From: SAR202 cluster bacterium bin87
GTDB taxonomy: Bacteria; Chloroflexota; Dehalococcoidia; Lucifugimonadales; UBA3495
Assembly: GCA_002238825.1 (NCBI GenBank)
Contig: MPNC01000001.1
Coordinates: forward strand, 62,001-126,000
Reading direction: 5' to 3'
DNA: 64,000 nucleotides
Positions 1 through 64,000 of the stretch are shown here, piece after piece (position 1 is the stretch's first letter; every line of letters starts with the position of its first letter). The notes beneath the pieces are model-generated. The model had not been told where the DNA came from. It was given only the letters and a program-made list of their open reading frames with translations, and did no database searches. A program made the translations under genes and the position numbers.

Positions 1-175
1 CGGTGGAACTACCGTGGGCGGCCAATTCGTCGACCAGCATGTTGCGGCGACCAAAATGCGCCACGTCCACAATGGACAGTACCTCGCCGCGGATCAGCGT
101 CACGGTGCACAGCCCCAACCGAGTCTGGTCCGTGTTCATCGAGTATCCGCCCATTATGATTTCCAGTTCCGGCAT
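1..175 (-). CDS. Metallo-beta-lactamase-fold protein (MBLAC1-like), C-terminal part outside window
   Basis: Only the first 58 codons are present; the gene runs off the left edge. The ATG at 175 is preceded at short distance by a GGAGGG ribosome site, so the start is well supported. The visible protein begins MPELEIIMGGYS and continues with VTLIRGEVLSIVDV, then GRRNMLVDELAAHG. This is the order of the first beta strands and helix of small MBL-fold hydrolases, where a 'vtLi..g..iLvDtG' strand precedes a helix that holds a regulatory or substrate loop. The zinc-binding HxHxDH motif would lie outside the window, so the fold is inferred, not shown. It is divergent from the amidohydrolase gene at 284. 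Confidence 0.5.
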   Translation of the reverse strand, partial: MPELEIIMGGYSMNTDQTRLGLCTVTLIRGEVLSIVDVAHFGRRNMLVDELAAHGSST

Positions 176-283
176 AATATCCCTCCGCCAGAAGTCACAA
201 CTCGCTGCTGAATAGCACAATCGGCGCGATTATAGCACCGCGCCAGGTGCGACTCAGCGAAGCCGCTGCTTTGCTACGTTCAG

Positions 284-1804
284 ATGACGCCCTCCGCCGA
301 AATCGTCTTGCTCAACGGTAAAGTCCCTGCTGCCGACGGCCATCACACCGCGCTGGCCGTTGCCGGCGGAACTGTCGTGGCAACTGGCGGCGACCGCGAA
401 ATCATGCGGCTGGTGGTGCCAGATACCACCGTTCTGGACTGCAGCGGACACAGGGTCATACCCGGCATCGTGGACGCCCATTGCCACGTGTTGGCCGCCG
501 CAACAACCAGTCTGCGAGTGGATTGCCGACCCGCAGCTACGCCCGACATCGAGTCGATCATTGCCGCCCTACGAGAGGACGCAACTTCCCAAAATGGTTG
601 GATACGCGGTTACGGCTACGACGACTCGCCGACAGGATTGGGCCGGCATCTGCACCGGAAAGACCTGGACCGCGTTTCCACCACGCGACCGGTCCGGGTG
701 GATCATCGCTCCGGTCACGCGTGCGCGCTCAACAGCCGCGCTCTGGCGACTGTAGGTATCGATCGCGAGACTTCGGACCCGTCCGGAGGTGTGATTGTCC
801 GCGACGCCGACGGAGAACCAACGGGACTGTTGCTGGAAATGTCCGACCGGCTGCGTGACCGGACGGCGGGATCCGAAGGCGCATGCCGCAAGGCCATTAA
901 AGAATCCCTGAGCAATTACGGTGGGCGGATGCTTGCGTACGGCGTCACGGCGGTCACCGACGCCGGGCCTAGCAATGGTCTGGATCGCTGGCGCTACTTC
1001 CAGGAAGCGACCGGCGACGGCACGCTGCCCCTGCGGGTGACCATGATGGTCGGTTGGAACCGTGTGGAAGAGATGCGGGCGGCTGGCCTGGGTTATGGGG
1101 CTACCGCAAGCGCGGGTATGTTGTCGGTGGGCCACGCGAAGGTCATGCTCACGGCGTCAACCGGGCAGCTGCGCCCGGACCCGTCCCATTTATCCGAAAT
1201 GGTGGCGCACGCTCACGAACTGGGATTTCCGGTGGCGATCCACGCGGTGGAGCGCGACGTCATCGTGGCGGCGGCGCTGGCGATTGGCGACGCCAGGGCG
1301 GTCAAGGCAGGCGAGTTCGGACGGCCACTGGATCGCATCGAGCACTGCGCGGAGTGCCCGCCCGACGTTCTCGAACTGGTGGCGCAAAGCGGCGCGATAG
1401 TGGTCCCCAATCCAGGGTTCCTGCACTACGATGGCGAGCGGTACGTCCATACCGTCGCACCCGATCTCGTGCCGCACCTCTACCCGGTGGGCGCGCTGGT
1501 CGCGCGAGGGATACCTACCGTCCTGGGCTCCGACGCGCCGGTTGTGGAACCGAACCCGTGGGCGTCGATGGCGGCAGCGGTATCTCGCAAATCGCTCGGC
1601 GGCGTTGATCTCGGTGGCGTGGGAGTGAGGTCGGTGGCCGAGGCGCTGAGCCTGCACTCCGGTGGGTGGCGCATCGCCCCGGGTGTGCCGGCGGACCTGG
1701 CGGTGGTAGAACCTGACCCGCTGGCGATTTCGGCGGCCGAGCTGCCTGCCGTGCATGCGGTAGCGACCATCCTAGCCGGCCAGCTTGCCTGGCGCGATGG
1801 GTAG
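284..1804 (+). CDS. YtcJ-like metal-dependent amidohydrolase
   Basis: A 506-residue amidohydrolase (Amidohydro_3/YtcJ type) that would hydrolyse an amide, imide or ester bond in a TIM-barrel active site in the cytoplasm. The N-terminal beta-sandwich part (residues 1-60) leads into the metal-binding motif DAHCH at 64-68. Later ligands follow as HAVERD near 319, RIEHC near 351 and GSDAP near 414, the usual spacing for the family. The length is close to the usual 500-560. No clear Shine-Dalgarno site precedes the ATG. The substrate cannot be read from sequence; enzymes of this family in marine Chloroflexota are numerous and mostly uncharacterised. Confidence 0.85.
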   Translation: MTPSAEIVLLNGKVPAADGHHTALAVAGGTVVATGGDREIMRLVVPDTTVLDCSGHRVIPGIVDAHCHVLAAATTSLRVDCRPAATPDIESIIAALREDATSQNGWIRGYGYDDSPTGLGRHLHRKDLDRVSTTRPVRVDHRSGHACALNSRALATVGIDRETSDPSGGVIVRDADGEPTGLLLEMSDRLRDRTAGSEGACRKAIKESLSNYGGRMLAYGVTAVTDAGPSNGLDRWRYFQEATGDGTLPLRVTMMVGWNRVEEMRAAGLGYGATASAGMLSVGHAKVMLTASTGQLRPDPSHLSEMVAHAHELGFPVAIHAVERDVIVAAALAIGDARAVKAGEFGRPLDRIEHCAECPPDVLELVAQSGAIVVPNPGFLHYDGERYVHTVAPDLVPHLYPVGALVARGIPTVLGSDAPVVEPNPWASMAAAVSRKSLGGVDLGGVGVRSVAEALSLHSGGWRIAPGVPADLAVVEPDPLAISAAELPAVHAVATILAGQLAWRDG

Positions 1805-1805
1805 C

Positions 1806-2168
1806 CTAGTCAATCAACACGTCACCACCTGCCCACATTTGCACGGTCAACGTTCTGCCCTCGACCAGATTTGTGCCTAGCAGAAACTGATTCCTCGACT
1901 CCATCACATCAACAGTCAAGTGTTCGCCATCCCAAACTGCCGTCGCCTGATATTGATTGGTCTCGACCGTTTGGCCGTCAGCCAGCGTAGCATCCACTTG
2001 ACCCGCTAGAGTGAGACCCAATTGGTGAATAAACTCGGCAGGAAGCGTCAGGTCACCGCTGAAACCAGTATCAATAATTACCTCTCGACGCCACCGAAAT
2101 CCGTTGTCGTCGATGAGGTCGACCGAAACGATCGCTTCCATGTGTCGGTTGACGTATCCGGTAATCAC
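1806..2168 (-). CDS. Clan AA (retropepsin-like) aspartic protease
   Basis: A 120-residue protein with the hallmark of the retroviral-type aspartic protease fold: IIDTGFSGDLTLP near residues 31-43, where D-T-G is the catalytic triad, followed by a flap-like strand and a hydrophobic FLLGTNLVEG segment corresponding to the psi-loop. Single-domain bacterial proteins of this kind must dimerise to form an active site. It overlaps the upstream gene by four bases (ATGA), so the two are co-translated. Such small pairs are frequent in Chloroflexota and Cyanobacteria; their role is unknown, and a toxin-antitoxin-like arrangement is possible but not shown. It converges on the amidohydrolase with two bases between the stops. 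Confidence 0.75.
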   Translation of the reverse strand: MITGYVNRHMEAIVSVDLIDDNGFRWRREVIIDTGFSGDLTLPAEFIHQLGLTLAGQVDATLADGQTVETNQYQATAVWDGEHLTVDVMESRNQFLLGTNLVEGRTLTVQMWAGGDVLID

Positions 2169-2434
2169 AGCCGACCCATGAAGCGGCCACCGAATTTGAT
2201 GGCTGCTGGATACCCGATGCGGAACGTGAAAAACAAGGTCGGCAGTGGATGCCGCTCCCGTAGTTTTTTGTTGGCGTCTCGGAACCGGTCCGCAATCTCA
2301 TAGTCGCCGGTTTCGACTTCCAACGCTAGATAGCGGCCGTTTTCGTTCGGTTCCACCTGGTGCCGCAGTTCCGCGTCATAGACGGCGTGGGCGCGCGTCG
2401 CAAGCTCGCTGCGCTGGTGTTTCCCGATTGCCAT
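2165..2434 (-). CDS. Small conserved hypothetical protein paired with the aspartic protease
   Basis: An 89-residue protein. The ATG at 2434 is chosen over an upstream start at 2458 because GGAGA lies just in front of it and the additional residues look like leader sequence. The sequence is charged, with the stretch ALEVETGDYEIADRF in the middle and a hydrophobic LPTLFFTFRIGYPAAIKF tail. I do not recognise a named domain with certainty. Its stop overlaps the ATG of the protease, so the pair forms a two-gene unit and the product may be a partner or a substrate-recognition subunit of the protease. Confidence 0.6.
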   Translation of the reverse strand: MAIGKHQRSELATRAHAVYDAELRHQVEPNENGRYLALEVETGDYEIADRFRDANKKLRERHPLPTLFFTFRIGYPAAIKFGGRFMGRL

Positions 2435-2526
2435 GGTCGTCTCCTGATCCATAAGCATGGCGGCGAGGGATTGCCAGACGCAACGGCGACGCCGAAGCCG
2501 GCCATCCCAAGGTCTGCGGTGATCGA

Positions 2527-3414
2527 TTAGTGGTGCGCGCGGTCCTGGAACTCCCGCTCCGTCGTGGCGGCCTCCACTGCCTGGTACTCGGGCAGGCTGA
2601 TCAGCGCCTCCACCTCGGCGCGCCGTTGGGCGACCTCGGCGGCTCCGATGCCGATGTGGCCGGTGTCGCGCAGACTGGTGTACGCCTGCTGGATCCCCTG
2701 CACAGCGGCAATGGCCGGCGTGGTGGCATAGATGATGACCTTGTAGCCCAGTTCCTCGTATTCCTGCACGGTGATGTCGTCGGTGCCGGCGATGACCAGC
2801 AACGGGACGTCGGGGACGCCGGCGCGGAAGGTTGCCAGATCTTCCCGCTGGCGCACGCCGCGAGGCATCACCACGTCCACGCCCAGGTCGCGCAGGGCGT
2901 TGCCCCGCCGTATGGCGTCTTCCATGTCGCCCTCAACGGCGGTGAAGGAGTCGGTGCGGCCGATGATCAGGAAATCGGGGTCGCTGCGGGCTTCCAGGGC
3001 GTAACGCATCTTTTCCAGGAACTCGTCCATGGGGATCACGTGCTCCAGGCCGGCGTGGTACGACGCCCGCTTGGGGAACACCTGGTCCTCGATGTGGATG
3101 CCGCAGATGCCAGCCCGCTCGAAGGTGCGGACCGTGTGCATGGTGTGAACCGGGTCGCCGAAACCGGCGCCGGCGTCGCAGATCACCGGCAGCGGCACCG
3201 ATTTCGCCACGCGCTGGGCAACGTCGACCTGCTCGGTGAGGGTCATCAGCGGCTCGGTCACGGCCAGGTGGGCCCCGCTCATGTAGCCGCCGACGTATAC
3301 GGTGTCGAACCCCAGGGACTGCACCACGCGCGCCGACATTGGGTCGTAGGCGCCCGGCGCGAGTATCGTTTCACCGGCGGTCAATCGGTTTTTCAGTTCG
3401 GAACGCATAGACAT
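2527..3414 (-). CDS. Isocitrate lyase / PEP mutase family lyase
   Basis: A 295-residue member of the ICL/PEPM superfamily, cytoplasmic TIM-barrel enzymes that make or break C-C or C-P bonds next to a carboxylate. Family marks: GAYDPMSARVVQSLGFDTVY (20-40), CDAGAGFGDP (79-88, metal-binding Asp), GIHIEDQVFPKR (105-116), and RTDS with AV near 155. The loop that carries the catalytic Cys in isocitrate and methylisocitrate lyases (KxCGH) reads K115-R-A-S-Y-H120 here, so the Cys is absent. A classic lyase role is therefore unlikely, and a decarboxylase, hydrolase or oxaloacetate-type activity is more plausible. GGAGGTG precedes the start. Confidence 0.8.
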   Translation of the reverse strand: MSMRSELKNRLTAGETILAPGAYDPMSARVVQSLGFDTVYVGGYMSGAHLAVTEPLMTLTEQVDVAQRVAKSVPLPVICDAGAGFGDPVHTMHTVRTFERAGICGIHIEDQVFPKRASYHAGLEHVIPMDEFLEKMRYALEARSDPDFLIIGRTDSFTAVEGDMEDAIRRGNALRDLGVDVVMPRGVRQREDLATFRAGVPDVPLLVIAGTDDITVQEYEELGYKVIIYATTPAIAAVQGIQQAYTSLRDTGHIGIGAAEVAQRRAEVEALISLPEYQAVEAATTEREFQDRAHH

Positions 3415-3532
3415 TTGAGTACACCTCCGGACAGGCAGGGATGGTGGTCAGGTTCGCATGGGCCAGCGTACCATACCGGGGCCCGACGCATGGTCAGGGT
3501 AGGCGGGCGACCACCGGAGAGCCCGCTCCGGG

Positions 3533-4357
3533 CTAGACGGGAAAAGTCCGTTCCAGGACCCGGCGCTGCTCCGCGGTGAGGCTCCAACCGGAGGCATCGC
3601 AGTTGGCCTCCGTCCGATCCACGCTGTTGGACTTGGGGATAGCGATGATGCCCTGCTGGTCGGCAACCCAGTTCAGCGCGACCTGGGCCGCCGTTTTTCC
3701 GACCTCGCCGGCGACGTCTTCCAGTATGTCGTTGTCACGATTGCGGCCCAACGCCCGGCGGAGGCGGCCGCCGCGATTGCCCACCAGCGCCCCTTCGTGC
3801 AAAGGCGAATACGCGATCACCGTGATGTCGTTACGCCGGCAATAGGGGATAACGTCGCGCTCCGCGCTGCGACGGCGCAGGTTGTACAGTATCTGGTTGG
3901 CGACGATGGGCACGTTGGGCATGGCCGCCTGGGCTTCCCGCATCTCTTCCACGGAAAAATTACTGACACCCACGTGCGTCACCGCACCGTCGGACACCAA
4001 ACGGTCCATGGCGCGCATCGTTTCGGCAATGGGCACCCTGGGGTTGGGCCAGTGGATTTGGTACAGGTCGATGCGGTCCACAGCCAGCAGGCGCAGGCTT
4101 TGCTCCGCAGCCTTGAGCACCTCGTCGTAGCGCAGATGGCTGCCCAGCACCTTGGTCGCCACGATGACCCGGTCGCGGATTCCGTCGATTGCCTCGCCCA
4201 CCGCGGCTTCGGTGCGGTACATCTCGGCGGTGTCGATCAGGTTTGCGCCCAGCTCGACGCCGCGCCGTAATGGTTCCGGTCCACCGGTGTAACGCCACGT
4301 GCCCAATCCAATCTCCGGGATCATCAGGCTCGACGATCCCAACCGTTCGTAGTTCAT
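3533..4357 (-). CDS. Aldo/keto reductase
   Basis: A 274-residue NADPH-dependent AKR with the full catalytic tetrad at D42, Y47 (IDTAEMY), K69 (VIVATKV) and H102 (YQIHWPN). The substrate- and cofactor-binding stretches VGVSNFS, IAYSPLHEGALVG and AIPKSNSV (phosphate-binding of NADPH) follow in family order. It should reduce aldehydes or ketones, or oxidise the alcohols, in the cytoplasm. It shares direction with the lyase downstream, with 118 bases between, so they may be co-transcribed. The physiological carbonyl substrate is not evident. Length is normal for the 2,5-diketogluconate reductase-like branch. Confidence 0.9.
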   Translation of the reverse strand: MNYERLGSSSLMIPEIGLGTWRYTGGPEPLRRGVELGANLIDTAEMYRTEAAVGEAIDGIRDRVIVATKVLGSHLRYDEVLKAAEQSLRLLAVDRIDLYQIHWPNPRVPIAETMRAMDRLVSDGAVTHVGVSNFSVEEMREAQAAMPNVPIVANQILYNLRRRSAERDVIPYCRRNDITVIAYSPLHEGALVGNRGGRLRRALGRNRDNDILEDVAGEVGKTAAQVALNWVADQQGIIAIPKSNSVDRTEANCDASGWSLTAEQRRVLERTFPV

Positions 4358-4408
4358 GCCGACTGCTTCCTTATTCGATTGGGAGCTGCGTGGGGATCGC
4401 GGACGGCC

Positions 4409-6268
4409 CTACGGGGTAACGTCAAATTGCACCTCGGCGATCTTCCGGCCGGACTCGTACACGTAAGTCCAGTAGCGTCCTGGCGCGAATCGCAGCGGGG
4501 GGGTCGGACCCAACGAAAGCCACTGGGTGCCACCGGCGAAACGTGAGTCGAACTGCACCGTTACTCGCCGCCGGCTATTCGTGAACCCATCCTGAAAATA
4601 CTCGACCGCCTCGAATTGCAGTTGGGTGGGATCGCCGGAGACGGAGTGTGAGTATTTGAGCGTCAGGTACAGCCAACCCTCCACGTCCGACGCTGAGAAC
4701 GTGTCTACCGGCTCACCCTCCACGCTCAACGCCACGTATGCCTGGTCAACCCGCCCGTTGACTGACGGCAGGGTTGGATCTACCGGGGTTGGATCGGGCG
4801 TTCCTTCCACCACGGTGGCGGTTCGCCCCCGGTACCATTGGTCCCAGATGTGTTCCAGTTCGGGCTGCATCTGCATGCCTCCGGCACGGAGCCACTCGAC
4901 GCGGATATCGGTCTCGGTGAACTCGCGCTGCGAGGGATAGGAGGGGTCTTCGGCCAGCCTGGCGTACAGCGCGCGCCAGGCCTGGAGAAACCTTTCCTCG
5001 CCCAGTTGCTGGTACAGCGACAGCAACAACCGTTCGCCCAGGTAGTAATTGCACCGCCACAATCCGGGGTCGGCTTGAGCTTCCTCGGGATCGTCCGGCG
5101 CCCGCAGTTCGAGTTCGCTCAGGGACGTTGCGCCGTCACAGGGATAGTTGGTCGATTCCAGGGGAGCACCGGTGGTGAGGTGACGGGCGTAGGTCGCGGC
5201 GAAATCGGCGCCGCCTTCGGCGAGCCAGTAGGGTTCCGCATACAGGAAATAGTGCGCAATCTCGTGGTAAACGGCGTGGGGGGCGAATCCAGGCTGGGCG
5301 TTCTGATCGATCTTGGGCAACAGTGTGACGTGCGTCTGATAGTTCGTGCCGGCGGCTACCCCGGCGACGTAATCGGTTACGTGAAACACGATGGCAGGTG
5401 TGGGGAATTCGGCGCCGAACATGGCCTCGAAAACCGGTACCGCCGTCTCGGCGACAGCCATCACCGGCGTGCCGGCCGGCGCCGGCCCGGAGCGCACTAT
5501 CGCGATCGGGATAACCGTTCCGCTCCGGTTGGTGGTGGCTCCAAGTTCCACGTTGAGGGTACCGGGGTTGGCCACGATCGCGTCGAACTCGGGCGACTGG
5601 AACCGGGAGCGTTCGTAGAGCACCGCCACTATCGCGGCCTCGGCGGTGGTCATACCGTCGCGGAACCAGCCCGCGCTGGCCAGTTGCGCCAACCGCTCCG
5701 GCCGGTCCTGGGCCATTCGCTGCAGCGAGAGCAGCGCCGGCAGATCCATCGGCCGCAGGGCGGCCTGGAACTCGTCCGACGCCAACACAGCAGTTAAGGC
5801 CTCCGGCGCGTCGATGCCCAGGTTGACCAGACGCTCGGCGGCGTTGAATTCGTCGGCGGTCTGCAAGCCGTCGGCGATCCAGCCGATGCTGCGTATCTGC
5901 GCCACCACCGCCGGATCAGACTGCTCCGCGAATTCCCAGTTGCGCACCTCGGACAGGTTGAACTCTGCCGGCTCGAGAGCCGTGGTGGGAGGTTGGTGGG
6001 GTATCACCGCGGTCGAGGTGGACGGGATGACCTGCGGCGATGGGGCGTTGGTCGGTGGCGCGGTGGGCACGGCGTTGGCATTGGGCGAACTCGCAGTGGG
6101 TGTAGCCTCGGCGTCCTGCGATGCGGCGACGCTGGCTAGCGCCGCGTCGATAGTCGCCTGGAAGTTGACCCCGGGCGACTCGGGCGCGGGATCGCCGCCA
6201 AAGAAGCAGGCGAAAGAGGCGATCACCCCCACCAAAGCAAGAAAGAACCATACTGATGCGTGGCGCAT
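4409..6268 (-). CDS. Secreted HExxH metallopeptidase-like protein
   Basis: A 619-residue exported protein. The N-terminus has a hydrophobic segment (FFLALVGVIASFAC) that looks like a signal peptide ending in Cys; the lipobox is imperfect, so lipidation is uncertain. Residues 40-110 are a low-complexity Pro/Thr/Ala linker. A zincin motif, H335-E-I-A-H339, lies in YHEIAHYFLYAEP, with the third ligand Glu near 351 in LAEGGADF, matching gluzincin architecture with a short spacing. The C-terminal 150 residues look like beta-sandwich domain(s). It probably acts outside the membrane on peptides. No specific family name can be given. It is divergently transcribed from the SDR gene. Confidence 0.7.
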   Translation of the reverse strand: MRHASVWFFLALVGVIASFACFFGGDPAPESPGVNFQATIDAALASVAASQDAEATPTASSPNANAVPTAPPTNAPSPQVIPSTSTAVIPHQPPTTALEPAEFNLSEVRNWEFAEQSDPAVVAQIRSIGWIADGLQTADEFNAAERLVNLGIDAPEALTAVLASDEFQAALRPMDLPALLSLQRMAQDRPERLAQLASAGWFRDGMTTAEAAIVAVLYERSRFQSPEFDAIVANPGTLNVELGATTNRSGTVIPIAIVRSGPAPAGTPVMAVAETAVPVFEAMFGAEFPTPAIVFHVTDYVAGVAAGTNYQTHVTLLPKIDQNAQPGFAPHAVYHEIAHYFLYAEPYWLAEGGADFAATYARHLTTGAPLESTNYPCDGATSLSELELRAPDDPEEAQADPGLWRCNYYLGERLLLSLYQQLGEERFLQAWRALYARLAEDPSYPSQREFTETDIRVEWLRAGGMQMQPELEHIWDQWYRGRTATVVEGTPDPTPVDPTLPSVNGRVDQAYVALSVEGEPVDTFSASDVEGWLYLTLKYSHSVSGDPTQLQFEAVEYFQDGFTNSRRRVTVQFDSRFAGGTQWLSLGPTPPLRFAPGRYWTYVYESGRKIAEVQFDVTP

Positions 6269-6314
6269 GATCGAGAGTATAGAGTTACGGGAGGCCGTAT
6301 GCTATCAGGTACGC

Positions 6315-6320
6315 TATAAT
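6315..6320 (+). promoter_or_regulatory. -10 box (TATAAT) for the SDR gene
   Basis: A perfect TATAAT lies 54 bases before the SDR start and is followed by CG, as at several other gene starts in this window. No convincing -35 is visible at 16-18 bases, so the call rests on the -10 alone. Confidence 0.4.
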
Positions 6321-6373
6321 CGCCGCCATTGGGTTCATAGCGTAACGGAAACTTCACCAGGAGAGTTGCAGAC

Positions 6374-7126
6374 ATGGGCAAACTGGACGGCAGGGTAGCA
6401 TTGATCACCGGATCGGGCCGCAACATCGGTCGGGCCACGGCGTTGATGATGGCCGGGGAAGGAGCCAACATTGTGGTCAACGCGCGGAGCAACCGCGATG
6501 AGGCGGAGGCGACCGCGGCGGCCGTTGAGGAACTCGGCGTGAAGGCTCTGCCCGTCCTCGCCGACGTTTCCCAGAAGGACCAGGTAGACGCCATGATCGA
6601 TGCCGCCATGTCGACTTTCGGGCGCATCGACATCCTGGTGAACAACGCCGCCATCCGGCCGCACCAGCCCTTCACCGAGGTGACGGTCGAAGACTGGGAG
6701 TATGTGCGCGGCGTAGTCCTTGATGGCGCCTTCTACACTACCCGTGGCGTCATCCAGCAGATGGTGGACAACAACTTTGGGCGGATCGTATTCCTCACCG
6801 GCGACGGTGCGTTCCGGGGAAGCCCGCTGCGCGCCCATGTGTCCGCTGCGAAGATGGGCATAGTGGGCATGGCCCGCAGCCTCGCCTCAGAATTCGCCGG
6901 GAACGACATTCGCGTCAACGTGGTGTCGCCGGGCAGCATCGATACCAGCCGCGCCAACCCCGAATGGTACGCCGGACGGGTTCCTGATTCTTCCGGTATT
7001 CCCCTGGGCCGCCAGGGTAAGCCCGACGAAATCGCGTCGACGGTGACTTTCCTGTGCACGGACGACGGCGGTTTCATTACGGGCCAGACCATCCACGTGA
7101 ACGGTGGACAGGGCTTCTTCGGCTGA
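6374..7126 (+). CDS. SDR-family oxidoreductase with altered catalytic residues
   Basis: A 250-residue short-chain dehydrogenase/reductase. Cofactor binding is intact: TGSGRNIG (12-19) and NNAA near 90. The C-terminal VNGGQGFFG end is typical. The usual catalytic YxxxK reads V156-S-A-A-K160 preceded by H155, and the usual catalytic Ser region reads LTGDGAF, so Lys is kept but Tyr and Ser are not in place. Such variants occur in dienoyl-CoA reductase-like and uncharacterised SDRs. AGGAGAG precedes the ATG. The gene ends before a terminator at 7237. The reaction is unknown; the fold and NAD(P) binding are firm. Confidence 0.85.
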   Translation: MGKLDGRVALITGSGRNIGRATALMMAGEGANIVVNARSNRDEAEATAAAVEELGVKALPVLADVSQKDQVDAMIDAAMSTFGRIDILVNNAAIRPHQPFTEVTVEDWEYVRGVVLDGAFYTTRGVIQQMVDNNFGRIVFLTGDGAFRGSPLRAHVSAAKMGIVGMARSLASEFAGNDIRVNVVSPGSIDTSRANPEWYAGRVPDSSGIPLGRQGKPDEIASTVTFLCTDDGGFITGQTIHVNGGQGFFG

Positions 7127-7236
7127 CTGGATTCGCGCGGCATCCCGTGTCGGTCCGGCCAACCGGGCAGGTCGGCGTGGAAAATTGGCGCGCTCGTTGG
7201 TCCGGACACACGGGCGCCGTACACGATCCGAAACGC

Positions 7237-7266
7237 AAAAAACGGCTCCGACCGGAGCCGTTTTTA
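7237..7266. terminator. Bidirectional rho-independent terminator
   Basis: A perfect hairpin, CGGCTCC-(GACC)-GGAGCCG with a six-A run on the left and a five-T run on the right, sits between the convergent SDR and P450 genes. It can end transcription from both sides and marks the end of the 15.1-7.3 kb cluster. Confidence 0.9.
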
Positions 7267-7312
7267 TTTGTCTCATCACGCCGCCACACTCATCCTTTAG
7301 ATGGATTCGGGA

Positions 7313-8587
7313 TTAAGCGCCGCGCCGCGATCGGTGGCCGACGTCAACCCACAACTCCTCCAGCCCTCTTTGGATGACGTGCCTTTCCCGGTATTTGGGT
7401 TCGCGCGCCAGGGTGATATCAGGAAACCTTTCGATCAACGACGTGAACGCGATGCGTGCCTGCAGCATGACCAGCGGCGCTCCGAGGCAGTGATGCACTC
7501 CCCGACCGAAGGAGATGTGGCTCCGTTGCTCGCGGGATATGTCCAGAACTTGGGGGTCGGCGAAAACGGAAGGGTCACGGTTGGCGGCGCCGATACCGCA
7601 GATGACCGTTTGGCCGGCACGTATCCGGCGCCCATCGATTTCCGTATCCGCCGGCGCAAAGCGGGCGCCCAACTGGATCGGGCTGTCGTATCTCAACAGT
7701 TCATGGATGGCCGAGTCTGTCATTTCGGGATTGCGGCGGAGGGTTTCGAGCTGATCGGGATTTTTCAGCAGGGCAAGCATGCCGTTGCCGATCAGGTTCT
7801 TGGACATATCGTTGCCCACGACCATCAGCAGGGATAGCGTGGTTACCAACTCCTCGCGGGTCAGCCGGTCGCCGGCCTCCTCCGCTTCGATCAGCGCGGT
7901 GATGATGTCGTCCTGCGGTTCCCGCTGGCGCAGTTCAATCTGGCGCTCGGTGTATTGAAAGGCCTCCTCGGAGGCGTTCCGGATGCGGCGTTTCTCCTCC
8001 TCGCTGAGATGGGGTATGAACGCGTTGGCCCCTTCGGTGGACCAGTGCCCGAACCGGTCCACGTCCCCGGCGGGAAGTCCCAGCAGCGCGCCGGTGCTGA
8101 AAAGCGGCAGAGGACGAGCCAGTTCTTTCACCAGGTCGAACTGGCGCTTGCCAGCGACCCGGTCGAGGTGATCGTCCACGATTGCCTTGATCGTCTGGGC
8201 CAGGTCGGCGACGGCCCGGGGCGTGAAAGCCTTCGAGACCAGCGATCTGATCCTGGTGTGGTCGGGCGGGTCCATGCGGAGCATACTCCGGTATTCGTCG
8301 CCGCGGGCGAACGGGACCTCATTGGGGTCATCCCTGGAAAACTGGCTGTGATCGCGCATGACGCGGTCCACATCTTCGTATCTGGTCAAAATCCATGCGT
8401 TGCTCAGGCGCAACCGGTGGACCGGATCTTTCTCACGCAGCCGGTCATAAACCGGGTAGGGATCCTGGATGGTCTCACGCGAGATCGGGTTATAGCTGAC
8501 TCCCGATTCGAGATGTTCCCAGGTCAGCAGCGTCTTCATCGCCACCGGAAAGACCGCGTTCCTGACAATCGTGGGCATGGCAGCCAT
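7313..8587 (-). CDS. Cytochrome P450 A (variant oxygen-activation site)
   Basis: A 424-residue soluble bacterial class P450. The heme-thiolate loop FGRGVHHCLG (360-369, Cys367) and the ExxR motif ELLR (296-299) are intact. The I-helix motif, normally A-G-x-E/D-T-T/S, reads V257-G-N-D-M-S262, so the conserved Thr that delivers protons to bound oxygen is Met. The start lies directly after the stop of the sulfotransferase gene, so the two are in one operon. It is about the same length as, and clearly paralogous to, P450 B at 12431-13687, with aligned N-termini (LLTWEHLESGVSYNP). It needs a ferredoxin or similar partner, not seen here. It may have altered chemistry or a shunt-type reaction. Confidence 0.93.
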   Translation of the reverse strand: MAAMPTIVRNAVFPVAMKTLLTWEHLESGVSYNPISRETIQDPYPVYDRLREKDPVHRLRLSNAWILTRYEDVDRVMRDHSQFSRDDPNEVPFARGDEYRSMLRMDPPDHTRIRSLVSKAFTPRAVADLAQTIKAIVDDHLDRVAGKRQFDLVKELARPLPLFSTGALLGLPAGDVDRFGHWSTEGANAFIPHLSEEEKRRIRNASEEAFQYTERQIELRQREPQDDIITALIEAEEAGDRLTREELVTTLSLLMVVGNDMSKNLIGNGMLALLKNPDQLETLRRNPEMTDSAIHELLRYDSPIQLGARFAPADTEIDGRRIRAGQTVICGIGAANRDPSVFADPQVLDISREQRSHISFGRGVHHCLGAPLVMLQARIAFTSLIERFPDITLAREPKYRERHVIQRGLEELWVDVGHRSRRGA

Positions 8588-9682
8588 TCATTCCTCCTCA
8601 ACGTGCCTGTCGTAAAATGCGGGGACCGCGGGCGGCGGGTGTTGAATATCCGCGTATCCCGTTTTCCGTTGCAGCTCGTAACCCATAAGTTCCAACCCCG
8701 GACGGCAGGCCGCCGTGAGCCGGTCCTGCACCTGTGGGTCCAAGTCGTAGAACCGGGACCGGGTCGGACGGGGGATCGCGGATGCCCGGCGCACCCAGTC
8801 ATCATCCTCGAGTTCCGGAGATATGAACCTGATGAGGCGGCGGACTTGGCCTTCCGGATCTGCCTGCACGTCCTCAAACCTGACGTTCAGGAGTTGGCCG
8901 TGAGGCAAACGCTCCAAGACCCGCGCCCCGTGTTCGATCATCCGGCTCCAATACTCGCCGAAATGCGCCAGGTCCAAATTGTCGTACGGAGGGTTCCGGT
9001 GCAGGGCGAACCGGCTCAACGTGGGTGTCGCGCGGGTCACGATCTGTTCCCAGATCCAGTCGTGCCGCGCCAGGTTGAGCAGATCCACCGACCCCACGCG
9101 CATTTGCGTGAGGGTTGCGACGACCATGCGAAACAGGTCGTGCCGGCTCATCGACAGCGCAACGTCACGGCCGTCGCGGTATATGTGGATCACCCGCGCG
9201 TCGGGGAAATATTTCACCAGGATTGCCGCTGACAGCAGCGATGCTCCGGAACGCTCCACCCAGGCGACGCGGCCGAACCGGGAGCACAGCCAGTCGAAGA
9301 TGTCCCGGTACTGCTGTGATGGACTCTGAGTTGGCAGCGAGCGCACGGCCGGCTCCATCTCGTCGAAGAATGCGTCGTGCTCATGCGTCAGGTGCGGGAT
9401 GGTGGCACACATGATGGGCGGCACGTCGGCGCGCGTAAACCGGGCGCCGGGTGTGTCAAAGGGGTACAGCAGTTCCTCATAGTTACCCTGCAGCATCAGG
9501 CGCGTGTGGTTTCGCTGTTTGCTGAGGAGATTCCACATCCACTCTCCGGACCGTCGCTTGGCGGCGAAAGCCGTCAGGCCCGTGAACGCATTGAGTTCAG
9601 AGAGGCTGAGGACGCGAGGGTGCAGGTTCAACAGGTTCGAGACCATCGTTGAACCGCACCGTCCGGTGCTCAGCACGAACAC
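8588..9682 (-). CDS. PAPS-dependent sulfotransferase
   Basis: A 364-residue sulfotransferase that would transfer sulfate from PAPS to a hydroxyl or amine. The 5'-phosphosulfate loop STGRCGST is at residues 4-11 and the 3'-phosphate motif IYRDGRDVALSM near 165-175. The listed start is a GTG at 9682, uncomfortably close to the PAPS loop and without its own ribosome site. GGAGGA and an ATG (9717) lie upstream but in another frame, separated by a run of five G (9684-9688). One added base there would give an N-terminus MSNFRTEQTIPP joined to VFVLSTGRCGS. Either the assembly lacks a base or the gene is shifted. Its neighbour APS kinase could help supply PAPS. Confidence 0.88.
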   Translation of the reverse strand: MFVLSTGRCGSTMVSNLLNLHPRVLSLSELNAFTGLTAFAAKRRSGEWMWNLLSKQRNHTRLMLQGNYEELLYPFDTPGARFTRADVPPIMCATIPHLTHEHDAFFDEMEPAVRSLPTQSPSQQYRDIFDWLCSRFGRVAWVERSGASLLSAAILVKYFPDARVIHIYRDGRDVALSMSRHDLFRMVVATLTQMRVGSVDLLNLARHDWIWEQIVTRATPTLSRFALHRNPPYDNLDLAHFGEYWSRMIEHGARVLERLPHGQLLNVRFEDVQADPEGQVRRLIRFISPELEDDDWVRRASAIPRPTRSRFYDLDPQVQDRLTAACRPGLELMGYELQRKTGYADIQHPPPAVPAFYDRHVEEE

Positions 9683-9823
9683 CGGGGGATCGTCTGTTCC
9701 GTCCTGAAATTGCTCATGTTTGTGTATTCCTCCAGTCGGGAAGCGTGGCTCACGGGCCAGCCATGCCGACGCGTCCTGTATCGATCCGGGGCCTGCGATT
9801 GGTTATTGGCTCCTGCTGCCGCA

Positions 9824-11431
9824 TCACTTGCCATCGGCTCCCGACGCGCGGCCCGGCAGGAACAGCGCCGCGAGTATTGCCAGCGCCACTATGACGGCGC
9901 CGGTAAAGAACGCATCTCCAACTGCGCTGGCGAGGGAGGCTTTCATGGAGACAGTCAGCGTGTCCGCCAACTGCCCGCTTTCCGGGCCAAGTTGGGTGAA
10001 ACCGGCCCGTAGGCGTTCAATCGTGCCCGGGTCGTTCAGAGATCCGGGGTCGTGCTTCAGGGCATCGATTTCCGCGGCAAGCACGGTTGGTCCAGCGCTC
10101 GCGGGCAGAGCGTTTTCCAGCCGCGAGGCAAAGCGACCCGTCATCACCGCGCCCAGCACCGCCAATCCCAGACTGCCGCCCGCGATCCGGTAAAACTGCA
10201 GCGTGGAGGCGCCGACCCCCGCATTGCCCGATGGCAGCGAGTTCTGCACGGCGACGTTCATGACCGACAGCACGCCGCCGAAACCCAACCCGACCATGCC
10301 GAGATAGATGAAGACCTGTGCCGGACCGGTCTGCTGGGACATCGTGGACAGCAGGTAAACGCCGAAGGCCATCAGCGCAGTCGCCGCGACGGCCTGGATG
10401 CGATAGTGTCCGCCGGCTCTGGAAAGCAATTGCCCTGACACGATGGTCCCTGCTACCAGTCCGAGCATCAGGGCGGTGAGAAACTGTCCGCTGCCGATGG
10501 CCGATGAACCCAATGCTCCCTGGAGGAACAGGGGCATCAGAACGATACAGGAGTAAAAGCCGAACCCGGCGAGACTGGTGATGGCGATACAAGTGACGGC
10601 CGTACGGTTCCGGTATATCGACAGGGGCACGATGGGATATTCGGCTCTGGATTCGACCCATACGAGCGCCCCACCCATCGCCAGGCCCAGTATCAGCAAC
10701 CCCAAGACCTGCGGCGACGCCCAGGGGTGATGCGCCCCCGCCCACGACAGGGCCAGCATGATGGGAGTCAGCGTCAGCGCGAGAGTCGCGATACCAGGGT
10801 AATCTACCTTCAGGTTCCTGGTGGGCGAGCCGCTTCCCGGGAAACGGAGCAGGATCAGAAGCACCACAATCCCCGCCGGAACGTTGACCAGGAACACCCA
10901 GGTCCAGTCGAAGTGGTCGGTGATGTAGCCGCCCAGCACGGGCCCCACCACCGAACCCAATCCATAGACTGCTCCCACGAGGCCCATGAATTTCCCGCGC
11001 CGCTGAGGCGCGAACAGGTTCGCGATGGCGGCGACGGAGTTCGCCATTAGGATGCCGCCGCCTACTCCCTGGACGGCGCGGGCGACGACGAGGTGCGTCA
11101 TTGACTGGCTGAACCCGGCCAGGATCGAACCCGCCATGAAGATCGACAGGCCTACGATGAAGAACGACCTGCGCCCGTAGAGATCACTGAGCCTGCCCCC
11201 GACGGGAGCGGCTATCGCAGCGGCGACCAGGTATGCCGTTGCCGCCCAGGTGTATTGGTCAAACCCTGCCAGGTCAGCGATTATTTGCGGCATCGCGGTG
11301 GCGATGCTGGTCTGGCTGACCGCCGACAGGAATATCGCCAGCAGCACGCCGACCAGGGCAAAGGCCACGCGCCGCCTGGGGAGCCGCGCCAGCGCCTCTC
11401 CATGGCTTGCTGTCATTTCCGGGGTAGTCAT
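9824..11431 (-). CDS. MFS transporter, DHA2 (EmrB/QacA) type
   Basis: A 535-residue, roughly 14-helix drug:H+ antiporter-type exporter in the inner membrane. The ATG at 11431 is used because the hydrophobic core begins shortly after it; the reading frame is open to 11860, but that stretch is the antisense-frame shadow of APS kinase. Motifs: SQTSIATAMPQI in helix 1, GGRLSDLYGRRS (motif A) in the first cytosolic loop, ARAVQGVGGG in helix 4, and VGPVLGGYITDHFDWTWVF (motif C region). In the cluster it is the obvious candidate for exporting the final product. Confidence 0.9.
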   Translation of the reverse strand: MTTPEMTASHGEALARLPRRRVAFALVGVLLAIFLSAVSQTSIATAMPQIIADLAGFDQYTWAATAYLVAAAIAAPVGGRLSDLYGRRSFFIVGLSIFMAGSILAGFSQSMTHLVVARAVQGVGGGILMANSVAAIANLFAPQRRGKFMGLVGAVYGLGSVVGPVLGGYITDHFDWTWVFLVNVPAGIVVLLILLRFPGSGSPTRNLKVDYPGIATLALTLTPIMLALSWAGAHHPWASPQVLGLLILGLAMGGALVWVESRAEYPIVPLSIYRNRTAVTCIAITSLAGFGFYSCIVLMPLFLQGALGSSAIGSGQFLTALMLGLVAGTIVSGQLLSRAGGHYRIQAVAATALMAFGVYLLSTMSQQTGPAQVFIYLGMVGLGFGGVLSVMNVAVQNSLPSGNAGVGASTLQFYRIAGGSLGLAVLGAVMTGRFASRLENALPASAGPTVLAAEIDALKHDPGSLNDPGTIERLRAGFTQLGPESGQLADTLTVSMKASLASAVGDAFFTGAVIVALAILAALFLPGRASGADGK

Positions 11432-11591
11432 GGGGTTTACGTTCCAGACAGCACGCAGGCTGAGGGCATAATGGGAGGTCAGTGGCCAGACCGGCTCCAC
11501 GCCGCGGAGCCATTGCCCTGGAGGCGTGGGGGGCTCGCGCTGGTCAGTCACGGCGCGACGCCAGCCGATGGCATCCTTACCGGTTGGCTGG

Positions 11592-12236
11592 TTATCTCGT
11601 CTGAGCGGCTTTATCGGGGCTGGAGGCGAGGCGGCTCGAAAGCAGTCGATGCTCGGCCAGGTAGCGCATGACGGTATCCGCGCAATCCGTCGGCGATGAA
11701 CAGCTGGTGTCCACCGTAACCTCCGCGTGCGTCGGCCTTTCGAATGGGGAATCGATGCCGGTGAAATCGCGAATCTCGCCGGCGCGGGCGCGGCGGTAAA
11801 GACCCTTGGAGTCGCGCTGCTCGCACACTTCCAGCGGGGTGTCCACGAAAACCTCGACAAACTTTCCGGCCGGGATCAGGCTGCGGGCAAAATCGCGATC
11901 GGACTTGAAGGGCGAGATGCAGGCGGCCAGTGTCACCAGACCGGCGTCGTACATCAGCCCCGCGACATCCGCCATGCGCCGGATGTTCTCGTGCCGGTCC
12001 GCTTCATCGAAACCAAGGTCCCGGTTCAACCCGTGCCGGAGGTTGTCCCCATCGAGGACGTAAACGAAGTGACCATCGTCAAAGAGACGTTGGGCCAGTG
12101 AATTGGCCAGCGTGGATTTGCCGGCGCCGGAAAGGCCGGTCAGCCATAGGACGAGTGGTTCCTGGTGCATCAGAGCCGTGCGGTCGGCTCGGGCGACGGT
12201 ACAGTCTTGCCAAAATACGTTGGTGGAATTGATCAT
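11592..12236 (-). CDS. cysC: Adenylylsulfate (APS) kinase
   Basis: A 214-residue APS kinase: APS + ATP gives PAPS + ADP. The P-loop GLSGAGKST is at 34-42. It is followed by the APS-binding DGDNLRHGLNRDLGF, then ENIRRMADVA and SPFKSDRDFAR, and the CxxRDSKGLYRRARAGEI segment that binds the nucleotide lid. A stand-alone kinase without adjacent sulfurylase or PAPS reductase, placed between a P450 and an exporter beside a sulfotransferase, suggests supply of PAPS for sulfonation instead of assimilation. ATP sulfurylase would come from elsewhere in the genome. Confidence 0.95.
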   Translation of the reverse strand: MINSTNVFWQDCTVARADRTALMHQEPLVLWLTGLSGAGKSTLANSLAQRLFDDGHFVYVLDGDNLRHGLNRDLGFDEADRHENIRRMADVAGLMYDAGLVTLAACISPFKSDRDFARSLIPAGKFVEVFVDTPLEVCEQRDSKGLYRRARAGEIRDFTGIDSPFERPTHAEVTVDTSCSSPTDCADTVMRYLAEHRLLSSRLASSPDKAAQTR

Positions 12237-12430
12237 CTTCGTATGGTCCTTGATCGAGAGTTATGCTGCGGGAACCTGCGCCCTCGGGATCTGAATCAAC
12301 CCTGGGGGTTGTGCCTCGCCACGGCAGTGTGCGCCGCGCGCTGTCGAGGGCATGGTTCGGGTTTCGGGGCACGATTGGCCACGGCTTGAGGAGTTATGAA
12401 CCGACGGGAAAGTTGGGCGCGACGAGGCGA

Positions 12431-13687
12431 TCATCGGCTCACGTCAACCCACAGTTCCTCCAGACCTCGCTGTATGGTGTAACTTTGGTTGTATGAAGGT
12501 TCGGCTGCCAGCGTCATGTGGGGATAACGGTCCAGCAGCGTCAGGACCGCTATCCGGGTTTTCAGCAGGGCCAGCGGCGCACCGAGGCAATGATGCACAC
12601 CCCGGCCGAAGGAAATATGGCTCCTTTCGTCGCGGGATATGTCCAGCACGTCGGGGTCGGTGAATACCGACGGGTCCCGGTTCGCCGCGCCGATGGCGCA
12701 AACCAGCACCTGGCCGGCGCGTATCCGACGCCCGCCAATCTCCGTATCAGCAGGCGCATAGCGCGCCCCCAGCTGGATCGGACCGTCGTATCTCAACAAC
12801 TCGGCAATGGCCGAATCGATCATCTCCGGATTCTTGCGGAGCATTTCGAATTGTTCGGGATTCTTCAGCAGGGCATGCATCCCGTTGCCGATGAGGTTCC
12901 TGGTTGTTTCGTTGCCCGCGACCATCAGCAGAGACAAAGTAGCGATAACTTCCTCCCGAGTGAGGCGATCACCTTCTTCTTCGGCATCAATGAGGGCGGT
13001 GATCATGTCGGCTCGCGGTTCGCGCTGCCGCAATTCCAACTGCCGCTCGACGTATTGGAAAATTTCCTCTGACAGATCAACCATCCGCTGCTTTTCTTCC
13101 CGGCTGAGATTAGGAAAAAAGACGTTGGCCTGTTCGTCGGTCCATCTCCCCAACAGTTCCGCATCTTCGGTTGGCAGACCCAGCAAGGCGGCAATGGTCA
13201 GCGACGGCAGCGGGTAGGCCAGAACCTGGATCAGGTCGAAACGGTCCTGGCCCTGGACCCGGTCCAGTTGTTCATCGACAATAGCCTGGATCCTGGGAGC
13301 CAGTTCCGCGAGTGCCCGGCGCGTGAACGCCTTGGACACCAGTGACCTGATCCTCGTGTGGTCGGGAGGGTCCATGCGGAGCATGCTCCGGTACGCTTCC
13401 CCCCGGGCAAAGGGCGCCTCGCTGCGGGTGCCCCGGGCAAATTGCCGGTGATCGCGCATCACCTGGTCAACGTCCCCGTACCTGGTCAGTACCCAGGCGT
13501 TGGCCAAGCGCATCCGGTGCACCGGGTCCTTCTCCCGCAGTTTGTCGTACAGGGGATAGGGATCCCGCAGAGTTTTGCGCGCAATGGGGTTGTAACTGAC
13601 ACCGGACTCCAAATGCTCCCAGGTCAGCAGCGTTCGCACGGTAGCCGGCAAGATCGCCTTCTTAACCATTGCGGATATATCAGCCAT
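12431..13687 (-). CDS. Cytochrome P450 B (canonical)
   Basis: A 418-residue bacterial P450. The I-helix reads A257-G-N-E-T-T262, the canonical acid-alcohol pair, in contrast to P450 A. ELLR (ExxR) and the heme loop FGRGVHHCLG align position for position with P450 A. N-terminal regions match over tens of residues, so A and B are a duplicated pair in the same cluster. It is a monooxygenase needing an external electron donor. It lies 195 bases upstream of APS kinase and 213 bases downstream of the MpaB-like gene on the same strand. Confidence 0.95.
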   Translation of the reverse strand: MADISAMVKKAILPATVRTLLTWEHLESGVSYNPIARKTLRDPYPLYDKLREKDPVHRMRLANAWVLTRYGDVDQVMRDHRQFARGTRSEAPFARGEAYRSMLRMDPPDHTRIRSLVSKAFTRRALAELAPRIQAIVDEQLDRVQGQDRFDLIQVLAYPLPSLTIAALLGLPTEDAELLGRWTDEQANVFFPNLSREEKQRMVDLSEEIFQYVERQLELRQREPRADMITALIDAEEEGDRLTREEVIATLSLLMVAGNETTRNLIGNGMHALLKNPEQFEMLRKNPEMIDSAIAELLRYDGPIQLGARYAPADTEIGGRRIRAGQVLVCAIGAANRDPSVFTDPDVLDISRDERSHISFGRGVHHCLGAPLALLKTRIAVLTLLDRYPHMTLAAEPSYNQSYTIQRGLEELWVDVSR

Positions 13688-13900
13688 TGAAATGCTCCCA
13701 GTTAGCCCATATTGAGGGTGAGTGTTTGATTGCCCGACTGCATGGACGGTTCGGGCACGTTGTGATTGTGTTATTGCGGATCAGGCTCGTCGTGCTCGCC
13801 GGCGCTCGGGGCCAATCGGCGAACGCCGTCCGTCCGGAGCTGAGCGCGATAACCGATGGAATGGGACGGCTTGATGGGGAGACGCTCGCCACAGTTCCAC

Positions 13901-15055
13901 CTACTCAGCGTGCAACCGCTCGGGCAGGCTGTAATTGAGGTCTAGGCTGCGGGAAACTTCCAGCAGAAACGCGAAGTTGTTGCCGAAACGGCTGTAGGAC
14001 TTTTCCGGGACCAGCTGCCCGGACGGTCCAAAAATCATGCGGTGCAACCTCATGGCCGGCAACAGGCCGAGCGTGTACATCCTGGGAAATTGCAACCGGT
14101 CAGCGGTCTCGTGGCCCAGGAGCGCCCGGGCAACCCGGTAGATGTTGCGCGAAAACCTGCGGGCCGCCTTCGGGTCAGTCGCGCCCGCGATGTCGGGGAG
14201 ACCGTGAACCAGGGAGCCGGCAACAGCCACCGACTCCTCGGAAGGGGGTGGTTCGCACATCATTGCGGTCCGATTGAATTCGCGCGTGTCCACTTCGTTG
14301 CCTTCGAAAAGAAGCTCCTCCGGGGTGCCAATCAAAAGCGAAACGTAGCGCCAGATCTGCATGAAGCCTGCACGCTCTTCGGGGGGCATCCTCGCGCCCA
14401 ACAGTTCAGCATGGCGCAACATCGTGGCCGAAAAATTGGATGACGCCAGGCCCATGTGCGCGGAGCTGAGCGGCGTGCCGTACGCCGATTCGTCCCAATG
14501 GCCCGATTCTCGAATCAGGCGCCGGACGTGGGCGTGCATGAGCCTGATGCGGACCGACGCTTTCCATCCGTCGCCCTGCCGGTCCAGGGATCCCGGGAGC
14601 ATGATCTCGATGAAGTGTCGCGTGTTTTCCCGTATCCGCTGTGGAGCGTGTCCGCCCAGGACCCGGCCGGTGGTATAGAAACCCTTGCTGATCAATGTGG
14701 TGGCGTTCAGGAGCGTCACCACGAAGAATGCGGGCATGAAGAGGTCGGAATACCGGTGAAACAGTTTGCGACCGGGCAAAACACGGTCAGACCTGTACCA
14801 ATCGGGTGGCGTGGAAATCTCTTGAAAGAAGTCCCGGAGAGCCTGTGGAGCCTCTCGCATCGCGTGATATTGCTGGTCCATTCCGGCTTCGATGAAACTA
14901 CGTGACTGGACCGGGTCGAGGTCGCTGAGGGATGCCGCAACCGCGTCGGCCATGGGATCCCCGATAAGCACATGTTTCAGGTACAGATCAGCCATCGCCG
15001 GATTTGCAGCGCGGGCCCGTTGGTAGCCGGGAATGTAAATTGAGGGAACAGCCAT
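13901..15055 (-). CDS. MpaB-like / DUF2236 heme oxygenase family protein
   Basis: A 384-residue protein of the oxygenase MpaB / latex-clearing-protein superfamily (DUF2236). The ATG at 15055 is chosen because the family N-terminus begins soon after it; the frame stays open further upstream with low-quality sequence. Visible marks: GRKLFHRYSDLFMPAFF near 95-111, TRHFIEIMLPGSL near 145-157, VRIRLMHAHVRRLI near 168-181 (H174 is the likely heme ligand by position), and RYVSLLIGTPEELL near 236-249. Known members are b-type heme oxygenases that cleave double bonds, or remain uncharacterised. It is the first gene of the cluster that runs down to 7313. Confidence 0.75.
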   Translation of the reverse strand: MAVPSIYIPGYQRARAANPAMADLYLKHVLIGDPMADAVAASLSDLDPVQSRSFIEAGMDQQYHAMREAPQALRDFFQEISTPPDWYRSDRVLPGRKLFHRYSDLFMPAFFVVTLLNATTLISKGFYTTGRVLGGHAPQRIRENTRHFIEIMLPGSLDRQGDGWKASVRIRLMHAHVRRLIRESGHWDESAYGTPLSSAHMGLASSNFSATMLRHAELLGARMPPEERAGFMQIWRYVSLLIGTPEELLFEGNEVDTREFNRTAMMCEPPPSEESVAVAGSLVHGLPDIAGATDPKAARRFSRNIYRVARALLGHETADRLQFPRMYTLGLLPAMRLHRMIFGPSGQLVPEKSYSRFGNNFAFLLEVSRSLDLNYSLPERLHAE

Positions 15056-15600
15056 AGATCGATCACCGGCCTGTCCCAGCACTTTCGACACTTGCCGGCA
15101 ATCCGGCCAACCGCCGCGCACCTCCCCGGCAGGCTGGAGGAGTTCCCCGTTGATGCCGGTAGATTGATGCGGGGCGCGGCTCCGCATTGCGGGCGCCCGG
15201 ACCCGTTGCACCGCGACCCGCAGATCGCCCGGATGCGCGGCCGGGTTCGAAGGCGGAGGTTCGCGAGGCGTCGGCTTGCGCCGCAGCGCGGCCTTGCGTG
15301 ACGCTGACGGTCAGCGCTGACGGGCTAGCGGATCGGTGGGTGACCTGGGCACGGCCGGCTAATCCCGGTACTGGTCGGATTGCCGTGAAGGTCAGCGTCC
15401 CGGCCGGTGAAACCCCGACGACATATGTCGGGTCCGTGGCGCCGGGTGGATTTTCAGTCAGCCGCAGTTGGTATCGGGCAATGCCGGTTTGCATGAGTTA
15501 TGTGTGTACCGTGTATGGCGCCTGGCCGCGATAGACGAACCGGGCGGTTGGGAAGAAGTTATATCGCCAACGCTGTATGGAAGCATTGTACGAAGGCTTA
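15056..15600. other. Non-coding or unrecognised spacer upstream of the oxygenase cluster
   Basis: About 545 bases. Short reading frames exist on both strands but none has a ribosome site, recognisable domain or convincing composition. The stretch should hold the promoter of the leftward cluster, but I could not identify a clear -35/-10 pair. Confidence 0.4.
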
Positions 15601-16165
15601 TCTGATGCAGAAAACGTATATGAAAATAATATAACACGCGGCGAAGCGTTTTTCCAGACACTGGTAAATGCCGTTAGCCCCGTGCACAAACGGGCCGCAT
15701 TTTTGATCGGGTATCTCAACGCTACGAAATGTGATTGAACCCGCCTGACCGATACCAGATGATGACCTGTCGCAGCGGTAATTCATCGAGGGTGTCAATT
15801 CGGGACTGGCGCCGTCCGTTTTGCGGGCGTGGGTTGTGGTTGCAGAAAATCGGGCCGATGGGGCGCAGGACAGGCAGTATCTCGGTAAAACACTCCCGCC
15901 CGCTGCCACGCGAAGTACTCGACATGGGCCATAACTTCGCTGTGGCCGTCGTAGCCGTTGCGAAGCTTTGCGGACCGCCGCTTTCCGGAAGGCGAACTCA
16001 TCATGCCGTGGCCTTCCCCGTTCAGCAGGTTGCGGGGCGGCGATGCGACCACCAGGTCGACGCACCCGTCAGGGTGATGGCGCGTCAACTCCTGACCATC
16101 GCCCTGATGGATGTGGTCGAGCCATTGTGCCAGGGACCAAACAAAACCCCGCGTACCACATGCGG
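15600..16165 (-). pseudogene. Degraded DNA (N4/N6) methyltransferase
   Basis: Read leftwards, three frames join into one decayed methyltransferase. Frame one holds WLDHIHQGDGQEL, then VDLVVASPPRNLLNGEGHG (the SPPY-type catalytic motif with Tyr changed to Arg), then LRNGYDGH and HVEYFAWQR. After a frameshift near 15895, frame two continues with ECFTEILPVLRPIGPIFCNH and LPLRQVIIWYRSGGFNH. After another shift near 15725, frame three gives RYPIKNAARLCTGLTAF and a VWKN remnant. The order matches phage and plasmid DNA methyltransferases that read SPPYNL, AWQR, IFYNHK, VRQIIIWQR. At least two frameshifts and the changed catalytic motif make it non-functional. Confidence 0.7.
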
Positions 16166-16236
16166 AGTTGACGGCAGGATAGTGATTGCAGGTTTATCGA
16201 GTGATTGCGTGTTTGTGCCTGCCGCCATGTTGCGGG

Positions 16237-16673
16237 TTATCGCGACAGCACTCGGTTGCAACTTGTTCGATCGCGAAATAGCCGCTTCCCGCGCCGCGGG
16301 CCCCCGGGCCGCCGCCTGGGTAGCTTGCCGATATGGACCCACGACCCGAGCGCCTGCGCCGGTACCCCGAACTTCTTCGCGGTGTTGGGCAGGTCGATCA
16401 TCCCCTCGGGCAGTTCTTCGGGCTCGTACATGACGTCTTCCACGCCCCCGGGACGTTCTCGACCGCATGCAGATAGCGAACGATGGCGGCGGCGTGTGCC
16501 ACCGGTTGGGATTGCACGCCTTTCGCCTCTCGGTGCCTGGGCTTTGCCTCGTTGTCACGCGCCACATGGTGAAAGGGGCCGATGTAGACGGGGTCTGCGA
16601 TCTCGGTGATCCGTTCGGCCACAATCCGCGCTATCGCGCGCGCGGTCATGCCGCTGGCGGGCGCGGTCTCCAC
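16237..16673 (-). pseudogene. Frameshifted HTH (excisionase/MerR-like) protein
   Basis: Two overlapping frames on the minus strand read as one protein. The first contributes ARAIARIVAERITEIADPVY and ends in RYLHAVENVPG; the second continues VEDVMYEPEELPEGMIDLP, then NTAKKFGVPAQALGSWVHIG and KLPRR, a short helix-turn-helix of the excisionase/MerR type. The break is in a G5/C5 run near 16452-16456, where one added base would restore a single reading frame. It lies between the methyltransferase remnant and tRNA-Gly and is likely part of the same old mobile element. It may be intact if the base is an assembly error. Confidence 0.6.
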
Positions 16674-16823
16674 GGTGACCAGCGCGGCCAGGAGGTCGTC
16701 GGCCGGGTCAGGCCGTGGGGTCTGGGGTGCGCCGACGCCGTGGTTCTGGGCGCCGTTACTCGCCGGAGTCGGAGAGTTCGTGCCGGCCTACGCGGATCGT
16801 AACTTGCCAGTTTCTGACCCAAC

Positions 16824-16851
16824 ACAAAACGGCCCCCCGTAGGGGGCCGTC
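16824..16851 (-). terminator. Terminator downstream of tRNA-Gly
   Basis: On the minus strand, ACGGCCCCC-(loop)-GGGGGCCGT followed by TTTTGTGTT forms a GC-rich hairpin with a T-rich tail about 20 bases after the tRNA 3' end. Confidence 0.8.
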
Positions 16852-16867
16852 GTATCGTGTTATTGAA

Positions 16868-16942
16868 TGGAGCGGAAGACGGGATTCGAACCCGCGACCT
16901 TCTCCTTGGCAAGGAGACGCTCTACCACTGAGCCACTTCCGC
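16868..16942 (-). tRNA. tRNA-Gly (GCC), CCA encoded
   Basis: A cloverleaf is readable on the minus strand: acceptor GCGGAAG pairing with CTTCCGC, D-arm with GGCTCAGTGGTAGAGC, anticodon stem TCTCC/GGAGA with loop TTGCCAA (anticodon GCC), T-arm GCGGGTTCGAATCCCG, discriminator T and encoded CCA (16868-16870). The decayed mobile-element genes lie on its 3' side, the usual integration side of tRNA genes. Confidence 0.97.
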
Positions 16943-17163
16943 TGGACCGACTGTGCCTATTCTGATCTTATCATATCTCAGAATTGCACGTAAAGAAATC
17001 CAGTGCGAAACGAGCCGAGCGGCATCGGTCAAATGTACCTGATGAAACCGTGTGCGCCCCCTGCGCAGGCCAACTTGACCCCCCATTTGCCCTGTGCTTT
17101 ACTTGCCCAACGGTCGCGTCGTATTCGAGCCGGAAGGCTGCCACCGTTCCCAGAGGATTGCCC

Positions 17164-18213
17164 ATGCATTTCGGCATGTTCATGCAGTTTGAAACCCGCC
17201 CGGGAGGAAGCCAATCCGGAGCGTTCTCCGAAGGGTTCGAACTGGTCGATACCGCCGAAGAATGCGGACTGGACGGCGCCTGGCTGGCCGAGATGCATTT
17301 CACCCCGGACCGGTCGGTGCTCTCTTCTCCCATCACCATCGCCAGCAGCATCGCGACGCGGACACGCCGGCTGCGAATCGGTATGGCGGTGTATGTCCTG
17401 CCGCTGAACAACCCACTTCGGATCGCCGAGGAAGTCGCCACCGTCGACCAGATCAGCGAGGGCAGGTTCGATTTCGGCATTGGACGCAGCGGGTTTGCCC
17501 GGTCCTACGATATCTACGGCGTGCCCTACAACGAGAGCCGAGACCGTTTTCGCGAAGCGCTGGAAATCATCCTTCAGGCCTGGGAGGGCGAGCCCTTCTC
17601 CTACGATGGGGATTATTACCAGGTGGCCAACGCCACCGTCGCGCCCCTGCCTTACCAGCGTCCGCACCCGCCGTTCCGGATGGCGGCCACCACGGCCGAG
17701 ACGTTCCCCCGCGCCGGCGCCGATGGCTACCCGATTTTCGTCGGCCTGCGCGGCATGGACGTACCGGAACTACGGGAGAACCTCAAAACATATCGGGCCG
17801 CGTGGAAGGCGGTAGGACATCCCGGGGAAGGCGACGTATCCCTGCGCGTGCCGGTCTATGTCGGCCTGACCGAAACTGACGCGATCGAGGAACCCTTCGA
17901 AAGCATCCAGGCCTATTTTGGCCGCATGGGCCGCCTCTACGCCGCCGATTCCGGTTCGGCCGGCATCCAGGCGACGGAGCTGCGTGACCAACGGGGCGCC
18001 CGTCTCTCCGCTCTATCCTACGATGACATCCTTGCGACCAAGGTGGCCTTCGGCACTCCCGCCGGGTTGGTTGACCGCTTCACCGAGTTGCGGGAAGAAC
18101 TCGGCCTGGATGGCGTAGTGGCGGAACTCAACGCCGGCGGCATGATCCCCCACGACGTTGTTGTGCGTAACATCCGCCTGTTGACCGAGAAAGTTATGCC
18201 GGCGTTCAAGTGA
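17164..18213 (+). CDS. LLM-class (luciferase-like) flavin-dependent oxidoreductase
   Basis: A 349-residue bacterial-luciferase-like monooxygenase or reductase using FMNH2 or F420. The ATG at 17164 begins MHFGMFMQFETR, the usual first strand of the barrel, and AGAGGA lies upstream. Family marks: GLDGAWLAEMHF (near 38-49), SSPITIASSIATRTRRLRIG, PLNNPLRIAEEVATVDQIS, GRFDFGIGRSGF and PHPPFRMAATTAETF. It is the first of five co-directional genes through 22121. Substrate and cofactor choice are not determinable from sequence; marine Chloroflexota carry many such paralogues thought to act on recalcitrant organic matter. Confidence 0.9.
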   Translation: MHFGMFMQFETRPGGSQSGAFSEGFELVDTAEECGLDGAWLAEMHFTPDRSVLSSPITIASSIATRTRRLRIGMAVYVLPLNNPLRIAEEVATVDQISEGRFDFGIGRSGFARSYDIYGVPYNESRDRFREALEIILQAWEGEPFSYDGDYYQVANATVAPLPYQRPHPPFRMAATTAETFPRAGADGYPIFVGLRGMDVPELRENLKTYRAAWKAVGHPGEGDVSLRVPVYVGLTETDAIEEPFESIQAYFGRMGRLYAADSGSAGIQATELRDQRGARLSALSYDDILATKVAFGTPAGLVDRFTELREELGLDGVVAELNAGGMIPHDVVVRNIRLLTEKVMPAFK

Positions 18214-18252
18214 ACCGCGCCGGCGCATTCGATTTGAAGAGGTGACCAAACC

Positions 18253-19242
18253 ATGAAAGTCGCTATCCTCGATGACTATCAGAGCGTTGCCTCCGGCATG
18301 GCCGATTGGTCGAGCCTCCCCGAGGGGATAGAGGTCACCTTTTTCAGTGATCATCTGGCCGACGACGATGCGTTGGCGACGCGGCTGGCCGACTTCGACA
18401 TTGTGATGGGCATGCGGGAACGCACCGCATTTCCGCGATCTCTGCTGGAACGGCTGCCCAATCTGCGCTGCCTGATCACCACCGGAGCGCGCAACGCCTC
18501 GTTTGACACTGACGCGGCCACCGACCTGGGGATCACCGTTTGCGGCACCCCCGGCCAGGGAGAGGGTCCCACCGAACTGACCTGGGGCCTGATCATCGGA
18601 CTGATGCGCCGCATCGCCGAGGAGGACCGGGCCACCCGCGACCAGGGAAAGTGGGGCATCCACGTTGGCTCGAGCCTTCAGGGCAAGACGCTGGCGCTGC
18701 TGGGGCTGGGGCACATCGGCTCGCTGGTCGCCCGCGTCGGCAACGCCTTCGACATGCGGGTCATCGCGTGGAGCCAGAACCTCACGGCGGAACGGGCCGC
18801 GGAGTGCCACGCGACTCTGGTGGACAAAGACACCCTGTTCGCCGAGGGCGACGTGGTGTCGGTCCACGTCCGCCTGAGCGACCGCACCCGCGGACTGGTG
18901 GGGGCACACGAAATCGACCTGATGAAATCGTCGGCGATCCTGGTCAACATCTCCCGGGGTCCCATCGTCGATGAGGCGGCGCTGGTGGACGCGTTGCAGC
19001 GAAATGCCATCGGCGGCGCCGCGCTGGACACCTTCGACGTGGAACCTCTGCCCGTTGGCCATCCCTTCCTTACCCTGGACAACACGCTGATCACTCCCCA
19101 CGTCGGATATGTCACCCAGGAAGGGTATCGCGCTTTCTACTCCGGCGTCGTCGAGAACATCCGCGCCTTCGCCTCCGGGGAGGCGATTCGGGTGATCAAC
19201 TCCGATGTACTCCAATCGCCCAATCTGCGCGGCCCGGCCTGA
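18253..19242 (+). CDS. D-2-hydroxyacid dehydrogenase
   Basis: A 329-residue NAD-dependent dehydrogenase of the SerA/glyoxylate-reductase family. The Rossmann motif GLGHIG lies near 151-156 and the catalytic residues in family order: Arg in VHVRLSDRT near 206, Glu in the DTFDVEPLP region near 260, His in PHVGYVT near 282. The N-terminal substrate domain has LRCLITTGARNASFD. Expected reaction: reversible reduction of a 2-keto acid to a D-2-hydroxy acid. AGAGGTGACC precedes the ATG, 39 bases after the luciferase-like gene. Confidence 0.92.
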   Translation: MKVAILDDYQSVASGMADWSSLPEGIEVTFFSDHLADDDALATRLADFDIVMGMRERTAFPRSLLERLPNLRCLITTGARNASFDTDAATDLGITVCGTPGQGEGPTELTWGLIIGLMRRIAEEDRATRDQGKWGIHVGSSLQGKTLALLGLGHIGSLVARVGNAFDMRVIAWSQNLTAERAAECHATLVDKDTLFAEGDVVSVHVRLSDRTRGLVGAHEIDLMKSSAILVNISRGPIVDEAALVDALQRNAIGGAALDTFDVEPLPVGHPFLTLDNTLITPHVGYVTQEGYRAFYSGVVENIRAFASGEAIRVINSDVLQSPNLRGPA

Positions 19243-19271
19243 CACCGGCCGCCCATCAGGAGACTACCCCA

Positions 19272-20243
19272 ATGAAAGCCCTGCGCATCGAAGAATACGG
19301 CAGTGTCGAGGTCTTGGAGTGGAAGGACACGCCTGAGCCCACGCCCAGTCCGCACCAGGTGCTGATCAAGGTCGACGCGGCCGGCGTCAACTACGCCGAC
19401 ATCATGCGCCGCCAGGGGAATTACCCGGGTCCCGACCTGCCGGCCACCCTGGGACTGGAAGCGGCGGGAACCATCACCGCGCTGGGCTCGGACGTAACCG
19501 ACGGCCGCTTGGCGGTGGGGCAACGGGTTATGGCCATGGGCCCCCAAGGCCAGGCGGAATCCGTGGCCGTCAATCACAATTTCGTTTTCCCTTATCCGGA
19601 CGGCATCGACCCGATCCACGCCGGCGGCATGCCCATTACCTTCCTGACCTCGTACCATCTGCTGAAGTCGCGCGGCCAGATGCAGCCTGGAGACACTGTT
19701 CTGATCCAGGCCGGCGCGTCCGGCGTAGGCACTGTGGCCATCCAGCTGGCGAAAGAGTGGGGCGCGCGCGTGGTTGCGACCGCCTCGACCCAGGACAAGC
19801 TGGACCTCTGCCGTTCCCTGGGCGCCGATGTCACCATCAACTATACGGAGTCGGACTTCGAGGATGAGGTGAAGGACCTGACCGACGGTCGCGGCGTCGC
19901 GCTGGTGCTGGAATGCGTGGGCGGTCCGGTGCTGGAAAAGTCGGTGCGCTGCGTTGCCTCCTACGGCCGGGTGGTCAGCTACGGCAACGCCAGTGGCCAA
20001 CCGGCCAACCTGGCGGCCGCCGACATCACCACCGTCAATCGCACCGTCATCGGGTTCAGCATGGGGCGATCGCCCATCGGCTCCCTGGACCATCAGGGGG
20101 CGATGAACGATCTGATCCCCATGATCATTGACGGCCGGCTCAAGCTGATCGTCGACCGCGTCATACCGATGTCGGAGGCGGGAAATGCCCATCTGCACCT
20201 GGCCTCGCGGGGCACCCGCGGCAAGGTGATCCTGACCCCGTGA
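19272..20243 (+). CDS. Quinone oxidoreductase-like MDR (zeta-crystallin type)
   Basis: A 323-residue medium-chain dehydrogenase/reductase without the structural-zinc cysteine cluster, of the NADPH:quinone oxidoreductase class. Marks: AAGVNYADIMRRQGNYP (36-52), GLEAAGTI, the nucleotide-binding IQAGASGVGTVAIQLAKEWG near 148-167, and the C-terminal ASRGTRGKVILTP. It should reduce quinones or enones with NADPH. AGGAGA precedes the ATG, and the stop overlaps the GTG start of the methyltransferase (GTGA), so the two are translationally coupled. Confidence 0.92.
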   Translation: MKALRIEEYGSVEVLEWKDTPEPTPSPHQVLIKVDAAGVNYADIMRRQGNYPGPDLPATLGLEAAGTITALGSDVTDGRLAVGQRVMAMGPQGQAESVAVNHNFVFPYPDGIDPIHAGGMPITFLTSYHLLKSRGQMQPGDTVLIQAGASGVGTVAIQLAKEWGARVVATASTQDKLDLCRSLGADVTINYTESDFEDEVKDLTDGRGVALVLECVGGPVLEKSVRCVASYGRVVSYGNASGQPANLAAADITTVNRTVIGFSMGRSPIGSLDHQGAMNDLIPMIIDGRLKLIVDRVIPMSEAGNAHLHLASRGTRGKVILTP

Positions 20244-21079
20244 GCTCTGCCGCCGAGCGCTACGCCGCCGTCCACGACGCGGCCCTGGCGGCGCGTCGGT
20301 TCGCCGACCACCGTCGCCGAACCGACCACTGGGCCGACCTGGCAGATCAGTTCCGCCTGGACCCCCACCGTCCGTGGGACAAAAACCTGCAGGCCATTGC
20401 GCGATACCTGCAGCCGACGGATGTGCTGCTCGACGTCGGGGGCGGGGCCGGCCGCGTATCCCTCCCGCTGGCCGGACAGGTACGACAGGTCGTGCTGGCG
20501 GAGCCATCCGAGAGCATGCGGGGCCAGTTCATCCAGTCGCGCGACGGGGCGGGGATCACCAACGCACGCGTATCACCCGACTGGTGGCTGGACTCGGCCG
20601 AGACCGGCGATGTGGCCATCACGTCGGACGTGGTCTACTTCGTGCGCGACATCGTACCCTTTCTGGCCAAACTGCATAATTCGGCGTCCCGGCGGGTGAT
20701 CATTTGCATCTGGCGACCCACGCCCGGCGATATGGACAACGAACTGCGACGCCTGCTCTTCGACGAACGGCCCGCTCCCTGGCCGGGTCTGCCCGAGTTG
20801 GCGGCCGTGTTGTGGGAGATGGGGTTGCTGCCCGACATACAGGTCATCCAACAACAACCGTGGTGGATTCCCGAAGCAGCTGGTGGCCTGTCCGCGAGCC
20901 AGGCGGTGGAATTGACGATGGGTAGACTGGAGCGCGACGACGAGCCCACCCGTGCGCTCATCGAGAGCAACTTTGACCGGCTGTTCGAACGCGGTTCCAC
21001 AGGCTTGAGCCCACGGTGGCTGAGCGACGCGCGCGAGGTGATGATCACGTGGGAGACCCACGGAAAGCAACTGGATTGA
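20240..21079 (+). CDS. Class I SAM-dependent methyltransferase
   Basis: A 279-residue methyltransferase with motif I, LLDVGGGAGRVSLPLAG, at about 63-79, an acidic residue at the end of the next strand (LAEPSE), and a post-I region ending in VVYFVRDIVPFL. It starts at GTG 20240, overlapping the previous stop. The acceptor substrate is unknown; the context (two luciferase-like oxidoreductases and two dehydrogenases) suggests modification of a small molecule. Its stop codon falls inside a three-fold 18-base tandem repeat. Confidence 0.85.
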   Translation: MSSAAERYAAVHDAALAARRFADHRRRTDHWADLADQFRLDPHRPWDKNLQAIARYLQPTDVLLDVGGGAGRVSLPLAGQVRQVVLAEPSESMRGQFIQSRDGAGITNARVSPDWWLDSAETGDVAITSDVVYFVRDIVPFLAKLHNSASRRVIICIWRPTPGDMDNELRRLLFDERPAPWPGLPELAAVLWEMGLLPDIQVIQQQPWWIPEAAGGLSASQAVELTMGRLERDDEPTRALIESNFDRLFERGSTGLSPRWLSDAREVMITWETHGKQLD

Positions 21080-21127
21080 ACCAGAGCTGTCGATTGAACG
21101 GGAGCTCTTGATTGAACGGGAGCACGC
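21074..21127 (+). repeat. 18-bp tandem repeat, three units, carrying ribosome-site sequence
   Basis: Three head-to-tail copies (21074, 21092, 21110) of a unit starting GATTGAAC and containing GGGAG or AGAG. The first copy contains the stop of the methyltransferase; the third supplies the GGGAG in front of the ATG at 21129. Confidence 0.85.
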
Positions 21128-21128
21128 A

Positions 21129-22121
21129 ATGGACCGTATCGGAGTAGCCTTTGCCGGAGGCGGCATGACGCCGCCCGAGATCGTCGAATGCGTTCAATTG
21201 GCCGAGGAACTCGGCTACGAGTCAGCCTGGGTCGCCGAGGGGCACGGGGGCGACCAGTTTTCCATCCTCACCGCGTGCGCGCTTGCGACGTCGCGGATAG
21301 GACTGGGGACCAGCATCAGCAGCGTTTACGTTCGCAGCGCACCCACAATTGCGATGGCTGCGGCGTGCGTGGACCATTTCTCCAACGGCCGCTTCATCCT
21401 CGGGTTGGGCAGCAGCCACAAGGTGCAGGTCGAGCCCGAGCACGGCCTGGAGTTCTCCGGTCCCATCCCCCGGGTTCGCGACACCGTGGACATCGTCCGC
21501 CGGCTGTTGCGCGACGGAGTGGTGACCGACTATCGGGGCGAGGCAATCAACATCGGCACCTTCGACCTGCACTTCCCAGCCTTCAAGCCGGAAATGCCCA
21601 TTTACCTGGCGGCGGTTTTCCCGAAGATGCTCGAGATCGCGGGAGAAATTAGCCAGGGGGTCCTGCTTACCTGGTGCACGCCGGAACACGCACGAACCGC
21701 CAGCGCGCACATCGCCGCCGGCGCGGCGCGAGCCGGGGTTGCGCCGGAAACGGTTGAGGTGGCGACCCTGGTTTCCGTGTCCGCGCCGGGCGCCGACGAT
21801 GGCGGCATGCGGCGAGTGGCCGCGACCTACGCCGGCCGGTTCCCCCGGTACCGTCGGTTGATGGCCGAGGCGGGTTTCGGGGACGAGGTTGAGGAGGTGC
21901 GGCGGGCCTGGCGATCCGGCGACATCGCGCTGGCCGAACGACTGGTCCCGGAAGGGCTGATCGAGCGCATGGCGCTGCCCACGGATTCGGGGGCCAGGCG
22001 GGAGAGGTTGGCCGAATACCGGGAAGCCGGCTTGACACTGCCGATCATCGCTCCCCGCGTATCCGGCCCCAACGCCGGCGCGGCCGCGAAGCAAATTATC
22101 CGCGAAAACGCGCCGGCATAG
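21129..22121 (+). CDS. LLM-class F420-dependent-type oxidoreductase
   Basis: A 330-residue luciferase-like barrel enzyme closer to the F420/methylene-tetrahydromethanopterin-reductase branch: MDRIGVAFAGG start, LAEELGYESAWVAEGHGGDQ near 24-43, RIGLGTSISSVYVRSAPTIA, GRFILGLGSSHK near 90-101, and the C-terminal PIIAPR. The ATG at 21129 follows the third repeat unit with GGGAG at proper spacing; an upstream in-frame TTG at 21108 would add seven residues. It is the last gene of the five-gene run. Cofactor (F420 or FMN) is an inference from family resemblance. Confidence 0.88.
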   Translation: MDRIGVAFAGGGMTPPEIVECVQLAEELGYESAWVAEGHGGDQFSILTACALATSRIGLGTSISSVYVRSAPTIAMAAACVDHFSNGRFILGLGSSHKVQVEPEHGLEFSGPIPRVRDTVDIVRRLLRDGVVTDYRGEAINIGTFDLHFPAFKPEMPIYLAAVFPKMLEIAGEISQGVLLTWCTPEHARTASAHIAAGAARAGVAPETVEVATLVSVSAPGADDGGMRRVAATYAGRFPRYRRLMAEAGFGDEVEEVRRAWRSGDIALAERLVPEGLIERMALPTDSGARRERLAEYREAGLTLPIIAPRVSGPNAGAAAKQIIRENAPA

Positions 22122-22143
22122 CTTTCCGGGAGACTCCGCCGCT

Positions 22144-22512
22144 TTATTGGTCCTCAGGCAGCCAGGGCGACCAAAGGGTGATGGGAATGGTCACCGAGAT
22201 GCGGGGCTGGTCGCCCACCACGGCCGTGGTATGGCCCTGGCCGGTGAGGTCGTCGGCCATCAGCACGTCACCGGCTCCGAAGCGGCGCTTGGTGCCGTCG
22301 CCGATGCCAACCTCCATTTCGCCGGCCAGCGTGATGACGTACTGGCGACGCGGGGCGGTGTGCCAGTCGGAGAAGTATCCCGGCTCGAATCGCCGGAAGT
22401 TCACGCCCGGCGTGACCTGCATGCCGCTGTGGATCGCGCGGTCACCGGGCAGGTCCAAATCTTCGAAATGGGTCTGGCCGTCGTCGCCAGTGTAGATGCG
22501 CACAAATTCCAT
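22144..22512 (-). CDS. Small cupin-domain protein
   Basis: A 122-residue single-domain cupin. The ATG at 22512 is preceded by AGGAGG, which settles the start; the open frame further upstream is not coding. The conserved strands read YFSDWHTAPRRQYVITLAG and MEVGIGDGTKRRFGAGDVLM, giving a possible His metal ligand, the typical Glu-rich strand and the GxGD turn, then GQGHTTAV with a second His. It may be a small-molecule dioxygenase, isomerase or sensor; no specific function can be assigned. It converges with the luciferase-like gene. Confidence 0.85.
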   Translation of the reverse strand: MEFVRIYTGDDGQTHFEDLDLPGDRAIHSGMQVTPGVNFRRFEPGYFSDWHTAPRRQYVITLAGEMEVGIGDGTKRRFGAGDVLMADDLTGQGHTTAVVGDQPRISVTIPITLWSPWLPEDQ

Positions 22513-22867
22513 GGAAGGTGCCTCCTGGTTCGAAATCGGGCCGACGACACTGGCCGGAGCGGATCCGAGCCGGCCGTCAAACCGCCGACATTCTAGCGCA
22601 TCACGCCGCGGATGGTGACGGCGTCCTCGGGTGATTGGCGCGCCGCGCGCCGCGTCACCCCGACCGACGGGCCGCCCAAGCTCCAGGGGTCGTCGCCATT
22701 GACGAAGGGATGAAACATTAGGACCGGGCGCTAAACCCGTTTCCTTGAGGCAACATGGACGGGCTGATCCTGGCGGGGGCGGGACGAAAGCAGCGCCGGG
22801 GTGTTTCTGGCAAGCCGCCATCCCCGGGTGTCCTTTGCGTCGCATATGCACTGAGCGAATACACGCA
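22513..22867. other. Intergenic spacer between cupin gene and speD promoter
   Basis: About 355 bases between divergent genes. I see no gene, tRNA or repeat in it; it should carry the upstream region of the cupin gene. Confidence 0.4.
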
Positions 22868-22896
22868 CTTGTATCAGCAGCCGGGATTGGGTAGAA
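22868..22896 (+). promoter_or_regulatory. sigma-70-type promoter of speD-speE
   Basis: TTGTAT and TAGAAT are separated by 17 bases, ending 78 bases before the speD start. No other good promoter is visible in front of the pair. Confidence 0.55.
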
Positions 22897-22974
22897 TCGT
22901 CGCCTGCTGTTCCCAAGGCGCCGTGCTGACCCGTAGCCCGGCCGGGCAGCCAATCCACACGGAGGAAAGGGTGA

Positions 22975-23364
22975 TTGGATGTACTAGGTACCCACGTGCT
23001 CCTGGAACTTAGAGATTGCGACCCCCAATTGCTCGATGACCTGGCCCATATCCGGCAGGAGATGTTGCGGGCGGCGTCGGCAGTCGAGGCTCACGTAGTC
23101 GGGGAGTCGTTTCATCAATTTACGCCTCAGGGCGTAACGGGCATTCTGTCCATCGCCGAATCCCACATTTCCATTCATACCTGGCCGGAGCACGGCTACG
23201 CGGCGGCGGACATCTTTACTTGCGGCGATCAAACGATGCCGGAACGCGCGGCGGCGGTGATGATTGAAGCGCTGGGCTGCCGTGATCCCGAGATCACACA
23301 AATCCGCCGCGGGCTCACGGGCGCGCATGTTGTAGAACTGCAACCGGCGCACCACCTCAGCTGA
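22975..23364 (+). CDS. speD: S-adenosylmethionine decarboxylase proenzyme
   Basis: A 129-residue class 1B AdoMet decarboxylase that cleaves itself to create a pyruvoyl group and makes decarboxylated AdoMet for spermidine synthesis. The processing and catalytic residues sit at exactly the family positions: S63 (AESHISIHTWPEHG), H68 and C83 (ADIFTCG). The start is TTG at 22975, with GGAGGA at good spacing and no in-frame ATG nearby; the second residue onward (DVLGTHVLLEL) matches the family N-terminus. It is followed 99 bases later by spermidine synthase. Confidence 0.95.
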   Translation: MDVLGTHVLLELRDCDPQLLDDLAHIRQEMLRAASAVEAHVVGESFHQFTPQGVTGILSIAESHISIHTWPEHGYAAADIFTCGDQTMPERAAAVMIEALGCRDPEITQIRRGLTGAHVVELQPAHHLS

Positions 23365-23463
23365 CGGCTACTCAAGCTCCATATCGAGCGACGGCCGCTC
23401 TGCCGGCCGTTTGAGTTCGGCCTGCTTGCTCCAGCCAGATCCCCGGTTCCTGAAGGAGTTCCG

Positions 23464-24393
23464 ATGGCCAGCTATCCGATGGAAGAAATCACCGGCAAAT
23501 GGGTGATCGAGACCGTGATGCCGGATCTGGCCATAATGCTGAAGGTCGACGAGGTAATCTATTCGGGGCACACCGGATACCAACGGGTTGAGGTGGTCCA
23601 TTCCGAGGTGTACGGGCGCAGCCTGCTGCTGGACGGCAAGACCCAGTCAACCGAACGGGACGAGCATATATACCACGAGTCCCTGGTTCATCCAGCCATG
23701 CTGATGCATCCCGACCCACGCCGGGTTTTCATCGGGGGCGGAGGCGAGGGCGGCACGCTGAGGGAAGCCCTGTCGCATCGGTCAGTGGAAAAGGTGACAA
23801 TGGTCGACCTGGACCGGCAGGTCGTAGAACTGTGCCGCCAACACCTGCCCCAGCATCACGGGGGAGCATTTGACGACGGGCGCACCGAGCTGGTGTTTGA
23901 CGATGCCCGCGGATATCTGGAGTCCACTGACCAGACCTTCGATGTGATGATCATGGACCTGGTTGATCCCCTGGAGGGCGGGCCGGCGTATCTCCTGTAC
24001 ACAGAGGAATACTACGAAATCGCCCGTGCCCGGTTGAACCCGGGCGGAATCCTGGTCACGCAGTCGGGCCCGGCCGGTTTCTTGAGCCTGCGCGAGTGCT
24101 TTACGACGATCTACAAAACGCTGGAAAGCATCTTCAGCCACACTGCCCCGTGCCAGGTCCACGTCCCGTCATTCGTTACGCTGTGGGGCTTCACTATCGG
24201 GTCGGACGCGCCCCTGCCTGATCTCGCAGCTTCTGACGTGGACCGCCGCATCGAAGAGCGGGTCGCGAAGACGTTGCAGCACTACGACGGGCAGAGCCAC
24301 GAGGCCATGTTCGCCCTCCCTCGGCACATACGGGATGGCATTGCGTCGGAAACGCGAATCAACCGGGACGATTCGCCGGTCTTCATGGTTTAG
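23464..24393 (+). CDS. speE: Polyamine aminopropyltransferase (spermidine synthase)
   Basis: A 309-residue spermidine synthase that transfers the aminopropyl group of decarboxylated AdoMet to putrescine or a similar amine. The N-terminal beta-hairpin domain (residues 1-60) is followed by the Rossmann-like core with GGGEGG (92-97), the acidic VDLDRQVVELCR near 116, DDARGYLE, and the catalytic MDLVDPLEGGPAYLLYT near 164-180. AAGGAG lies upstream. The operon with speD supplies both substrates' chemistry; the amine acceptor cannot be fixed from sequence. Confidence 0.95.
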   Translation: MASYPMEEITGKWVIETVMPDLAIMLKVDEVIYSGHTGYQRVEVVHSEVYGRSLLLDGKTQSTERDEHIYHESLVHPAMLMHPDPRRVFIGGGGEGGTLREALSHRSVEKVTMVDLDRQVVELCRQHLPQHHGGAFDDGRTELVFDDARGYLESTDQTFDVMIMDLVDPLEGGPAYLLYTEEYYEIARARLNPGGILVTQSGPAGFLSLRECFTTIYKTLESIFSHTAPCQVHVPSFVTLWGFTIGSDAPLPDLAASDVDRRIEERVAKTLQHYDGQSHEAMFALPRHIRDGIASETRINRDDSPVFMV

Positions 24394-24404
24394 ACGATTG
24401 ACCG

Positions 24405-24929
24405 TCAGGTCGCCGGCGGGGCGGGGTCTCCAGGTCCCAATTGAGCCGCCGCCAGTTCCGGGAAGTTGGCCAAAGGCAGGACCTCACCAGCCGTCTCCCA
24501 GCTGTCCACCAGATCTCTGATCGCATCGGGCACGCGCCTGGTGCCGCCCGTGTCGGCGTGGAACCCGACGTAGAACGCCTCGATGGTGGCGAGTGGCGCG
24601 TCGTCGGAGGCTCCGCCTTCCGTGAAGATGGCTACCTCCAACACGAGGCTGGTGTTTCCGATACGGGCGACCCGGGCCCGCAGGTCCAGCATTTCGTCCA
24701 CCCGGACCGGCGCCTTGTACTCGATGGTGACCTTTGCCACGGCGCTGTCGAAGTAGCCCGCTGCGGCGACGCGGTAGATGCTGAACCCCAGGTTCCGGAA
24801 GTATTCGGCCTGGGCGATTTCCAGCCAACCCAGGTAACTGCCGTTGAAGGCGATGCCCTGCGCGTCGCACTCCTGCCAGCGCACGCGCACGCCGATGCCA
24901 AAGCGGTAGTCCGATCGCAGTTGTGTCAT
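24405..24929 (-). CDS. 4HBT-type acyl-CoA thioesterase
   Basis: A 174-residue hotdog-fold thioesterase. The family motif around the catalytic Asp reads VRWQECDAQGIAFNGSYLGW (15-34) with D22, followed by TIEYKAPVRVDEMLDLRARV. It would hydrolyse an acyl- or aroyl-CoA. The ATG at 24929 starts one base after the trmD stop, with GGAGCGG in front; an upstream GTG at 24947 would overlap trmD and is less likely. The C-terminal tail of about 40 residues beyond the hotdog core is Pro/Ala rich. Confidence 0.88.
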   Translation of the reverse strand: MTQLRSDYRFGIGVRVRWQECDAQGIAFNGSYLGWLEIAQAEYFRNLGFSIYRVAAAGYFDSAVAKVTIEYKAPVRVDEMLDLRARVARIGNTSLVLEVAIFTEGGASDDAPLATIEAFYVGFHADTGGTRRVPDAIRDLVDSWETAGEVLPLANFPELAAAQLGPGDPAPPAT

Positions 24930-24930
24930 G

Positions 24931-25686
24931 TCAATCCGCCGCTCCACTCCAACCCAGGCTGGCCAGGAAGACCCGGTCGGAATTGGTCAGCGGCGCGGTG
25001 TTCAGCAGGTCGGGCCGCAGGCGCAGCGTCCGCTCCAGCGATTGCCGCCGCCGCCAGCGCTCGATGTCGGCATGGTTGCCGGATCGCAGCACCTCCGGCA
25101 CGTCCATACCTCGGAAATCGGCAGGGCGCGTGTATAACGGGTGTTGCAGCAGGCCCGAGGTGATGCTGTCGTGCTCCACGTTTTCCGCCGACCCAACCAC
25201 TTCCGGCACGAAGCGGGACACCGCGTCGATGATGACCATGGCCGCCAACTCGCCGCCGGTGAGAACGTAGTCGCCGATGGAGATTTCGTGGGTGACCAGA
25301 CTCTCTCGGATGCGTTCGTCAACGCCGGCATAGTGCCCGCAGATTAGGATCAGGCCCGGCGCGCTGGCAAACTCGTTCACCAGCTCCTGGTTCAGTATAT
25401 CGCCCTGGGGAGACGTGAGAGCCACCGGGGTGGCGGATCGTTGCTCGTCAGGGATATTGGCCAATGCAGTTTCCACCGCCGCGAACACGGGCTCCGGTTT
25501 CATCACCATGCCCGGGCCGCCCCCGAACTGGTAATCGTCGGCAGTCCCATGCCGGTCCGTCGCATACTCCCGTATGTCAACGGTTTCCAGGGAGACCAGC
25601 CCGCTGCGGACGGCGCGTCCCAGCACGCTGTACTCTTCGATGAACCGGAACGCGTCGGGGAAGAGCGTCAGGACGGTGAAACGCAT
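24931..25686 (-). CDS. trmD: tRNA (guanine-N1)-methyltransferase
   Basis: A 251-residue TrmD, which methylates G37 of tRNAs with GG at 36-37, such as tRNA-Pro and tRNA-Arg(CCG) encoded later in this window. It is a SPOUT trefoil-knot enzyme: [13 protein letters not shown] start, [29 protein letters not shown] and [13 protein letters not shown] (knot region), then the C-terminal domain with [12 protein letters not shown]. The ATG at 25686 gives the standard family start. It is unusual that the usual ribosomal neighbours (rpsP, rplS) are absent; it pairs with a thioesterase. Confidence 0.97.
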
Positions 25687-25766
25687 CGGAAATGACAGCG
25701 GGCGGCACTCCATCGGCCTCTGTGGCCCGCACCGCCCTTGTTGCACGGGATCAGTCTTGATTGCTA

Positions 25767-27020
25767 CTAGGCGGGCTGCAGTTCCCTCACGCCCAGGCGG
25801 TTGGTGTAGGCGTCGCCGCCCTTCATGATCAGCAGCAGGCGCTCGCGGTCGCGCAGGACCGAGATGTTCTGCAGCGGGTCACCGTCCACCACCAGTACGT
25901 CCGCCTGCTTGCCTGCTTCGATGGTCCCTATTTCCTTGCCAAGGCCGCAGCACTCGGCGGCGTAGCCGGTGGCGGCCTGGATGGCCAGCATGTTGCTCAT
26001 GCCTTTTTCAACCATCAGCTCCAGCTCGCGAGCGTTATCGCCGTGCACGAAACCGCCGGCGTCGGTGCCGGCAACTACGCGCACGCCCTCCTTGATTGCC
26101 AGCTCAGTGCTCTGGATATGGATGTCCATCAGAGCCTGCGCGCGCACCCTGATGTGGGGGGCGCTGACCGTGCTGTGGAAGTCGTAGACCTCGAAGGTCG
26201 GCGTGAAGAAGGTGCCCTGGTCGGCCATCATCTTGAGCATGTCGGGGTCGGTGGCCAGGTAGCAACCGTGTTCAATGGAACCGGCTCCCGCCTTGATCGC
26301 GATAGGCAGGCCCGTACCGCCCACCGCGTGGCAGAGAGTGCTCCGTCCCAGGGCCGCGGCCTCATCGACCAGCGCCCTGGCCTCGTCCAGCGCGTAGGCC
26401 TGGTCCAGGGGGCCGTTGCCGGGACGACCGGACGCGCCGCCGGTGGTCGCGAACTTGATCTGGTCGGCGCCGCAGCGGACCAGTTCGCGAACCTTGGCCC
26501 GCACGCCATCCACGCCGTCGGCGACACCGTCGGGTGACAGCGGGTCGTGGCCCAGGATCACCTTGCGGTGGCCGCTGCCGCTGACCTTGTCCTCGATCCC
26601 GCCGGTGGGCGACATGATGTTGACCGAGATGATGAGGCGCGGGCCTTTGATCAGGCCCTGCTCCACGGCCATTTTGAAGCCGGCGTCCAGGCCTCCAGCG
26701 TCGCGCACCGTGGTGTAGCCGGCCGCCAGCGTGTCTTCGATCACCTGGGCGGTCCGGATGCTGAACAGCGAAAGCGGTTCGTCCATGCCCCAGCGCCCGG
26801 TCAGGCCATATCCACCGGAGGCGAGGTGGTCGTGCACGTCAATGAGGCCGGGCATTACCGTGTGACCGGTGGCGTCCAACACTTCGGCGCCTTCGGGAAC
26901 GGGTACAGAAGGCTGTGGTCCCACCTCCACGATGCGGTCGCCGTCGATCAGCACCGTGGCGTTTTCCACCATGGGGCTGCCGGAGCCGTCGATGAGGTTT
27001 CCTCCAACTATTGCCAGCAT
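25767..27020 (-). CDS. Amidohydrolase, imidazolonepropionase/prolidase-like
   Basis: A 417-residue binuclear amidohydrolase. Metal ligands appear in order: H63 and H65 ([11 protein letters not shown]), a Lys in QIKFATTGG near 178 that would be carboxylated, His in LCHAVGG, His in SIEHGCYL, and Asp in [12 protein letters not shown]. This matches the Xaa-Pro dipeptidase/imidazolonepropionase-like branch, unlike the YtcJ-type enzyme at 284. AGAGGT precedes the ATG. Substrate unknown; family members act on cyclic amides, dipeptides or carbamates. Confidence 0.9.
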
Positions 27021-27178
27021 GATCGACCTCTCATTTTGCCGAATGCGCAGCCGATTGGGTTGTCCATCCTGGGATGTCCACCAGCGGCGCCGGGGTCTTG
27101 CTATGGTGACGCGATGCTAATTTGGGCCTCACCCGATGTCAAGGAACATAAAGCGTGCAAATGGTATATGGACGCAAC

Positions 27179-27206
27179 GTTTGCAAGCGGTTGGCTACGA
27201 TATAAT
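27179..27206 (+). promoter_or_regulatory. Promoter of the TolB-like lipoprotein gene
   Basis: TTTGCA and a perfect TATAAT are 16 bases apart, the -10 ending 38 bases before the ATG at 27245. Confidence 0.5.
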
Positions 27207-27244
27207 CCCCCCATTGCCGCTCCTTAGTTGCGGAACGAATATTG

Positions 27245-28273
27245 ATGAGATTGATTGCGCGGATATCGCCTTTTTTGAGCTTGACGCTCGTTTTGGTGGC
27301 GGCCTTGTCGTTGGGAGGTTGTTTCGCCGGAAACCTGGTAGGGGGGGACCTACCGGCTATCGCCTACATCGTGTCCGACGATGATGGTTCCCACGCATGG
27401 GTCCGTCAACCCGGAGAAGATGAGGCTACACGGATCTCTTCGTTGAGCGCTGACGCCATGGCCCCGCGCTGGTCGCCCGACCGGACCAAGATAGCGTGGA
27501 TATCGGTCGGCGGTAAAACAGAACTGATGATGTTCGACGTGGAAAGTGAGCGGGTGTCGTCGCTGGTTTCGGACGTGGACGCCGAACAACCTGCGGTATG
27601 GGCGCCCGAATCGGACCGCATTGCCTACGTGTCGGACGAAGCGGGCGAGCCCGACATCTTTATGGTGACGTTGGAAAACCGACAGAAAACCCGCCTGACC
27701 TTCAGTCCCGAACGGGAACTCGTCGGAGACTGGTCTCCCGACGGCGAGTGGTTGGTCTTTACCGAGCAAGGTAAGGAAGGGCTATTCCTGCGAAACCCGA
27801 ACGGCGTCAACCGCATCGAACTAACCGCGGGGCCCGACTCCTCCCCCGTTTGGTCACCCAAAGGCGACCGCATCGCCTTCCTGCGCAGTGAGGAAGGTAA
27901 TCGTGATGTTTATGTCCTACGTCCCACTAACTCGGACAACTGGGCAGATGATACCGACGAAGTCGCAGTTTCCGAAGACGACAACGACGAGTTCTCGGTT
28001 GCGTGGTCGGCCGACGGGCGGACGCTGGCATTCGTGATGCGTTTCGACGACCAGTCGGAGATTTTTACCGTGATGGTTGACGGCTCCGAACGGCGCCAGT
28101 TGACGCAGAACATGGAAGACGATCTGATGCCGGTGTGGTCCGCAAGCGAAGACCGCATAGCGTTCGTCTCCCATGCCTACGGCAACGCCGAGATCCTGTA
28201 CATGAACGCGGACGGCACCGGCCAGATGCGGTTGACCGTCAACGACGCCATGGATACCCACCCCGACTGGTAG
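27245..28273 (+). CDS. TolB-like beta-propeller lipoprotein
   Basis: A 342-residue lipoprotein. A signal peptide with lipobox LGGC ends at Cys26, so the protein is exported and membrane-anchored. The rest is a PD40/WD40-like propeller with at least six repeats of the pattern WSPDGxxIAFxS: RWSPDRTKIAWIS, VWAPESDRIAYVS, DWSPDGEWLVFT, VWSPKGDRIAFL, AWSADGRTLAFV and VWSASEDRIAFVS. In Gram-negatives TolB belongs to the Tol-Pal system, but no tol genes are near and free-standing propellers of this kind are common in Chloroflexota, so only a binding or sensing role outside the membrane is proposed. ATG at 27245 is preferred over the TTG three bases earlier. Confidence 0.88.
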   Translation: MRLIARISPFLSLTLVLVAALSLGGCFAGNLVGGDLPAIAYIVSDDDGSHAWVRQPGEDEATRISSLSADAMAPRWSPDRTKIAWISVGGKTELMMFDVESERVSSLVSDVDAEQPAVWAPESDRIAYVSDEAGEPDIFMVTLENRQKTRLTFSPERELVGDWSPDGEWLVFTEQGKEGLFLRNPNGVNRIELTAGPDSSPVWSPKGDRIAFLRSEEGNRDVYVLRPTNSDNWADDTDEVAVSEDDNDEFSVAWSADGRTLAFVMRFDDQSEIFTVMVDGSERRQLTQNMEDDLMPVWSASEDRIAFVSHAYGNAEILYMNADGTGQMRLTVNDAMDTHPDW

Positions 28274-28299
28274 CCGAGTCGCGCGACGCTCCGCATCCC

Positions 28300-28914
28300 A
28301 TGGCCCACTCCGCCCCGGACATTGACCCCGCCGACGTGGGCCCACTGCTGGGCGGCCTCAGCGCCCCGCTGGCGGCGGTTTCCTCACGCGCCGGAGACGT
28401 TAGCAACGCGCAGATAGCGGTGGCGATCACGGCCGCTTCCATCGTGCCCCAGCGGCCCCGACTGATCGTCCAGATTTACCACACCAACTTCACCCACGGT
28501 CTCATCGCCGAAAGCGGCATCCTGGCGGTCAACTTCCTGGAAGCCTCCCAACTGCCGCTCATCTGGCAGTTGGGGATGCAATCGGGCCGCGACGGCGACA
28601 AGCTTGAGTGCGTAGGCTACGCCAGGGGCGCCACGGGCAGTCCCCTGATTGAGGGGTGTTACGGATACCTCGATTGCCGCGTGGTCAATGCCATGGACGG
28701 TGGCGACATGACCGTGTTCCTGGTTGAAGTCGTGGCCGGTCGGACCAACGGCGGCGAGCGCATGACCTGGCGAGAGGCAAGGCCGCGCCTGCCCGACCGG
28801 TGGGCCGACGAATGGGACCGCAAAATCGCCGGCGAAATCGATGTCTCGTTATCCACCATGGGCGGCGTTGACCCGGCTACGTGGGCGGACCACTTCAGGA
28901 ACGGCCCGCAGTAG
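28300..28914 (+). CDS. Flavin reductase-like FMN-binding protein
   Basis: A 204-residue split-barrel flavin reductase domain protein. Marks: PLAAVSSRAGDVSNAQIAVA (the FMN-binding first segment), TNFTHGLIAESGILAVNFL, and GSPLIEGCYGYLDCRVVNAM with the later MTVFLVEVV strand. It likely supplies reduced FMN to monooxygenases or is itself a flavoprotein oxidoreductase; the two luciferase-like enzymes of this window would be plausible clients, by inference only. It lies 26 bases after the propeller gene and before the CinA-like fusion. Confidence 0.85.
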   Translation: MAHSAPDIDPADVGPLLGGLSAPLAAVSSRAGDVSNAQIAVAITAASIVPQRPRLIVQIYHTNFTHGLIAESGILAVNFLEASQLPLIWQLGMQSGRDGDKLECVGYARGATGSPLIEGCYGYLDCRVVNAMDGGDMTVFLVEVVAGRTNGGERMTWREARPRLPDRWADEWDRKIAGEIDVSLSTMGGVDPATWADHFRNGPQ

Positions 28915-28987
28915 GATGGTACAATGCCGTCGATGCCTGCCGGGGGATGCGGCCGGCATCAGACTCAACGCACCGTCCGAGGCGAGC

Positions 28988-30139
28988 ATGGACCAGGAAA
29001 TCGCCCAGGTAGTCGCGAAAATCCACGATACTCCGCAACAATCGGTGCTGGCCGTTGCGGGCGCGGGCAACTACGCGCTGGCCTGGCTCCTCGGAGTTGG
29101 AGGCGCTTCACGCACCGTGCTGGAGACCCGAGTGCCGTACGGTTACCTCGCGATGACCGATTTTCTGGAAGGGTATGCCCCCGACCAAACGGTCTCTGCC
29201 GACACCGCGCGTCGCATGGCCCGAGCCGCCTGGCGACGGGGGATGGCGTTGCGAGAGCAGGAGGTGCCCATCGTCGGGCTGGCGTGTACGGCTACGATCG
29301 CCACCGACCGGACCAAACGCGGCGACCACCGCGCTTTCATTGCCGCCTGGGACGATGAGGGGGTGACCACCGACTCAATCGTGCTTGAAAAAGGGCTGCG
29401 CGACCGGGCTGAAGAAGAGGACGTGGTCAGTCGTCTGGTTATCGGCGCGATAGCCCGCTCCTGCGGGGTTTCCGCGGAGTTGGATCTGGGATTGGCGCCT
29501 TCGGAGCGGCTGATTACCGAAACTTCCCGACACGCCGAGCCGGTGCAACGCTTGCTGGATGGTGAGGCCAGCTGGGTTACGGTTCACCCGGACGGCCGGA
29601 TGGTCGTGGACGGGGACGCTCCACGGGCCCTGCTACCCGGTTCGTTCAACCCTCTTCACGTGGGCCACAATGAGTTGGCCGGAGTAGCGTCCGCGGTGCT
29701 GGGGGCGCCGGTCGTATTCGAGCTGTCGGTATCAAACGTGGACAAGCCGCCGTTGACCCTGGCGGAAATCCATGGTCGGCTGGACCAGTTCCGGGGCGCC
29801 GGCACGGTGGTGCTTACCCGCGCGGAGACCTTCATCAAGAAGTCTGAGCTCTTTCCCGGCTGCGGCTTCGTCATCGGTTGGGATACCGTCACCCGTCTGA
29901 TCCAACCCAGGTATTACGGGAATTCGCCAGAGGCCATGCTGAAGGCTCTGGCAGACATGTGGGCCAGGGGAAGCCACTTCGCGGTTGGTGGTCGCACCGA
30001 CGACGGCGGAGCGTTCCGATTGCTCTCAGAAGTGAACATCCCGGATGGGTTCCGGCCGATGTTCACGGAAATATCGGAGGCTGCCTTTCGCCGGGATGTG
30101 TCGTCAACGGCAATCCGGGAGAGTCGGAGCGCCAATTGA
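28988..30139 (+). CDS. Fusion of CinA C-terminal-like domain with nucleotidyltransferase
   Basis: A 383-residue two-domain protein. The N-terminal 170 residues resemble the CinA C-terminal (NMN deamidase-type) fold: VSADTARRMARAAW, then VGLACTATIATDRTKRGDH. The C-terminal part is a cytidylyltransferase-like domain: GSFNPLHVGH at 218-227 with the HxGH nucleotide-binding motif, VIGWDTVTRLI, and SSTAIRES near the end, corresponding to the ISSTxIR motif of NMN adenylyltransferases. The combination suggests a role in NAD or pyridine-nucleotide salvage, with the CinA-like part possibly inactive. It ends 67 bases before nuoA. Confidence 0.8.
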   Translation: MDQEIAQVVAKIHDTPQQSVLAVAGAGNYALAWLLGVGGASRTVLETRVPYGYLAMTDFLEGYAPDQTVSADTARRMARAAWRRGMALREQEVPIVGLACTATIATDRTKRGDHRAFIAAWDDEGVTTDSIVLEKGLRDRAEEEDVVSRLVIGAIARSCGVSAELDLGLAPSERLITETSRHAEPVQRLLDGEASWVTVHPDGRMVVDGDAPRALLPGSFNPLHVGHNELAGVASAVLGAPVVFELSVSNVDKPPLTLAEIHGRLDQFRGAGTVVLTRAETFIKKSELFPGCGFVIGWDTVTRLIQPRYYGNSPEAMLKALADMWARGSHFAVGGRTDDGGAFRLLSEVNIPDGFRPMFTEISEAAFRRDVSSTAIRESRSAN

Positions 30140-30164
30140 CACTTGGTGGGGCCGTTGCTACGAT
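30136..30164 (+). promoter_or_regulatory. Promoter of the nuo operon
   Basis: A perfect TTGACA, 17-base spacer and TACGAT lie directly before nuoA; the -35 overlaps the stop codon of the preceding gene and the -10 ends 42 bases before the nuoA ATG. Confidence 0.7.
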
Positions 30165-30205
30165 GAATCGGCCCTGTTCGGGTACCATGATTTCTCATCC
30201 AGACC

Positions 30206-30622
30206 ATGCCAAACCCAGTGTTGCTGCAAACGTTCAACCCGGCTGACTACGCCGGCAACTGGCTGGCGGTGGTAATCGCCATCGCCATCGCGCTGGCGGC
30301 TATCGGGGCGATGTTCGCGGGTTCGCAACTGCTTTCGGCCCGGCGCCGGTCCGCCGTCAAGCTCACGACCTACGAATGCGGGATACCGCCGACGCCCTTT
30401 GCCTGGTCAAATATCAACATACGCTTCTACATCTTTGCGATTTTGTTCCTGATATTCGATGTTGAAGCAGTTTTCCTGTTCCCGTGGGCCGTGGTATTCC
30501 TGCAAGAAAAAGCGGTGAATGGCAACGCGATACCTTTCTACGCGATGCTGCTGTTCCTGGCCATGCTGTTTTTCGCCGTTATCTATGGGTGGCGCAAGGG
30601 GGTTCTGGATTGGCAGAAGTAA
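30206..30622 (+). CDS. nuoA: NADH-quinone oxidoreductase subunit A
   Basis: A 138-residue three-helix membrane subunit of complex I. The conserved loop [11 protein letters not shown] (with the Cys of the family) is followed by [21 protein letters not shown], containing the Asp/Glu pair DVE of helix 2, and [22 protein letters not shown]. It is the first gene of the nuo operon and sits at the quinone-site interface with NuoD, B and H. Confidence 0.97.
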
Positions 30623-31224
30623 ATCCCGTTACTGGACCTTCCGAAGAACCAACGACGTCTCCGCTGGCCATGCCGCCCCGGGCCACGGAGATCGTGCTGG
30701 GCACTGGAAATAGGCCCGGCCCAAGCCTGCTCAACCAGGCAACCGACGGGCGGGTGCCCGGCGTCATCACGACCACTACTGACCAGCTGTTTGCCATGGC
30801 GCGCAAATCGTCGCTTTGGACCCTCAGTTTCGGGCTGGCTTGCTGCGCCATCGAGATGATCTCCACGTACATGGCCCATCACGATTTTGATCGTTTCGGC
30901 GTCGTGACCTGGCCATCGCCCAGACAGTCGGACGTGATGATCGTGGCCGGCACCGTGGTCAAAAAGATGGCCGAGCCCATCCGGCTGCTCTACGAACAGA
31001 TGCCGGAGCCGAAGTGGGTCATCGCCATGGGCAGCTGCGCCACGAACGGCGGCCCCTACTATCGTTCCTACTCCGTGGTGATGGGCGTCGACCACATCAT
31101 CCCGGTGGATGTATACGTGCCCGGATGCCCGCCGCGCCCTGAAGCGTTGCTGTACGGCATCATGAAGCTCCAGGAAAAAATCATGGCCGACGCGGGGGAC
31201 GGCAGTGCCGCGCCCTCGGCGTAA
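30610..31224 (+). CDS. nuoB: NADH-quinone oxidoreductase subunit B
   Basis: A 204-residue hydrophilic subunit holding the terminal [4Fe-4S] cluster N2. Ligands are the [10 protein letters not shown] tandem Cys pair, the GSCAT Cys and the VPGCPPRPE Cys, in family order. The TTG at 30610 overlaps the nuoA end and has AGGGGG upstream at good spacing; an ATG at 30670 without a ribosome site would give 184 residues and cannot be excluded. The C-terminal tail is low-complexity Asp/Ala. Confidence 0.95.
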
Positions 31225-31735
31225 CGCTCCGGAGGCGGACGCGGAGCCGCCGCCAGATCCCGTCGACCTGCTGGCGCCGGCGCGGCGGGAAACTCTGGAT
31301 CGCGCCATCGGGGTGCTCGCGGAGTACTCACCGGCGCCGGGCGCGCTGGGAGACCTGCCACAGGTGTCCGTGCCTGCGGCCGACATCCTTTCCGCGTGCG
31401 TGGCCTGCCGGGACGACGACGTATTGGACTGCCGCATGCTGCTCTGCCTGGCGTGCGTGGATTACGAGGATCGTTTTGAGTTGGTCTACATCCTGCAGTC
31501 GTTGGCCCGGGAGCAGTCGCTGGTGATACGCACGGCGGTATCCTACGAAAGTCCTGCCTTGCCATCGGTGTGTGGAGTGTGGCCGGCAGCGGACTGGTAC
31601 GAGCGCGAGGCGCATGACCTGTTTGGCGTAGCATTCGACGGTCACCCCGACCTGTCTCCCCTGCTGCTGTATCCGGAATTTGACGGTTACCCGGGCCGAA
31701 AATCGTACGAATTCAATGAGTACCGTGAATTCTGA
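31205..31735 (+). CDS. nuoC: NADH-quinone oxidoreductase subunit C
   Basis: A 176-residue peripheral-arm subunit. The signature [22 protein letters not shown], here split as [18 protein letters not shown] then PDLSPLLL, is clear; it binds NuoD. Translation would begin at GTG 31205, overlapping the nuoB 3' end by 20 bases. The stop overlaps the ATG of the following small gene (TGATG). Confidence 0.93.
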
Positions 31736-32046
31736 TGACCGCTGCTCAGCAAATGGATACCAACGTCCCGGACGATGCGGTTCCGGTGGAGTTGATTGCG
31801 CGGGTCGTGCCCAGCGCTGGACAGTTCCTGGCCACGGTGGACGGGCTGGAACTTCAGAGCAGCGGACGCACCCGGGAGGCCGCGGAGAACGGGTTGGTCC
31901 AGGCAATGCGAGGCTGGCTGGAACGTCAGGATACCGGTGGCCGCCTGGGACAATCGCTGGGACTTGAGCACCTGACCGAGGAAACCGAAATCGTGCTGCG
32001 GTTTGTGGACGACGAACCGCCCGTTGCGGGCGACACCGGCGGCTAG
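31735..32046 (+). CDS. Small hypothetical protein embedded in the nuo operon
   Basis: A 103-residue acidic protein starting on the overlap with the nuoC stop. The core ELIARVVPSAGQFLATVDG then SGRTREAAENGLVQAM resembles the small beta-alpha HicB-like/DUF1902-type domain (a strand pair followed by a helix with regularly spaced charged residues), but the match is weak. It is followed after three bases by a clearer HicB-like gene, so the two may be a duplicated pair. It is not a known complex I subunit. Confidence 0.6.
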   Translation: MTAAQQMDTNVPDDAVPVELIARVVPSAGQFLATVDGLELQSSGRTREAAENGLVQAMRGWLERQDTGGRLGQSLGLEHLTEETEIVLRFVDDEPPVAGDTGG

Positions 32047-32049
32047 GCT

Positions 32050-32352
32050 ATGGATCGGATCGTGTACGAAATCGAAGTAAGGCCCATGGGCGCTGGCTGG
32101 TCCGCACGCTGCCCGGAACTGGAAGTGATGGCGTTCGGCGACACTCAGGAAGACGCCCGTACTTCACTACGGAAACAGGTTTCGGACTACCTGGAAGATT
32201 GCGAAGAAATGGGCATTTTGGAGGACGTGCTGATCGAGGCCGGCTTCTACGACAATGGTGAAGCGTGGATGAGCGCCCGCGTGGAACCGCCGCAGCCCAG
32301 CCTGCGGTTCATCGGGTCGCCCTTTCCGGAAACCCGCGAGCCGTCCGCCTGA
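32050..32352 (+). CDS. HicB-like domain protein
   Basis: A 100-residue protein with the HicB/UPF0150 pattern: a strand YEIEVRPMGAGWSARCPEL, a second strand EVMAFGDTQ, and the helix EDARTSLRKQVSDYLEDCEE. No HicA-type toxin gene is adjacent, so an antitoxin role is not supported. Its position between nuoC and nuoD, with tight spacing on both sides, implies co-expression with complex I. Confidence 0.75.
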   Translation: MDRIVYEIEVRPMGAGWSARCPELEVMAFGDTQEDARTSLRKQVSDYLEDCEEMGILEDVLIEAGFYDNGEAWMSARVEPPQPSLRFIGSPFPETREPSA

Positions 32353-32384
32353 GCCGCACGTTGCCCGATTCAATTTCGTAAACC

Positions 32385-33536
32385 ATGGCCGATCCTACCG
32401 CTATCACTACCCAGATGCCTGACGGCGTCCGCGAAGGGACGCAGCCGGTGGAGATGCTGCTCAACATGGGGCCGCAGCATCCGTCGACCCACGGCGTGTT
32501 CCGCATGGTGCTCTGGGTGGATGGCGAGAAGGTGGTCGACGTTGAGCCTCACATCGGCTACCTGCATCGAGGATCCGAGAAGCTATGTGAGGGCGAGCAG
32601 TACCACCAGGTGGTCACACTGTTCGACCGGATGGACTACATCGGCAACTTCAACAACGAGCTGGCTTACTGCATGGCCGTCGAGAAGCTGATGGGCCTGG
32701 AGGTGCCGGAGCGGGCGGAATACATCCGCGTGATCCTGTGCGAGCTGAATCGCATCGCCAGCCACCTGCTTTATGTGGGAACCATGGGCCTGGATGCCGG
32801 CGCCATGACGCCGGTGATGTTCTCCTTCCGCGGCCGTGAGCGGGTTCAGGCGCTTTTCGAGGCCGTGTCGGGCGCCCGCCTGATGCACAACTATTTCCGC
32901 ATCGGCGGCCTCAAGGAGGACGTGCCGGACAATTTCCGACAGCTGGTCGGCGAGTTGATGCCCCTGCTGCGGGAAGACGTCGAGCAGAGTGATCGCATTT
33001 TGACCTTCAACGAGATTTTCCTGTCTCGCCTCAAGGACGTCAGCCCGATCGGCGCCGACGAAGCGATCGCCCTGGGCCTCACCGGGCCGATGCTTCGTGC
33101 CTGCGGGTATGAGTACGACGTCCGCAGGGCGCAGCCGTATTCGATATACGACCGTTTCGACTTTGAGGTGCCGGTGGGGCTGGACGGGGATTGCTGGGAC
33201 CGGCATTGGGTACGGGTCCAGGAGATGTACCAGTCCCTGCGGATCGTGGAGCAGGCGATGGAACAATTGCCCGAGGGCTCGGTAACCTCGTCGCTGGGCC
33301 GGCGCCTGATCCGCCCGGCAGCCGGCGAGGTCTACATTCGCGCCGAGAACCCCAGGGGCGAGATCGGTGTGTATCTGGTCAGCGACGGGACTGACCGGCC
33401 CTACCGGGTGAAGGTGCGGCCACCGTCCTTCTGCAACCTGTCCGCACTGCGCCGGCTGCTCGTTGACACCTGGCTGGCGGACAGCGTGGTGGTGTTGGGC
33501 TCGCTGGACATCGTGCTGGGCGAGGTGGACCGGTGA
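32385..33536 (+). CDS. nuoD: NADH-quinone oxidoreductase subunit D
   Basis: A 383-residue quinone-site subunit related to the large subunit of [NiFe] hydrogenases. MLLNMGPQHPSTHGVFRMV carries the His that contacts quinone (GPQHPSTHG near 26-34), with RGSEKLCEG, NRIASHLLY and SPIGADEAIALGLTGP later, and the C-terminal GSLDIVLGEVDR ending. Length is normal for the stand-alone D subunit. Its stop overlaps the GTG start of nuoH. Confidence 0.97.
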   Translation: MADPTAITTQMPDGVREGTQPVEMLLNMGPQHPSTHGVFRMVLWVDGEKVVDVEPHIGYLHRGSEKLCEGEQYHQVVTLFDRMDYIGNFNNELAYCMAVEKLMGLEVPERAEYIRVILCELNRIASHLLYVGTMGLDAGAMTPVMFSFRGRERVQALFEAVSGARLMHNYFRIGGLKEDVPDNFRQLVGELMPLLREDVEQSDRILTFNEIFLSRLKDVSPIGADEAIALGLTGPMLRACGYEYDVRRAQPYSIYDRFDFEVPVGLDGDCWDRHWVRVQEMYQSLRIVEQAMEQLPEGSVTSSLGRRLIRPAAGEVYIRAENPRGEIGVYLVSDGTDRPYRVKVRPPSFCNLSALRRLLVDTWLADSVVVLGSLDIVLGEVDR

Positions 33537-34642
33537 ATTTCCTGGTCGATCTGGCATGGAGCGCCCTCGGGCTCGCGGTCATGTTCGCCGTGCTGTCGGT
33601 GATCGTCTTGTCCATGACCTGGCTGGAGCGCAAGGCTCTGGGTCGCCTCCAATTGCGCTACGGGCCCACGCGCACCGGGTTGTTCGGACTGATGCAGCCC
33701 ATCGCCGACGCGGTAAAGCTGATCATCAAGGAAGACATCATCCCCGAGGACTCCGAAAAAGCCATCTTCTGGATCGCCCCGGTCATCGTCGTCGTGTCGG
33801 CTTTCGTCATCTGGGTAACCATACCCGGCGGCGACAGCGTGGTGATCCGGAATCTTCCTCTGGGGTTGTTCTACATCATCGCCTTTGCCGTGATCGGCAT
33901 TCTCGGGCTAGTGTTGGCCGGCTGGGGATCGGCGAACAAATACGGCATCATGGGCGGGCTGCGGTCGGCCGCGCAGTTGATCTCCTACGAGATCCCGGTG
34001 GTCCTGGTGGCCGCGGCCGTGGCCATTCTGGCGCAATCGCTGGACATGCGTGAAATCGTAGCGCAGCAGTCTTCCTACCCCTACCTGTTGGTTCTGCCGC
34101 TGGGCTTTGCGGTGTTCTTCGTGGCCGGCCTGGCTGAGGTTGGCCGAACCCCCTTCGACATCTACCACGCGGAGAGCGAGGTGGTGGGCGGCCCGTTCGT
34201 GGAATACAGCGGTGCCCACTGGTCGGTGTTCTTCCTGGCCGAGTACATCAACACCTTCGCCATCGCCGCGCTGACGACGCTGCTGTTTCTTGGCGGCTGG
34301 GGCGGTCCCGCCCTTCCCGACGTGGTGTGGTTCCTGTTCAAGACCTACGCCGTGGTGCTGGTGGTGTTCTGGGTGCGGGGAACCTTCCCACGCCTTCGCA
34401 TCGACCAACTGATGGCCTTCGCCTGGAAGGTGATGGTCCCGCTGTCCTTCTACACGGTCATCATTGCCGCCGTGTACAGGTTCTACGGGCTGCCCTGGTG
34501 GAGCCTGACCATCATGTCCGTCGCCGGGCTGGCGGTTGCCGGGTGGATAATCTACCAGCGGATGACCGGCCCGGCCCGCCGGGTAGCGGAAGTGCAGCGT
34601 CAGCTCGCCGCCCGCCGTGCGGCAACCGGAGCACGCACCTGA
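33533..34642 (+). CDS. nuoH: NADH-quinone oxidoreductase subunit H
   Basis: A 369-residue membrane subunit with about eight helices that forms the quinone chamber. Marks: TWLERKALGRLQLRYGPTRT (loop 1, near 23-43), LMQPIADAVKLIIKED, AELAEVGRTPFD-type segment seen as GLAEVGRTPFDIYHAESE, and FWVRGTFPRLRIDQLM. GTG start overlapping the nuoD stop. The C-terminal 40 residues are a soluble Arg-rich tail. Confidence 0.96.
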   Translation: MNFLVDLAWSALGLAVMFAVLSVIVLSMTWLERKALGRLQLRYGPTRTGLFGLMQPIADAVKLIIKEDIIPEDSEKAIFWIAPVIVVVSAFVIWVTIPGGDSVVIRNLPLGLFYIIAFAVIGILGLVLAGWGSANKYGIMGGLRSAAQLISYEIPVVLVAAAVAILAQSLDMREIVAQQSSYPYLLVLPLGFAVFFVAGLAEVGRTPFDIYHAESEVVGGPFVEYSGAHWSVFFLAEYINTFAIAALTTLLFLGGWGGPALPDVVWFLFKTYAVVLVVFWVRGTFPRLRIDQLMAFAWKVMVPLSFYTVIIAAVYRFYGLPWWSLTIMSVAGLAVAGWIIYQRMTGPARRVAEVQRQLAARRAATGART

Positions 34643-34706
34643 CCGCCGATGCTGGTATCATATTGCTACCCATAGCCTGTGCTATTCCAAGCCCGGGGAT
34701 TCCTCC

Positions 34707-35294
34707 ATGGTCACCAACACCCGCAAAATCACCGTTGACGAATTCTGGGACATGGCCGCTGATCCCGGCCATCGTTATGAACTTGTCGATGGAGAACGGA
34801 TTGACATGGACGGCAAGCCCAGGCACGGCAGGGTCACAACACGAATCGGCTCCTTGCTTCAAAATCATGCCATTGATGCCGGGCTACCCCAAGACGTGGG
34901 GGTCAACACCGGGTTCGCGATGAGTGAAACCACGTTGCGTTTCCCCGATGTACACGTGACGTCCTGGGAACGGTTGGCACAATACGACGAGACAGCGCCG
35001 GGTTGGCCTGCTTTTGCGCCCGACGTGGCAATCGAGGTGGTTTCGGCCAGCAACACGCCGGCGGCTCTGGATCGTAAGACTACGGAGTATTTTGAAGGCG
35101 GTTCCCAGGCCGTATGGATTGCCGACCCAGACCCACGCACTGTGAAAATCAGGAGACCAGGGCAACCGGAGCGCATCTTTGGCCCGGGTGACGTTCTGAG
35201 CGGCGAACCTGAGATACCCGGCTTCACCTGCGCCGTGGCCGACATTTTTGCGGTGCTGGACCGGCCCGGCGCACCCACTCCAGAGGACGCGTAG
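34707..35294 (+). CDS. Uma2-family (PD-(D/E)XK) endonuclease-like protein
   Basis: A 195-residue Uma2/DUF820-type protein with the restriction-endonuclease-like fold. Marks: RYELVDGERI near 30-39, the Asp in FPDVHVTSWE, the Glu in PDVAIEVVSASN, and the Lys in LDRKTTEYFEGG, i.e. the PD-(D/E)xK residues in order. ATG at 34707 fits the family start. Uma2 genes spread widely in Cyanobacteria and Chloroflexota with unknown role. Finding one between nuoH and nuoI, two bases before nuoI, is unexpected and probably reflects insertion into the operon. Confidence 0.85.
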   Translation: MVTNTRKITVDEFWDMAADPGHRYELVDGERIDMDGKPRHGRVTTRIGSLLQNHAIDAGLPQDVGVNTGFAMSETTLRFPDVHVTSWERLAQYDETAPGWPAFAPDVAIEVVSASNTPAALDRKTTEYFEGGSQAVWIADPDPRTVKIRRPGQPERIFGPGDVLSGEPEIPGFTCAVADIFAVLDRPGAPTPEDA

Positions 35295-35296
35295 CC

Positions 35297-35827
35297 ATGC
35301 TGGAAAGCCTGAAAGGGATGATGCTCACCCTGGCGTCGACCGTCTCGGGTCTGCGCAAACCGGTCACGCAGCAGTATCCCAAGGAAGCAACCCCGGTGCG
35401 ACCCCGTTTCATGGGGTTCCCGGCGCTCACCTGGGATGGCCAAATCAACGAGCCCTATTGCACCGGCTGCATGGTGTGCATCCGCAACTGCCCGACTCAG
35501 TGCATGTCCGCCAGCATGATGGACAATCCCAAGCACGAGGAGGGCGAAAGCAGCCGCCGCAAGATCGTCGATTACTTTGAAATCAATTTGAACCGTTGTA
35601 TATTGTGCGGCATCTGCGTCGAGTACTGCAATTTCGACGCCATCGTCATGAGTCACGAGCACGAGATGAGCACCTACGCGCGCAACGGGGATCGGGTTGA
35701 CCTCCCCGTATTGCTCGACATCGGCAAGAAATACCAAGACGATACCGCCTGGATCCCGCCAACCGTGCTGGCCAAGCAGAAAGCCGACGCTGCCAAGGCG
35801 GCGGCGGAAGCAGAATCCCCGGCCTGA
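35297..35827 (+). CDS. nuoI: NADH-quinone oxidoreductase subunit I
   Basis: A 176-residue ferredoxin-like subunit with two [4Fe-4S] clusters (N6a, N6b): CTGCMVCIRNCPTQC near 55-69 and CILCGICVEYC near 98-108, followed by a tail. It passes electrons to N2 in NuoB. ATG at 35297 comes three bases after the Uma2 stop. Confidence 0.95.
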   Translation: MLESLKGMMLTLASTVSGLRKPVTQQYPKEATPVRPRFMGFPALTWDGQINEPYCTGCMVCIRNCPTQCMSASMMDNPKHEEGESSRRKIVDYFEINLNRCILCGICVEYCNFDAIVMSHEHEMSTYARNGDRVDLPVLLDIGKKYQDDTAWIPPTVLAKQKADAAKAAAEAESPA

Positions 35828-35840
35828 ACCGAGGCTGACC

Positions 35841-36146
35841 ATGCCGAGAGAAGACGAAACTTTCCGGAACATATCGTCGCGCCACCCGCAATATTGCACG
35901 TGTGTTGAGTGCGTCGAGAAGCGGAAGTCCGGCCAGAATGCAACCGTTGGTGGCAAGGTCGGCAAAATTGCGGGCAAGATCGCCGGTAAGGCGGCCAAAG
36001 CCGGAAAAGTCGGGAAGGGCAAGAAGCGCAGCAAGTCTGGCGCCTCCGGAAACGCCCGCGGCCGAACGCAGTCGGTATCCGAGCCGGTGCGAAAGCACAA
36101 GGCAGACTGCGAGTGCGCGACCTGCACGCTCCTGAAGTCAATCTAG
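35841..36146 (+). CDS. Small basic protein with two CxCxxC motifs
   Basis: A 101-residue protein placed 14 bases after nuoI. C19-x-C21-x-x-C24 stands near the N-terminus (HPQYCTCVECVEKR) and the same pattern recurs at the C-terminus as C90-x-C92-x-x-C95 (DCECATC). Between them is a long Lys/Gly/Ala-rich, positively charged linker. The Cys pattern suggests metal binding at each end and the linker nucleic-acid or membrane contact. I do not recognise a named family, and it is not a known complex I subunit. Confidence 0.7.
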   Translation: MPREDETFRNISSRHPQYCTCVECVEKRKSGQNATVGGKVGKIAGKIAGKAAKAGKVGKGKKRSKSGASGNARGRTQSVSEPVRKHKADCECATCTLLKSI

Positions 36147-36265
36147 GTGTTGGTCCCAGAGGATTCCAGGACCGGTCCGCCTATCCAGCAATGCCGACAC
36201 CGAAACCAAACCGTCACCACCGGAGCCGCCAGCGGGGCGGCTCGTACTTTGGCAGTGTACCGGCC

Positions 36266-36303
36266 GTCTACGTGCGGATCCCGGTAAGCCGGGACACGTA
36301 GAC
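36266..36303 (+). repeat. Palindromic hairpin abutting the nuoJ start
   Basis: GTCTACGTG pairs with CACGTAGAC over nine bases, with an inner CCCGG/CCGGG stem and a TAAG loop. It ends two bases before the nuoJ GTG, where a ribosome site would be expected; none is visible. Confidence 0.7.
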
Positions 36304-36305
36304 TC

Positions 36306-36821
36306 GTGGCGCTGGCCCTGTTCGTAATCGTAGCCATCTTCACCCTCGGCGGCGCCGTGGGTGTGGTGGCGACTCGCAACGTGGTCCACGCTGCCTTGTT
36401 CCTGCTACTGTCGTTGTTGGGCGCGGCCGGCGCGTACCTGTTGCTGTTCGCTGAGTTCCTGGCGTTGGTGCAGGTCCTCATCTACGGCGGCGCCGTGACC
36501 ATCGTCGTGCTGTTCGCGGTGATGCTGACCCGGTCCTCGGAATATCCACGCATCACCGACAACAAACAATGGCCTCTGGGGTTGATAACGGCTACGGCGC
36601 TGGCGGTGGTGTTGGGCGCGGCTTTCTGGCTGGCTCCCGATGTGGTGGCAGAGCCGCAGGCGCCGGTGTTCACGGAACTGGGCGCTTCCCTGTTCACCAA
36701 GTGGGCGCTACCCTTCGAGATCGCGTCCCTGGTGCTCCTGGTGGCTCTCATCGGGGCCATCATCATCGCCCGAACGCAGAACGTGGCGCAGGGCGAAACG
36801 TCCACGGAAGGCGAGGGTTAG
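36306..36821 (+). CDS. nuoJ: NADH-quinone oxidoreductase subunit J
   Basis: A 171-residue membrane subunit with five helices, near the antiporter-like subunits. RNVVHAALFLLLSLLGAAGAYLL and EFLALVQVLIYGGAVTIVVLFAVML are the typical helices 2-3 with the pi-bulge region. Only a GTG at 36306 is available because an in-frame stop lies 18 bases upstream; the start is preceded by the hairpin, not by a ribosome site. It is 159 bases after the CxCxxC gene. Confidence 0.93.
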   Translation: MALALFVIVAIFTLGGAVGVVATRNVVHAALFLLLSLLGAAGAYLLLFAEFLALVQVLIYGGAVTIVVLFAVMLTRSSEYPRITDNKQWPLGLITATALAVVLGAAFWLAPDVVAEPQAPVFTELGASLFTKWALPFEIASLVLLVALIGAIIIARTQNVAQGETSTEGEG

Positions 36822-36828
36822 CCGCGCA

Positions 36829-37149
36829 ATGGTCCCTCTGCTGTACTTCCAGCTCCTGGGCGCGGCCCTGTTCGGCATCGGTTTCTATGGTGTCCTCGCG
36901 CGTCGCAGCGCGGTGCTCATCGTGTTGTCCATCGAGTTGATGCTGAACGCCGTCAACATCAACCTCATCGCGGCCGCGTCCTACCTGAATGGCACGGGCC
37001 GCTTCGCCGCGTTCGACGGCCAGATCATCGCGATCTTCGTCATCACGGTGGCGGCGGCGGAGGTTGGCTTGGCCTTCGCCATCATCCTGCGGATGTATCG
37101 CAACCGCGGGACCGTAAACGTCGACGAAATCAACCTGCTGAAGTGGTGA
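36829..37149 (+). CDS. nuoK: NADH-quinone oxidoreductase subunit K
   Basis: A 106-residue three-helix subunit. The two conserved membrane glutamates lie in LIVLSIELMLNAVNINLIA and in TVAAAEVGLAFAIIL. ATG at 36829 is 7 bases after the nuoJ stop; no strong ribosome site is visible, so coupling to nuoJ is likely. The ORF stays open further upstream but that region is nuoJ in another frame. Confidence 0.95.
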   Translation: MVPLLYFQLLGAALFGIGFYGVLARRSAVLIVLSIELMLNAVNINLIAAASYLNGTGRFAAFDGQIIAIFVITVAAAEVGLAFAIILRMYRNRGTVNVDEINLLKW

Positions 37150-37150
37150 T

Positions 37151-39088
37151 ATGCCGCTGGCATTCCTGATCCCAGTCTTCTCCTTCGCCGCCTGCCCGCT
37201 GATCATCCTGTTCCAGCGCTGGCTGCCGTTGCGGGGCGCTCCGCTGGCTATCCTGGCCATCGGCGGCGGTTTCGTCGTGTGGGCGCTGACGACCGTGAGT
37301 TTCCTGGGCGCCTCCGCTGACGACCCCGCCTGCGCGGTCAGCGGCATCACCGGCGCCTTGACCTGCCATTACTCCACGTCGTGGTTCGAGGCGGGACTAC
37401 CCGGCGTCGCCGCGAACGTTGACCAGGCGATCCACCTGGATTGGGGCATCATCATCGACCCGCTGACGGTCGTGCTCCTGGGATTGGTCACCTTTGTTGC
37501 CCTGGGCGTCCAGCTGTATTCCCTGGAGTACATGAAGGGCGACCCGCGCTTCGGGTGGTACTTTGCCTGGCAGGCCCTGTTCGTAGCGGCGATGCTTACC
37601 CTGGCGCTGGCCGACAACTTCCTGCTGCTGTACATCGCGTGGGAGTTGGTGGGACTGTGCTCCTACCTGCTGATCGGGTTCTGGTTCGAAAACCCCGGCC
37701 CGCGTGAGGCTGCGAAGAAAGCATTTGTGGTGACCCGCATCGGCGACGTCGGCTTGCTGGTGGGCATCCTGCTCCTGTGGGTCAACGTGGGCAGTTTCAG
37801 CATGACCGACGCCTTCGCCGCTGCCGCGTCCGGCGAGTTGGGGAGCGGCGTCACCACCGCCGCCGCGATCCTCCTGCTGCTGGGAGCCATGGGCAAGTCG
37901 GCGCAGTTCCCCTTCCACGTGTGGCTGCCTGATGCCATGGAAGGCCCCACTCCGGTCAGCGCGCTGATCCACGCGGCGACCATGGTGATCGCCGGCGTGT
38001 ATCTGGTGGCCCGTGCCTATCCGATCTTCGCCGCGTCTCCCGAAGCCATGATGATTGTGGCTATAGTCGGTTTGATCACCGCCCTGGGCGCGGCGACCAT
38101 CGCGCTGGTGTCCACCGACCTGAAGCGTATCCTGGCGTATTCCACCGTGTCGCACCTGGGCCTGATGATGCTCTCGCTGGGGGCGTTCGGCTGGACCGCC
38201 GCGGTTTTCCACCTGATGGCCCACGGGTTCGCCAAAGCCCTGCTGTTCCTCGGAGCGGGCAGCGTGATGCACGGCGTCGGCGCTCACGGTGACGTGGACA
38301 TTCGCCGCGTCGGCGGCCTGCGCCGGGCCATGCCCGTCACGGCGGTCGTGTTCTCCATCGGCGCGCTGTCCCTGGGTGGAATTCCCATCCTGGCCGGGTT
38401 CTGGAGCAAGGACGAAATCCTGATCGCGGTTGAGCACAACCTGCCGGTGATATTCATCGTCCTGACGATGCTCACCGCGTTCCTCAGTGCCCTGTACATG
38501 GCCCGCGCCATGTTCGTGGTGTTCTTCGGGCCCGAGGGCGAGGACAGCCACCACGCCCACGAATCGCCCCTGCTGATGACCGGCGTCATGTCAGTGCTGG
38601 CGGTGCTGGCAGTCGGCTTTGGCTGGATCGCCTTCAACTGGCCAGGCAATTTCGATGGCATCGGCGGCTTTGTGTTCTATGACCACGCGGAGAAGTTCCA
38701 CTTCAACTACGTGCTGGGAGCGCTGTCGATAATCCTGGCGGTGGGCGCGTTCGTTCTGGCGTGGCTGATTTACGTGCGCCGGGCGATCTCCCACGAACCG
38801 TGGCGAGCCCGTTTCGCGGTGATCCTCCGGGTTGTGGAACGCCGGTATTACGTGGATGAGGCCTACCAGTGGAGCATCGATCGCGTGGTGCTGACCGTGT
38901 CCGCTGCGCTGGCGTTTTTCGACCGCGCCGTGGTCAACGACGTAGCCGTCAACGGACCTGCGGACGTCGTGCGCAAGGTTGGCGTTGCGTTGCGGCTCCA
39001 CGTCACCGGTCACGTTTACACCTATGCCCTGGCCGTGGCGCTGGGTGTGATCGGGCTGGCGATTTTCTGGTGGCTGCGGTCCGTGTAG
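37151..39088 (+). CDS. nuoL: NADH-quinone oxidoreductase subunit L
   Basis: A 645-residue antiporter-like subunit, the distal proton pump with the lateral helix. Marks: LALADNFLLLYIAWELVGLCSYLLIG (with the key membrane Glu), GKSAQFPFHVWLPDAMEGPT, VSALIHAATMVIAGVYL, TDLKRILAYSTVSHLGLMM and the C-terminal long-helix region after residue 500. It starts directly after nuoK (TGATATG). Confidence 0.97.
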   Translation: MPLAFLIPVFSFAACPLIILFQRWLPLRGAPLAILAIGGGFVVWALTTVSFLGASADDPACAVSGITGALTCHYSTSWFEAGLPGVAANVDQAIHLDWGIIIDPLTVVLLGLVTFVALGVQLYSLEYMKGDPRFGWYFAWQALFVAAMLTLALADNFLLLYIAWELVGLCSYLLIGFWFENPGPREAAKKAFVVTRIGDVGLLVGILLLWVNVGSFSMTDAFAAAASGELGSGVTTAAAILLLLGAMGKSAQFPFHVWLPDAMEGPTPVSALIHAATMVIAGVYLVARAYPIFAASPEAMMIVAIVGLITALGAATIALVSTDLKRILAYSTVSHLGLMMLSLGAFGWTAAVFHLMAHGFAKALLFLGAGSVMHGVGAHGDVDIRRVGGLRRAMPVTAVVFSIGALSLGGIPILAGFWSKDEILIAVEHNLPVIFIVLTMLTAFLSALYMARAMFVVFFGPEGEDSHHAHESPLLMTGVMSVLAVLAVGFGWIAFNWPGNFDGIGGFVFYDHAEKFHFNYVLGALSIILAVGAFVLAWLIYVRRAISHEPWRARFAVILRVVERRYYVDEAYQWSIDRVVLTVSAALAFFDRAVVNDVAVNGPADVVRKVGVALRLHVTGHVYTYALAVALGVIGLAIFWWLRSV

Positions 39089-39130
39089 AGTTTGCTGGCA
39101 TGACGCAATATCGCTATCCCAGCACCACGT

Positions 39131-39208
39131 CGTCATTCCCGCGGAAGCGGGGATCCAGGGCGTCATTGCGCAACGGCATTCTGGTTCCCGGCTTCCGCCG
39201 GAATGACG
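39131..39208. repeat. Palindromic MITE-like repeat (family P2) before nuoM
   Basis: GTCATTCCCGCGGAAGCGG with GGATCCAG on the left pairs with CTGGTTCCCGGCTTCCGCCG and GAATGAC on the right. It is a relative of the well-known GTCATTCCCGCGAAAGCGGG-type dispersed repeats. It lies 16 bases before the nuoM ATG, inside the operon. A second, more diverged member is at 51478-51584. Confidence 0.75.
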
Positions 39209-39224
39209 CTCGCTGATTTTGACC

Positions 39225-40739
39225 ATGGGCAATTTCGACCAGGTATCCCTGTTGCTCTTGGTGCTGGTGCCTCTGGCCGGCGCGGCGCTGGCCATGTTCC
39301 TTCCCAAGGACCGCCCGCGTGATGCGTGGCAGTTCGCCATCTTCGTCGCCGTCGTGTGCTTCGTCCTTTCGGTCATCGTGTTCCTGCGCTACGACTACGG
39401 GGCCGGCGGCGTCCAGATGGTGCGGGCCTACGACTGGATCGGGCACCCGGTCAACATAACGCTCCACTTCGGGCTCAACGGCATCGGCGCTCCGCTCGTC
39501 CTGCTCAACGGCATCGTGCTGCTGGGCGCGGTGCTGATCAGCCAGACCATCACCCGGCGGACGCGGGATTTCTTCGTCCTGCTCCTGGCCCTGGGAGCCG
39601 GCGTGTTCGGCGTGTTCGTGGTGCGCGACCTGTTCTTCCTGTTCTTCTTCTATGAGCTGGCTGTGCTGCCCATGTACCTGCTGATCGGCGTTTGGGGCAG
39701 CAGCACCGACTTCGGCAGCTTCCTGCGCACCAAGGAATACGGCGCTATGAAGCTGATGCTGATGCTGGTGGCCGGCAGCATCCTGATCTGGGTCGGCATC
39801 CTGGCGCTGTACGTCGCGTCGTCGCAGGCGGGCGACCCCACCTTCAACATCGACAAACTGGCCGCGCTGCAGCAGAGCGGAGCGGTTTCCCGCCTCACCC
39901 AGATGTGGGTGTTCCCCTTCTTTGCGCTGGGATTCGGCGTGCTCGCCGGCCTGTGGCCTTTCCACACCTGGTCCCCCGACGGTCACGTCGCCGCGCCCAC
40001 GGGGGTCAGCATGCTGCACGCCGGCGTGCTGATGAAGCTGGGGGCCTTTGGAATCATCCAGGTGGGCATGATCCTCGCGCCGCAGGGCGCAGAGGTGTGG
40101 ATGCCGGTGCTGATCGGCCTGGGCACGGTGAATGTCATCTACGGCGCGATTTCCGCCCTGTCCCAGAATGACCTCAAGTATGTCATCGGCTACTCCAGCG
40201 TCAGTCACATGGGTTACGTGCTTATGGGCATTGCTACGCTGCACCCGGTAGGTTTGGCCGGCGCGGTGCTGCAGATGTTCTCCCACGGCATAATGACGGC
40301 GCTCATGTTCGCGATGGTGGGAGCCATTTACGAGCGGGCCCACATCCGAGACAGCATGATCCTGAACGGCCTCATCAAGCGCATGGGCACTACGACGTTC
40401 TTCTTCGCCATTGCCGGCCTGGCATCCCTGGGTCTCCCTGGGCTGAGTGGGTTCATCGCCGAATTCATGGTGTTCACCGGGGCCTTCCGCACCTACCTGC
40501 CACTGGCGGTGCTTGGAGTTATCGGCGCGGCCATCACGGCGGTTTACATCCTGCGCCTCCTGGCTCGCTCCTTCTTCGGCGAGGGCGACCCGCAGTGGGA
40601 CCACCTCACCGACGCCAGCCCGGTGGAAAAAGGCGTGGGCGCCGCCTTCGTGCTGATCCTCATCGCCGTGGGCGTCTGGCCCGCCCCCCTCCTGCGCGTC
40701 ATCAACACCGGCGTGGAAAGCGCGCTGGCCGCGTTTTAG
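39225..40739 (+). CDS. nuoM: NADH-quinone oxidoreductase subunit M
   Basis: A 504-residue antiporter-like subunit with about 14 helices. Marks: FFLFFFYELAVLPMYLLIGVWG (key Glu), WPFHTWSPDGHVAAPTGVSMLHAGVLMKLG, DLKYVIGYSSVSHMGYVLMG, and LPGLSGFIAEFMVFTG. The ATG at 39225 lacks a clear ribosome site; a TTG six bases earlier is also possible. The palindromic repeat sits immediately upstream, so its expression may depend on readthrough from nuoL. Confidence 0.96.
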   Translation: MGNFDQVSLLLLVLVPLAGAALAMFLPKDRPRDAWQFAIFVAVVCFVLSVIVFLRYDYGAGGVQMVRAYDWIGHPVNITLHFGLNGIGAPLVLLNGIVLLGAVLISQTITRRTRDFFVLLLALGAGVFGVFVVRDLFFLFFFYELAVLPMYLLIGVWGSSTDFGSFLRTKEYGAMKLMLMLVAGSILIWVGILALYVASSQAGDPTFNIDKLAALQQSGAVSRLTQMWVFPFFALGFGVLAGLWPFHTWSPDGHVAAPTGVSMLHAGVLMKLGAFGIIQVGMILAPQGAEVWMPVLIGLGTVNVIYGAISALSQNDLKYVIGYSSVSHMGYVLMGIATLHPVGLAGAVLQMFSHGIMTALMFAMVGAIYERAHIRDSMILNGLIKRMGTTTFFFAIAGLASLGLPGLSGFIAEFMVFTGAFRTYLPLAVLGVIGAAITAVYILRLLARSFFGEGDPQWDHLTDASPVEKGVGAAFVLILIAVGVWPAPLLRVINTGVESALAAF

Positions 40740-40751
40740 GCCGTTGACCTA

Positions 40752-42308
40752 ATGCCAATCGACTACACCGCCAACCTCCACCTGCTGACGCCGGAGTTCG
40801 TCCTGACGGCGCTGGCGTTCCTGGTGTTCACGGTGGACCTGTTCCTGCCCGAGAGCAGGAAGGAATGGCTGGCCGGCCTCTCGGTGGTTAGCCTGGTGGC
40901 CGTGATGGTTGTCGCCATTCTCATGCGTCCGTCCGGTTCCGTTGAGCTTTACGGCGGGCTGATCGTCGTCGACAGTTTCGGCCTGTTCTTCAAGATATTC
41001 TTCCTGGCCATCGGCGTCGGGATCATCGCGCTGTCAGTGGAGTACGGGCGCGATCGCTTTGAATATCGCGGCGAGTTCTACGGCCTGCTGCTCTTCTCCA
41101 TCCTGGGCATGAACCTGATGGCCATGTCCCGTGAACTGCTCACCGCCTACATCGCGCTGGAACTGCTGTCCTTCAGCCTCTACGTCATGGTGGCCTACGG
41201 ACTGCGCGAGGCGCGCTCCAACGAGGCTGGGATCAAGTACATCATTATCGGTGCGCTGTCGTCGGCCATCATGCTTTACGGGCTGAGCAACATCTACGCG
41301 GCGCTGGGAACCACTTTCTTCGCCGGCATCGCCGAGGAATTGATGTTGCCGGGCACGGTGAGCCCGGTCCTGTGGGTAGGTGTCGCGCTGCTGGTGGTGG
41401 GCCTCGGGTTCAAGCTCTCCGCAGTGCCCTTCCACATGTGGGCTCCCGACGCCTACGAGGGCGCGCCTCTGCCGGTGACGGCGTATCTCGCCATTGGATC
41501 CAAGGCGGCCGCGTTTGCGTTGACCCTGCGCCTGTTCGCGGAGGCCATTGTGCCCGCCGTCGACCGCTGGGACGAGTGGCAGTTGGTCATCGCCGTGCTG
41601 GCGGCCATCACCATGCTGCTGGGCAACCTGGTGGCCCTGGCCCAGCGCAACCTGAAGCGGCTCATGGCCTACAGCAGCATTGGACACGTGGGCTACGCCC
41701 TGTCCGGCGTCGCCGTCCTGGGCAGCGACTTTGCCCTGGCCGCCAAGTCGGTGGTGTTCTACCTGGTGGTGTACGCCGTGACCAACCTGGTGGTGTTCGC
41801 TGGCGTCACCGCTTACTACAACCGCACCGGGCAGGACAACATCGCCGACTTGGCTGGACTGGCAGACCGACAGCCCTTCGTTGCCGCCACCATCGCCATT
41901 GGCCTCTTCTCGCTGGCTGGCCTGCCCATTTTCGCCGGGTTCACCGCCAAGTTCTACCTGTTCGCGGCCGTGGCCGACGGCGGGTTCCTGTGGCTGGCCG
42001 GCGTCGCGATTTTCGCCAGCCTGATTTCCCTGTACTACTACCTCCAGGTGCTCCGCCAGATGTACATCGAGCGGCCGGCCAACCCTGACCACGCGGCAGA
42101 TGAGCACGGATCCCCCGAGGATCACGGCGAGGTCCACGGCCACGGCGACCACGAAGAAGCGCCGGTTGCGCCGATGCCGCGCCCGTCCCTCCTGCTCACG
42201 GCCACCATGGGAGCCGGTCTGCTGGTGGTCGTGTGGTTGGGAATCTATCCTGCCCCGCTGCTGGGCCTGATCGACGCGGCCAGCGCGGCGATCGTGCCCT
42301 TGGGCTAG
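40752..42308 (+). CDS. nuoN: NADH-quinone oxidoreductase subunit N
   Basis: A 518-residue antiporter-like subunit. Marks: LTAYIALELLSFSLYVMVAYG (key Glu), GFKLSAVPFHMWAPDAYEGAP, AQRNLKRLMAYSSIGHVGYAL and SLAGLPIFAGFTAKFYLF. A His/Asp/Glu-rich loop of about 30 residues (DEHGSPEDHGEVHGHGDHEE) interrupts the C-terminal part, between the last two helices; it could bind metal. It is the last nuo gene; no nuoE, F or G is present. Confidence 0.96.
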   Translation: MPIDYTANLHLLTPEFVLTALAFLVFTVDLFLPESRKEWLAGLSVVSLVAVMVVAILMRPSGSVELYGGLIVVDSFGLFFKIFFLAIGVGIIALSVEYGRDRFEYRGEFYGLLLFSILGMNLMAMSRELLTAYIALELLSFSLYVMVAYGLREARSNEAGIKYIIIGALSSAIMLYGLSNIYAALGTTFFAGIAEELMLPGTVSPVLWVGVALLVVGLGFKLSAVPFHMWAPDAYEGAPLPVTAYLAIGSKAAAFALTLRLFAEAIVPAVDRWDEWQLVIAVLAAITMLLGNLVALAQRNLKRLMAYSSIGHVGYALSGVAVLGSDFALAAKSVVFYLVVYAVTNLVVFAGVTAYYNRTGQDNIADLAGLADRQPFVAATIAIGLFSLAGLPIFAGFTAKFYLFAAVADGGFLWLAGVAIFASLISLYYYLQVLRQMYIERPANPDHAADEHGSPEDHGEVHGHGDHEEAPVAPMPRPSLLLTATMGAGLLVVVWLGIYPAPLLGLIDAASAAIVPLG

Positions 42309-42339
42309 AACATTGAAAGTCAGTTGAGACCGGCATGCG

Positions 42340-42361
42340 GGGGCGAATTTTTATTCGCCCC
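42340..42361. terminator. Hairpin after nuoN (repeat family P1)
   Basis: GGGGCGAAT-TTTT-ATTCGCCCC is a perfect 9-bp stem with flanking CTAC. The same sequence, with perfect 12-bp arms, occurs at 52783-52810, so this is a repeat family that may also act as terminator. Confidence 0.6.
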
Positions 42362-42396
42362 TACCGTTCCGCACCGGAACCGGAGGTACTAGCGCC

Positions 42397-42933
42397 ATGA
42401 TCATCGCAGTAATCGGCAACTACGACCCGCCGCCGCACGTGTACGCTCTCGCTGAGGGCGTTGGCAAGGAGCTGGCCCGCCGGGACATCACGCTGGTTTG
42501 CGGCGGTCTCACCGGTGTGATGGAAGCGGTGTGCAAGGGGTCCAAGTCGGAAAACGGCACCACCATCGGGATCCTGCCCGGCGGATCGCCCCACACGGCC
42601 AACGAGTACGTGGACTTTCCCGTTGCCACCAACATGGGGTTCGCCCGGAACGTCGCGGTGGTCAGCACCGGACAGGCGGTCATCGCCGTCGGCGGAGCCT
42701 TCGGAACCCTGTCGGAAATCGCCTACGCCCTCAGCTATGGCATACCGGTGGTCTCGCTGCACAGCTGGCCGCTGACCTTGCGCGGCGACGGGCTGCCCGT
42801 GGGCGACAACTACATCATCGCCGATGACCCGGTCGACGCCGTGGACAAGGCGGTGGCCGCGGCTCTCGCCCGCACCGACGAAACCCAGACCGTGGCCTTC
42901 TCCGAACCCCTGCCGGAGGTGCCCAATGGCTGA
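42397..42933 (+). CDS. LOG-like / TIGR00725 family protein
   Basis: A 178-residue Rossmann-like protein of the LOG / molybdenum-cofactor-carrier superfamily. [20 protein letters not shown] begins the fold, [21 protein letters not shown] follows, and [16 protein letters not shown] corresponds to the PGGxGTxxE signature with Ala in place of the second Gly-type residue. Family members are cytokinin phosphoribohydrolases, nucleotide-binding proteins or uncharacterised. GGAGGT precedes the ATG. It overlaps the enolase start by eight bases, so the two are coupled. Confidence 0.85.
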
Positions 42934-44230
42934 TGCCACCATCGCATCCGTGGCCGGCCGCGAGGCGCTGGACTCCCGGGGCAATCCCACGGTTGAGGCC
43001 GAGGTCACCCTGTCCGACGGCAGCGTGGGACTGGCGCTGGTGCCCTCGGGCGCAAGCACCGGCAGCTACGAGGCCCTGGAATTGCGTGACGGCGACCGGG
43101 GCCGGTTCGGCGGCAGCGGCACGTTGGCCGCCGTTGCCAACGTCAACGACCGCATCGGTCCCGCGCTGTCGGGAGCGTCGCCGTTCGACCAGGCTGCCGT
43201 GGACCGACACCTGAACGGGCTGGATGGCACTGAGGACAAGAGCAGCCTCGGCGCAAACGCGGTGCTGGCCGTTTCCATGGCGACCGCCCGCGCAGCCGCA
43301 GTATCCGCGACCGGCGGGTCCCTGTGGCGACACCTGGCCGACGGCGGACCGGTGAGCCTGCCCGTGCCGCTGCTGAACATCCTCAACGGCGGCCGGCATG
43401 CCTCGAACTCGGCCGACGTGCAGGAGTTCATGGTCGCCCCCGCCGGCTTCGGCCGGTTTTCGGACGCGTTGCGGGCGGGCGTGGAGATCTACCAGGCCCT
43501 GAAGTCCATCCTGAGAAGCGGCGGACACAACCTGAACGTGGGCGACGAGGGCGGATTCGCGCCGACCCTGCCGTCCAACCGCGACGCCATCGAGGTGGTG
43601 CTGCAGGCCATCGAAACCGCCGGCTACCGGCCTGGCGAACAGGTGCACATCGCCCTGGACGTGGCGGCGTCGGAGCTGTGGGACGCCGACGCGTCCAACT
43701 ACCACCTCGAGCGGGAAGGAGTTTCGCTCAGCGCCGGGGAGCTGGTGGATTTGTACGCCGGATGGTGCGCCGAGTATCCCATCATCAGCATCGAGGACGG
43801 GCTGTTCGAGGACGACTGGGATGGCTGGTCCACCATGACGGAGCGGCTCGGCGATTCGGTGCAACTGGTCGGCGACGATCTCCTCGTGACCAACATCGGA
43901 CGGCTCAGGCGCGGCATCGACGACAAAGCCGGCAACGCCATCCTGCTCAAACCGAACCAGATTGGCACGCTGTCCGAGACCGCCGCTGCGCTGGGCATGG
44001 CTCGCGAAGCCGGCTGGACCGCAGTGATGAGCCATCGTTCCGGAGAAACCGAGGACACCACCATCGCCGACCTGGCCGTGGCCTGGAACGTGGGCCAGAT
44101 CAAGACCGGCGCGCCGGCGCGGTCCGAGCGAGTGGCCAAGTACAACCGTCTGCTGCGCATCGAAGCGGAACTCGGCGACGCGGCCCGATACGCCGGTCCG
44201 GAGATGTACGGGAGGCTCGGCTCCAGGTAA
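42926..44230 (+). CDS. eno: Enolase
   Basis: A 434-residue enolase (2-phosphoglycerate to phosphoenolpyruvate). [18 protein letters not shown] and [17 protein letters not shown] are the N-terminal capping motifs, DEGGFAP holds the metal-proximal region, [13 protein letters not shown] holds the catalytic Lys, and [17 protein letters not shown] binds substrate. ATG at 42926 has GGAGGTG upstream inside the preceding gene. It follows the nuo operon and a LOG-like gene and is followed by GAPDH. Confidence 0.98.
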
Positions 44231-44283
44231 CCGAGCTGGTTGTCACGACGCTCTCGGTCGGCCCGAATCCGCCGTTTCGGTGA

Positions 44284-44289
44284 TATAAT
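44284..44289 (+). promoter_or_regulatory. -10 box (TATAAT) upstream of gap
   Basis: TATAAT followed by CG, 127 bases before the GAPDH start. No clear -35, but the sequence repeats the pattern seen at other gene starts in this window. Confidence 0.35.
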
Positions 44290-44415
44290 CGCGAACGCCG
44301 GCGGGGTTGAATTGACCGCGAGAATCTCGTGACCGCCAGCCGGACAATTCGCGTATCGTACGCTTTGCCCGTCATCACACTTGGCCACGTTTGAACTGAG
44401 GGGAGGCATTCCACG

Positions 44416-45423
44416 ATGGCGACGCGCATCGGTATCAATGGGTTCGGGCGGATCGGACGTCTGGTCGCCCGCGCGGCCCTTTCGTCTGCGTACCACGACC
44501 GGCTGGACCTGGCCGCCGTGAACGGGCTGGGGGATCCCGATACCGCCGCCCACCTTTTCAAGTATGACAGTACCTACGGCCCGTATGCCGGCGCCGTGGG
44601 CACCGATAATGGCAACCTGGTCATCGATGGCAAGTCGATCCGCAAGTTCCAGGAATCGGAGCCGGCCAACATTCCCTGGTCGGAGATGGGCGTCGACATC
44701 GTCGTGGAATGCACCGGCCACTTCACCGACGCCGCGAAAGCGGCGGCACACATCGACAGCGGCGGCGCCAACAAGGTCATCATCTCTGCTCCGGCGCGTG
44801 GCGCGGACGCCACCATTGTGCTTGGCGTGAATGACGAGATATATAGTGATGGCGAGCACCGGATAATCTCCAACGCCTCCTGCACCACCAATTGCTTCGC
44901 GCCCATGGTCAAGGTCCTGCACGACGCTTTCGGGGTCGAGCGCGGCTTGATGTCCACCATCCACGCCTACACCAACGACCAGAGCATCCTGGACCGCAAC
45001 CACCGGGACCTGCGCCGGGCCCGGGCCGCCGCGCAAAACATCATCCCCACCAGCACGGGCGCGGCTCGTTCGGTCGGCGTGGTGCTGCCCGAATTGAACG
45101 GCAAGCTCCACGGCATCGCCTACCGCATTCCCACGTCCGTCGGTTCCGCCACCGACTTCGTGGCCGACCTCAAGCAGAACGTCACCAAGGACGAGGTCAA
45201 CGCCGCTTTCAGGGCCGCCGCCGAGGGCCCGCTCAAAGGCATCCTCGAATACACCGAGGACCCCATCGTCAGTTCCGATATCCGCGGCAACACGCACAGT
45301 TGCGTCTTTGACGGCCTGAGCACTATGGTCCTGGACGACAGCATGGTCAAGATCCTGGGCTGGTACGACAACGAGTGGGGATACTCCTGCCGCACCGCCG
45401 ACCTGTGCTGCCTGATTTCGTAG
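44416..45423 (+). CDS. gap: Glyceraldehyde-3-phosphate dehydrogenase
   Basis: A 335-residue GAPDH. GINGFGRIGR at 5-14 binds NAD, the catalytic Cys is at 156 (SNASCTTNC), HAYTNDQ holds the catalytic His region, and LNGKLHGIAYRIP follows. GGGAGG precedes the ATG. Together with the enolase gene it forms a small glycolytic pair. It ends 30 bases before the large glycosyltransferase gene. Confidence 0.98.
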   Translation: MATRIGINGFGRIGRLVARAALSSAYHDRLDLAAVNGLGDPDTAAHLFKYDSTYGPYAGAVGTDNGNLVIDGKSIRKFQESEPANIPWSEMGVDIVVECTGHFTDAAKAAAHIDSGGANKVIISAPARGADATIVLGVNDEIYSDGEHRIISNASCTTNCFAPMVKVLHDAFGVERGLMSTIHAYTNDQSILDRNHRDLRRARAAAQNIIPTSTGAARSVGVVLPELNGKLHGIAYRIPTSVGSATDFVADLKQNVTKDEVNAAFRAAAEGPLKGILEYTEDPIVSSDIRGNTHSCVFDGLSTMVLDDSMVKILGWYDNEWGYSCRTADLCCLIS

Positions 45424-45453
45424 TGATTCCTGGCGGTTGATGCGTCACCACCC

Positions 45454-48400
45454 ATGGACGCCCGGCGGCTTCGTCTCTTAGCCCCCCTGCCCAGGCTGTG
45501 GGGGCCTAATTTTCTGTTGCCAGCGCTGCTGATCGCCGCGCTGGCCCTCCGCCTGTACGGCATCGACTGGGACCAGGGGCACGGATTCCACCCTGACGAG
45601 CGGTCGTTCTACCTGCGTGCGGACGACATGTTCCGCGTGCTCACCGAGGCGCCGGGCCACGAGACCTGGCTGGCCCAGTGGCCCGAAATGCGGGCCGGCC
45701 TGCCCGACATTGGGACCGCGCTGTCAGCAGAGCATAGCCCTCTCAACCCGCACTGGTTCCCGCTGGGCAGCAGCCTGATCTACGCGCTGGTGCTGATCCG
45801 TTCGGTGGCCGAGCTGTTCACTGACTGGGGCACAATGGACATGCGGTTCGCCGGCCGGACTCTGGCCGCCCTGGCCGATACGGCGTCGGTGTTCCTCGTG
45901 TTCGCAATCGGACGCCGGATGTACGGACGCTGGACTTGCCTACTGGCAGCCGCCCTGACCGCGTTCGCGGTCATCCACATCCAGCACGCTCACTTCTACC
46001 GTCCGGAACCGTTCACGGTGCTCACGTCGCTGGCGGCATTGTGGGCCATGCTCCGGTTCATGGACACGGCCCGGGTGCGCGACGCGGCCTTATTGGGCCT
46101 CCTGGTGGGCTTGGCCATGGCTCCCAAGGTGTCGGTCGCGCCAATACTGGCGCCTCTTGTCCTGGTGTTCCTCTGGACCTGGAAAGACCGTGCCGGCGGC
46201 CGCTGGGCGGATCTGACGGTGTGGTCCGCCGTCCGCTTCGCGCCGACAGTTTTGCTGGCCGGAGTGCTGGCGTTGGCCGCGTTTTTCATTACCACTCCAT
46301 ATGCGTTCCTCGATTTCAGCACCTTCATCTCCGACATCGGGGCGCAAGCAGAAATGGCGCGGGAGGCCGGTCACTGGCCCTTCACCTGGCAATACGCCGA
46401 CACGCCGGCATTCTGGTACCAGATCCGTCAGACGTCGGTTTGGGGTTTGGGATTGCCGCTCGGCATCGTCGCCTGGGTCGCAGCCCCGTTCACCGCGTGG
46501 ATGGCCTGGCGAGGAGGTGTAACCCAGCGGTTTGATCTCCTGTTGCTGGCCTGGGCCGTACCTGCCTTCGTGTTCCTGGAGTTATTCGAGGTCAAGTTCC
46601 TGCGGTATGTGTTCCCGCTCATGCCCTTCTACGTGCTCATGGGGGCGCGCATGCTGGTCTGTTTCATAGAATGGACGCAGCGGCAGCGTTCCCGCATTCC
46701 GGGAGACGTGTCCCCTCCGCCCGACGACGCGCCCTTCTCGGAGGAATGGCACGCCACGCCGCCCACCATCGGCGACGATCTGATCTTCGACGAGCCGCTC
46801 TTCGGCGATGATGCGCCGTTCTCGGAGGAGTGGCACGCCACGCCTCCCACCGGCGGCATGCTGGTTTCGGCCACCGGGCGGCCGGTGGAACCCGACATCC
46901 CGGCAGACCATCCGCCCTCGCATTGGCAACTGTTTGCGGACCGGGGCCGGCGGTACGCCTATCCGGTCAGCGTCGCGGCGCTGGTCATCGTCGTCGCGTC
47001 TACGGTCCTGTACGCCCTCGCCTTTTCCGGCATCTACAGTCGGCCTCACACTGTAGTGACGGCCGCAGAGTGGATCAACGCCAACGTGCCGCCCGGCGCG
47101 TCCATCATCAACGGTGGCTCCTTCTGGGATGAGCGCATACCCGACCTCGGCAGGTACGACGTCTGGACGTTTGCGGCCTATCATCCCGACGATGACCGTA
47201 GCAAGGTCCCCGATCTGGTTGACCGCCTGTCCTCGAGCGACCACATCGTTTTCTACTCCAACCGCGCCTACGGGTCGGTGGCCCGTCTGCCCGACGAGTA
47301 CCCGCAGAGTTCGGCGTTCCTAAGACTGCTTTTCGCCGGAGACCTGGGTTACCGGCTGGAGCGGTCATTCTCCTCATACTCCTCGCTGGCTGGCTTTGAG
47401 TTGCGCGACGATCCCTACGCCCGCGCTGGCCTCTCCGCGCCGCCTGGCTCCGACCCGAGCCGGTCGGAAACGCGGGCCGGCTTCGGGTTGAACCTGGGGT
47501 ATGCCGACGAAAACGTCATCGCGTATGACCACCCGCAGGTGCTGGTGTTCCGAAACGCGGATCGCCTGACTTCCAGTGAAATCAGGTCTCGCATCGAAGA
47601 CGCGACGGTACGGCGGGAAGATACACCGCAACTGATGCTGCCGCCCGACGCGATGGAGGCTCAAGAGAGCGGAGGCACCTGGTCGGAAGTGTTCCGGCGG
47701 GACGGCTGGGCCAACCGGGTACCGTGGCTGAGCTGGTTCCTGGCTCTGGAACTCACTTGCCTGATCGCGTTCCCGCTGACCTGGTGGATCCTGCGTCCGC
47801 TGCACGACCGGGGACTCCTGTTTTCCCGAGTCGTGGGTATGCTCCTGGTCGCGTGGGTGGCGTGGGTGCTGGTCAACTCCGGTGCTGTCCAGTTTTCGCT
47901 GGGAGCCATAATTTTCGCCATGCTGATCGTGGCGATACCATCGGCGGCGCTCCTGGCGGTTCGTTGGCGGGAAATGGCCGAATGGCTGCGGGAACACTGG
48001 CGCATGGTCGTCGCCGCCGAGGCGCTGTTCGTGCTCGCGTACCTGGCCTTCGTGCTGATCCGGGCGGCCAATCCGGACCTGTGGCATCCGTGGCGCGGCG
48101 GTGAGAAGCCCATGGAGTTGGCCTATTTCACTGCGGTGGCTCGCTCCTCGGTGCTGCCGCCTTACGACCCGTGGTTCGCTGGCGGGTACCTGAACTACTA
48201 CTACTGGGGCTACTTCATCCTCTCCATTCCCACACGCCTGACCGGCATCCCGCCGGTGACGGCGTTCAACCTGGCCGTGCCGACCCTCTTTGCCCTGACG
48301 GCCACCGGCGCGGGAGCCCTGGCGTACTACTTCGTCAAAGCGGCCGGCGGAGGTCGTGCGGAAGCCCGGTCGCCCGATCCGTCAGTACGCAGTTGGACAC

Positions 48401-50166
48401 TAATGGTTCCATGGCGTCGCATGCGACGGTGGCTACCCGGCAGCGCGGCAGTAGTGGGTCTGGCGTCAGCAGTGATGGTTGCAGTTGCCGGCAACCTGGA
48501 CGGGGCAGTTCAGCTTCTGCACATTCTGTGGGGCAGGGTCAACGGCATGGCCACGCCCCTGTCGAGTTTCGATTTCTGGCGCAGCAGCCGCGCGATACCG
48601 GAGATCCCGAACTTCGAACCCAACTCTCTGACCTCGTGGCTGGAGGCGCGCGATCACGTCGATCTCGGGTTTCACATCACCGAGTTCCCGTATTTCACCT
48701 TCCTCTTCGCCGACCTGCACGCCCACATGATGACGATGCCCTTTGCGCTGCTTGCCGTGGCGCTGGGGTTCGCGACGCTGATGGGCGTGTCGAAAAGCGG
48801 GCCCCAAAGCGTCTGGACGTGGGTGTGCGCCGCCCTGATGGGGCTGGCGGTGGGAAGCCTGTGGACCATCAACTCCTGGGAGTATCCGGCGTACGCCCTG
48901 CTCATGGTCGGGTTCGCTGTCGCAGCGGCATGGATGATGCCGGGCGACCTCAAGGCGCGGGTGGCTCTCGGCATCGCCCTCTCAATGGTGGCTCTGGTGG
49001 TTAGCTACGCGGCATTCCTACCGTTCCACGCCGCGACGGAGACCTTCGGCACCGGCATCGAGCCGACTCGCTGGCGCACCCCGCTGGCCAACTACCTGCT
49101 GATACACGCGCTGTCGTTGTTTGCAGCATTGGCGTTGCTTACGGCGACGCTACCCAAAGCAGTCGCCCCCGTGTTGTCGCGAATCAGAGCCGCAACCCCG
49201 ATTCCGGCTGTGCACCAATGGCTCCTGCTGGGCGCGTTGGCCGGCATCGCGCTGGCGTGCTGCTTCTGGGCGGCGGGCTTCCTGACCGCCGGCGTGCTGA
49301 TGGTGCTCCTCACGTTGGCCTGTTGGTCGCTGGCTGCGACGGTGCTACGCGGCGATGATCCGGCCACGCGGTCGGACATTGCGGCCCTGGGGATGCTGGC
49401 CACCGGTCTGGCCATCGGCATCGGCGTGGACTTCATCCGCGTCGAGGGTGACATCGCCCGGATGAACACCCTGTTCAAGTACTACCTGGTGGCGTGGCTG
49501 CTGTTCGGCGTGGCCGGAGCCTACGGTTTCTGGAGAGGCTGGACGGCGCGGCGTTCTCATCAGAGCTTCTTCGGCAGTCTGCTACGCCTTTCGTTTGCCC
49601 AGGTGGTCGCGATAGTCGCGGTCGGGGTGATGATATACCCGGCGCTGGCAACACCCGTCCGCATCCAGGACCGCTTCCACTCCACGCCGTTGACCCTGGA
49701 CGGTGCCGCGTGGATGTCCGACGCCGTCCACTGGGAACGCGACGAGCCCATCGAAATGCGTTGGGACGCCGATGCCATTCGTTGGTTGCAGGACAACGTC
49801 TCGGGAACCCCGGCGGTGCTGGAGGCCCACGGCGACCAGTACCGCTGGAACGGCCGGATGTCGGTGTACACCGGGCTGCCCACCGTGATCGGCTGGCCGT
49901 GGCACCAGACCCAGCAGCGCAATGACTGGGACCTGATACGGAGGCGGGCGCGGGACGTGTCCAGCATCTACAACACCCTCAGCAAGAAGGCGGCGCTGGA
50001 TCTGATCGAGCAGTACAGCGTGCGCTACATCGTGGTGGGCGACCTGGAGCGGATCTATTACCTTCCCGACGGCATCGAAAAATTCGAGCAGATGGTTGAG
50101 GCCGGCGATCTTGAATTGGCCTACGCCAACGACCGGACCACTATCTACCGTGTCTTGGACAGGTAG
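45454..50166 (+). CDS. DUF2298 / Chlor_Arch_YYY-type membrane glycosyltransferase
   Basis: A 1570-residue polytopic protein. Residues 1-420 form a GT39/PMT-like half (GFHPDERSFYLR near 45-56 with the Asp-Glu of the catalytic loop, RPEPFTVLTSLAALWAM). Residues about 740-1500 form the YYY half (AGGYLNYYYWGYFILSIPTR near 909-928, HITEFPYFTFLFADLHAHMM). The C-terminal soluble part contains AHGDQYRWNGRMSVYTGLP and GWPWHQTQQRNDW, as in the YYY family. A lipid-linked sugar donor is expected but unproven. An acidic linker at about 415-470 contains a repeated DDAPFSEEWHATPPT. It may transfer sugars to proteins or lipids at the outer face of the membrane. Confidence 0.9.
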   Translation: MDARRLRLLAPLPRLWGPNFLLPALLIAALALRLYGIDWDQGHGFHPDERSFYLRADDMFRVLTEAPGHETWLAQWPEMRAGLPDIGTALSAEHSPLNPHWFPLGSSLIYALVLIRSVAELFTDWGTMDMRFAGRTLAALADTASVFLVFAIGRRMYGRWTCLLAAALTAFAVIHIQHAHFYRPEPFTVLTSLAALWAMLRFMDTARVRDAALLGLLVGLAMAPKVSVAPILAPLVLVFLWTWKDRAGGRWADLTVWSAVRFAPTVLLAGVLALAAFFITTPYAFLDFSTFISDIGAQAEMAREAGHWPFTWQYADTPAFWYQIRQTSVWGLGLPLGIVAWVAAPFTAWMAWRGGVTQRFDLLLLAWAVPAFVFLELFEVKFLRYVFPLMPFYVLMGARMLVCFIEWTQRQRSRIPGDVSPPPDDAPFSEEWHATPPTIGDDLIFDEPLFGDDAPFSEEWHATPPTGGMLVSATGRPVEPDIPADHPPSHWQLFADRGRRYAYPVSVAALVIVVASTVLYALAFSGIYSRPHTVVTAAEWINANVPPGASIINGGSFWDERIPDLGRYDVWTFAAYHPDDDRSKVPDLVDRLSSSDHIVFYSNRAYGSVARLPDEYPQSSAFLRLLFAGDLGYRLERSFSSYSSLAGFELRDDPYARAGLSAPPGSDPSRSETRAGFGLNLGYADENVIAYDHPQVLVFRNADRLTSSEIRSRIEDATVRREDTPQLMLPPDAMEAQESGGTWSEVFRRDGWANRVPWLSWFLALELTCLIAFPLTWWILRPLHDRGLLFSRVVGMLLVAWVAWVLVNSGAVQFSLGAIIFAMLIVAIPSAALLAVRWREMAEWLREHWRMVVAAEALFVLAYLAFVLIRAANPDLWHPWRGGEKPMELAYFTAVARSSVLPPYDPWFAGGYLNYYYWGYFILSIPTRLTGIPPVTAFNLAVPTLFALTATGAGALAYYFVKAAGGGRAEARSPDPSVRSWTLMVPWRRMRRWLPGSAAVVGLASAVMVAVAGNLDGAVQLLHILWGRVNGMATPLSSFDFWRSSRAIPEIPNFEPNSLTSWLEARDHVDLGFHITEFPYFTFLFADLHAHMMTMPFALLAVALGFATLMGVSKSGPQSVWTWVCAALMGLAVGSLWTINSWEYPAYALLMVGFAVAAAWMMPGDLKARVALGIALSMVALVVSYAAFLPFHAATETFGTGIEPTRWRTPLANYLLIHALSLFAALALLTATLPKAVAPVLSRIRAATPIPAVHQWLLLGALAGIALACCFWAAGFLTAGVLMVLLTLACWSLAATVLRGDDPATRSDIAALGMLATGLAIGIGVDFIRVEGDIARMNTLFKYYLVAWLLFGVAGAYGFWRGWTARRSHQSFFGSLLRLSFAQVVAIVAVGVMIYPALATPVRIQDRFHSTPLTLDGAAWMSDAVHWERDEPIEMRWDADAIRWLQDNVSGTPAVLEAHGDQYRWNGRMSVYTGLPTVIGWPWHQTQQRNDWDLIRRRARDVSSIYNTLSKKAALDLIEQYSVRYIVVGDLERIYYLPDGIEKFEQMVEAGDLELAYANDRTTIYRVLDR

Positions 50167-50213
50167 GTGTGTGCCCCATCGCCGGTTCAGGCAAACCCTG
50201 CCCTCGCCTCACG

Positions 50214-50341
50214 CGTACCCAGTTTGTCATCGCGAGGAGCGTAGCGACGTGGCGATCTCGTTGCTGACGGAGACCCCGCTGCCCCGACGAGATTGCCACG
50301 CTCCGCTCGCAATGACAGTTCCAGTGAAACTGGGTACCCGC
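50214..50341. repeat. Palindromic repeat P3, copy 1
   Basis: Core TCATCGCGAGGAGCG and its inverse CGCTCGCAATGA form a large inverted repeat, further enclosed by GTACCCAGTTT/AAACTGGGTAC. A direct repeat, CTCACGCGTACCCAGTTT, occurs at 50209 and 50349. Confidence 0.8.
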
Positions 50342-50374
50342 GAGGGCACTCACGCGTACCCAGTTTCGCAAGTC

Positions 50375-50483
50375 GTCAGAATCAGGATTTGCGAGATTTC
50401 GGGATTATCAGGATTGGGACTGTTCTGTGATGGAACTCACCCAATCCTGTCAAATCATAAAATCCCGCAAATCCTGATTCAGA
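50375..50483. repeat. Palindromic repeat P4, copy 1
   Basis: AATCAGGATTTGCGAGATTT is matched by AAATCCCGCAAATCCTGATT on the other arm; inner arms contain ATCAGGATTGGG/CCCAATCCTG. A near-identical copy lies at 54702-54813, again directly after a P3 copy. Confidence 0.8.
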
Positions 50484-50631
50484 TGTTCCTCCCCGCCGCA
50501 ACCCGAGCACGCGTGGGAAACCCTGCCGTATGGATCGTCATCCTCGGTGTCCCCGTTGAGTCGCTCGGGGAAGGAATGAACCCACCTCTGGTAAGATGCC
50601 CCCCAATCATTTTTAGACTGCGAGGTGCCCC

Positions 50632-51438
50632 GTGCTCTTTCCGGACCCATCGACGGATCGGCTGCTGGCCAATCTGGATGCGGGACAGCCCTCCCTCTGC
50701 GCCTACGTGTTCAGCCACCCGAATATGGTGGAAGTGGCCGGCCTGGCGGGCATCGACTGCTTCATGGCCGACATGATGTTCACCGCTCACGATTGGGACA
50801 ACATCGCCCACCTGATACGTGCGGCACGCGGCACCGGCATCTCCCCCATGATCCGCGTGCAGGCGTTTCCCTGGGCCACCGGCACCGACCGGCGCACCGT
50901 TTCCGACGCGGCCCGAGCCTTGTCCCTCGGGGCCACGGCCGTCACGGTTTCGGTAGGCTCGAAGGAGGAGGTCCAGGAATTGATGGGGCTGCGGGACGAC
51001 TGGCACCGCCTCATCCACCTGCGCCGCTTCGACACCGCCGAGGACTTTCCGGAGTTCAACCGCAAGACCAGGGAAGGGACTCTGGTCGTGCCAACCGTGG
51101 AGAGCGAGGGCGGCCTGCGAGATCTGGACGACATCCTGGCTATCGACGGAATCCGGTTGGTGTGGCTGGCCGCCGGTGACATTACCAAGATCCTGGGCGT
51201 GCCTTTCAAGTACGAGGACCCCAAGGTCATGAGGCTGCTGGAGAACGCGGTGAAGACTGCGGAGCAGCACGGCGCGGCCATCATGTACAACATGGGATTG
51301 GACTCGCCGGACTTCGACGCCATGGCAGCATCGGCCAGGCGCTATTTCGATGTCGGGGTGCGCGTGGTCGGCCTAGGAGCCATGGAGTGGCACGCGCAGA
51401 TGGCCCTGCAGCAAATCCGCCGTGGCGCCATAGGCTAG
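50632..51438 (+). CDS. HpcH/HpaI-type aldolase family protein
   Basis: A 268-residue class II aldolase-like TIM barrel. GIDCFMADMMFTAHDWDN near 40-57 carries an acidic metal-site region, MIRVQAFPWATG the conserved Arg, and VVPTVESEGGLRDLDDIL near 141-158 the metal-binding Glu region. Expected chemistry: retro-aldol cleavage of a 4-hydroxy-2-oxo acid, or a citrate-lyase-like reaction. The GTG at 50632 has GAGGTG in front. It is not obviously linked to its neighbours in a known pathway. Confidence 0.8.
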   Translation: MLFPDPSTDRLLANLDAGQPSLCAYVFSHPNMVEVAGLAGIDCFMADMMFTAHDWDNIAHLIRAARGTGISPMIRVQAFPWATGTDRRTVSDAARALSLGATAVTVSVGSKEEVQELMGLRDDWHRLIHLRRFDTAEDFPEFNRKTREGTLVVPTVESEGGLRDLDDILAIDGIRLVWLAAGDITKILGVPFKYEDPKVMRLLENAVKTAEQHGAAIMYNMGLDSPDFDAMAASARRYFDVGVRVVGLGAMEWHAQMALQQIRRGAIG

Positions 51439-51477
51439 GGCGCCGATGCCGGGCAATAGCATATGGGCGGTTTTAAT

Positions 51478-51584
51478 ACCGTCATCGCGGCGATAGCCGG
51501 AATCCAGTGATCGAAATCGCCAACCACGTTTCACATTCTTTCACCATAGGACCTTTGGACTCCGGCTGTCGCCGGAGTGACGGA
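51478..51584. repeat. Palindromic MITE-like repeat (family P2), diverged copy
   Basis: GTCATCGCGGCGATAGCCGG with AATCCAG on the left is matched by TGGACTCCGGCTGTCGCCGG and AGTGAC on the right. It resembles the element at 39131-39208, with more mismatches. Confidence 0.6.
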
Positions 51585-51629
51585 GCCGTAGCTTAATATG
51601 CGATTGCCCTGTTGAGCGTGGTCGCCGTT

Positions 51630-51659
51630 TTGACCGTGCTGCGAGGCTTACCCTATAAT
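51630..51659 (+). promoter_or_regulatory. Promoter of the Gfo/Idh oxidoreductase gene
   Basis: TTGACC and a perfect TATAAT are separated by 18 bases, 66 bases before the GTG start at 51725. Confidence 0.6.
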
Positions 51660-51724
51660 CGCTTGCGCCGCGCCATCATTTTCTCACCTCGGCGCGCCGC
51701 CAAGTATCTTCAGGAGGTACCACT

Positions 51725-52759
51725 GTGGCAATCGAATCCGTCCGCGTCGGCCTGATCGGCGCCGGCCGCAATACCCGCGATCGACACATTCCGGGGTTCG
51801 ACGAGACACCGGGCGTGGAGATCGGCGCCGTCGCCAACCGGTCCCGCGAGTCGGGCCAGCGTGTCGCTGACGCCTTCAACATCCCGACCGTGTACGACAA
51901 CTGGGAAGAACTGCTGGAAGACGAGAGCCTGGACGCCGTCTGCATCGGCACCTGGCCCTACATGCACCGCACCCTCACCATGGCGTCGCTGGAAGCCGGC
52001 AAGCACGTGCTGTGCGAGGCCCGCATGGCCATGAGCGCAGCCGAGGCCCACGAAATGCTCGCCGCCTCCCAGGCATCGCCCAACCTGGTCGCCCAGATCG
52101 TGCCGTCACCCATGAGTTTTGGGATAGATGACCTGCTGATACGCCTGATCTCCGAGGGATTCATTGGCGACCTCGTGTCCCTGGATGTCCAATCCCAGAC
52201 CGGATTCACGGACCGCGACTCCACGCTGCACTGGCGCCAGGACCGCGACATGAGCGGGTTCAACATCCTGAACATGGGCATCTGGTACGAGGCGATGATC
52301 CGCTGGGTCGGCCGCGCCACCCAGGTGATGGCAATGAGCCAGATCACCGTCCCCCATCGCCGGGACGACGACGGCAACTGGCGCTCGATAACGGTTCCAG
52401 ACACCGTCGACATCCTGTGTCGCCTGGCCAACGGGGCCAACGCTCACCTGAAGTTCAGCGCGTGCGCCGGCCTGTCCCCCGGCAACTCCGTGTGGATCTA
52501 CGGCACCGAGGGGACCATCCACGTCGACGGCCAGATGCGCGTCTACGGCGGAAAGCGCGGGGATTCCCAGTTGCAGGAAATCGCCAACCCGCCGGAAAAC
52601 CGCTACTCGTGGTCCGTCGAGCAGGAGTTCATCGCCTCCATCCGCGACGGAGCCCCCGTGATGCGCACCCCGTTCAACATTGGCGTGCACTACATGGAGT
52701 GGACCGAAGCGGTGACCGTGAGCGCGCAAACTGGCGAGGCGGTGCATCTGCCTCTGTAG
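51725..52759 (+). CDS. Gfo/Idh/MocA-family oxidoreductase
   Basis: A 344-residue NAD(P)-dependent sugar or inositol oxidoreductase. The Rossmann motif VGLIGAGRNTRDRHIPGF is at 8-25, followed by AVCIGTWPYMHRTLTMASLEAG and HVLCEARMAM; the usual EKP motif at that position is altered to CEARM, so the catalytic Lys is missing or replaced by Arg. The C-terminal domain is complete. GTG at 51725 is preceded by AGGAGGT. The changed E-K-P motif means dehydrogenase activity is uncertain. Confidence 0.85.
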   Translation: MAIESVRVGLIGAGRNTRDRHIPGFDETPGVEIGAVANRSRESGQRVADAFNIPTVYDNWEELLEDESLDAVCIGTWPYMHRTLTMASLEAGKHVLCEARMAMSAAEAHEMLAASQASPNLVAQIVPSPMSFGIDDLLIRLISEGFIGDLVSLDVQSQTGFTDRDSTLHWRQDRDMSGFNILNMGIWYEAMIRWVGRATQVMAMSQITVPHRRDDDGNWRSITVPDTVDILCRLANGANAHLKFSACAGLSPGNSVWIYGTEGTIHVDGQMRVYGGKRGDSQLQEIANPPENRYSWSVEQEFIASIRDGAPVMRTPFNIGVHYMEWTEAVTVSAQTGEAVHLPL

Positions 52760-52782
52760 CTCGCCAAACCCGCTGAAAAATC

Positions 52783-52810
52783 GTAGGGGCGAATGATTAT
52801 TCGCCCCTAC
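52783..52810. terminator. Perfect hairpin between convergent genes (repeat family P1)
   Basis: GTAGGGGCGAAT-GATT-ATTCGCCCCTAC: 12-bp perfect stem, in the 76-base gap between the Gfo/Idh stop and the end of the selenoprotein gene. Same sequence as the hairpin at 42340-42361. Confidence 0.65.
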
Positions 52811-52835
52811 CCGTTTAACGCTCCCCTCCGGTCAA

Positions 52836-53378
52836 CTACCTGTCGACCAGGCAGGCAATCGCCTGGGCCGCCGCCGTGGCTGCCCGCTCGGACAGCTCGG
52901 CATCCGTCAGGGTTACGATGGGATGCTCGATGATCGCCAGCCCGTACTCCGGGTCCCCGCGCATGCGGGACATGGCGTGGGCCTGGCTCACGAAGGGTCG
53001 GGTGGTCAACACGGTGGAAGGGATGCCCAGCAACTCGGTTTCCATTGCGTCGTGCACACTGCACGCGGTACAGGACCCTCATTCCGCCGTGGCGTGAATT
53101 GCAACGTCAATGCTCTTTGCGGTGCGCTGCAGGTCCTCGATGCGGGCCGGCCACTGCCAGCCGCCCTTGTTGTGCTCCACCGTGCCGCCGATGTCGTATC
53201 GCTCGCCGATGATGGCGGCGATGCGTCGGAGCAGGTCTTCGGAGTGGGGCTTGTTGTTGGCAAACAGCCCGATAACCTTCCCGTCCAGGGTCGCCGGGCG
53301 CTGCGCCAACCGCGACGGCGCCGCCGGAGAGTCGTCACGCGGGTCCAGCGTGACGATGGGAGAGCCTTGTGTAGTCAT
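52836..53378 (-). CDS. UGSC-family selenoprotein (in-frame UGA read as selenocysteine)
   Basis: A 180-residue protein if the UGA at 53081-53079 is decoded as selenocysteine (residue 100). The upstream part (99 residues, KVIGLFANNKPHSEDLLRRI, IDVAIHATAE) and the downstream part (GSCTACSVHDAMETELLGIP, PTVLTTRPFVSQAHAM) are in the same frame. They join exactly as the family motif U-G-S-C, so the interruption is not random. AGGAGGTC precedes the ATG. Thirteen bases after UGA a perfect hairpin CGTGCA-GTG-TGCACG (53065-53051) with G first in the loop fits a bacterial SECIS element. The UGSC family is known from marine metagenomes as (seleno)proteins of unknown function with a redox-active centre. 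A gene 57 bases upstream is its likely partner. Confidence 0.85.
53051..53065 (-). promoter_or_regulatory. Candidate SECIS hairpin downstream of UGA
   Basis: On the minus strand the sequence after UGA contains CGTGCA, loop GTG, TGCACG: six perfect base pairs. The stem begins 14 and the loop 20 bases after the UGA, within the range known for bacterial SECIS elements, which have a G at the loop start. Confidence 0.6.
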
Positions 53379-53434
53379 GCGATGACCTCCTGGTGCGGGA
53401 TCAGCCCGCTGGATAGCGTGGGATCACTATGGCG

Positions 53435-54436
53435 TCAGTTGGGTACGGCCACCTGGCGGGTCACCGAGCGGCTGGAGCCCCAGGTGCTGATCAGGCTGAT
53501 GAACGCGCCGGCCATGCCGCCCCCGGGCAGGACGGTGATCCGGTCGGCTTCCGGAACCACCGGCACCAGCCGATCGTGATCCAGTTCATGCCCCATTCGT
53601 TTCCAGCGCATCCACTCCGCGACCGGCAGTCGCGCCTTGTCGTGCAGGAAGTCGGCGACCCGCTGACGCGACCAGCCTGCCGCCGCCACGTGCTGCATGG
53701 CCTCGGGGCTGATCACGCAGATCACTTCGGGCATGCCCGGGCCAAAGGCCAACATGGCGTGGGCCACGGTGGTCAGGAAGTCCGCCGGATCCCGGTCGCC
53801 ATGCAGGGTTACCTGCAGGGGGGCCAGGGTGGCGAAGGCTCTAACGATCGTAGCGTCGTCGCCGTAGCCCAGTTCCGATGCCAGGGACGGCCACGGGCTG
53901 ATGGCCAGGTTCTCGGGGAAGCTGAAGGTGATCTTGCCGGCGTGGCCGAAGGTGCTATTGTCCATCACCACCGGAACTGAACCGTAGAAGTTGGACTTGA
54001 ACAGGTTCACCGCGCGCCCGATGGCGGCGTTGGCGCGGCTTCCGTTGCCCATCATCTCCACGCCGGCGTTCATTCCGATGGTCTCGGCGTAGGGACCGCT
54101 GACCACTGTGAGCACCGTCGCTCCGTTGGTGGAGGTGCTGCTGGCGTGCAGGTTGAAGCTGCGGTCCGTGATCGCCGACAGCGCCGCCATCACCACCGGA
54201 AAATGCTCCGGCAGGCAACCAGCCATGACGGCGTTTACCGCGGCCTTGCCGGCCGTGAACCGCTTCTGCCGGATGATCTCAGTTCCCAGGTCGTGGTCGG
54301 CGTCCACGCCGGCATAGTCCAGCATGGCCTGAACGCGTTCCGGGGTGGGTGGAACGACGGGCAATCCGTCGGTGAGACCGTTGGAGAAGTAAAACTCCTG
54401 GACGTCGTTCCAATCGGCGAAACTGTGGGTGGTCAT
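53435..54436 (-). CDS. Conserved hypothetical protein, partner of the UGSC selenoprotein
   Basis: A 333-residue protein on the same strand, 57 bases upstream of the UGSC gene. The N-terminus reads FYFSNGLTDGLPVVPPTPER, followed by AAVNAVMAGCLPEHFPVVMA, GPYAETIGMNAGVEMMGNGS and ANAAIGRAVNLFKSNFYG. The GLTDGLPVVPPT and NAVMAGC-PE-PVV stretches look strongly conserved, and similar sequences occur next to UGSC-type genes as far as I recall; I cannot name a biochemical function. Cys in VMAGC could pair with the selenocysteine of its partner. No signal peptide or membrane segments are evident. Confidence 0.7.
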   Translation of the reverse strand: MTTHSFADWNDVQEFYFSNGLTDGLPVVPPTPERVQAMLDYAGVDADHDLGTEIIRQKRFTAGKAAVNAVMAGCLPEHFPVVMAALSAITDRSFNLHASSTSTNGATVLTVVSGPYAETIGMNAGVEMMGNGSRANAAIGRAVNLFKSNFYGSVPVVMDNSTFGHAGKITFSFPENLAISPWPSLASELGYGDDATIVRAFATLAPLQVTLHGDRDPADFLTTVAHAMLAFGPGMPEVICVISPEAMQHVAAAGWSRQRVADFLHDKARLPVAEWMRWKRMGHELDHDRLVPVVPEADRITVLPGGGMAGAFISLISTWGSSRSVTRQVAVPN

Positions 54437-54527
54437 GAAGCAATCACTCGCGACGTTGGTCTGGGGCGATACGGGATTATGCCATCATTCGCGGTTGTCG
54501 GCGAGTGGGCGACGCTCTGATTCAGGA
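54437..54527. other. Short spacer upstream of the UGSC-partner gene
   Basis: Promoter region of the leftward two-gene unit. No clear -35/-10 found. The region from here to 54850 is otherwise filled by repeats. Confidence 0.3.
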
Positions 54528-54662
54528 CCTTTCCAAAGTCATCGCGAGGAGCGGAGTGACATGGCAATCTCGTCGATGCAACAAGGCTTTCCCGTATGGG
54601 TCATGTTCCCGGAGCGAGATCGCCGCGCTGCGCTCGCAATGACAATAGCTACTTTGGAAAGG
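54528..54662. repeat. Palindromic repeat P3, copy 2
   Basis: TCATCGCGAGGAGCGGAGTG and its inverse CGCTCGCAATGA, with locus-specific outer arms CCTTTCCAAAGT/ACTTTGGAAAGG. Same core as copy 1 at 50214-50341, but the enclosing arms differ. Confidence 0.8.
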
Positions 54663-54701
54663 CTCTGCCTCTGATGCCTACCGGGTTTGGCGGTGGGGAA
54701 G

Positions 54702-54813
54702 CGTCAGAATCAGGATTTTCAAGATTTAGGGATTTTCAGGATTGGAACCGTCCGGTAATGGAGATCTCCCAATCCTGCCAAATCATAAAATCCCGCAAAT
54801 CCTGATTCTGACG
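54702..54813. repeat. Palindromic repeat P4, copy 2
   Basis: GTCAGAATCAGGATTTTCAA and TTTAGGGATTTTCAGGATTG on one arm; CAATCCTGCC, AATCCCGCAAATCCTGATTC and TGAC on the other. Together with P3 copy 2 it repeats the P3-P4 order seen at 50.2-50.5 kb. Confidence 0.8.
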
Positions 54814-54850
54814 ATTTACTAAAGCGGGTACGCATGGCTCTGCATGCGCG

Positions 54851-56248
54851 TCAGTGCCGTAAGCCGCCTCGCCTGAAGTCCGGGGCCTCCATGGGCATTT
54901 CGGTCACCACCAGCGGGTCCTGCAGCCGGGAGGCGATGCGGGGGCGGGCGGATGCGATGGCCTCGATCTGCTGAGATGTGGTGACGATGGTGGGCAGCCG
55001 CTCCTCGTACCGGTACCCCATGATCTGGAACAGCTTGTCCTCGGCGAAGGGCGTGCTGCGCTCGGCTCCCATGTCGTCCAGCACCAGCACGTCGGCGTTG
55101 CGGATTCGGTCCAACAGGTCGTCGTGGTTGACTGCGCTGTCCGGGGCGAAGGTGGCCCGAAGATAATCGAGGAGATCGGCCACCGTCGCAAAGAAGACCT
55201 CATCGCCGCGGTCTTCGCGCTCGGCCGCGGCGGCCACCGCCAGGTGGGTCTTGCCCACGCCGTAGGGGCCGTGCAGGCTCAGCCAACCACCGGGACTGTT
55301 CGCCCACCGCTGCATGTAGGACTTGGCGGCGCGGAGGCTGCGTTGCTGATGGTCGGTCAGCCGGCCGTTGCCGGCCGGATCGAAAGCTGCGAAGGTCATC
55401 CGCGCCCGCATGTTGGGCGGGATTGCTCCAATGGATCGAGCCCCGGAACCTCCCACCCGGCCCAACCGGTAAAGCCGCCCGAACCCGTCAGGCGATTCCA
55501 GCCGCGTGCGCAGGAACTCGTCCAGCCGGCCGGGGTCGCCACGCAGGCTGACCACTGTGGGCAAGCGCGCCGCGTGCCGCGAGGCCAACAGTTGGAACAA
55601 CCGCTCCTGAGTCCACGGAGTTGACGGCCGGGTGGGCAGGTCGTCCAGGACCAACAACGGCGCGTGGCGAACCTGATCGAACAGGTCAACGAATGGCTGG
55701 TCGGCTTCGTCATCGAAACCGCTGCGCAGGTAATCGATGAGATCCGCCGCGGTGATGAACAGGGCCGGACTGCCCATCTCGATTCGCCGGTTGGCGATGG
55801 CGGCGGCCAGGTAGGTCTTGCCGCTCCCGCTGGGCCCGACCAAGGTCAGCCACCCGTCCGGGTTTTCGGCGTAGGCGACGGCGACGGCGAGAGCGTTCCG
55901 GAAGGCCTGCCGCGAGGCCTCCTCCTGGCTCAGGCCGTCCGGATTGGCGGTCTCGAACGTGGCCTGGCGCAGGGACCCGAGGTTGCTGTACCGCTCCAAG
56001 GCTTCGACCCGTTGCCGCCGGTCGACGTCCTGCTCCTGGCATTGGCAGGGGAATACCTTCCCGAAATCAGGATTGGTTACGTGGACCCGTCGCGTGACCC
56101 AACCCGCGCCGCCGCACCGCTCGCAATCCTCAGCCCCGGTCCGGCTCTGCGGGCTCCCAGGGAAGTCGGCCGTGTCGGCGTCGATAGCTGTCCAGGTATC
56201 CCGAGCGGCTATCCGGCGCAGTATCGTTCCCAGGCTTTCCATGCTCAT
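54851..56248 (-). CDS. Helicase-loader-like protein with two AAA+ domains
   Basis: A 465-residue protein with the architecture zinc finger - AAA+ - AAA+. The Zn ligands are C42, C45 (CERCGG), C68 and C70 (PCQCQ), as in the N-terminal region of DnaC/DnaI. Domain 1 has Walker A GPSGSGKTYL near 137 and Walker B PLLVLDDLP; domain 2 has Walker A GPYGVGKTHL near 327 and Walker B DVLVLDDMGAERS, then a sensor-like ARPRIASRL. DnaC and DnaI normally have one AAA+ domain, so the duplication is unusual. It follows dnaB and a DnaD-like gene in the same operon and likely loads DnaB. The first 119 bases overlap the DnaD-like gene in another frame. Confidence 0.85.
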   Translation of the reverse strand: MSMESLGTILRRIAARDTWTAIDADTADFPGSPQSRTGAEDCERCGGAGWVTRRVHVTNPDFGKVFPCQCQEQDVDRRQRVEALERYSNLGSLRQATFETANPDGLSQEEASRQAFRNALAVAVAYAENPDGWLTLVGPSGSGKTYLAAAIANRRIEMGSPALFITAADLIDYLRSGFDDEADQPFVDLFDQVRHAPLLVLDDLPTRPSTPWTQERLFQLLASRHAARLPTVVSLRGDPGRLDEFLRTRLESPDGFGRLYRLGRVGGSGARSIGAIPPNMRARMTFAAFDPAGNGRLTDHQQRSLRAAKSYMQRWANSPGGWLSLHGPYGVGKTHLAVAAAAEREDRGDEVFFATVADLLDYLRATFAPDSAVNHDDLLDRIRNADVLVLDDMGAERSTPFAEDKLFQIMGYRYEERLPTIVTTSQQIEAIASARPRIASRLQDPLVVTEMPMEAPDFRRGGLRH

Positions 56249-56960
56249 GGCTTATGTCTCTGCTTCGGTCGGTTATACCCGCCTCGGATTGGGCTTGCCG
56301 CTCCTGTTTCTTGCGGCGTAGCACTGCATCTATAAACCGCCACGAGCGTACGTTGCGTTCCGCGGCGATGGCGATGGCGTCGGCGATCCATTCCGGCGGG
56401 TACTCCTCTTCCGCCGCCCGCAACTGCTCCGCGATGCTGTGGCCGTACGGGCCGATGTGCTGCTCGTATAACTCGAATATGTTAGCACGCGGCTCGCCGG
56501 TTCTCGGCAAACCGGAATGAGGTTCCGGCGCATCGGCGTCCGCTTGCCCCGCCAAGTCGGCGGCGGCCAGTTCCTTGAGGCCCGCAGTCTCCAGGTATGT
56601 CCGGCAGTCCCCGTCGTTCAGTAAAACGCGCATCGCCCCGGCGTCGCGAATCGCCGCCAGCGTGCCCCGAACTACTGCGGCCGCCAGGCCGCTGAGTGCG
56701 TGATTTTCAAGTCCACTCAACTCTGCCTCGGCCAGTACCGGGTCGTCCAGCAGGTCCTCGAGGGCTATGGACGGCGGAACCGACCGGCGCCGGGGTTCTT
56801 CCGCCAGGAGGGCCAGCGCCCGCAGCGTCACCTTGAGTTCGACGATGTCGTCGATGTCGGCAAGCCACTGTGACAGGGCCGCCGCCGGTATGGGGATCCG
56901 GCGTGCGTTGGCCGGCAGTGGTTCTGGGTAAGTCCGCGCTTTGCCAGCGACGTCATCCAT
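56130..56960 (-). CDS. DnaD-like replication-initiation protein
   Basis: A 276-residue protein directly after dnaB (start immediately follows the dnaB stop). Residues about 165-220 read NIFELYEQHIGPYGHSIAEQ, then EEYPPEWIADAIAIAAERN and RSWRFIDAVLRRK, the DnaD C-terminal domain pattern (YxxxIG-P, W-I-AI-A, NxxSWxYI). The N-terminal half is Leu/Ala-rich and unrecognised. The C-terminal YLDSYRRRHGRLPWEPAE extends into the loader gene. In Firmicutes DnaD helps DnaB-type helicase loading; the same context with dnaB and an AAA+ loader supports this role here. Confidence 0.8.
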   Translation of the reverse strand: MDDVAGKARTYPEPLPANARRIPIPAAALSQWLADIDDIVELKVTLRALALLAEEPRRRSVPPSIALEDLLDDPVLAEAELSGLENHALSGLAAAVVRGTLAAIRDAGAMRVLLNDGDCRTYLETAGLKELAAADLAGQADADAPEPHSGLPRTGEPRANIFELYEQHIGPYGHSIAEQLRAAEEEYPPEWIADAIAIAAERNVRSWRFIDAVLRRKKQERQAQSEAGITDRSRDISHEHGKPGNDTAPDSRSGYLDSYRRRHGRLPWEPAEPDRG

Positions 56961-58346
56961 CTAGGCGACGGACTCCTCGTATCGCGCCAGCTCGTCGAAC
57001 CGCATCAGGTTGTCCCGGAAGTATAGGTGGAAGCTCCCGGTCGGGCCGTGCCGGTGCTTGGCCACAATCAACTCAACGATGTTTCGTGGATATGGCTGGC
57101 CGGGGGCGTGCTGCTCCCACTCGTCCTCGGTGAAATTGCGGTCCTCACGGTACAGGAAGGTCACCACGTCGGCGTCCTGCTCGATGCTGCCGCTGTCCCG
57201 CAGGTCGGAAAGCTGCGGGCGATGGCCGGGGCGGTTTTCCACCACGCGGCTGAGCTGCGAGCAGGTGAAAACCGGTACGTTCAGGTCCCGGGCCATGCCC
57301 TTCAGTGACCGGGAGATCTCGCTGATTTCCTGCACCCGGTTCTCGCCATAGCCCTGCCGCCGGCCGCCGCCCTGGATCAGCTGGAGGTAGTCGACCACCA
57401 GGAAGTCCAGGCCATGTTCCAGCTGCAGCCGTTGGGCCTTGCTCCGCATGTCCATGGTGGTCTGGAAGGGGGTATCGTCGATGAAGACGGGAAGGCCGGA
57501 CAGCAGACCCACGGCGTCGGAGATCACGTTCTGCTCGCTCTCCGACAGCAGGCCCAGTCTGAGACGGTGCGAGTCGACCCCCGATTCGGCGACGAGCATG
57601 CGCATGGCCACCTGCTCGCGGCTCATCTCCAGGCTGAAGATGCCGCAGGTCTGGCCGGATTTCGCCGCGTTGGTGCAGATGTTCAGGGCCAGGCTGCTCT
57701 TGCCCAACCCGGGACGCGCGCCAACGATCAGCAGGTCGGAGCGCTGCATCCCGCCCAACAGGCTGTCGAAGTCGCTGTAGCCGCTCTGGAGGGGTGGCTC
57801 GTCGGTCAGCGATACGTCGCCGATGTCACCCTGCAGGTACACGTCGAGCACTGAGCTCAGCGGTATGAAGCCGCGGTCGTCGCCGGTAGGGCGGACACCG
57901 AAGAGCACCTCCACCGACTGGCGCATCGTTTCGTCGATGTCCGAGCTCTCGTCGAACCCGAGTTCGGCGATGCGGTTGCCCGCCTGGATGACCCGCCGCT
58001 TGGCCGCCGTCTCGGCGACGATGGCGGCGTAGTGTTCGACGTTGACCGACGTGGGTGTGCCGGCAATCAGTTGACCCAGGTAGGGCAGCCCGCCCACTTG
58101 CTCCAGCCGCCCCTGGGTTTGCAGTTCCCGGGCGACGGTGATCTGGTCGATGGCCTCCTGGCGGGAGAAGACCGCCAGGCAGGCGGCAAAGCAGAACTGG
58201 TGACGGGCCCGGTGAAAGTCCTCGGGCTTGATCACCGGGGTCACCCGGTGCAGCGCGTCGCCGTCGATGAGCAGCGCGCCCAGAACCGCGGCCTCGGCCT
58301 CAAGGTCGTGGGGCAATTGCCGTTCGCTGTACGGGTCGGCGACCAC
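56961..58346 (-). CDS. dnaB: Replicative DNA helicase
   Basis: A 461-residue DnaB. The N-terminal domain (PHDLEAEAAVLGALLID, 12-28) is followed by the linker and the RecA-like C-terminal domain with Walker A GARPGLGKSS (209-218), a Walker B near LDFLVVDYLQLIQGGG, and the SRSLKGMARDLNVPVFTCSQ region with the arginine-finger-containing end. It unwinds DNA at the replication fork as a hexamer. GTG at 58346 has GAGGAG in front. Operon order on the minus strand: rplI, dnaB, DnaD-like, loader. Confidence 0.97.
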   Translation of the reverse strand: MVADPYSERQLPHDLEAEAAVLGALLIDGDALHRVTPVIKPEDFHRARHQFCFAACLAVFSRQEAIDQITVARELQTQGRLEQVGGLPYLGQLIAGTPTSVNVEHYAAIVAETAAKRRVIQAGNRIAELGFDESSDIDETMRQSVEVLFGVRPTGDDRGFIPLSSVLDVYLQGDIGDVSLTDEPPLQSGYSDFDSLLGGMQRSDLLIVGARPGLGKSSLALNICTNAAKSGQTCGIFSLEMSREQVAMRMLVAESGVDSHRLRLGLLSESEQNVISDAVGLLSGLPVFIDDTPFQTTMDMRSKAQRLQLEHGLDFLVVDYLQLIQGGGRRQGYGENRVQEISEISRSLKGMARDLNVPVFTCSQLSRVVENRPGHRPQLSDLRDSGSIEQDADVVTFLYREDRNFTEDEWEQHAPGQPYPRNIVELIVAKHRHGPTGSFHLYFRDNLMRFDELARYEESVA

Positions 58347-58414
58347 GGCGTACCGCTCCTCTGTCGGAAAGCCGCAGCAATATACGCTGCGACGAATTGG
58401 CGGTTACTGGCCGA

Positions 58415-58864
58415 TTACTCTTCCACGGCCGCGATGACGTTGATGGTCGCCCGAATCTCGCTGGAGAGGTTCAGCACGACCTCGTATTCGCCGGGTTCGC
58501 GGATGGGTTCGACGCTGTTGGTGATCCGGCGGTCGATCTCGCGCTCCAGCAATTCGCCGATGGCGTCCGCGATGCCGATCCCGCTGATGGCGCCGTAATA
58601 GCGGCCGGTGGGGGTGACCCGGCCCGGAATGGTGACGGTGAGGTTGTCCAGCGCCTCGGCCAGTTCCTCCACGACCTGCGTCTCCCGCGCCCGCTGCTGG
58701 TCACCTTCGACCTTGATCTTGTCCAGGCGTTTCATCGTTTCGTCGGTGGCGATTTCCGCCAAACCCTTGGGCAGCAGGTAGTTGCGCGCGTAGCCGCGCG
58801 AGACACGCTTGACCTCGCCGGCCCGCGCCTGGTCGGGAACGTCGTGCAGGAACAGCATCATCAT
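58415..58864 (-). CDS. rplI: 50S ribosomal protein L9
   Basis: A 149-residue L9. The N-terminal domain reads MMMLFLHDVPDQARAGEVKR then VSRGYARNYLLPKGLAEIAT, the canonical rRNA-binding part; a helix rich in charged residues connects to a C-terminal domain with YYGAISGIGIADAI. Three consecutive ATGs (58864, 58861, 58858) are possible starts; AGAGG favours the first. It precedes dnaB, a common pairing. Confidence 0.96.
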   Translation of the reverse strand: MMMLFLHDVPDQARAGEVKRVSRGYARNYLLPKGLAEIATDETMKRLDKIKVEGDQQRARETQVVEELAEALDNLTVTIPGRVTPTGRYYGAISGIGIADAIGELLEREIDRRITNSVEPIREPGEYEVVLNLSSEIRATINVIAAVEE

Positions 58865-58957
58865 GGGTGGGGCCTCTCTATGTTTGCGCTTGCCGGCAGG
58901 GGTTCGTCTGTCCGCGCCGGAGTTTGCGATCTGACGGGATCCAATTGTAGGTAAAAC

Positions 58958-58963
58958 ATTATA
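58958..58963 (-). promoter_or_regulatory. -10 box (TATAAT) for rplI-dnaB operon
   Basis: A perfect TATAAT on the minus strand, 94 bases before the rplI start. No convincing -35. Confidence 0.4.
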
Positions 58964-59121
58964 GACCATTCGAGTTCCGGGCGGCACTGACCGCGCGTCG
59001 CAACGTTACCTGCGACTGCGAACGGGACAGGCGGGCGTGAGCACATGCCCACGCCCTCAACGGCGCGCCCGGTGCGGTAGAATGGGCCGGAACCAACGCT
59101 ACGCCATTCCGGAGGCACCAC

Positions 59122-59787
59122 ATGTCTTTCTGCGATGAGATCGAGCTCGAGTCCCAGCAACAACGCGACGCCATGGCGTTCCATCCCTTTGTGCAGGGCA
59201 TCGGGAACGGAACGCTCCCGTTGGACCGGTTCAAGCACTTCATCACCCAGGACTACGTGTATCTCATCGATTTTGCCCGAGTCCTTGCCCTTGCTTCGGC
59301 CAAGGCGCCCGATCTGCCGGCGATGTCGTGGTTCGCTCGCGCGGTGGACTACATCCTGAACACGGAGATGGACCTGCACCGCTCGTATTGTGCCCAGTTT
59401 GGCATCACCGAAGCCGAGTTGGACGCCACCCGGCACGCGCCAACGTGCTACTCGTACACCAGCTATCTGCTGCGCGTCGCCCACCAGGGAACCTTTGGCG
59501 AAGTGGTCGCCGCAGTGTTGCCCTGCATTTGGGGATACTGGCGAGTGGGGGAGCGGTTGGCCGACCAGGGTCTGCCCGACCACGCCGGCTACGCCCAGTG
59601 GATCCAGATGTACGCCGCGGCCGAGCAACAGTCGGTTGCGGAGGAATGCCGCGAAATCTGCGACCGCATCGCCGCCACGGCTGGGCCCGCCGAGATCGCC
59701 GCCATGAAAGAGGCGTACATCACATGCACGCGCTACGAGCAGGCCTTCTGGGAGATGGGCTGGACGCTGGAGGACTGGCCCGTATAG
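59122..59787 (+). CDS. tenA: TenA/thiaminase II family protein
   Basis: A 221-residue TenA-family helical protein that hydrolyses aminopyrimidine or thiamine breakdown products for thiamine salvage. Key residues match the family: D44 (ITQDY), Y112, C135 (VLPCIWGYW) as the nucleophile, and Glu206 (RYEQAFWEM). GGAGGC precedes the ATG. Residue agreement with the well-studied enzyme is striking, including the C135 position. No thi genes are adjacent, so salvage is inferred. Confidence 0.93.
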   Translation: MSFCDEIELESQQQRDAMAFHPFVQGIGNGTLPLDRFKHFITQDYVYLIDFARVLALASAKAPDLPAMSWFARAVDYILNTEMDLHRSYCAQFGITEAELDATRHAPTCYSYTSYLLRVAHQGTFGEVVAAVLPCIWGYWRVGERLADQGLPDHAGYAQWIQMYAAAEQQSVAEECREICDRIAATAGPAEIAAMKEAYITCTRYEQAFWEMGWTLEDWPV

Positions 59788-59832
59788 CCGTCCCCAGACG
59801 GGGGTCAATCACGCCGGCATCGTCGGCGAACG

Positions 59833-59907
59833 TGGTCGGGGTGGGCAGATTCGAACTGCCGATCTCCTGCTCCCAAAGCAGGCGCCTTGCCGCTAGGCCA
59901 CACCCCG
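59833..59907 (-). tRNA. tRNA-Pro (TGG), CCA encoded
   Basis: Minus strand: acceptor CGGGGTG with CACCCCG, anticodon stem CCTGC/GCAGG with loop TTTGGGA (anticodon TGG), T-arm GGCAGTTCGAATCTGCC, discriminator A and encoded CCA. It lies 37 bases from tRNA-Arg on the same strand, so the two are probably co-transcribed. Confidence 0.97.
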
Positions 59908-59944
59908 ACGTCTCCCTCCCGACGGCCCGGGCGATCCAGCAAAG

Positions 59945-60016
59945 TACCCCCGCGGAGATTCGAACTCCGGTCTCTGGCTCCGGAGGCCAGCACTCTATCC
60001 ACTGAGCTACGGGGGC
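59945..60016 (-). tRNA. tRNA-Arg (CCG)
   Basis: Minus strand: acceptor GCCCCCG with CGGGGGT, anticodon stem CTGGC/GCCAG with loop CTCCGGA (anticodon CCG), T-arm with CGGAGTTCGAATCTCCG, discriminator A; CCA not encoded. Upstream of tRNA-Pro in the same transcript. Confidence 0.95.
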
Positions 60017-60052
60017 ATCTTCGATTTTAGCACAACCGCCGGTGACGCTGAC

Positions 60053-60541
60053 TTACCCGGCCGGATCTTCGGTGGCGCGGTCGTACGCGATACCTCCCTC
60101 GCAGGATACGGGTGGCAGAGCTGGTCCAAAGCCGGACTCGACTGCGGTGTGAACTTCGTAGCTGGCGCCTTCGTAAGCGAACATGATCCGGTACCCGGGC
60201 ACGATCACTTTTGCATACACGTGGCCGGGTTGGCCGCAGCCCAGGGATGTGTCCGGCCAGTTGACCGCCTGTTCACTCACGAACTCCAGGTCCTCGGCAG
60301 AAACGCCAAGCCTCTTGGCCAACAGCACGCGCGCAGTACCGCGGCGCTCGTGCTCGACTGCATTCCACGGCGATGCGTTGGTGTGGGTTGAGGTGTGGCC
60401 GATCACGTGGTCGGATCCCGGGTCGAGGCTGTAAGCGTCCGATGGGCGAGCCAACGCCAGCGTCAACGCCGCCGCCGCGCAAATCGCCGCGCCGAACAAA
60501 GCCCAGCGCAGTTGGTGTTGAGTTACGAATATGTGCCGCAT
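60053..60541 (-). CDS. Small secreted protein of unknown function
   Basis: A 162-residue exported protein. ATG at 60541 is preceded by GGAGGC. Residues 12-35 (LRWALFGAAICAAAALTLAL then ARPSDA) form a signal peptide. The mature part has ARVLLAKRLGVSAEDLEFVS and VNWPDTSLGCGQPG, then IVPGYRIMFAYEGASYEVHT, a pattern (W-D-SLGC-PG ... PGYRI ... YEVHT) seen in other Chloroflexota secreted proteins as I recall. There are two Cys residues in the mature form (LGCG and VSCEGG) that could form a disulfide. No function can be assigned. Confidence 0.7.
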   Translation of the reverse strand: MRHIFVTQHQLRWALFGAAICAAAALTLALARPSDAYSLDPGSDHVIGHTSTHTNASPWNAVEHERRGTARVLLAKRLGVSAEDLEFVSEQAVNWPDTSLGCGQPGHVYAKVIVPGYRIMFAYEGASYEVHTAVESGFGPALPPVSCEGGIAYDRATEDPAG

Positions 60542-60751
60542 GGTGCGCCTCCAAAATTTATTGCCGCCGTTCTCGGTGAATCTGATCCGCCGCCCACTTG
60601 GTGCGGTTGCGTGCAAGGACAATGAGTGTCGCCAGCGTGAGTTATCTAATGTTTAATACGTCACGGCGCGCGGCGCGGATCGGCGTGGGTGGCTGAGGCC
60701 GACGGCATAAGCAGTGTAGCCACCGCGAATCCGGCGATCCGGCTCGTGGAC

Positions 60752-60784
60752 AAAGAAAAAACGGCTCACGCAGGTGAGCCGTTT
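60752..60784 (-). terminator. Terminator after tRNA-Asp
   Basis: Minus strand: AACGGCTCACC-(loop)-GTGAGCCGTT followed by a TTTTTTCTTT tail, just downstream of the tRNA-Asp 3' end. Confidence 0.8.
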
Positions 60785-60796
60785 CGGATTTTGCGA

Positions 60797-60872
60797 TGGC
60801 GACCCGGATCGGATTCGAACCGACGATCTCTGCCTTGACAGGGCAGTATGTTAACCACTACACCACCGGGCC
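60797..60872 (-). tRNA. tRNA-Asp (GTC), CCA encoded
   Basis: Minus strand: acceptor GGCCCGG with CCGGGTC (one GT pair), anticodon stem CTGCC/GGCAG with loop CTGTCAA (anticodon GTC), T-arm GTCGGTTCGAATCCGAT, discriminator G, encoded CCA. Confidence 0.97.
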
Positions 60873-60969
60873 GCAAAACACGCGAGATCATCGCGCGTTG
60901 AATTATTGTAGTCAGCAGGCCTCGGTATTGTCAAACCAAGTTGCGGACTTGCGGCAATACCGGGCCCAA

Positions 60970-60996
60970 TCGACCACGCCGACGGACGGCTATAAT
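60970..60996 (+). promoter_or_regulatory. Candidate promoter of the gamma-carbonic anhydrase gene
   Basis: TCGACC and a perfect TATAAT, with a short 15-base spacer, 33 bases before the TTG start. Confidence 0.4.
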
Positions 60997-61028
60997 TGAC
61001 GGAAACGATAACCACCAGGAGGAACCCC

Positions 61029-61553
61029 TTGATTCGCAGTATTGATGGCAAGACTCCGCAGATCCATCCCAGCGTGTTCGTCAGTGAGACCGCCTATATC
61101 GTCGGCGACGTGATAATCGGCGAGGGGACCAGCATCTGGCCGGGGGCGGTGATCCGCGCCGACTACGGTCAGATCGTCATTGGCAAGAACTGTTCCATCC
61201 AGGACAACTGCGTGCTGCACACCGACGACTACCTGGAACTGGGCGACAACGTGCTGATGACCCACGGCGCGGTGATCCACGGCGGCATCGTGGGCAACAA
61301 CGTGATGATCGGGGTCAACGCCGTTTGCCTGGAGGACTGCAAGGTCGGCGACTACGTGCTCATCGGCGCGGGGGCCATTGTCACCGGGACGCCCATCCCC
61401 AATGAGTCGCTGGTAATTGGCGTGCCGGGCCGGATCCGCGAACTGCCGGAGGTGCACCGCAAACGGCTGGAAAACCCGACGGCGCGCTACCAGGAAAACG
61501 GACGGCGGTTCATCGCCGCCGGTCTGGGGCTGCAAATCCCCGCGTCCGACTGA
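61029..61553 (+). CDS. Gamma-class carbonic anhydrase family protein
   Basis: A 174-residue left-handed beta-helix protein that would hydrate CO2 as a trimer. The metal-binding His are in NCVLHTDDY and LMTHGAVIHGG, as in the gamma-CA/YrdA-type family. The repeated hexapeptide pattern is visible (IVGDVIIGEGTSIWPGAVIR, IVGNNVMIGVNAVCLEDCKV). AGGAGG sits in front of a TTG at 61029; the next upstream start (TTG at 60996) has no ribosome site. Whether it works as carbonic anhydrase or an acyltransferase-related assembly factor cannot be told from sequence. Confidence 0.9.
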   Translation: MIRSIDGKTPQIHPSVFVSETAYIVGDVIIGEGTSIWPGAVIRADYGQIVIGKNCSIQDNCVLHTDDYLELGDNVLMTHGAVIHGGIVGNNVMIGVNAVCLEDCKVGDYVLIGAGAIVTGTPIPNESLVIGVPGRIRELPEVHRKRLENPTARYQENGRRFIAAGLGLQIPASD

Positions 61554-61591
61554 TTTCGACGGCGGCGCGGGTAGCCCACGGATGCCGGGAT

Positions 61592-64000
61592 TTACGCGGC
61601 CTTAGCCGGGTACTCGGTACAGATTTCGTCCTGGAGCAGCAGGTCCTGCACGCGCTCCTGTAGCTCGTCGCACACCGCGGTTGACACCGTGGGTATCTCC
61701 ATCAGCACCGTGCGTCCTTCTTTGAGGTTGAGCTCCAGGTAAACCTTGTCATCGCCGGTGTATTCGAGCATGACCCGGATGGCCTGCCGCAGGCGGTACC
61801 GGTCCTCGTCCGGCTGGTCGGTTTCAACCATCCGAACCAGTACTCCGGATTCCCGGTTTCCGTTGGAGGGTGCGGCGGGAGATGGGGTAGGCGCGGGCTT
61901 GCTGCCGTTTGACCGCGGACTTTTGGCGCCGTTGCCGGGGCTCGGGGCCGCCGGTTTGCTTGCGGACTGCGGCGCAACCTGGCTCGCTGATACCATGGGA
62001 GCGTTTTCGGGCAGCTCGTACTCCTGGGCATCGTAGCAGGCGATGGAGAAGTCGTCACCGCGTATCTGAAGGCGGCCCGTTACGCGTGCCACGCGGCCCT
62101 GTTGCCAGACGTGCGCCGTCTTTTCCAGCGAGTCGGGCCAGACCATCGCCTCCACTTGTCCGCCCACCATGGCCAGGTCGACCCGCAGGAACTTGCGATT
62201 GTCCCGGGTGTAGCGTTCGGTGACGGCGGCGATGTGCCCCAGCAGGGTCACCGTGCTGCTGAGCATCTCTTCGTCCAACTGGTCCACCGAGTTGTAGGCG
62301 TCGCCCGGGGTGATGGCCGCCAGCGCCAGCAGTGGGTTGTACGACAGCGCGACCCCGAGGTACTCCTTTTCCAGGTTGGCTTTTTCCTGGGGGGTGTAGT
62401 CGGCGTGGGACGTGTCCAGCTCCAGCAGCGTGCCGCCGGCGCCGCTGTCCATCTCCTCGCCGAACATGCCGAACTGTCCGGAGTTGCGGTTCCGCGTTTC
62501 CTGTTGCGCCAGCGCCCATATGCGGTCCAGGTTGCCGATCACCGTTGCCCGGGGCTCCAGCGAATCGAAGGACCCGGCCTTGGCCAGTCCTTCCAGGGTT
62601 CGCCGGTTCAGGCCGGAAACGTCCACCCGCCGGCAGAAATCGGTGATCGACGCGTAGGGTCCCTTGGCAACGCGCTCGGTAACGATCGGAGTGATGGCGC
62701 CCTCGCCCACGGTCTTGATGGCAGCCAGCCCGATGCGCAGTTTGCCGCTTTGGGTGCGGTCGCCCGGCGTGTCAATGGTGTAATGGACGCCGGAGCCATT
62801 CACGTCGGGCAACTCGATCCCGATGCCCATGCGCGTGCACTCGTTGATCGAGGCCACATAACGGTCGCCGTGATCCAGCCGGCAGTTGAGCACCGAGGCC
62901 ATGTACTCCAGCGGGTAATGGGTCTTGAAGTAAGCGGTCCAGTAGGAGATAAGCCCGTAGCTCACGCTGTGGGCCTTGTTGAAGGCGTACCCGGCGAAGG
63001 GCTCGATCAGGTTGAAGATCTCCGCGCCCATCTGCTGGCTGTAGCCCTGCTGCACCGCGCCGGACACAAACCGTTCGCGCTCTTCGGCCATCAGCTCGGG
63101 AATCTTCTTTCCCATGGCCTTGCGGACGGTGTCGGCTTCGCCCAGGGAATAGCCGGCGAAGTTTTGCAGGACGTGCAGCACCTGGTCCTGGTACACGATC
63201 ACGCCGTAGGTCTCATCCAGCAACTCCTGCATGCTGGGGTGCGGATACGTGACCTGCTCCTTGCCGTGCTTCGAACGGATAAACCGGTCGATGTGTTCCA
63301 TTGGGCCTGGGCGGTAGAGGGCGATCATTGCCGCGATGTCGCCCAGGTCGGACGGCTTCAGTTCCTTGATGTACCGCTGCATGCCGGCGCTTTCCAGTTG
63401 GAACAGGTCGGTGGTGTTGCCGGTGCCCAGCAGCTCGTACGTGGCTTCGTCGTCCAGCGTCAGCCGGCTGAGGTCGATGCGGATGCCGCGTTCCTCGTCC
63501 AGCAGCTTGATGGTGCGATCCAGGATGGTGAGGTTGGTCAGGCCCAGGAAGTCCATCTTGAGGAGGCCCAGCTTGGCCACCGGGTCCATGGAATACTGGG
63601 TCATCATCACCGGGCTGTTCTCGTCCCCCCGGGATGGACGCTGCAGCGGCACCGTTTCCGTCAGGGGCTCGTCAGCAATCAGCACGCCCGCAGCATGGGT
63701 GCTGACGTGGTGGACGATGCCTTCCAGTGCCTGGGCGTTGTCCACCAGATCCCGGATCGCCGGGTCGCGCGCGTAGGTGTCCGACATTTCGGGGTTGGCG
63801 GTCATGGCGTCCGCGATGGTTCGGGACTTGAAGGGAACCATCCGGGCGATGCGGTCGACGTCGCCGTAACTCATGCCCAATCCGCGACCGACGTCGCGCA
63901 GGGCGGCCTTGGGCCCCAGGGTTCCAAAGGTAATGATCTGCGCCACCCGATCGCTGCCGTACCGGTCGATGACGTAACGCAGCACCTCATCGCGACGGTC
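61592..64000 (-). CDS. dnaE: DNA polymerase III alpha subunit, C-terminal 803 codons (N-terminus outside window)
   Basis: The gene continues past the right edge; the visible part starts DRRDEVLRYVIDRYG, corresponding to the region just after the first catalytic aspartates of DnaE. Visible features: SDRVAQIITFGTLGPKAALR, HHVSTHAAGVLI, LDFLGLTNLTIL-like segment seen as KMDFLGLTNLTIL, PGPMEHIDRFI, YQDQVLHVLQNFAGYSLGEA, FNKAHSVSYGLISYWTAYFK, then the helix-hairpin-helix (GLNRRTLEGLAKAGSFDSL) and OB-fold (TVTLLGHIAAVTERYTR). The tail after residue about 660 has a Ser/Pro/Gly-rich linker and a C-terminal domain. The main replicative polymerase. Confidence 0.97.
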   Translation of the reverse strand, partial: DRRDEVLRYVIDRYGSDRVAQIITFGTLGPKAALRDVGRGLGMSYGDVDRIARMVPFKSRTIADAMTANPEMSDTYARDPAIRDLVDNAQALEGIVHHVSTHAAGVLIADEPLTETVPLQRPSRGDENSPVMMTQYSMDPVAKLGLLKMDFLGLTNLTILDRTIKLLDEERGIRIDLSRLTLDDEATYELLGTGNTTDLFQLESAGMQRYIKELKPSDLGDIAAMIALYRPGPMEHIDRFIRSKHGKEQVTYPHPSMQELLDETYGVIVYQDQVLHVLQNFAGYSLGEADTVRKAMGKKIPELMAEERERFVSGAVQQGYSQQMGAEIFNLIEPFAGYAFNKAHSVSYGLISYWTAYFKTHYPLEYMASVLNCRLDHGDRYVASINECTRMGIGIELPDVNGSGVHYTIDTPGDRTQSGKLRIGLAAIKTVGEGAITPIVTERVAKGPYASITDFCRRVDVSGLNRRTLEGLAKAGSFDSLEPRATVIGNLDRIWALAQQETRNRNSGQFGMFGEEMDSGAGGTLLELDTSHADYTPQEKANLEKEYLGVALSYNPLLALAAITPGDAYNSVDQLDEEMLSSTVTLLGHIAAVTERYTRDNRKFLRVDLAMVGGQVEAMVWPDSLEKTAHVWQQGRVARVTGRLQIRGDDFSIACYDAQEYELPENAPMVSASQVAPQSASKPAAPSPGNGAKSPRSNGSKPAPTPSPAAPSNGNRESGVLVRMVETDQPDEDRYRLRQAIRVMLEYTGDDKVYLELNLKEGRTVLMEIPTVSTAVCDELQERVQDLLLQDEICTEYPAKAA

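Follow-up and report, generated by a model that had tools for sequence, protein, structure and literature searches.

Two adjacent reading frames on the minus strand of the window (the whole 64,000-nucleotide stretch of DNA analysed here) are separated only by a UGA, which raises the question of whether they encode two short proteins or a single selenoprotein, and what such a protein might do. A sequence-only reading of this DNA had placed a UGSC-family selenoprotein at 52836..53378 (-), and both these coordinates and its description of two same-frame ORFs split by one UGA are correct. The gene starts with an ATG at 53378, behind a Shine-Dalgarno sequence (AGGAGG, 53386..53391 (-)), and its frame runs from MTTQ to AE, across the UGA at 53079..53081 (-) into GSCTACSVHDAME, and on to VDR and the terminating TAG at 52836-52838. 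Read through, it encodes 180 residues with selenocysteine (Sec) as residue 100, codon 100 being the sole in-frame TGA.

The read-through product matches Pfam PF24696 from end to end (143.7 bits, E 8.1e-42, profile positions 3-171 of 172; gathering cut-off 25 bits), and both halves match separately: residues 11-97 of the N-terminal half align with profile positions 3-90 (E 3e-12) and the C-terminal ORF with positions 101-171 (E 4e-15). This HMM alignment bears out the family identity that had been proposed. With C written for U, the product scores 105.7 bits (E 2.1e-30) against the NCBIfam equivalog UGSC_fam (NF041046), under the curated cut-off of 125, and we therefore assign it to the Pfam family, not to the equivalog. 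The motif around the UGA is AE-U-GSCTAC (residues 98-106), that is, U-G-S-C with a UGA-coded Sec, as the sequence-only reading had it. The UGSC family itself has been known since 2008 (GOS 2008, PMC2398784), and the window's gene is a new member. It shares with the family the end-to-end Pfam match, the U-G-S-C motif, the UGA codon and the SECIS element; however, U is preceded by AE here but by GD or AD in most relatives, and the window's genome holds eight copies. The UGSC selenoproteins of Geodermatophilaceae, going by their citation in PMC5330540, have the family and the position of the Sec motif in common with ours, but are encoded by UAG and a CUA tRNA-Sec, whereas the window's genome uses UGA and a UCA tRNA-Sec.

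The inference that this organism makes selenoproteins held when its genome (4.96 Mb, 67 contigs) was searched: SelB (352.7 bits), SelA (544.5) and SelD (373.1) are all present, as is a tRNA-Sec with anticodon TCA (UCA), so that a lack of Sec machinery does not speak against it. Nor do close homologues show a plain stop followed by unrelated sequence. Each of the eight UGSC genes in the genome has a single in-frame TGA, located at the motif, which adds seven paralogues with UGA at the same codon; a class-wide search returned exactly one TGA in every match listed (~150); and among 76 UGSC loci beside the partner gene described below, drawn from many phyla, 75 have UGA at the motif codon, with homologous sequence beyond it. 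The 76th, from a haloarchaeon, has a plain Cys codon instead, and SelA was not found over the cut-off in that genome.

Across 148 genomes of the class, SelA exceeds the cut-off in 40 of 45 UGSC-positive genomes and in 50 of the 103 others (Fisher 2.7e-6). The five UGSC-positive genomes without SelA comprise three that are 71-81% complete, one with a borderline UGSC match (G043) and one that is 90% complete (G062). In nine further genomes, all eight carriers of the UGA form have SelA, and Natrialba asiatica, with a Cys codon, has none over the cut-off. Several of these nine are single-contig chromosomes, so the UGA forms in them count against assembly artefacts.

These data bear on two other explanations of the UGA. 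A pseudogene, a sequencing error or an ordinary stop between two short proteins would fit the two ORFs reported by standard gene calling, a split that the sequence-only reading had anticipated. We regard this as extremely improbable, given that the codon is UGA in all eight paralogues, in 112 different relatives and also in chromosomes assembled as a single contig, that both halves are conserved, and that there is a full Sec machinery and a SECIS element under selection (see below). Still more remote is a genome-wide reassignment of UGA, for example to Trp or Gly, for which the open frame alone speaks: each gene has one UGA at one motif position, Cys takes that position in the relative without SelA, and the genome encodes tRNA-Sec and SelA, SelB and SelD. 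On sequence evidence, then, translation of the window's gene through its UGA as a selenoprotein is confirmed.

Other candidate selenoproteins and expansions were seen along the way. SelD of the window's genome (L029, G000:C42:681408-682328) is probably a selenoprotein itself, because one in-frame TGA interrupts it. A PrdB-like protein (L185 / L197, G000:C9:298767-299180) has a TGA directly after its GRDB-domain match (LLTPT-U-PLC), followed by a long C-terminal extension, and is likely another. Eight UGSC genes, one of them a 590-residue frame, are likewise present on a named Dehalococcoidia chromosome (that of L124), and two class genomes, G027 and G028, show a striking expansion, each holding at least 22 copies; G027 had 207 first-look candidates.

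The sequence-only reading had also noted a perfect 6-bp hairpin with a G-first loop at SECIS distance past the UGA. This hairpin, CGTGCA-GTG-TGCACG (loop GUG), lies at 53051..53065 (-), and its loop, 19 nt after the UGA, falls inside the published range for bacterial SECIS elements. Since these bases also encode part of a conserved peptide, conservation of the hairpin by itself proves little. We therefore compared pairing with a control in which each gene was re-coded synonymously with its own codon usage. Over 112 distinct UGSC relatives, the six pairs are 91.8% Watson-Crick, compared to 59.6% in the control (s.d. 1.4; maximum of 200 runs 62.9%), and sliding one arm by 1-3 bases reduced pairing to 6-47%. 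Covariation is seen as well: at pair 21-27, 91 relatives have CG and 19 have GC, and pair 18-30 occurs as GC, GT or CG. In 109 of the 112, the loop reads GTN. A per-gene folding test gave weak signals gene by gene, although the family averaged -0.99 (controls, -0.05 to -0.22), and the window's copy alone gave z +0.22 against synonymous codings, which is not significant. The window's stretch is thus not unusually stable, and the evidence for the SECIS rests on the family rather than on this copy; the pair-wise synonymous test was used in place of the folding test. Together, the covariation and synonymous-codon comparisons are strong evidence, at the level of aligned sequences, that the RNA of this region is selected beyond the protein it encodes.

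What does the selenoprotein do? The sequence-only reading called it a redox protein of unknown role. The redox assignment is supported, but the role can be narrowed, since a partner gene, the eight copies and a link to glycine and proline reductase had been overlooked. The partner gene, at 53435..54436 (-), lies 56 bp upstream of the UGSC gene and encodes 333 aa with conserved motifs DG.P.VP, NAVMAGC and RAN..IGR. It has no match in Pfam or NCBIfam even at E 10 and is annotated as 'hypothetical protein' in the annotated records examined. Its closest relatives are in Chloroflexi and SAR202 genomes, which, together with the eight UGSC genes on the Dehalococcoidia chromosome of L124, makes the host probably a Dehalococcoidia/SAR202-like member of Chloroflexota.

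Every one of the eight partner paralogues in the window's genome is fused to a UGSC gene or lies close to one (in two cases with one gene between), and all eight UGSC genes likewise have a partner copy near them or fused to them. The two co-occur in 44 of the 148 class genomes, with UGSC alone in one and the partner alone in two (Fisher 5e-34). When named genomes were searched with the partner only, 80 loci were recovered from Chloroflexota, Rokubacteria, Burkholderiales, Alpha- and Gammaproteobacteria, Binatia, Actinomycetota, Acidobacteriota and one haloarchaeon; a UGSC gene was present in 76, on the same strand in 75 and within 200 bp in 71. Natural fusions exist in both domain orders, including a 573-residue frame that runs from UGSC through the UGA into the partner (L040). 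Judged by these patterns of occurrence, the partner is a near-obligate companion of UGSC. A UGSC fusion to a domain termed 'Unknown_1' was already reported in GOS 2008 (PMC2398784), and this may be the same domain as the partner.

The predicted structure of one fusion, L151 (pLDDT 92.9, pTM 0.91), is consistent with a packed two-domain unit; its fold search was filled by matches to the UGSC domain, and the viral library gave none. The Cys of NAVMAGC is kept in 96 of 107 partners, and a C-terminal CxxC tail, typically CxDC, is found in 32 of 106. Some fusions (L152, L095) have this conserved Cys replaced and were not used as folding queries, as their partner half lacks it. We also observed a divergent UGSC subfamily (L148:7556-8098 and L151:324-854) with the motif GA-U-G[AS]CTPAV.RAS, encoded with UGA and fused to a divergent partner.

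GrdB carries Sec in U-x-x-C-x-x-C (PMC13188914), and GrdB and PrdB-like selenoproteins occur in genomes of the class. When a profile of 114 UGSC sequences was aligned with one of 16 GrdB/PrdB-like proteins extended beyond Sec, hhalign gave scores of 47.7-49.0 (prob 86-92) with Sec placed on Sec, over a span of only about 77 columns; none of 60 column-shuffled decoys scored above 21. From this Sec-on-Sec profile homology, UGSC is plausibly the GrdB/PrdB catalytic domain standing alone. The two systems share this region, a second subunit encoded alongside and, in some UGSC relatives, a thioredoxin system nearby. They differ in that the 180-aa UGSC protein is without the large N-terminal part of GrdB, and Pfam GRDB (PF07355) gave no match to it at E 10. 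No relationship between the partner and GrdE was detected (hhalign prob 0.1 against GrdE-like neighbours of GrdB, which were recognised by position rather than by family search). UGSC occurs in Chloroflexota, Proteobacteria and haloarchaea and is not confined to amino-acid-fermenting anaerobes. No published statement of a UGSC-GrdB/PrdB link was found in a literature search that covered few subscription journals.

The UGSC model (pLDDT 93.8) alternates five strands and five helices (E-H-E-H-E-H-E-H-E-H), and its strands are ordered as in Rossmann/flavodoxin folds. Sec100 falls where strand 92-98 gives way to helix 101-116. The structures that the model matches best are of Rossmann, flavodoxin and CheY type, and the fold is predicted to be Rossmann/flavodoxin-like, not thioredoxin-like. 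A thioredoxin fold was considered and set aside, as its order (strand-helix-strand-helix-strand-strand-helix) differs from that of the predicted secondary structure. Neither GrdB/PrdB nor thioredoxin-fold structures appear among the structural matches listed, an absence that is no evidence either way, and PDB sequence searches with the UGSC and partner profiles gave nothing significant.

The predicted fold bears on the view that the selenoprotein is a general antioxidant, a peroxide or disulfide reductase that folds like thioredoxin and is assisted by the partner, an accessory protein or chaperone in this view. A thioredoxin-like fold and a redox role were proposed in GOS 2008 (PMC2398784), and the U-x-x-C motif and TrxB neighbours agree with that proposal. 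We consider it unlikely: the strand order and structural matches of the model point elsewhere, the neighbours include catabolic enzymes and transporters, and the paralogues, up to at least 20 per genome, fit varied substrates better than one antioxidant.

Across the 80 loci, the neighbours include MFS and TctC/TRAP transporters, type III CoA-transferase, enoyl-CoA hydratase, amidohydrolases, alpha/beta hydrolases and LysR regulators. In the window, the nearest genes downstream of UGSC encode a GFO/IDH/MocA oxidoreductase and an HpcH/HpaI aldolase on the opposite strand. A role on an inorganic or metal substrate or in selenium metabolism, rather than in organic catabolism, would be in keeping with a SelA gene among the neighbours (beside a UGSC gene in G028:C1) and with a Paracoccus ferrooxidans plasmid that has selB, dsrE and tusA nearby. 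Yet organic-acid and CoA-ester genes dominate the neighbourhoods, and Cys forms occur in haloarchaea, of which the one examined had no SelA scoring above the cut-off; we think such a role improbable.

Thioredoxin genes adjoin several relatives. Gene orders on plasmids of cultured organisms include trxB-trxA-partner-UGSC (Arthrobacter, strain ERGS1:01), partner-UGSC-trxB (Roseovarius, strain THAF8) and trxB...partner-UGSC (Variovorax), all three with Cys-form pairs, and TrxB-like genes occur at four more plasmid loci (L210, L212, L213, L214) and at L115 and L120. Assuming a rate of two such genes per 4 Mb, which is our own choice, seven TrxB-like genes in 17 plasmid loci would arise by chance with probability 4.7e-11 (8e-8 if the rate is tripled). 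Sec-form loci seldom adjoin TrxB: two of the 80 GTDB loci have TrxB and one further has TrxA. Among cultured carriers of the Sec form, Sheuella amnicola NBD-18 has a TrxB-like gene at its locus. The UGSC relatives adjoining thioredoxin reductase are mostly non-Sec forms.

We favour, as somewhat better than an even prospect, a reading in which UGSC supplies the Sec-bearing subunit, and the product of 53435-54436 the other subunit, of a reductase that is driven by thioredoxin and whose substrate is a small organic compound. The case for a two-gene enzyme comes from the complete pairing in the window's genome, the co-occurrence in the class, the 76 of 80 loci and the natural fusions, including the confidently folding L151. 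Thioredoxin is suggested as the driver because trxB and trxA lie beside Cys-form pairs, TrxB-like genes are neighbours elsewhere and some partners end in CxxC tails; a catabolic role is suggested by the transporter, CoA-transferase, hydratase, amidohydrolase and LysR neighbours. In this reductase, the partner would bind or activate the substrate, and the Sec100 selenolate, at a helix N-terminus past the third strand, would attack it or take part in reductive cleavage. Cys103, plus Cys106 where present, could then resolve the oxidised or substituted Sec, which thioredoxin and thioredoxin reductase would re-reduce, as is the case in glycine and proline reductase; paralogues may serve different catabolic substrates. 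Sec coding, SECIS, Sec machinery, pairing and fusion, profile homology and neighbours form the sequence-based layer of this model, to which we add the catalytic steps and the substrate by inference. Counted against it are the short GrdB alignment, the missing PF07355 match, the dissimilarity of partner and GrdE, the rarity of TrxB in Sec-form loci, the replacement of the partner's conserved Cys in some fusions and the Sporomusa and Vibrio fusions described below.

The wider claim seems to us evenly balanced: that UGSC and partner constitute an undescribed class of selenoenzyme, in which a GrdB/PrdB-type Sec domain and an unrelated substrate subunit, driven by thioredoxin, cleave or reduce varied organic substrates in many phyla and haloarchaea, with more than 20 copies in some genomes of this Chloroflexota class. 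UGSC, with 255 selenoprotein sequences in GOS (PMC2398784), is among the most abundant selenoproteins of aquatic metagenomes, and a 2026 review still describes its function as largely uncharacterised (PMC13188914). Taken with its partner gene, its link to GrdB/PrdB and its thioredoxin neighbours, an orphan redox protein becomes a testable two-protein enzyme with named cultured carriers; the near-obligate partner, the GrdB/PrdB alignment and the enzyme hypothesis are what is new here.

Plasmid fusions in Sporomusa (L202:6320-8041) and Vibrio (L203:6368-8050) have MGTS instead of UGSC, and aconitase X and DUF126 genes are found close by. The sequences of these fusions, which lack both Sec and Cys at the motif, show that the fold and architecture can exist without Sec chemistry. 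Phosphosulfolactate-synthase-like genes near the UGSC pair in one haloarchaeon and one Arthrobacter (L198 and L200) are a possible hint to the substrate. Elsewhere in the window, a gene for a protein with two tandem IstB/DnaC-like ATPase stretches (54851-56248 (-)) lies downstream of a DnaB helicase gene (56961-58346 (-)), and 45454-50166 (+) encodes a 1570-residue membrane protein with a mannosyltransferase-like PMT_2 domain and DUF2298.
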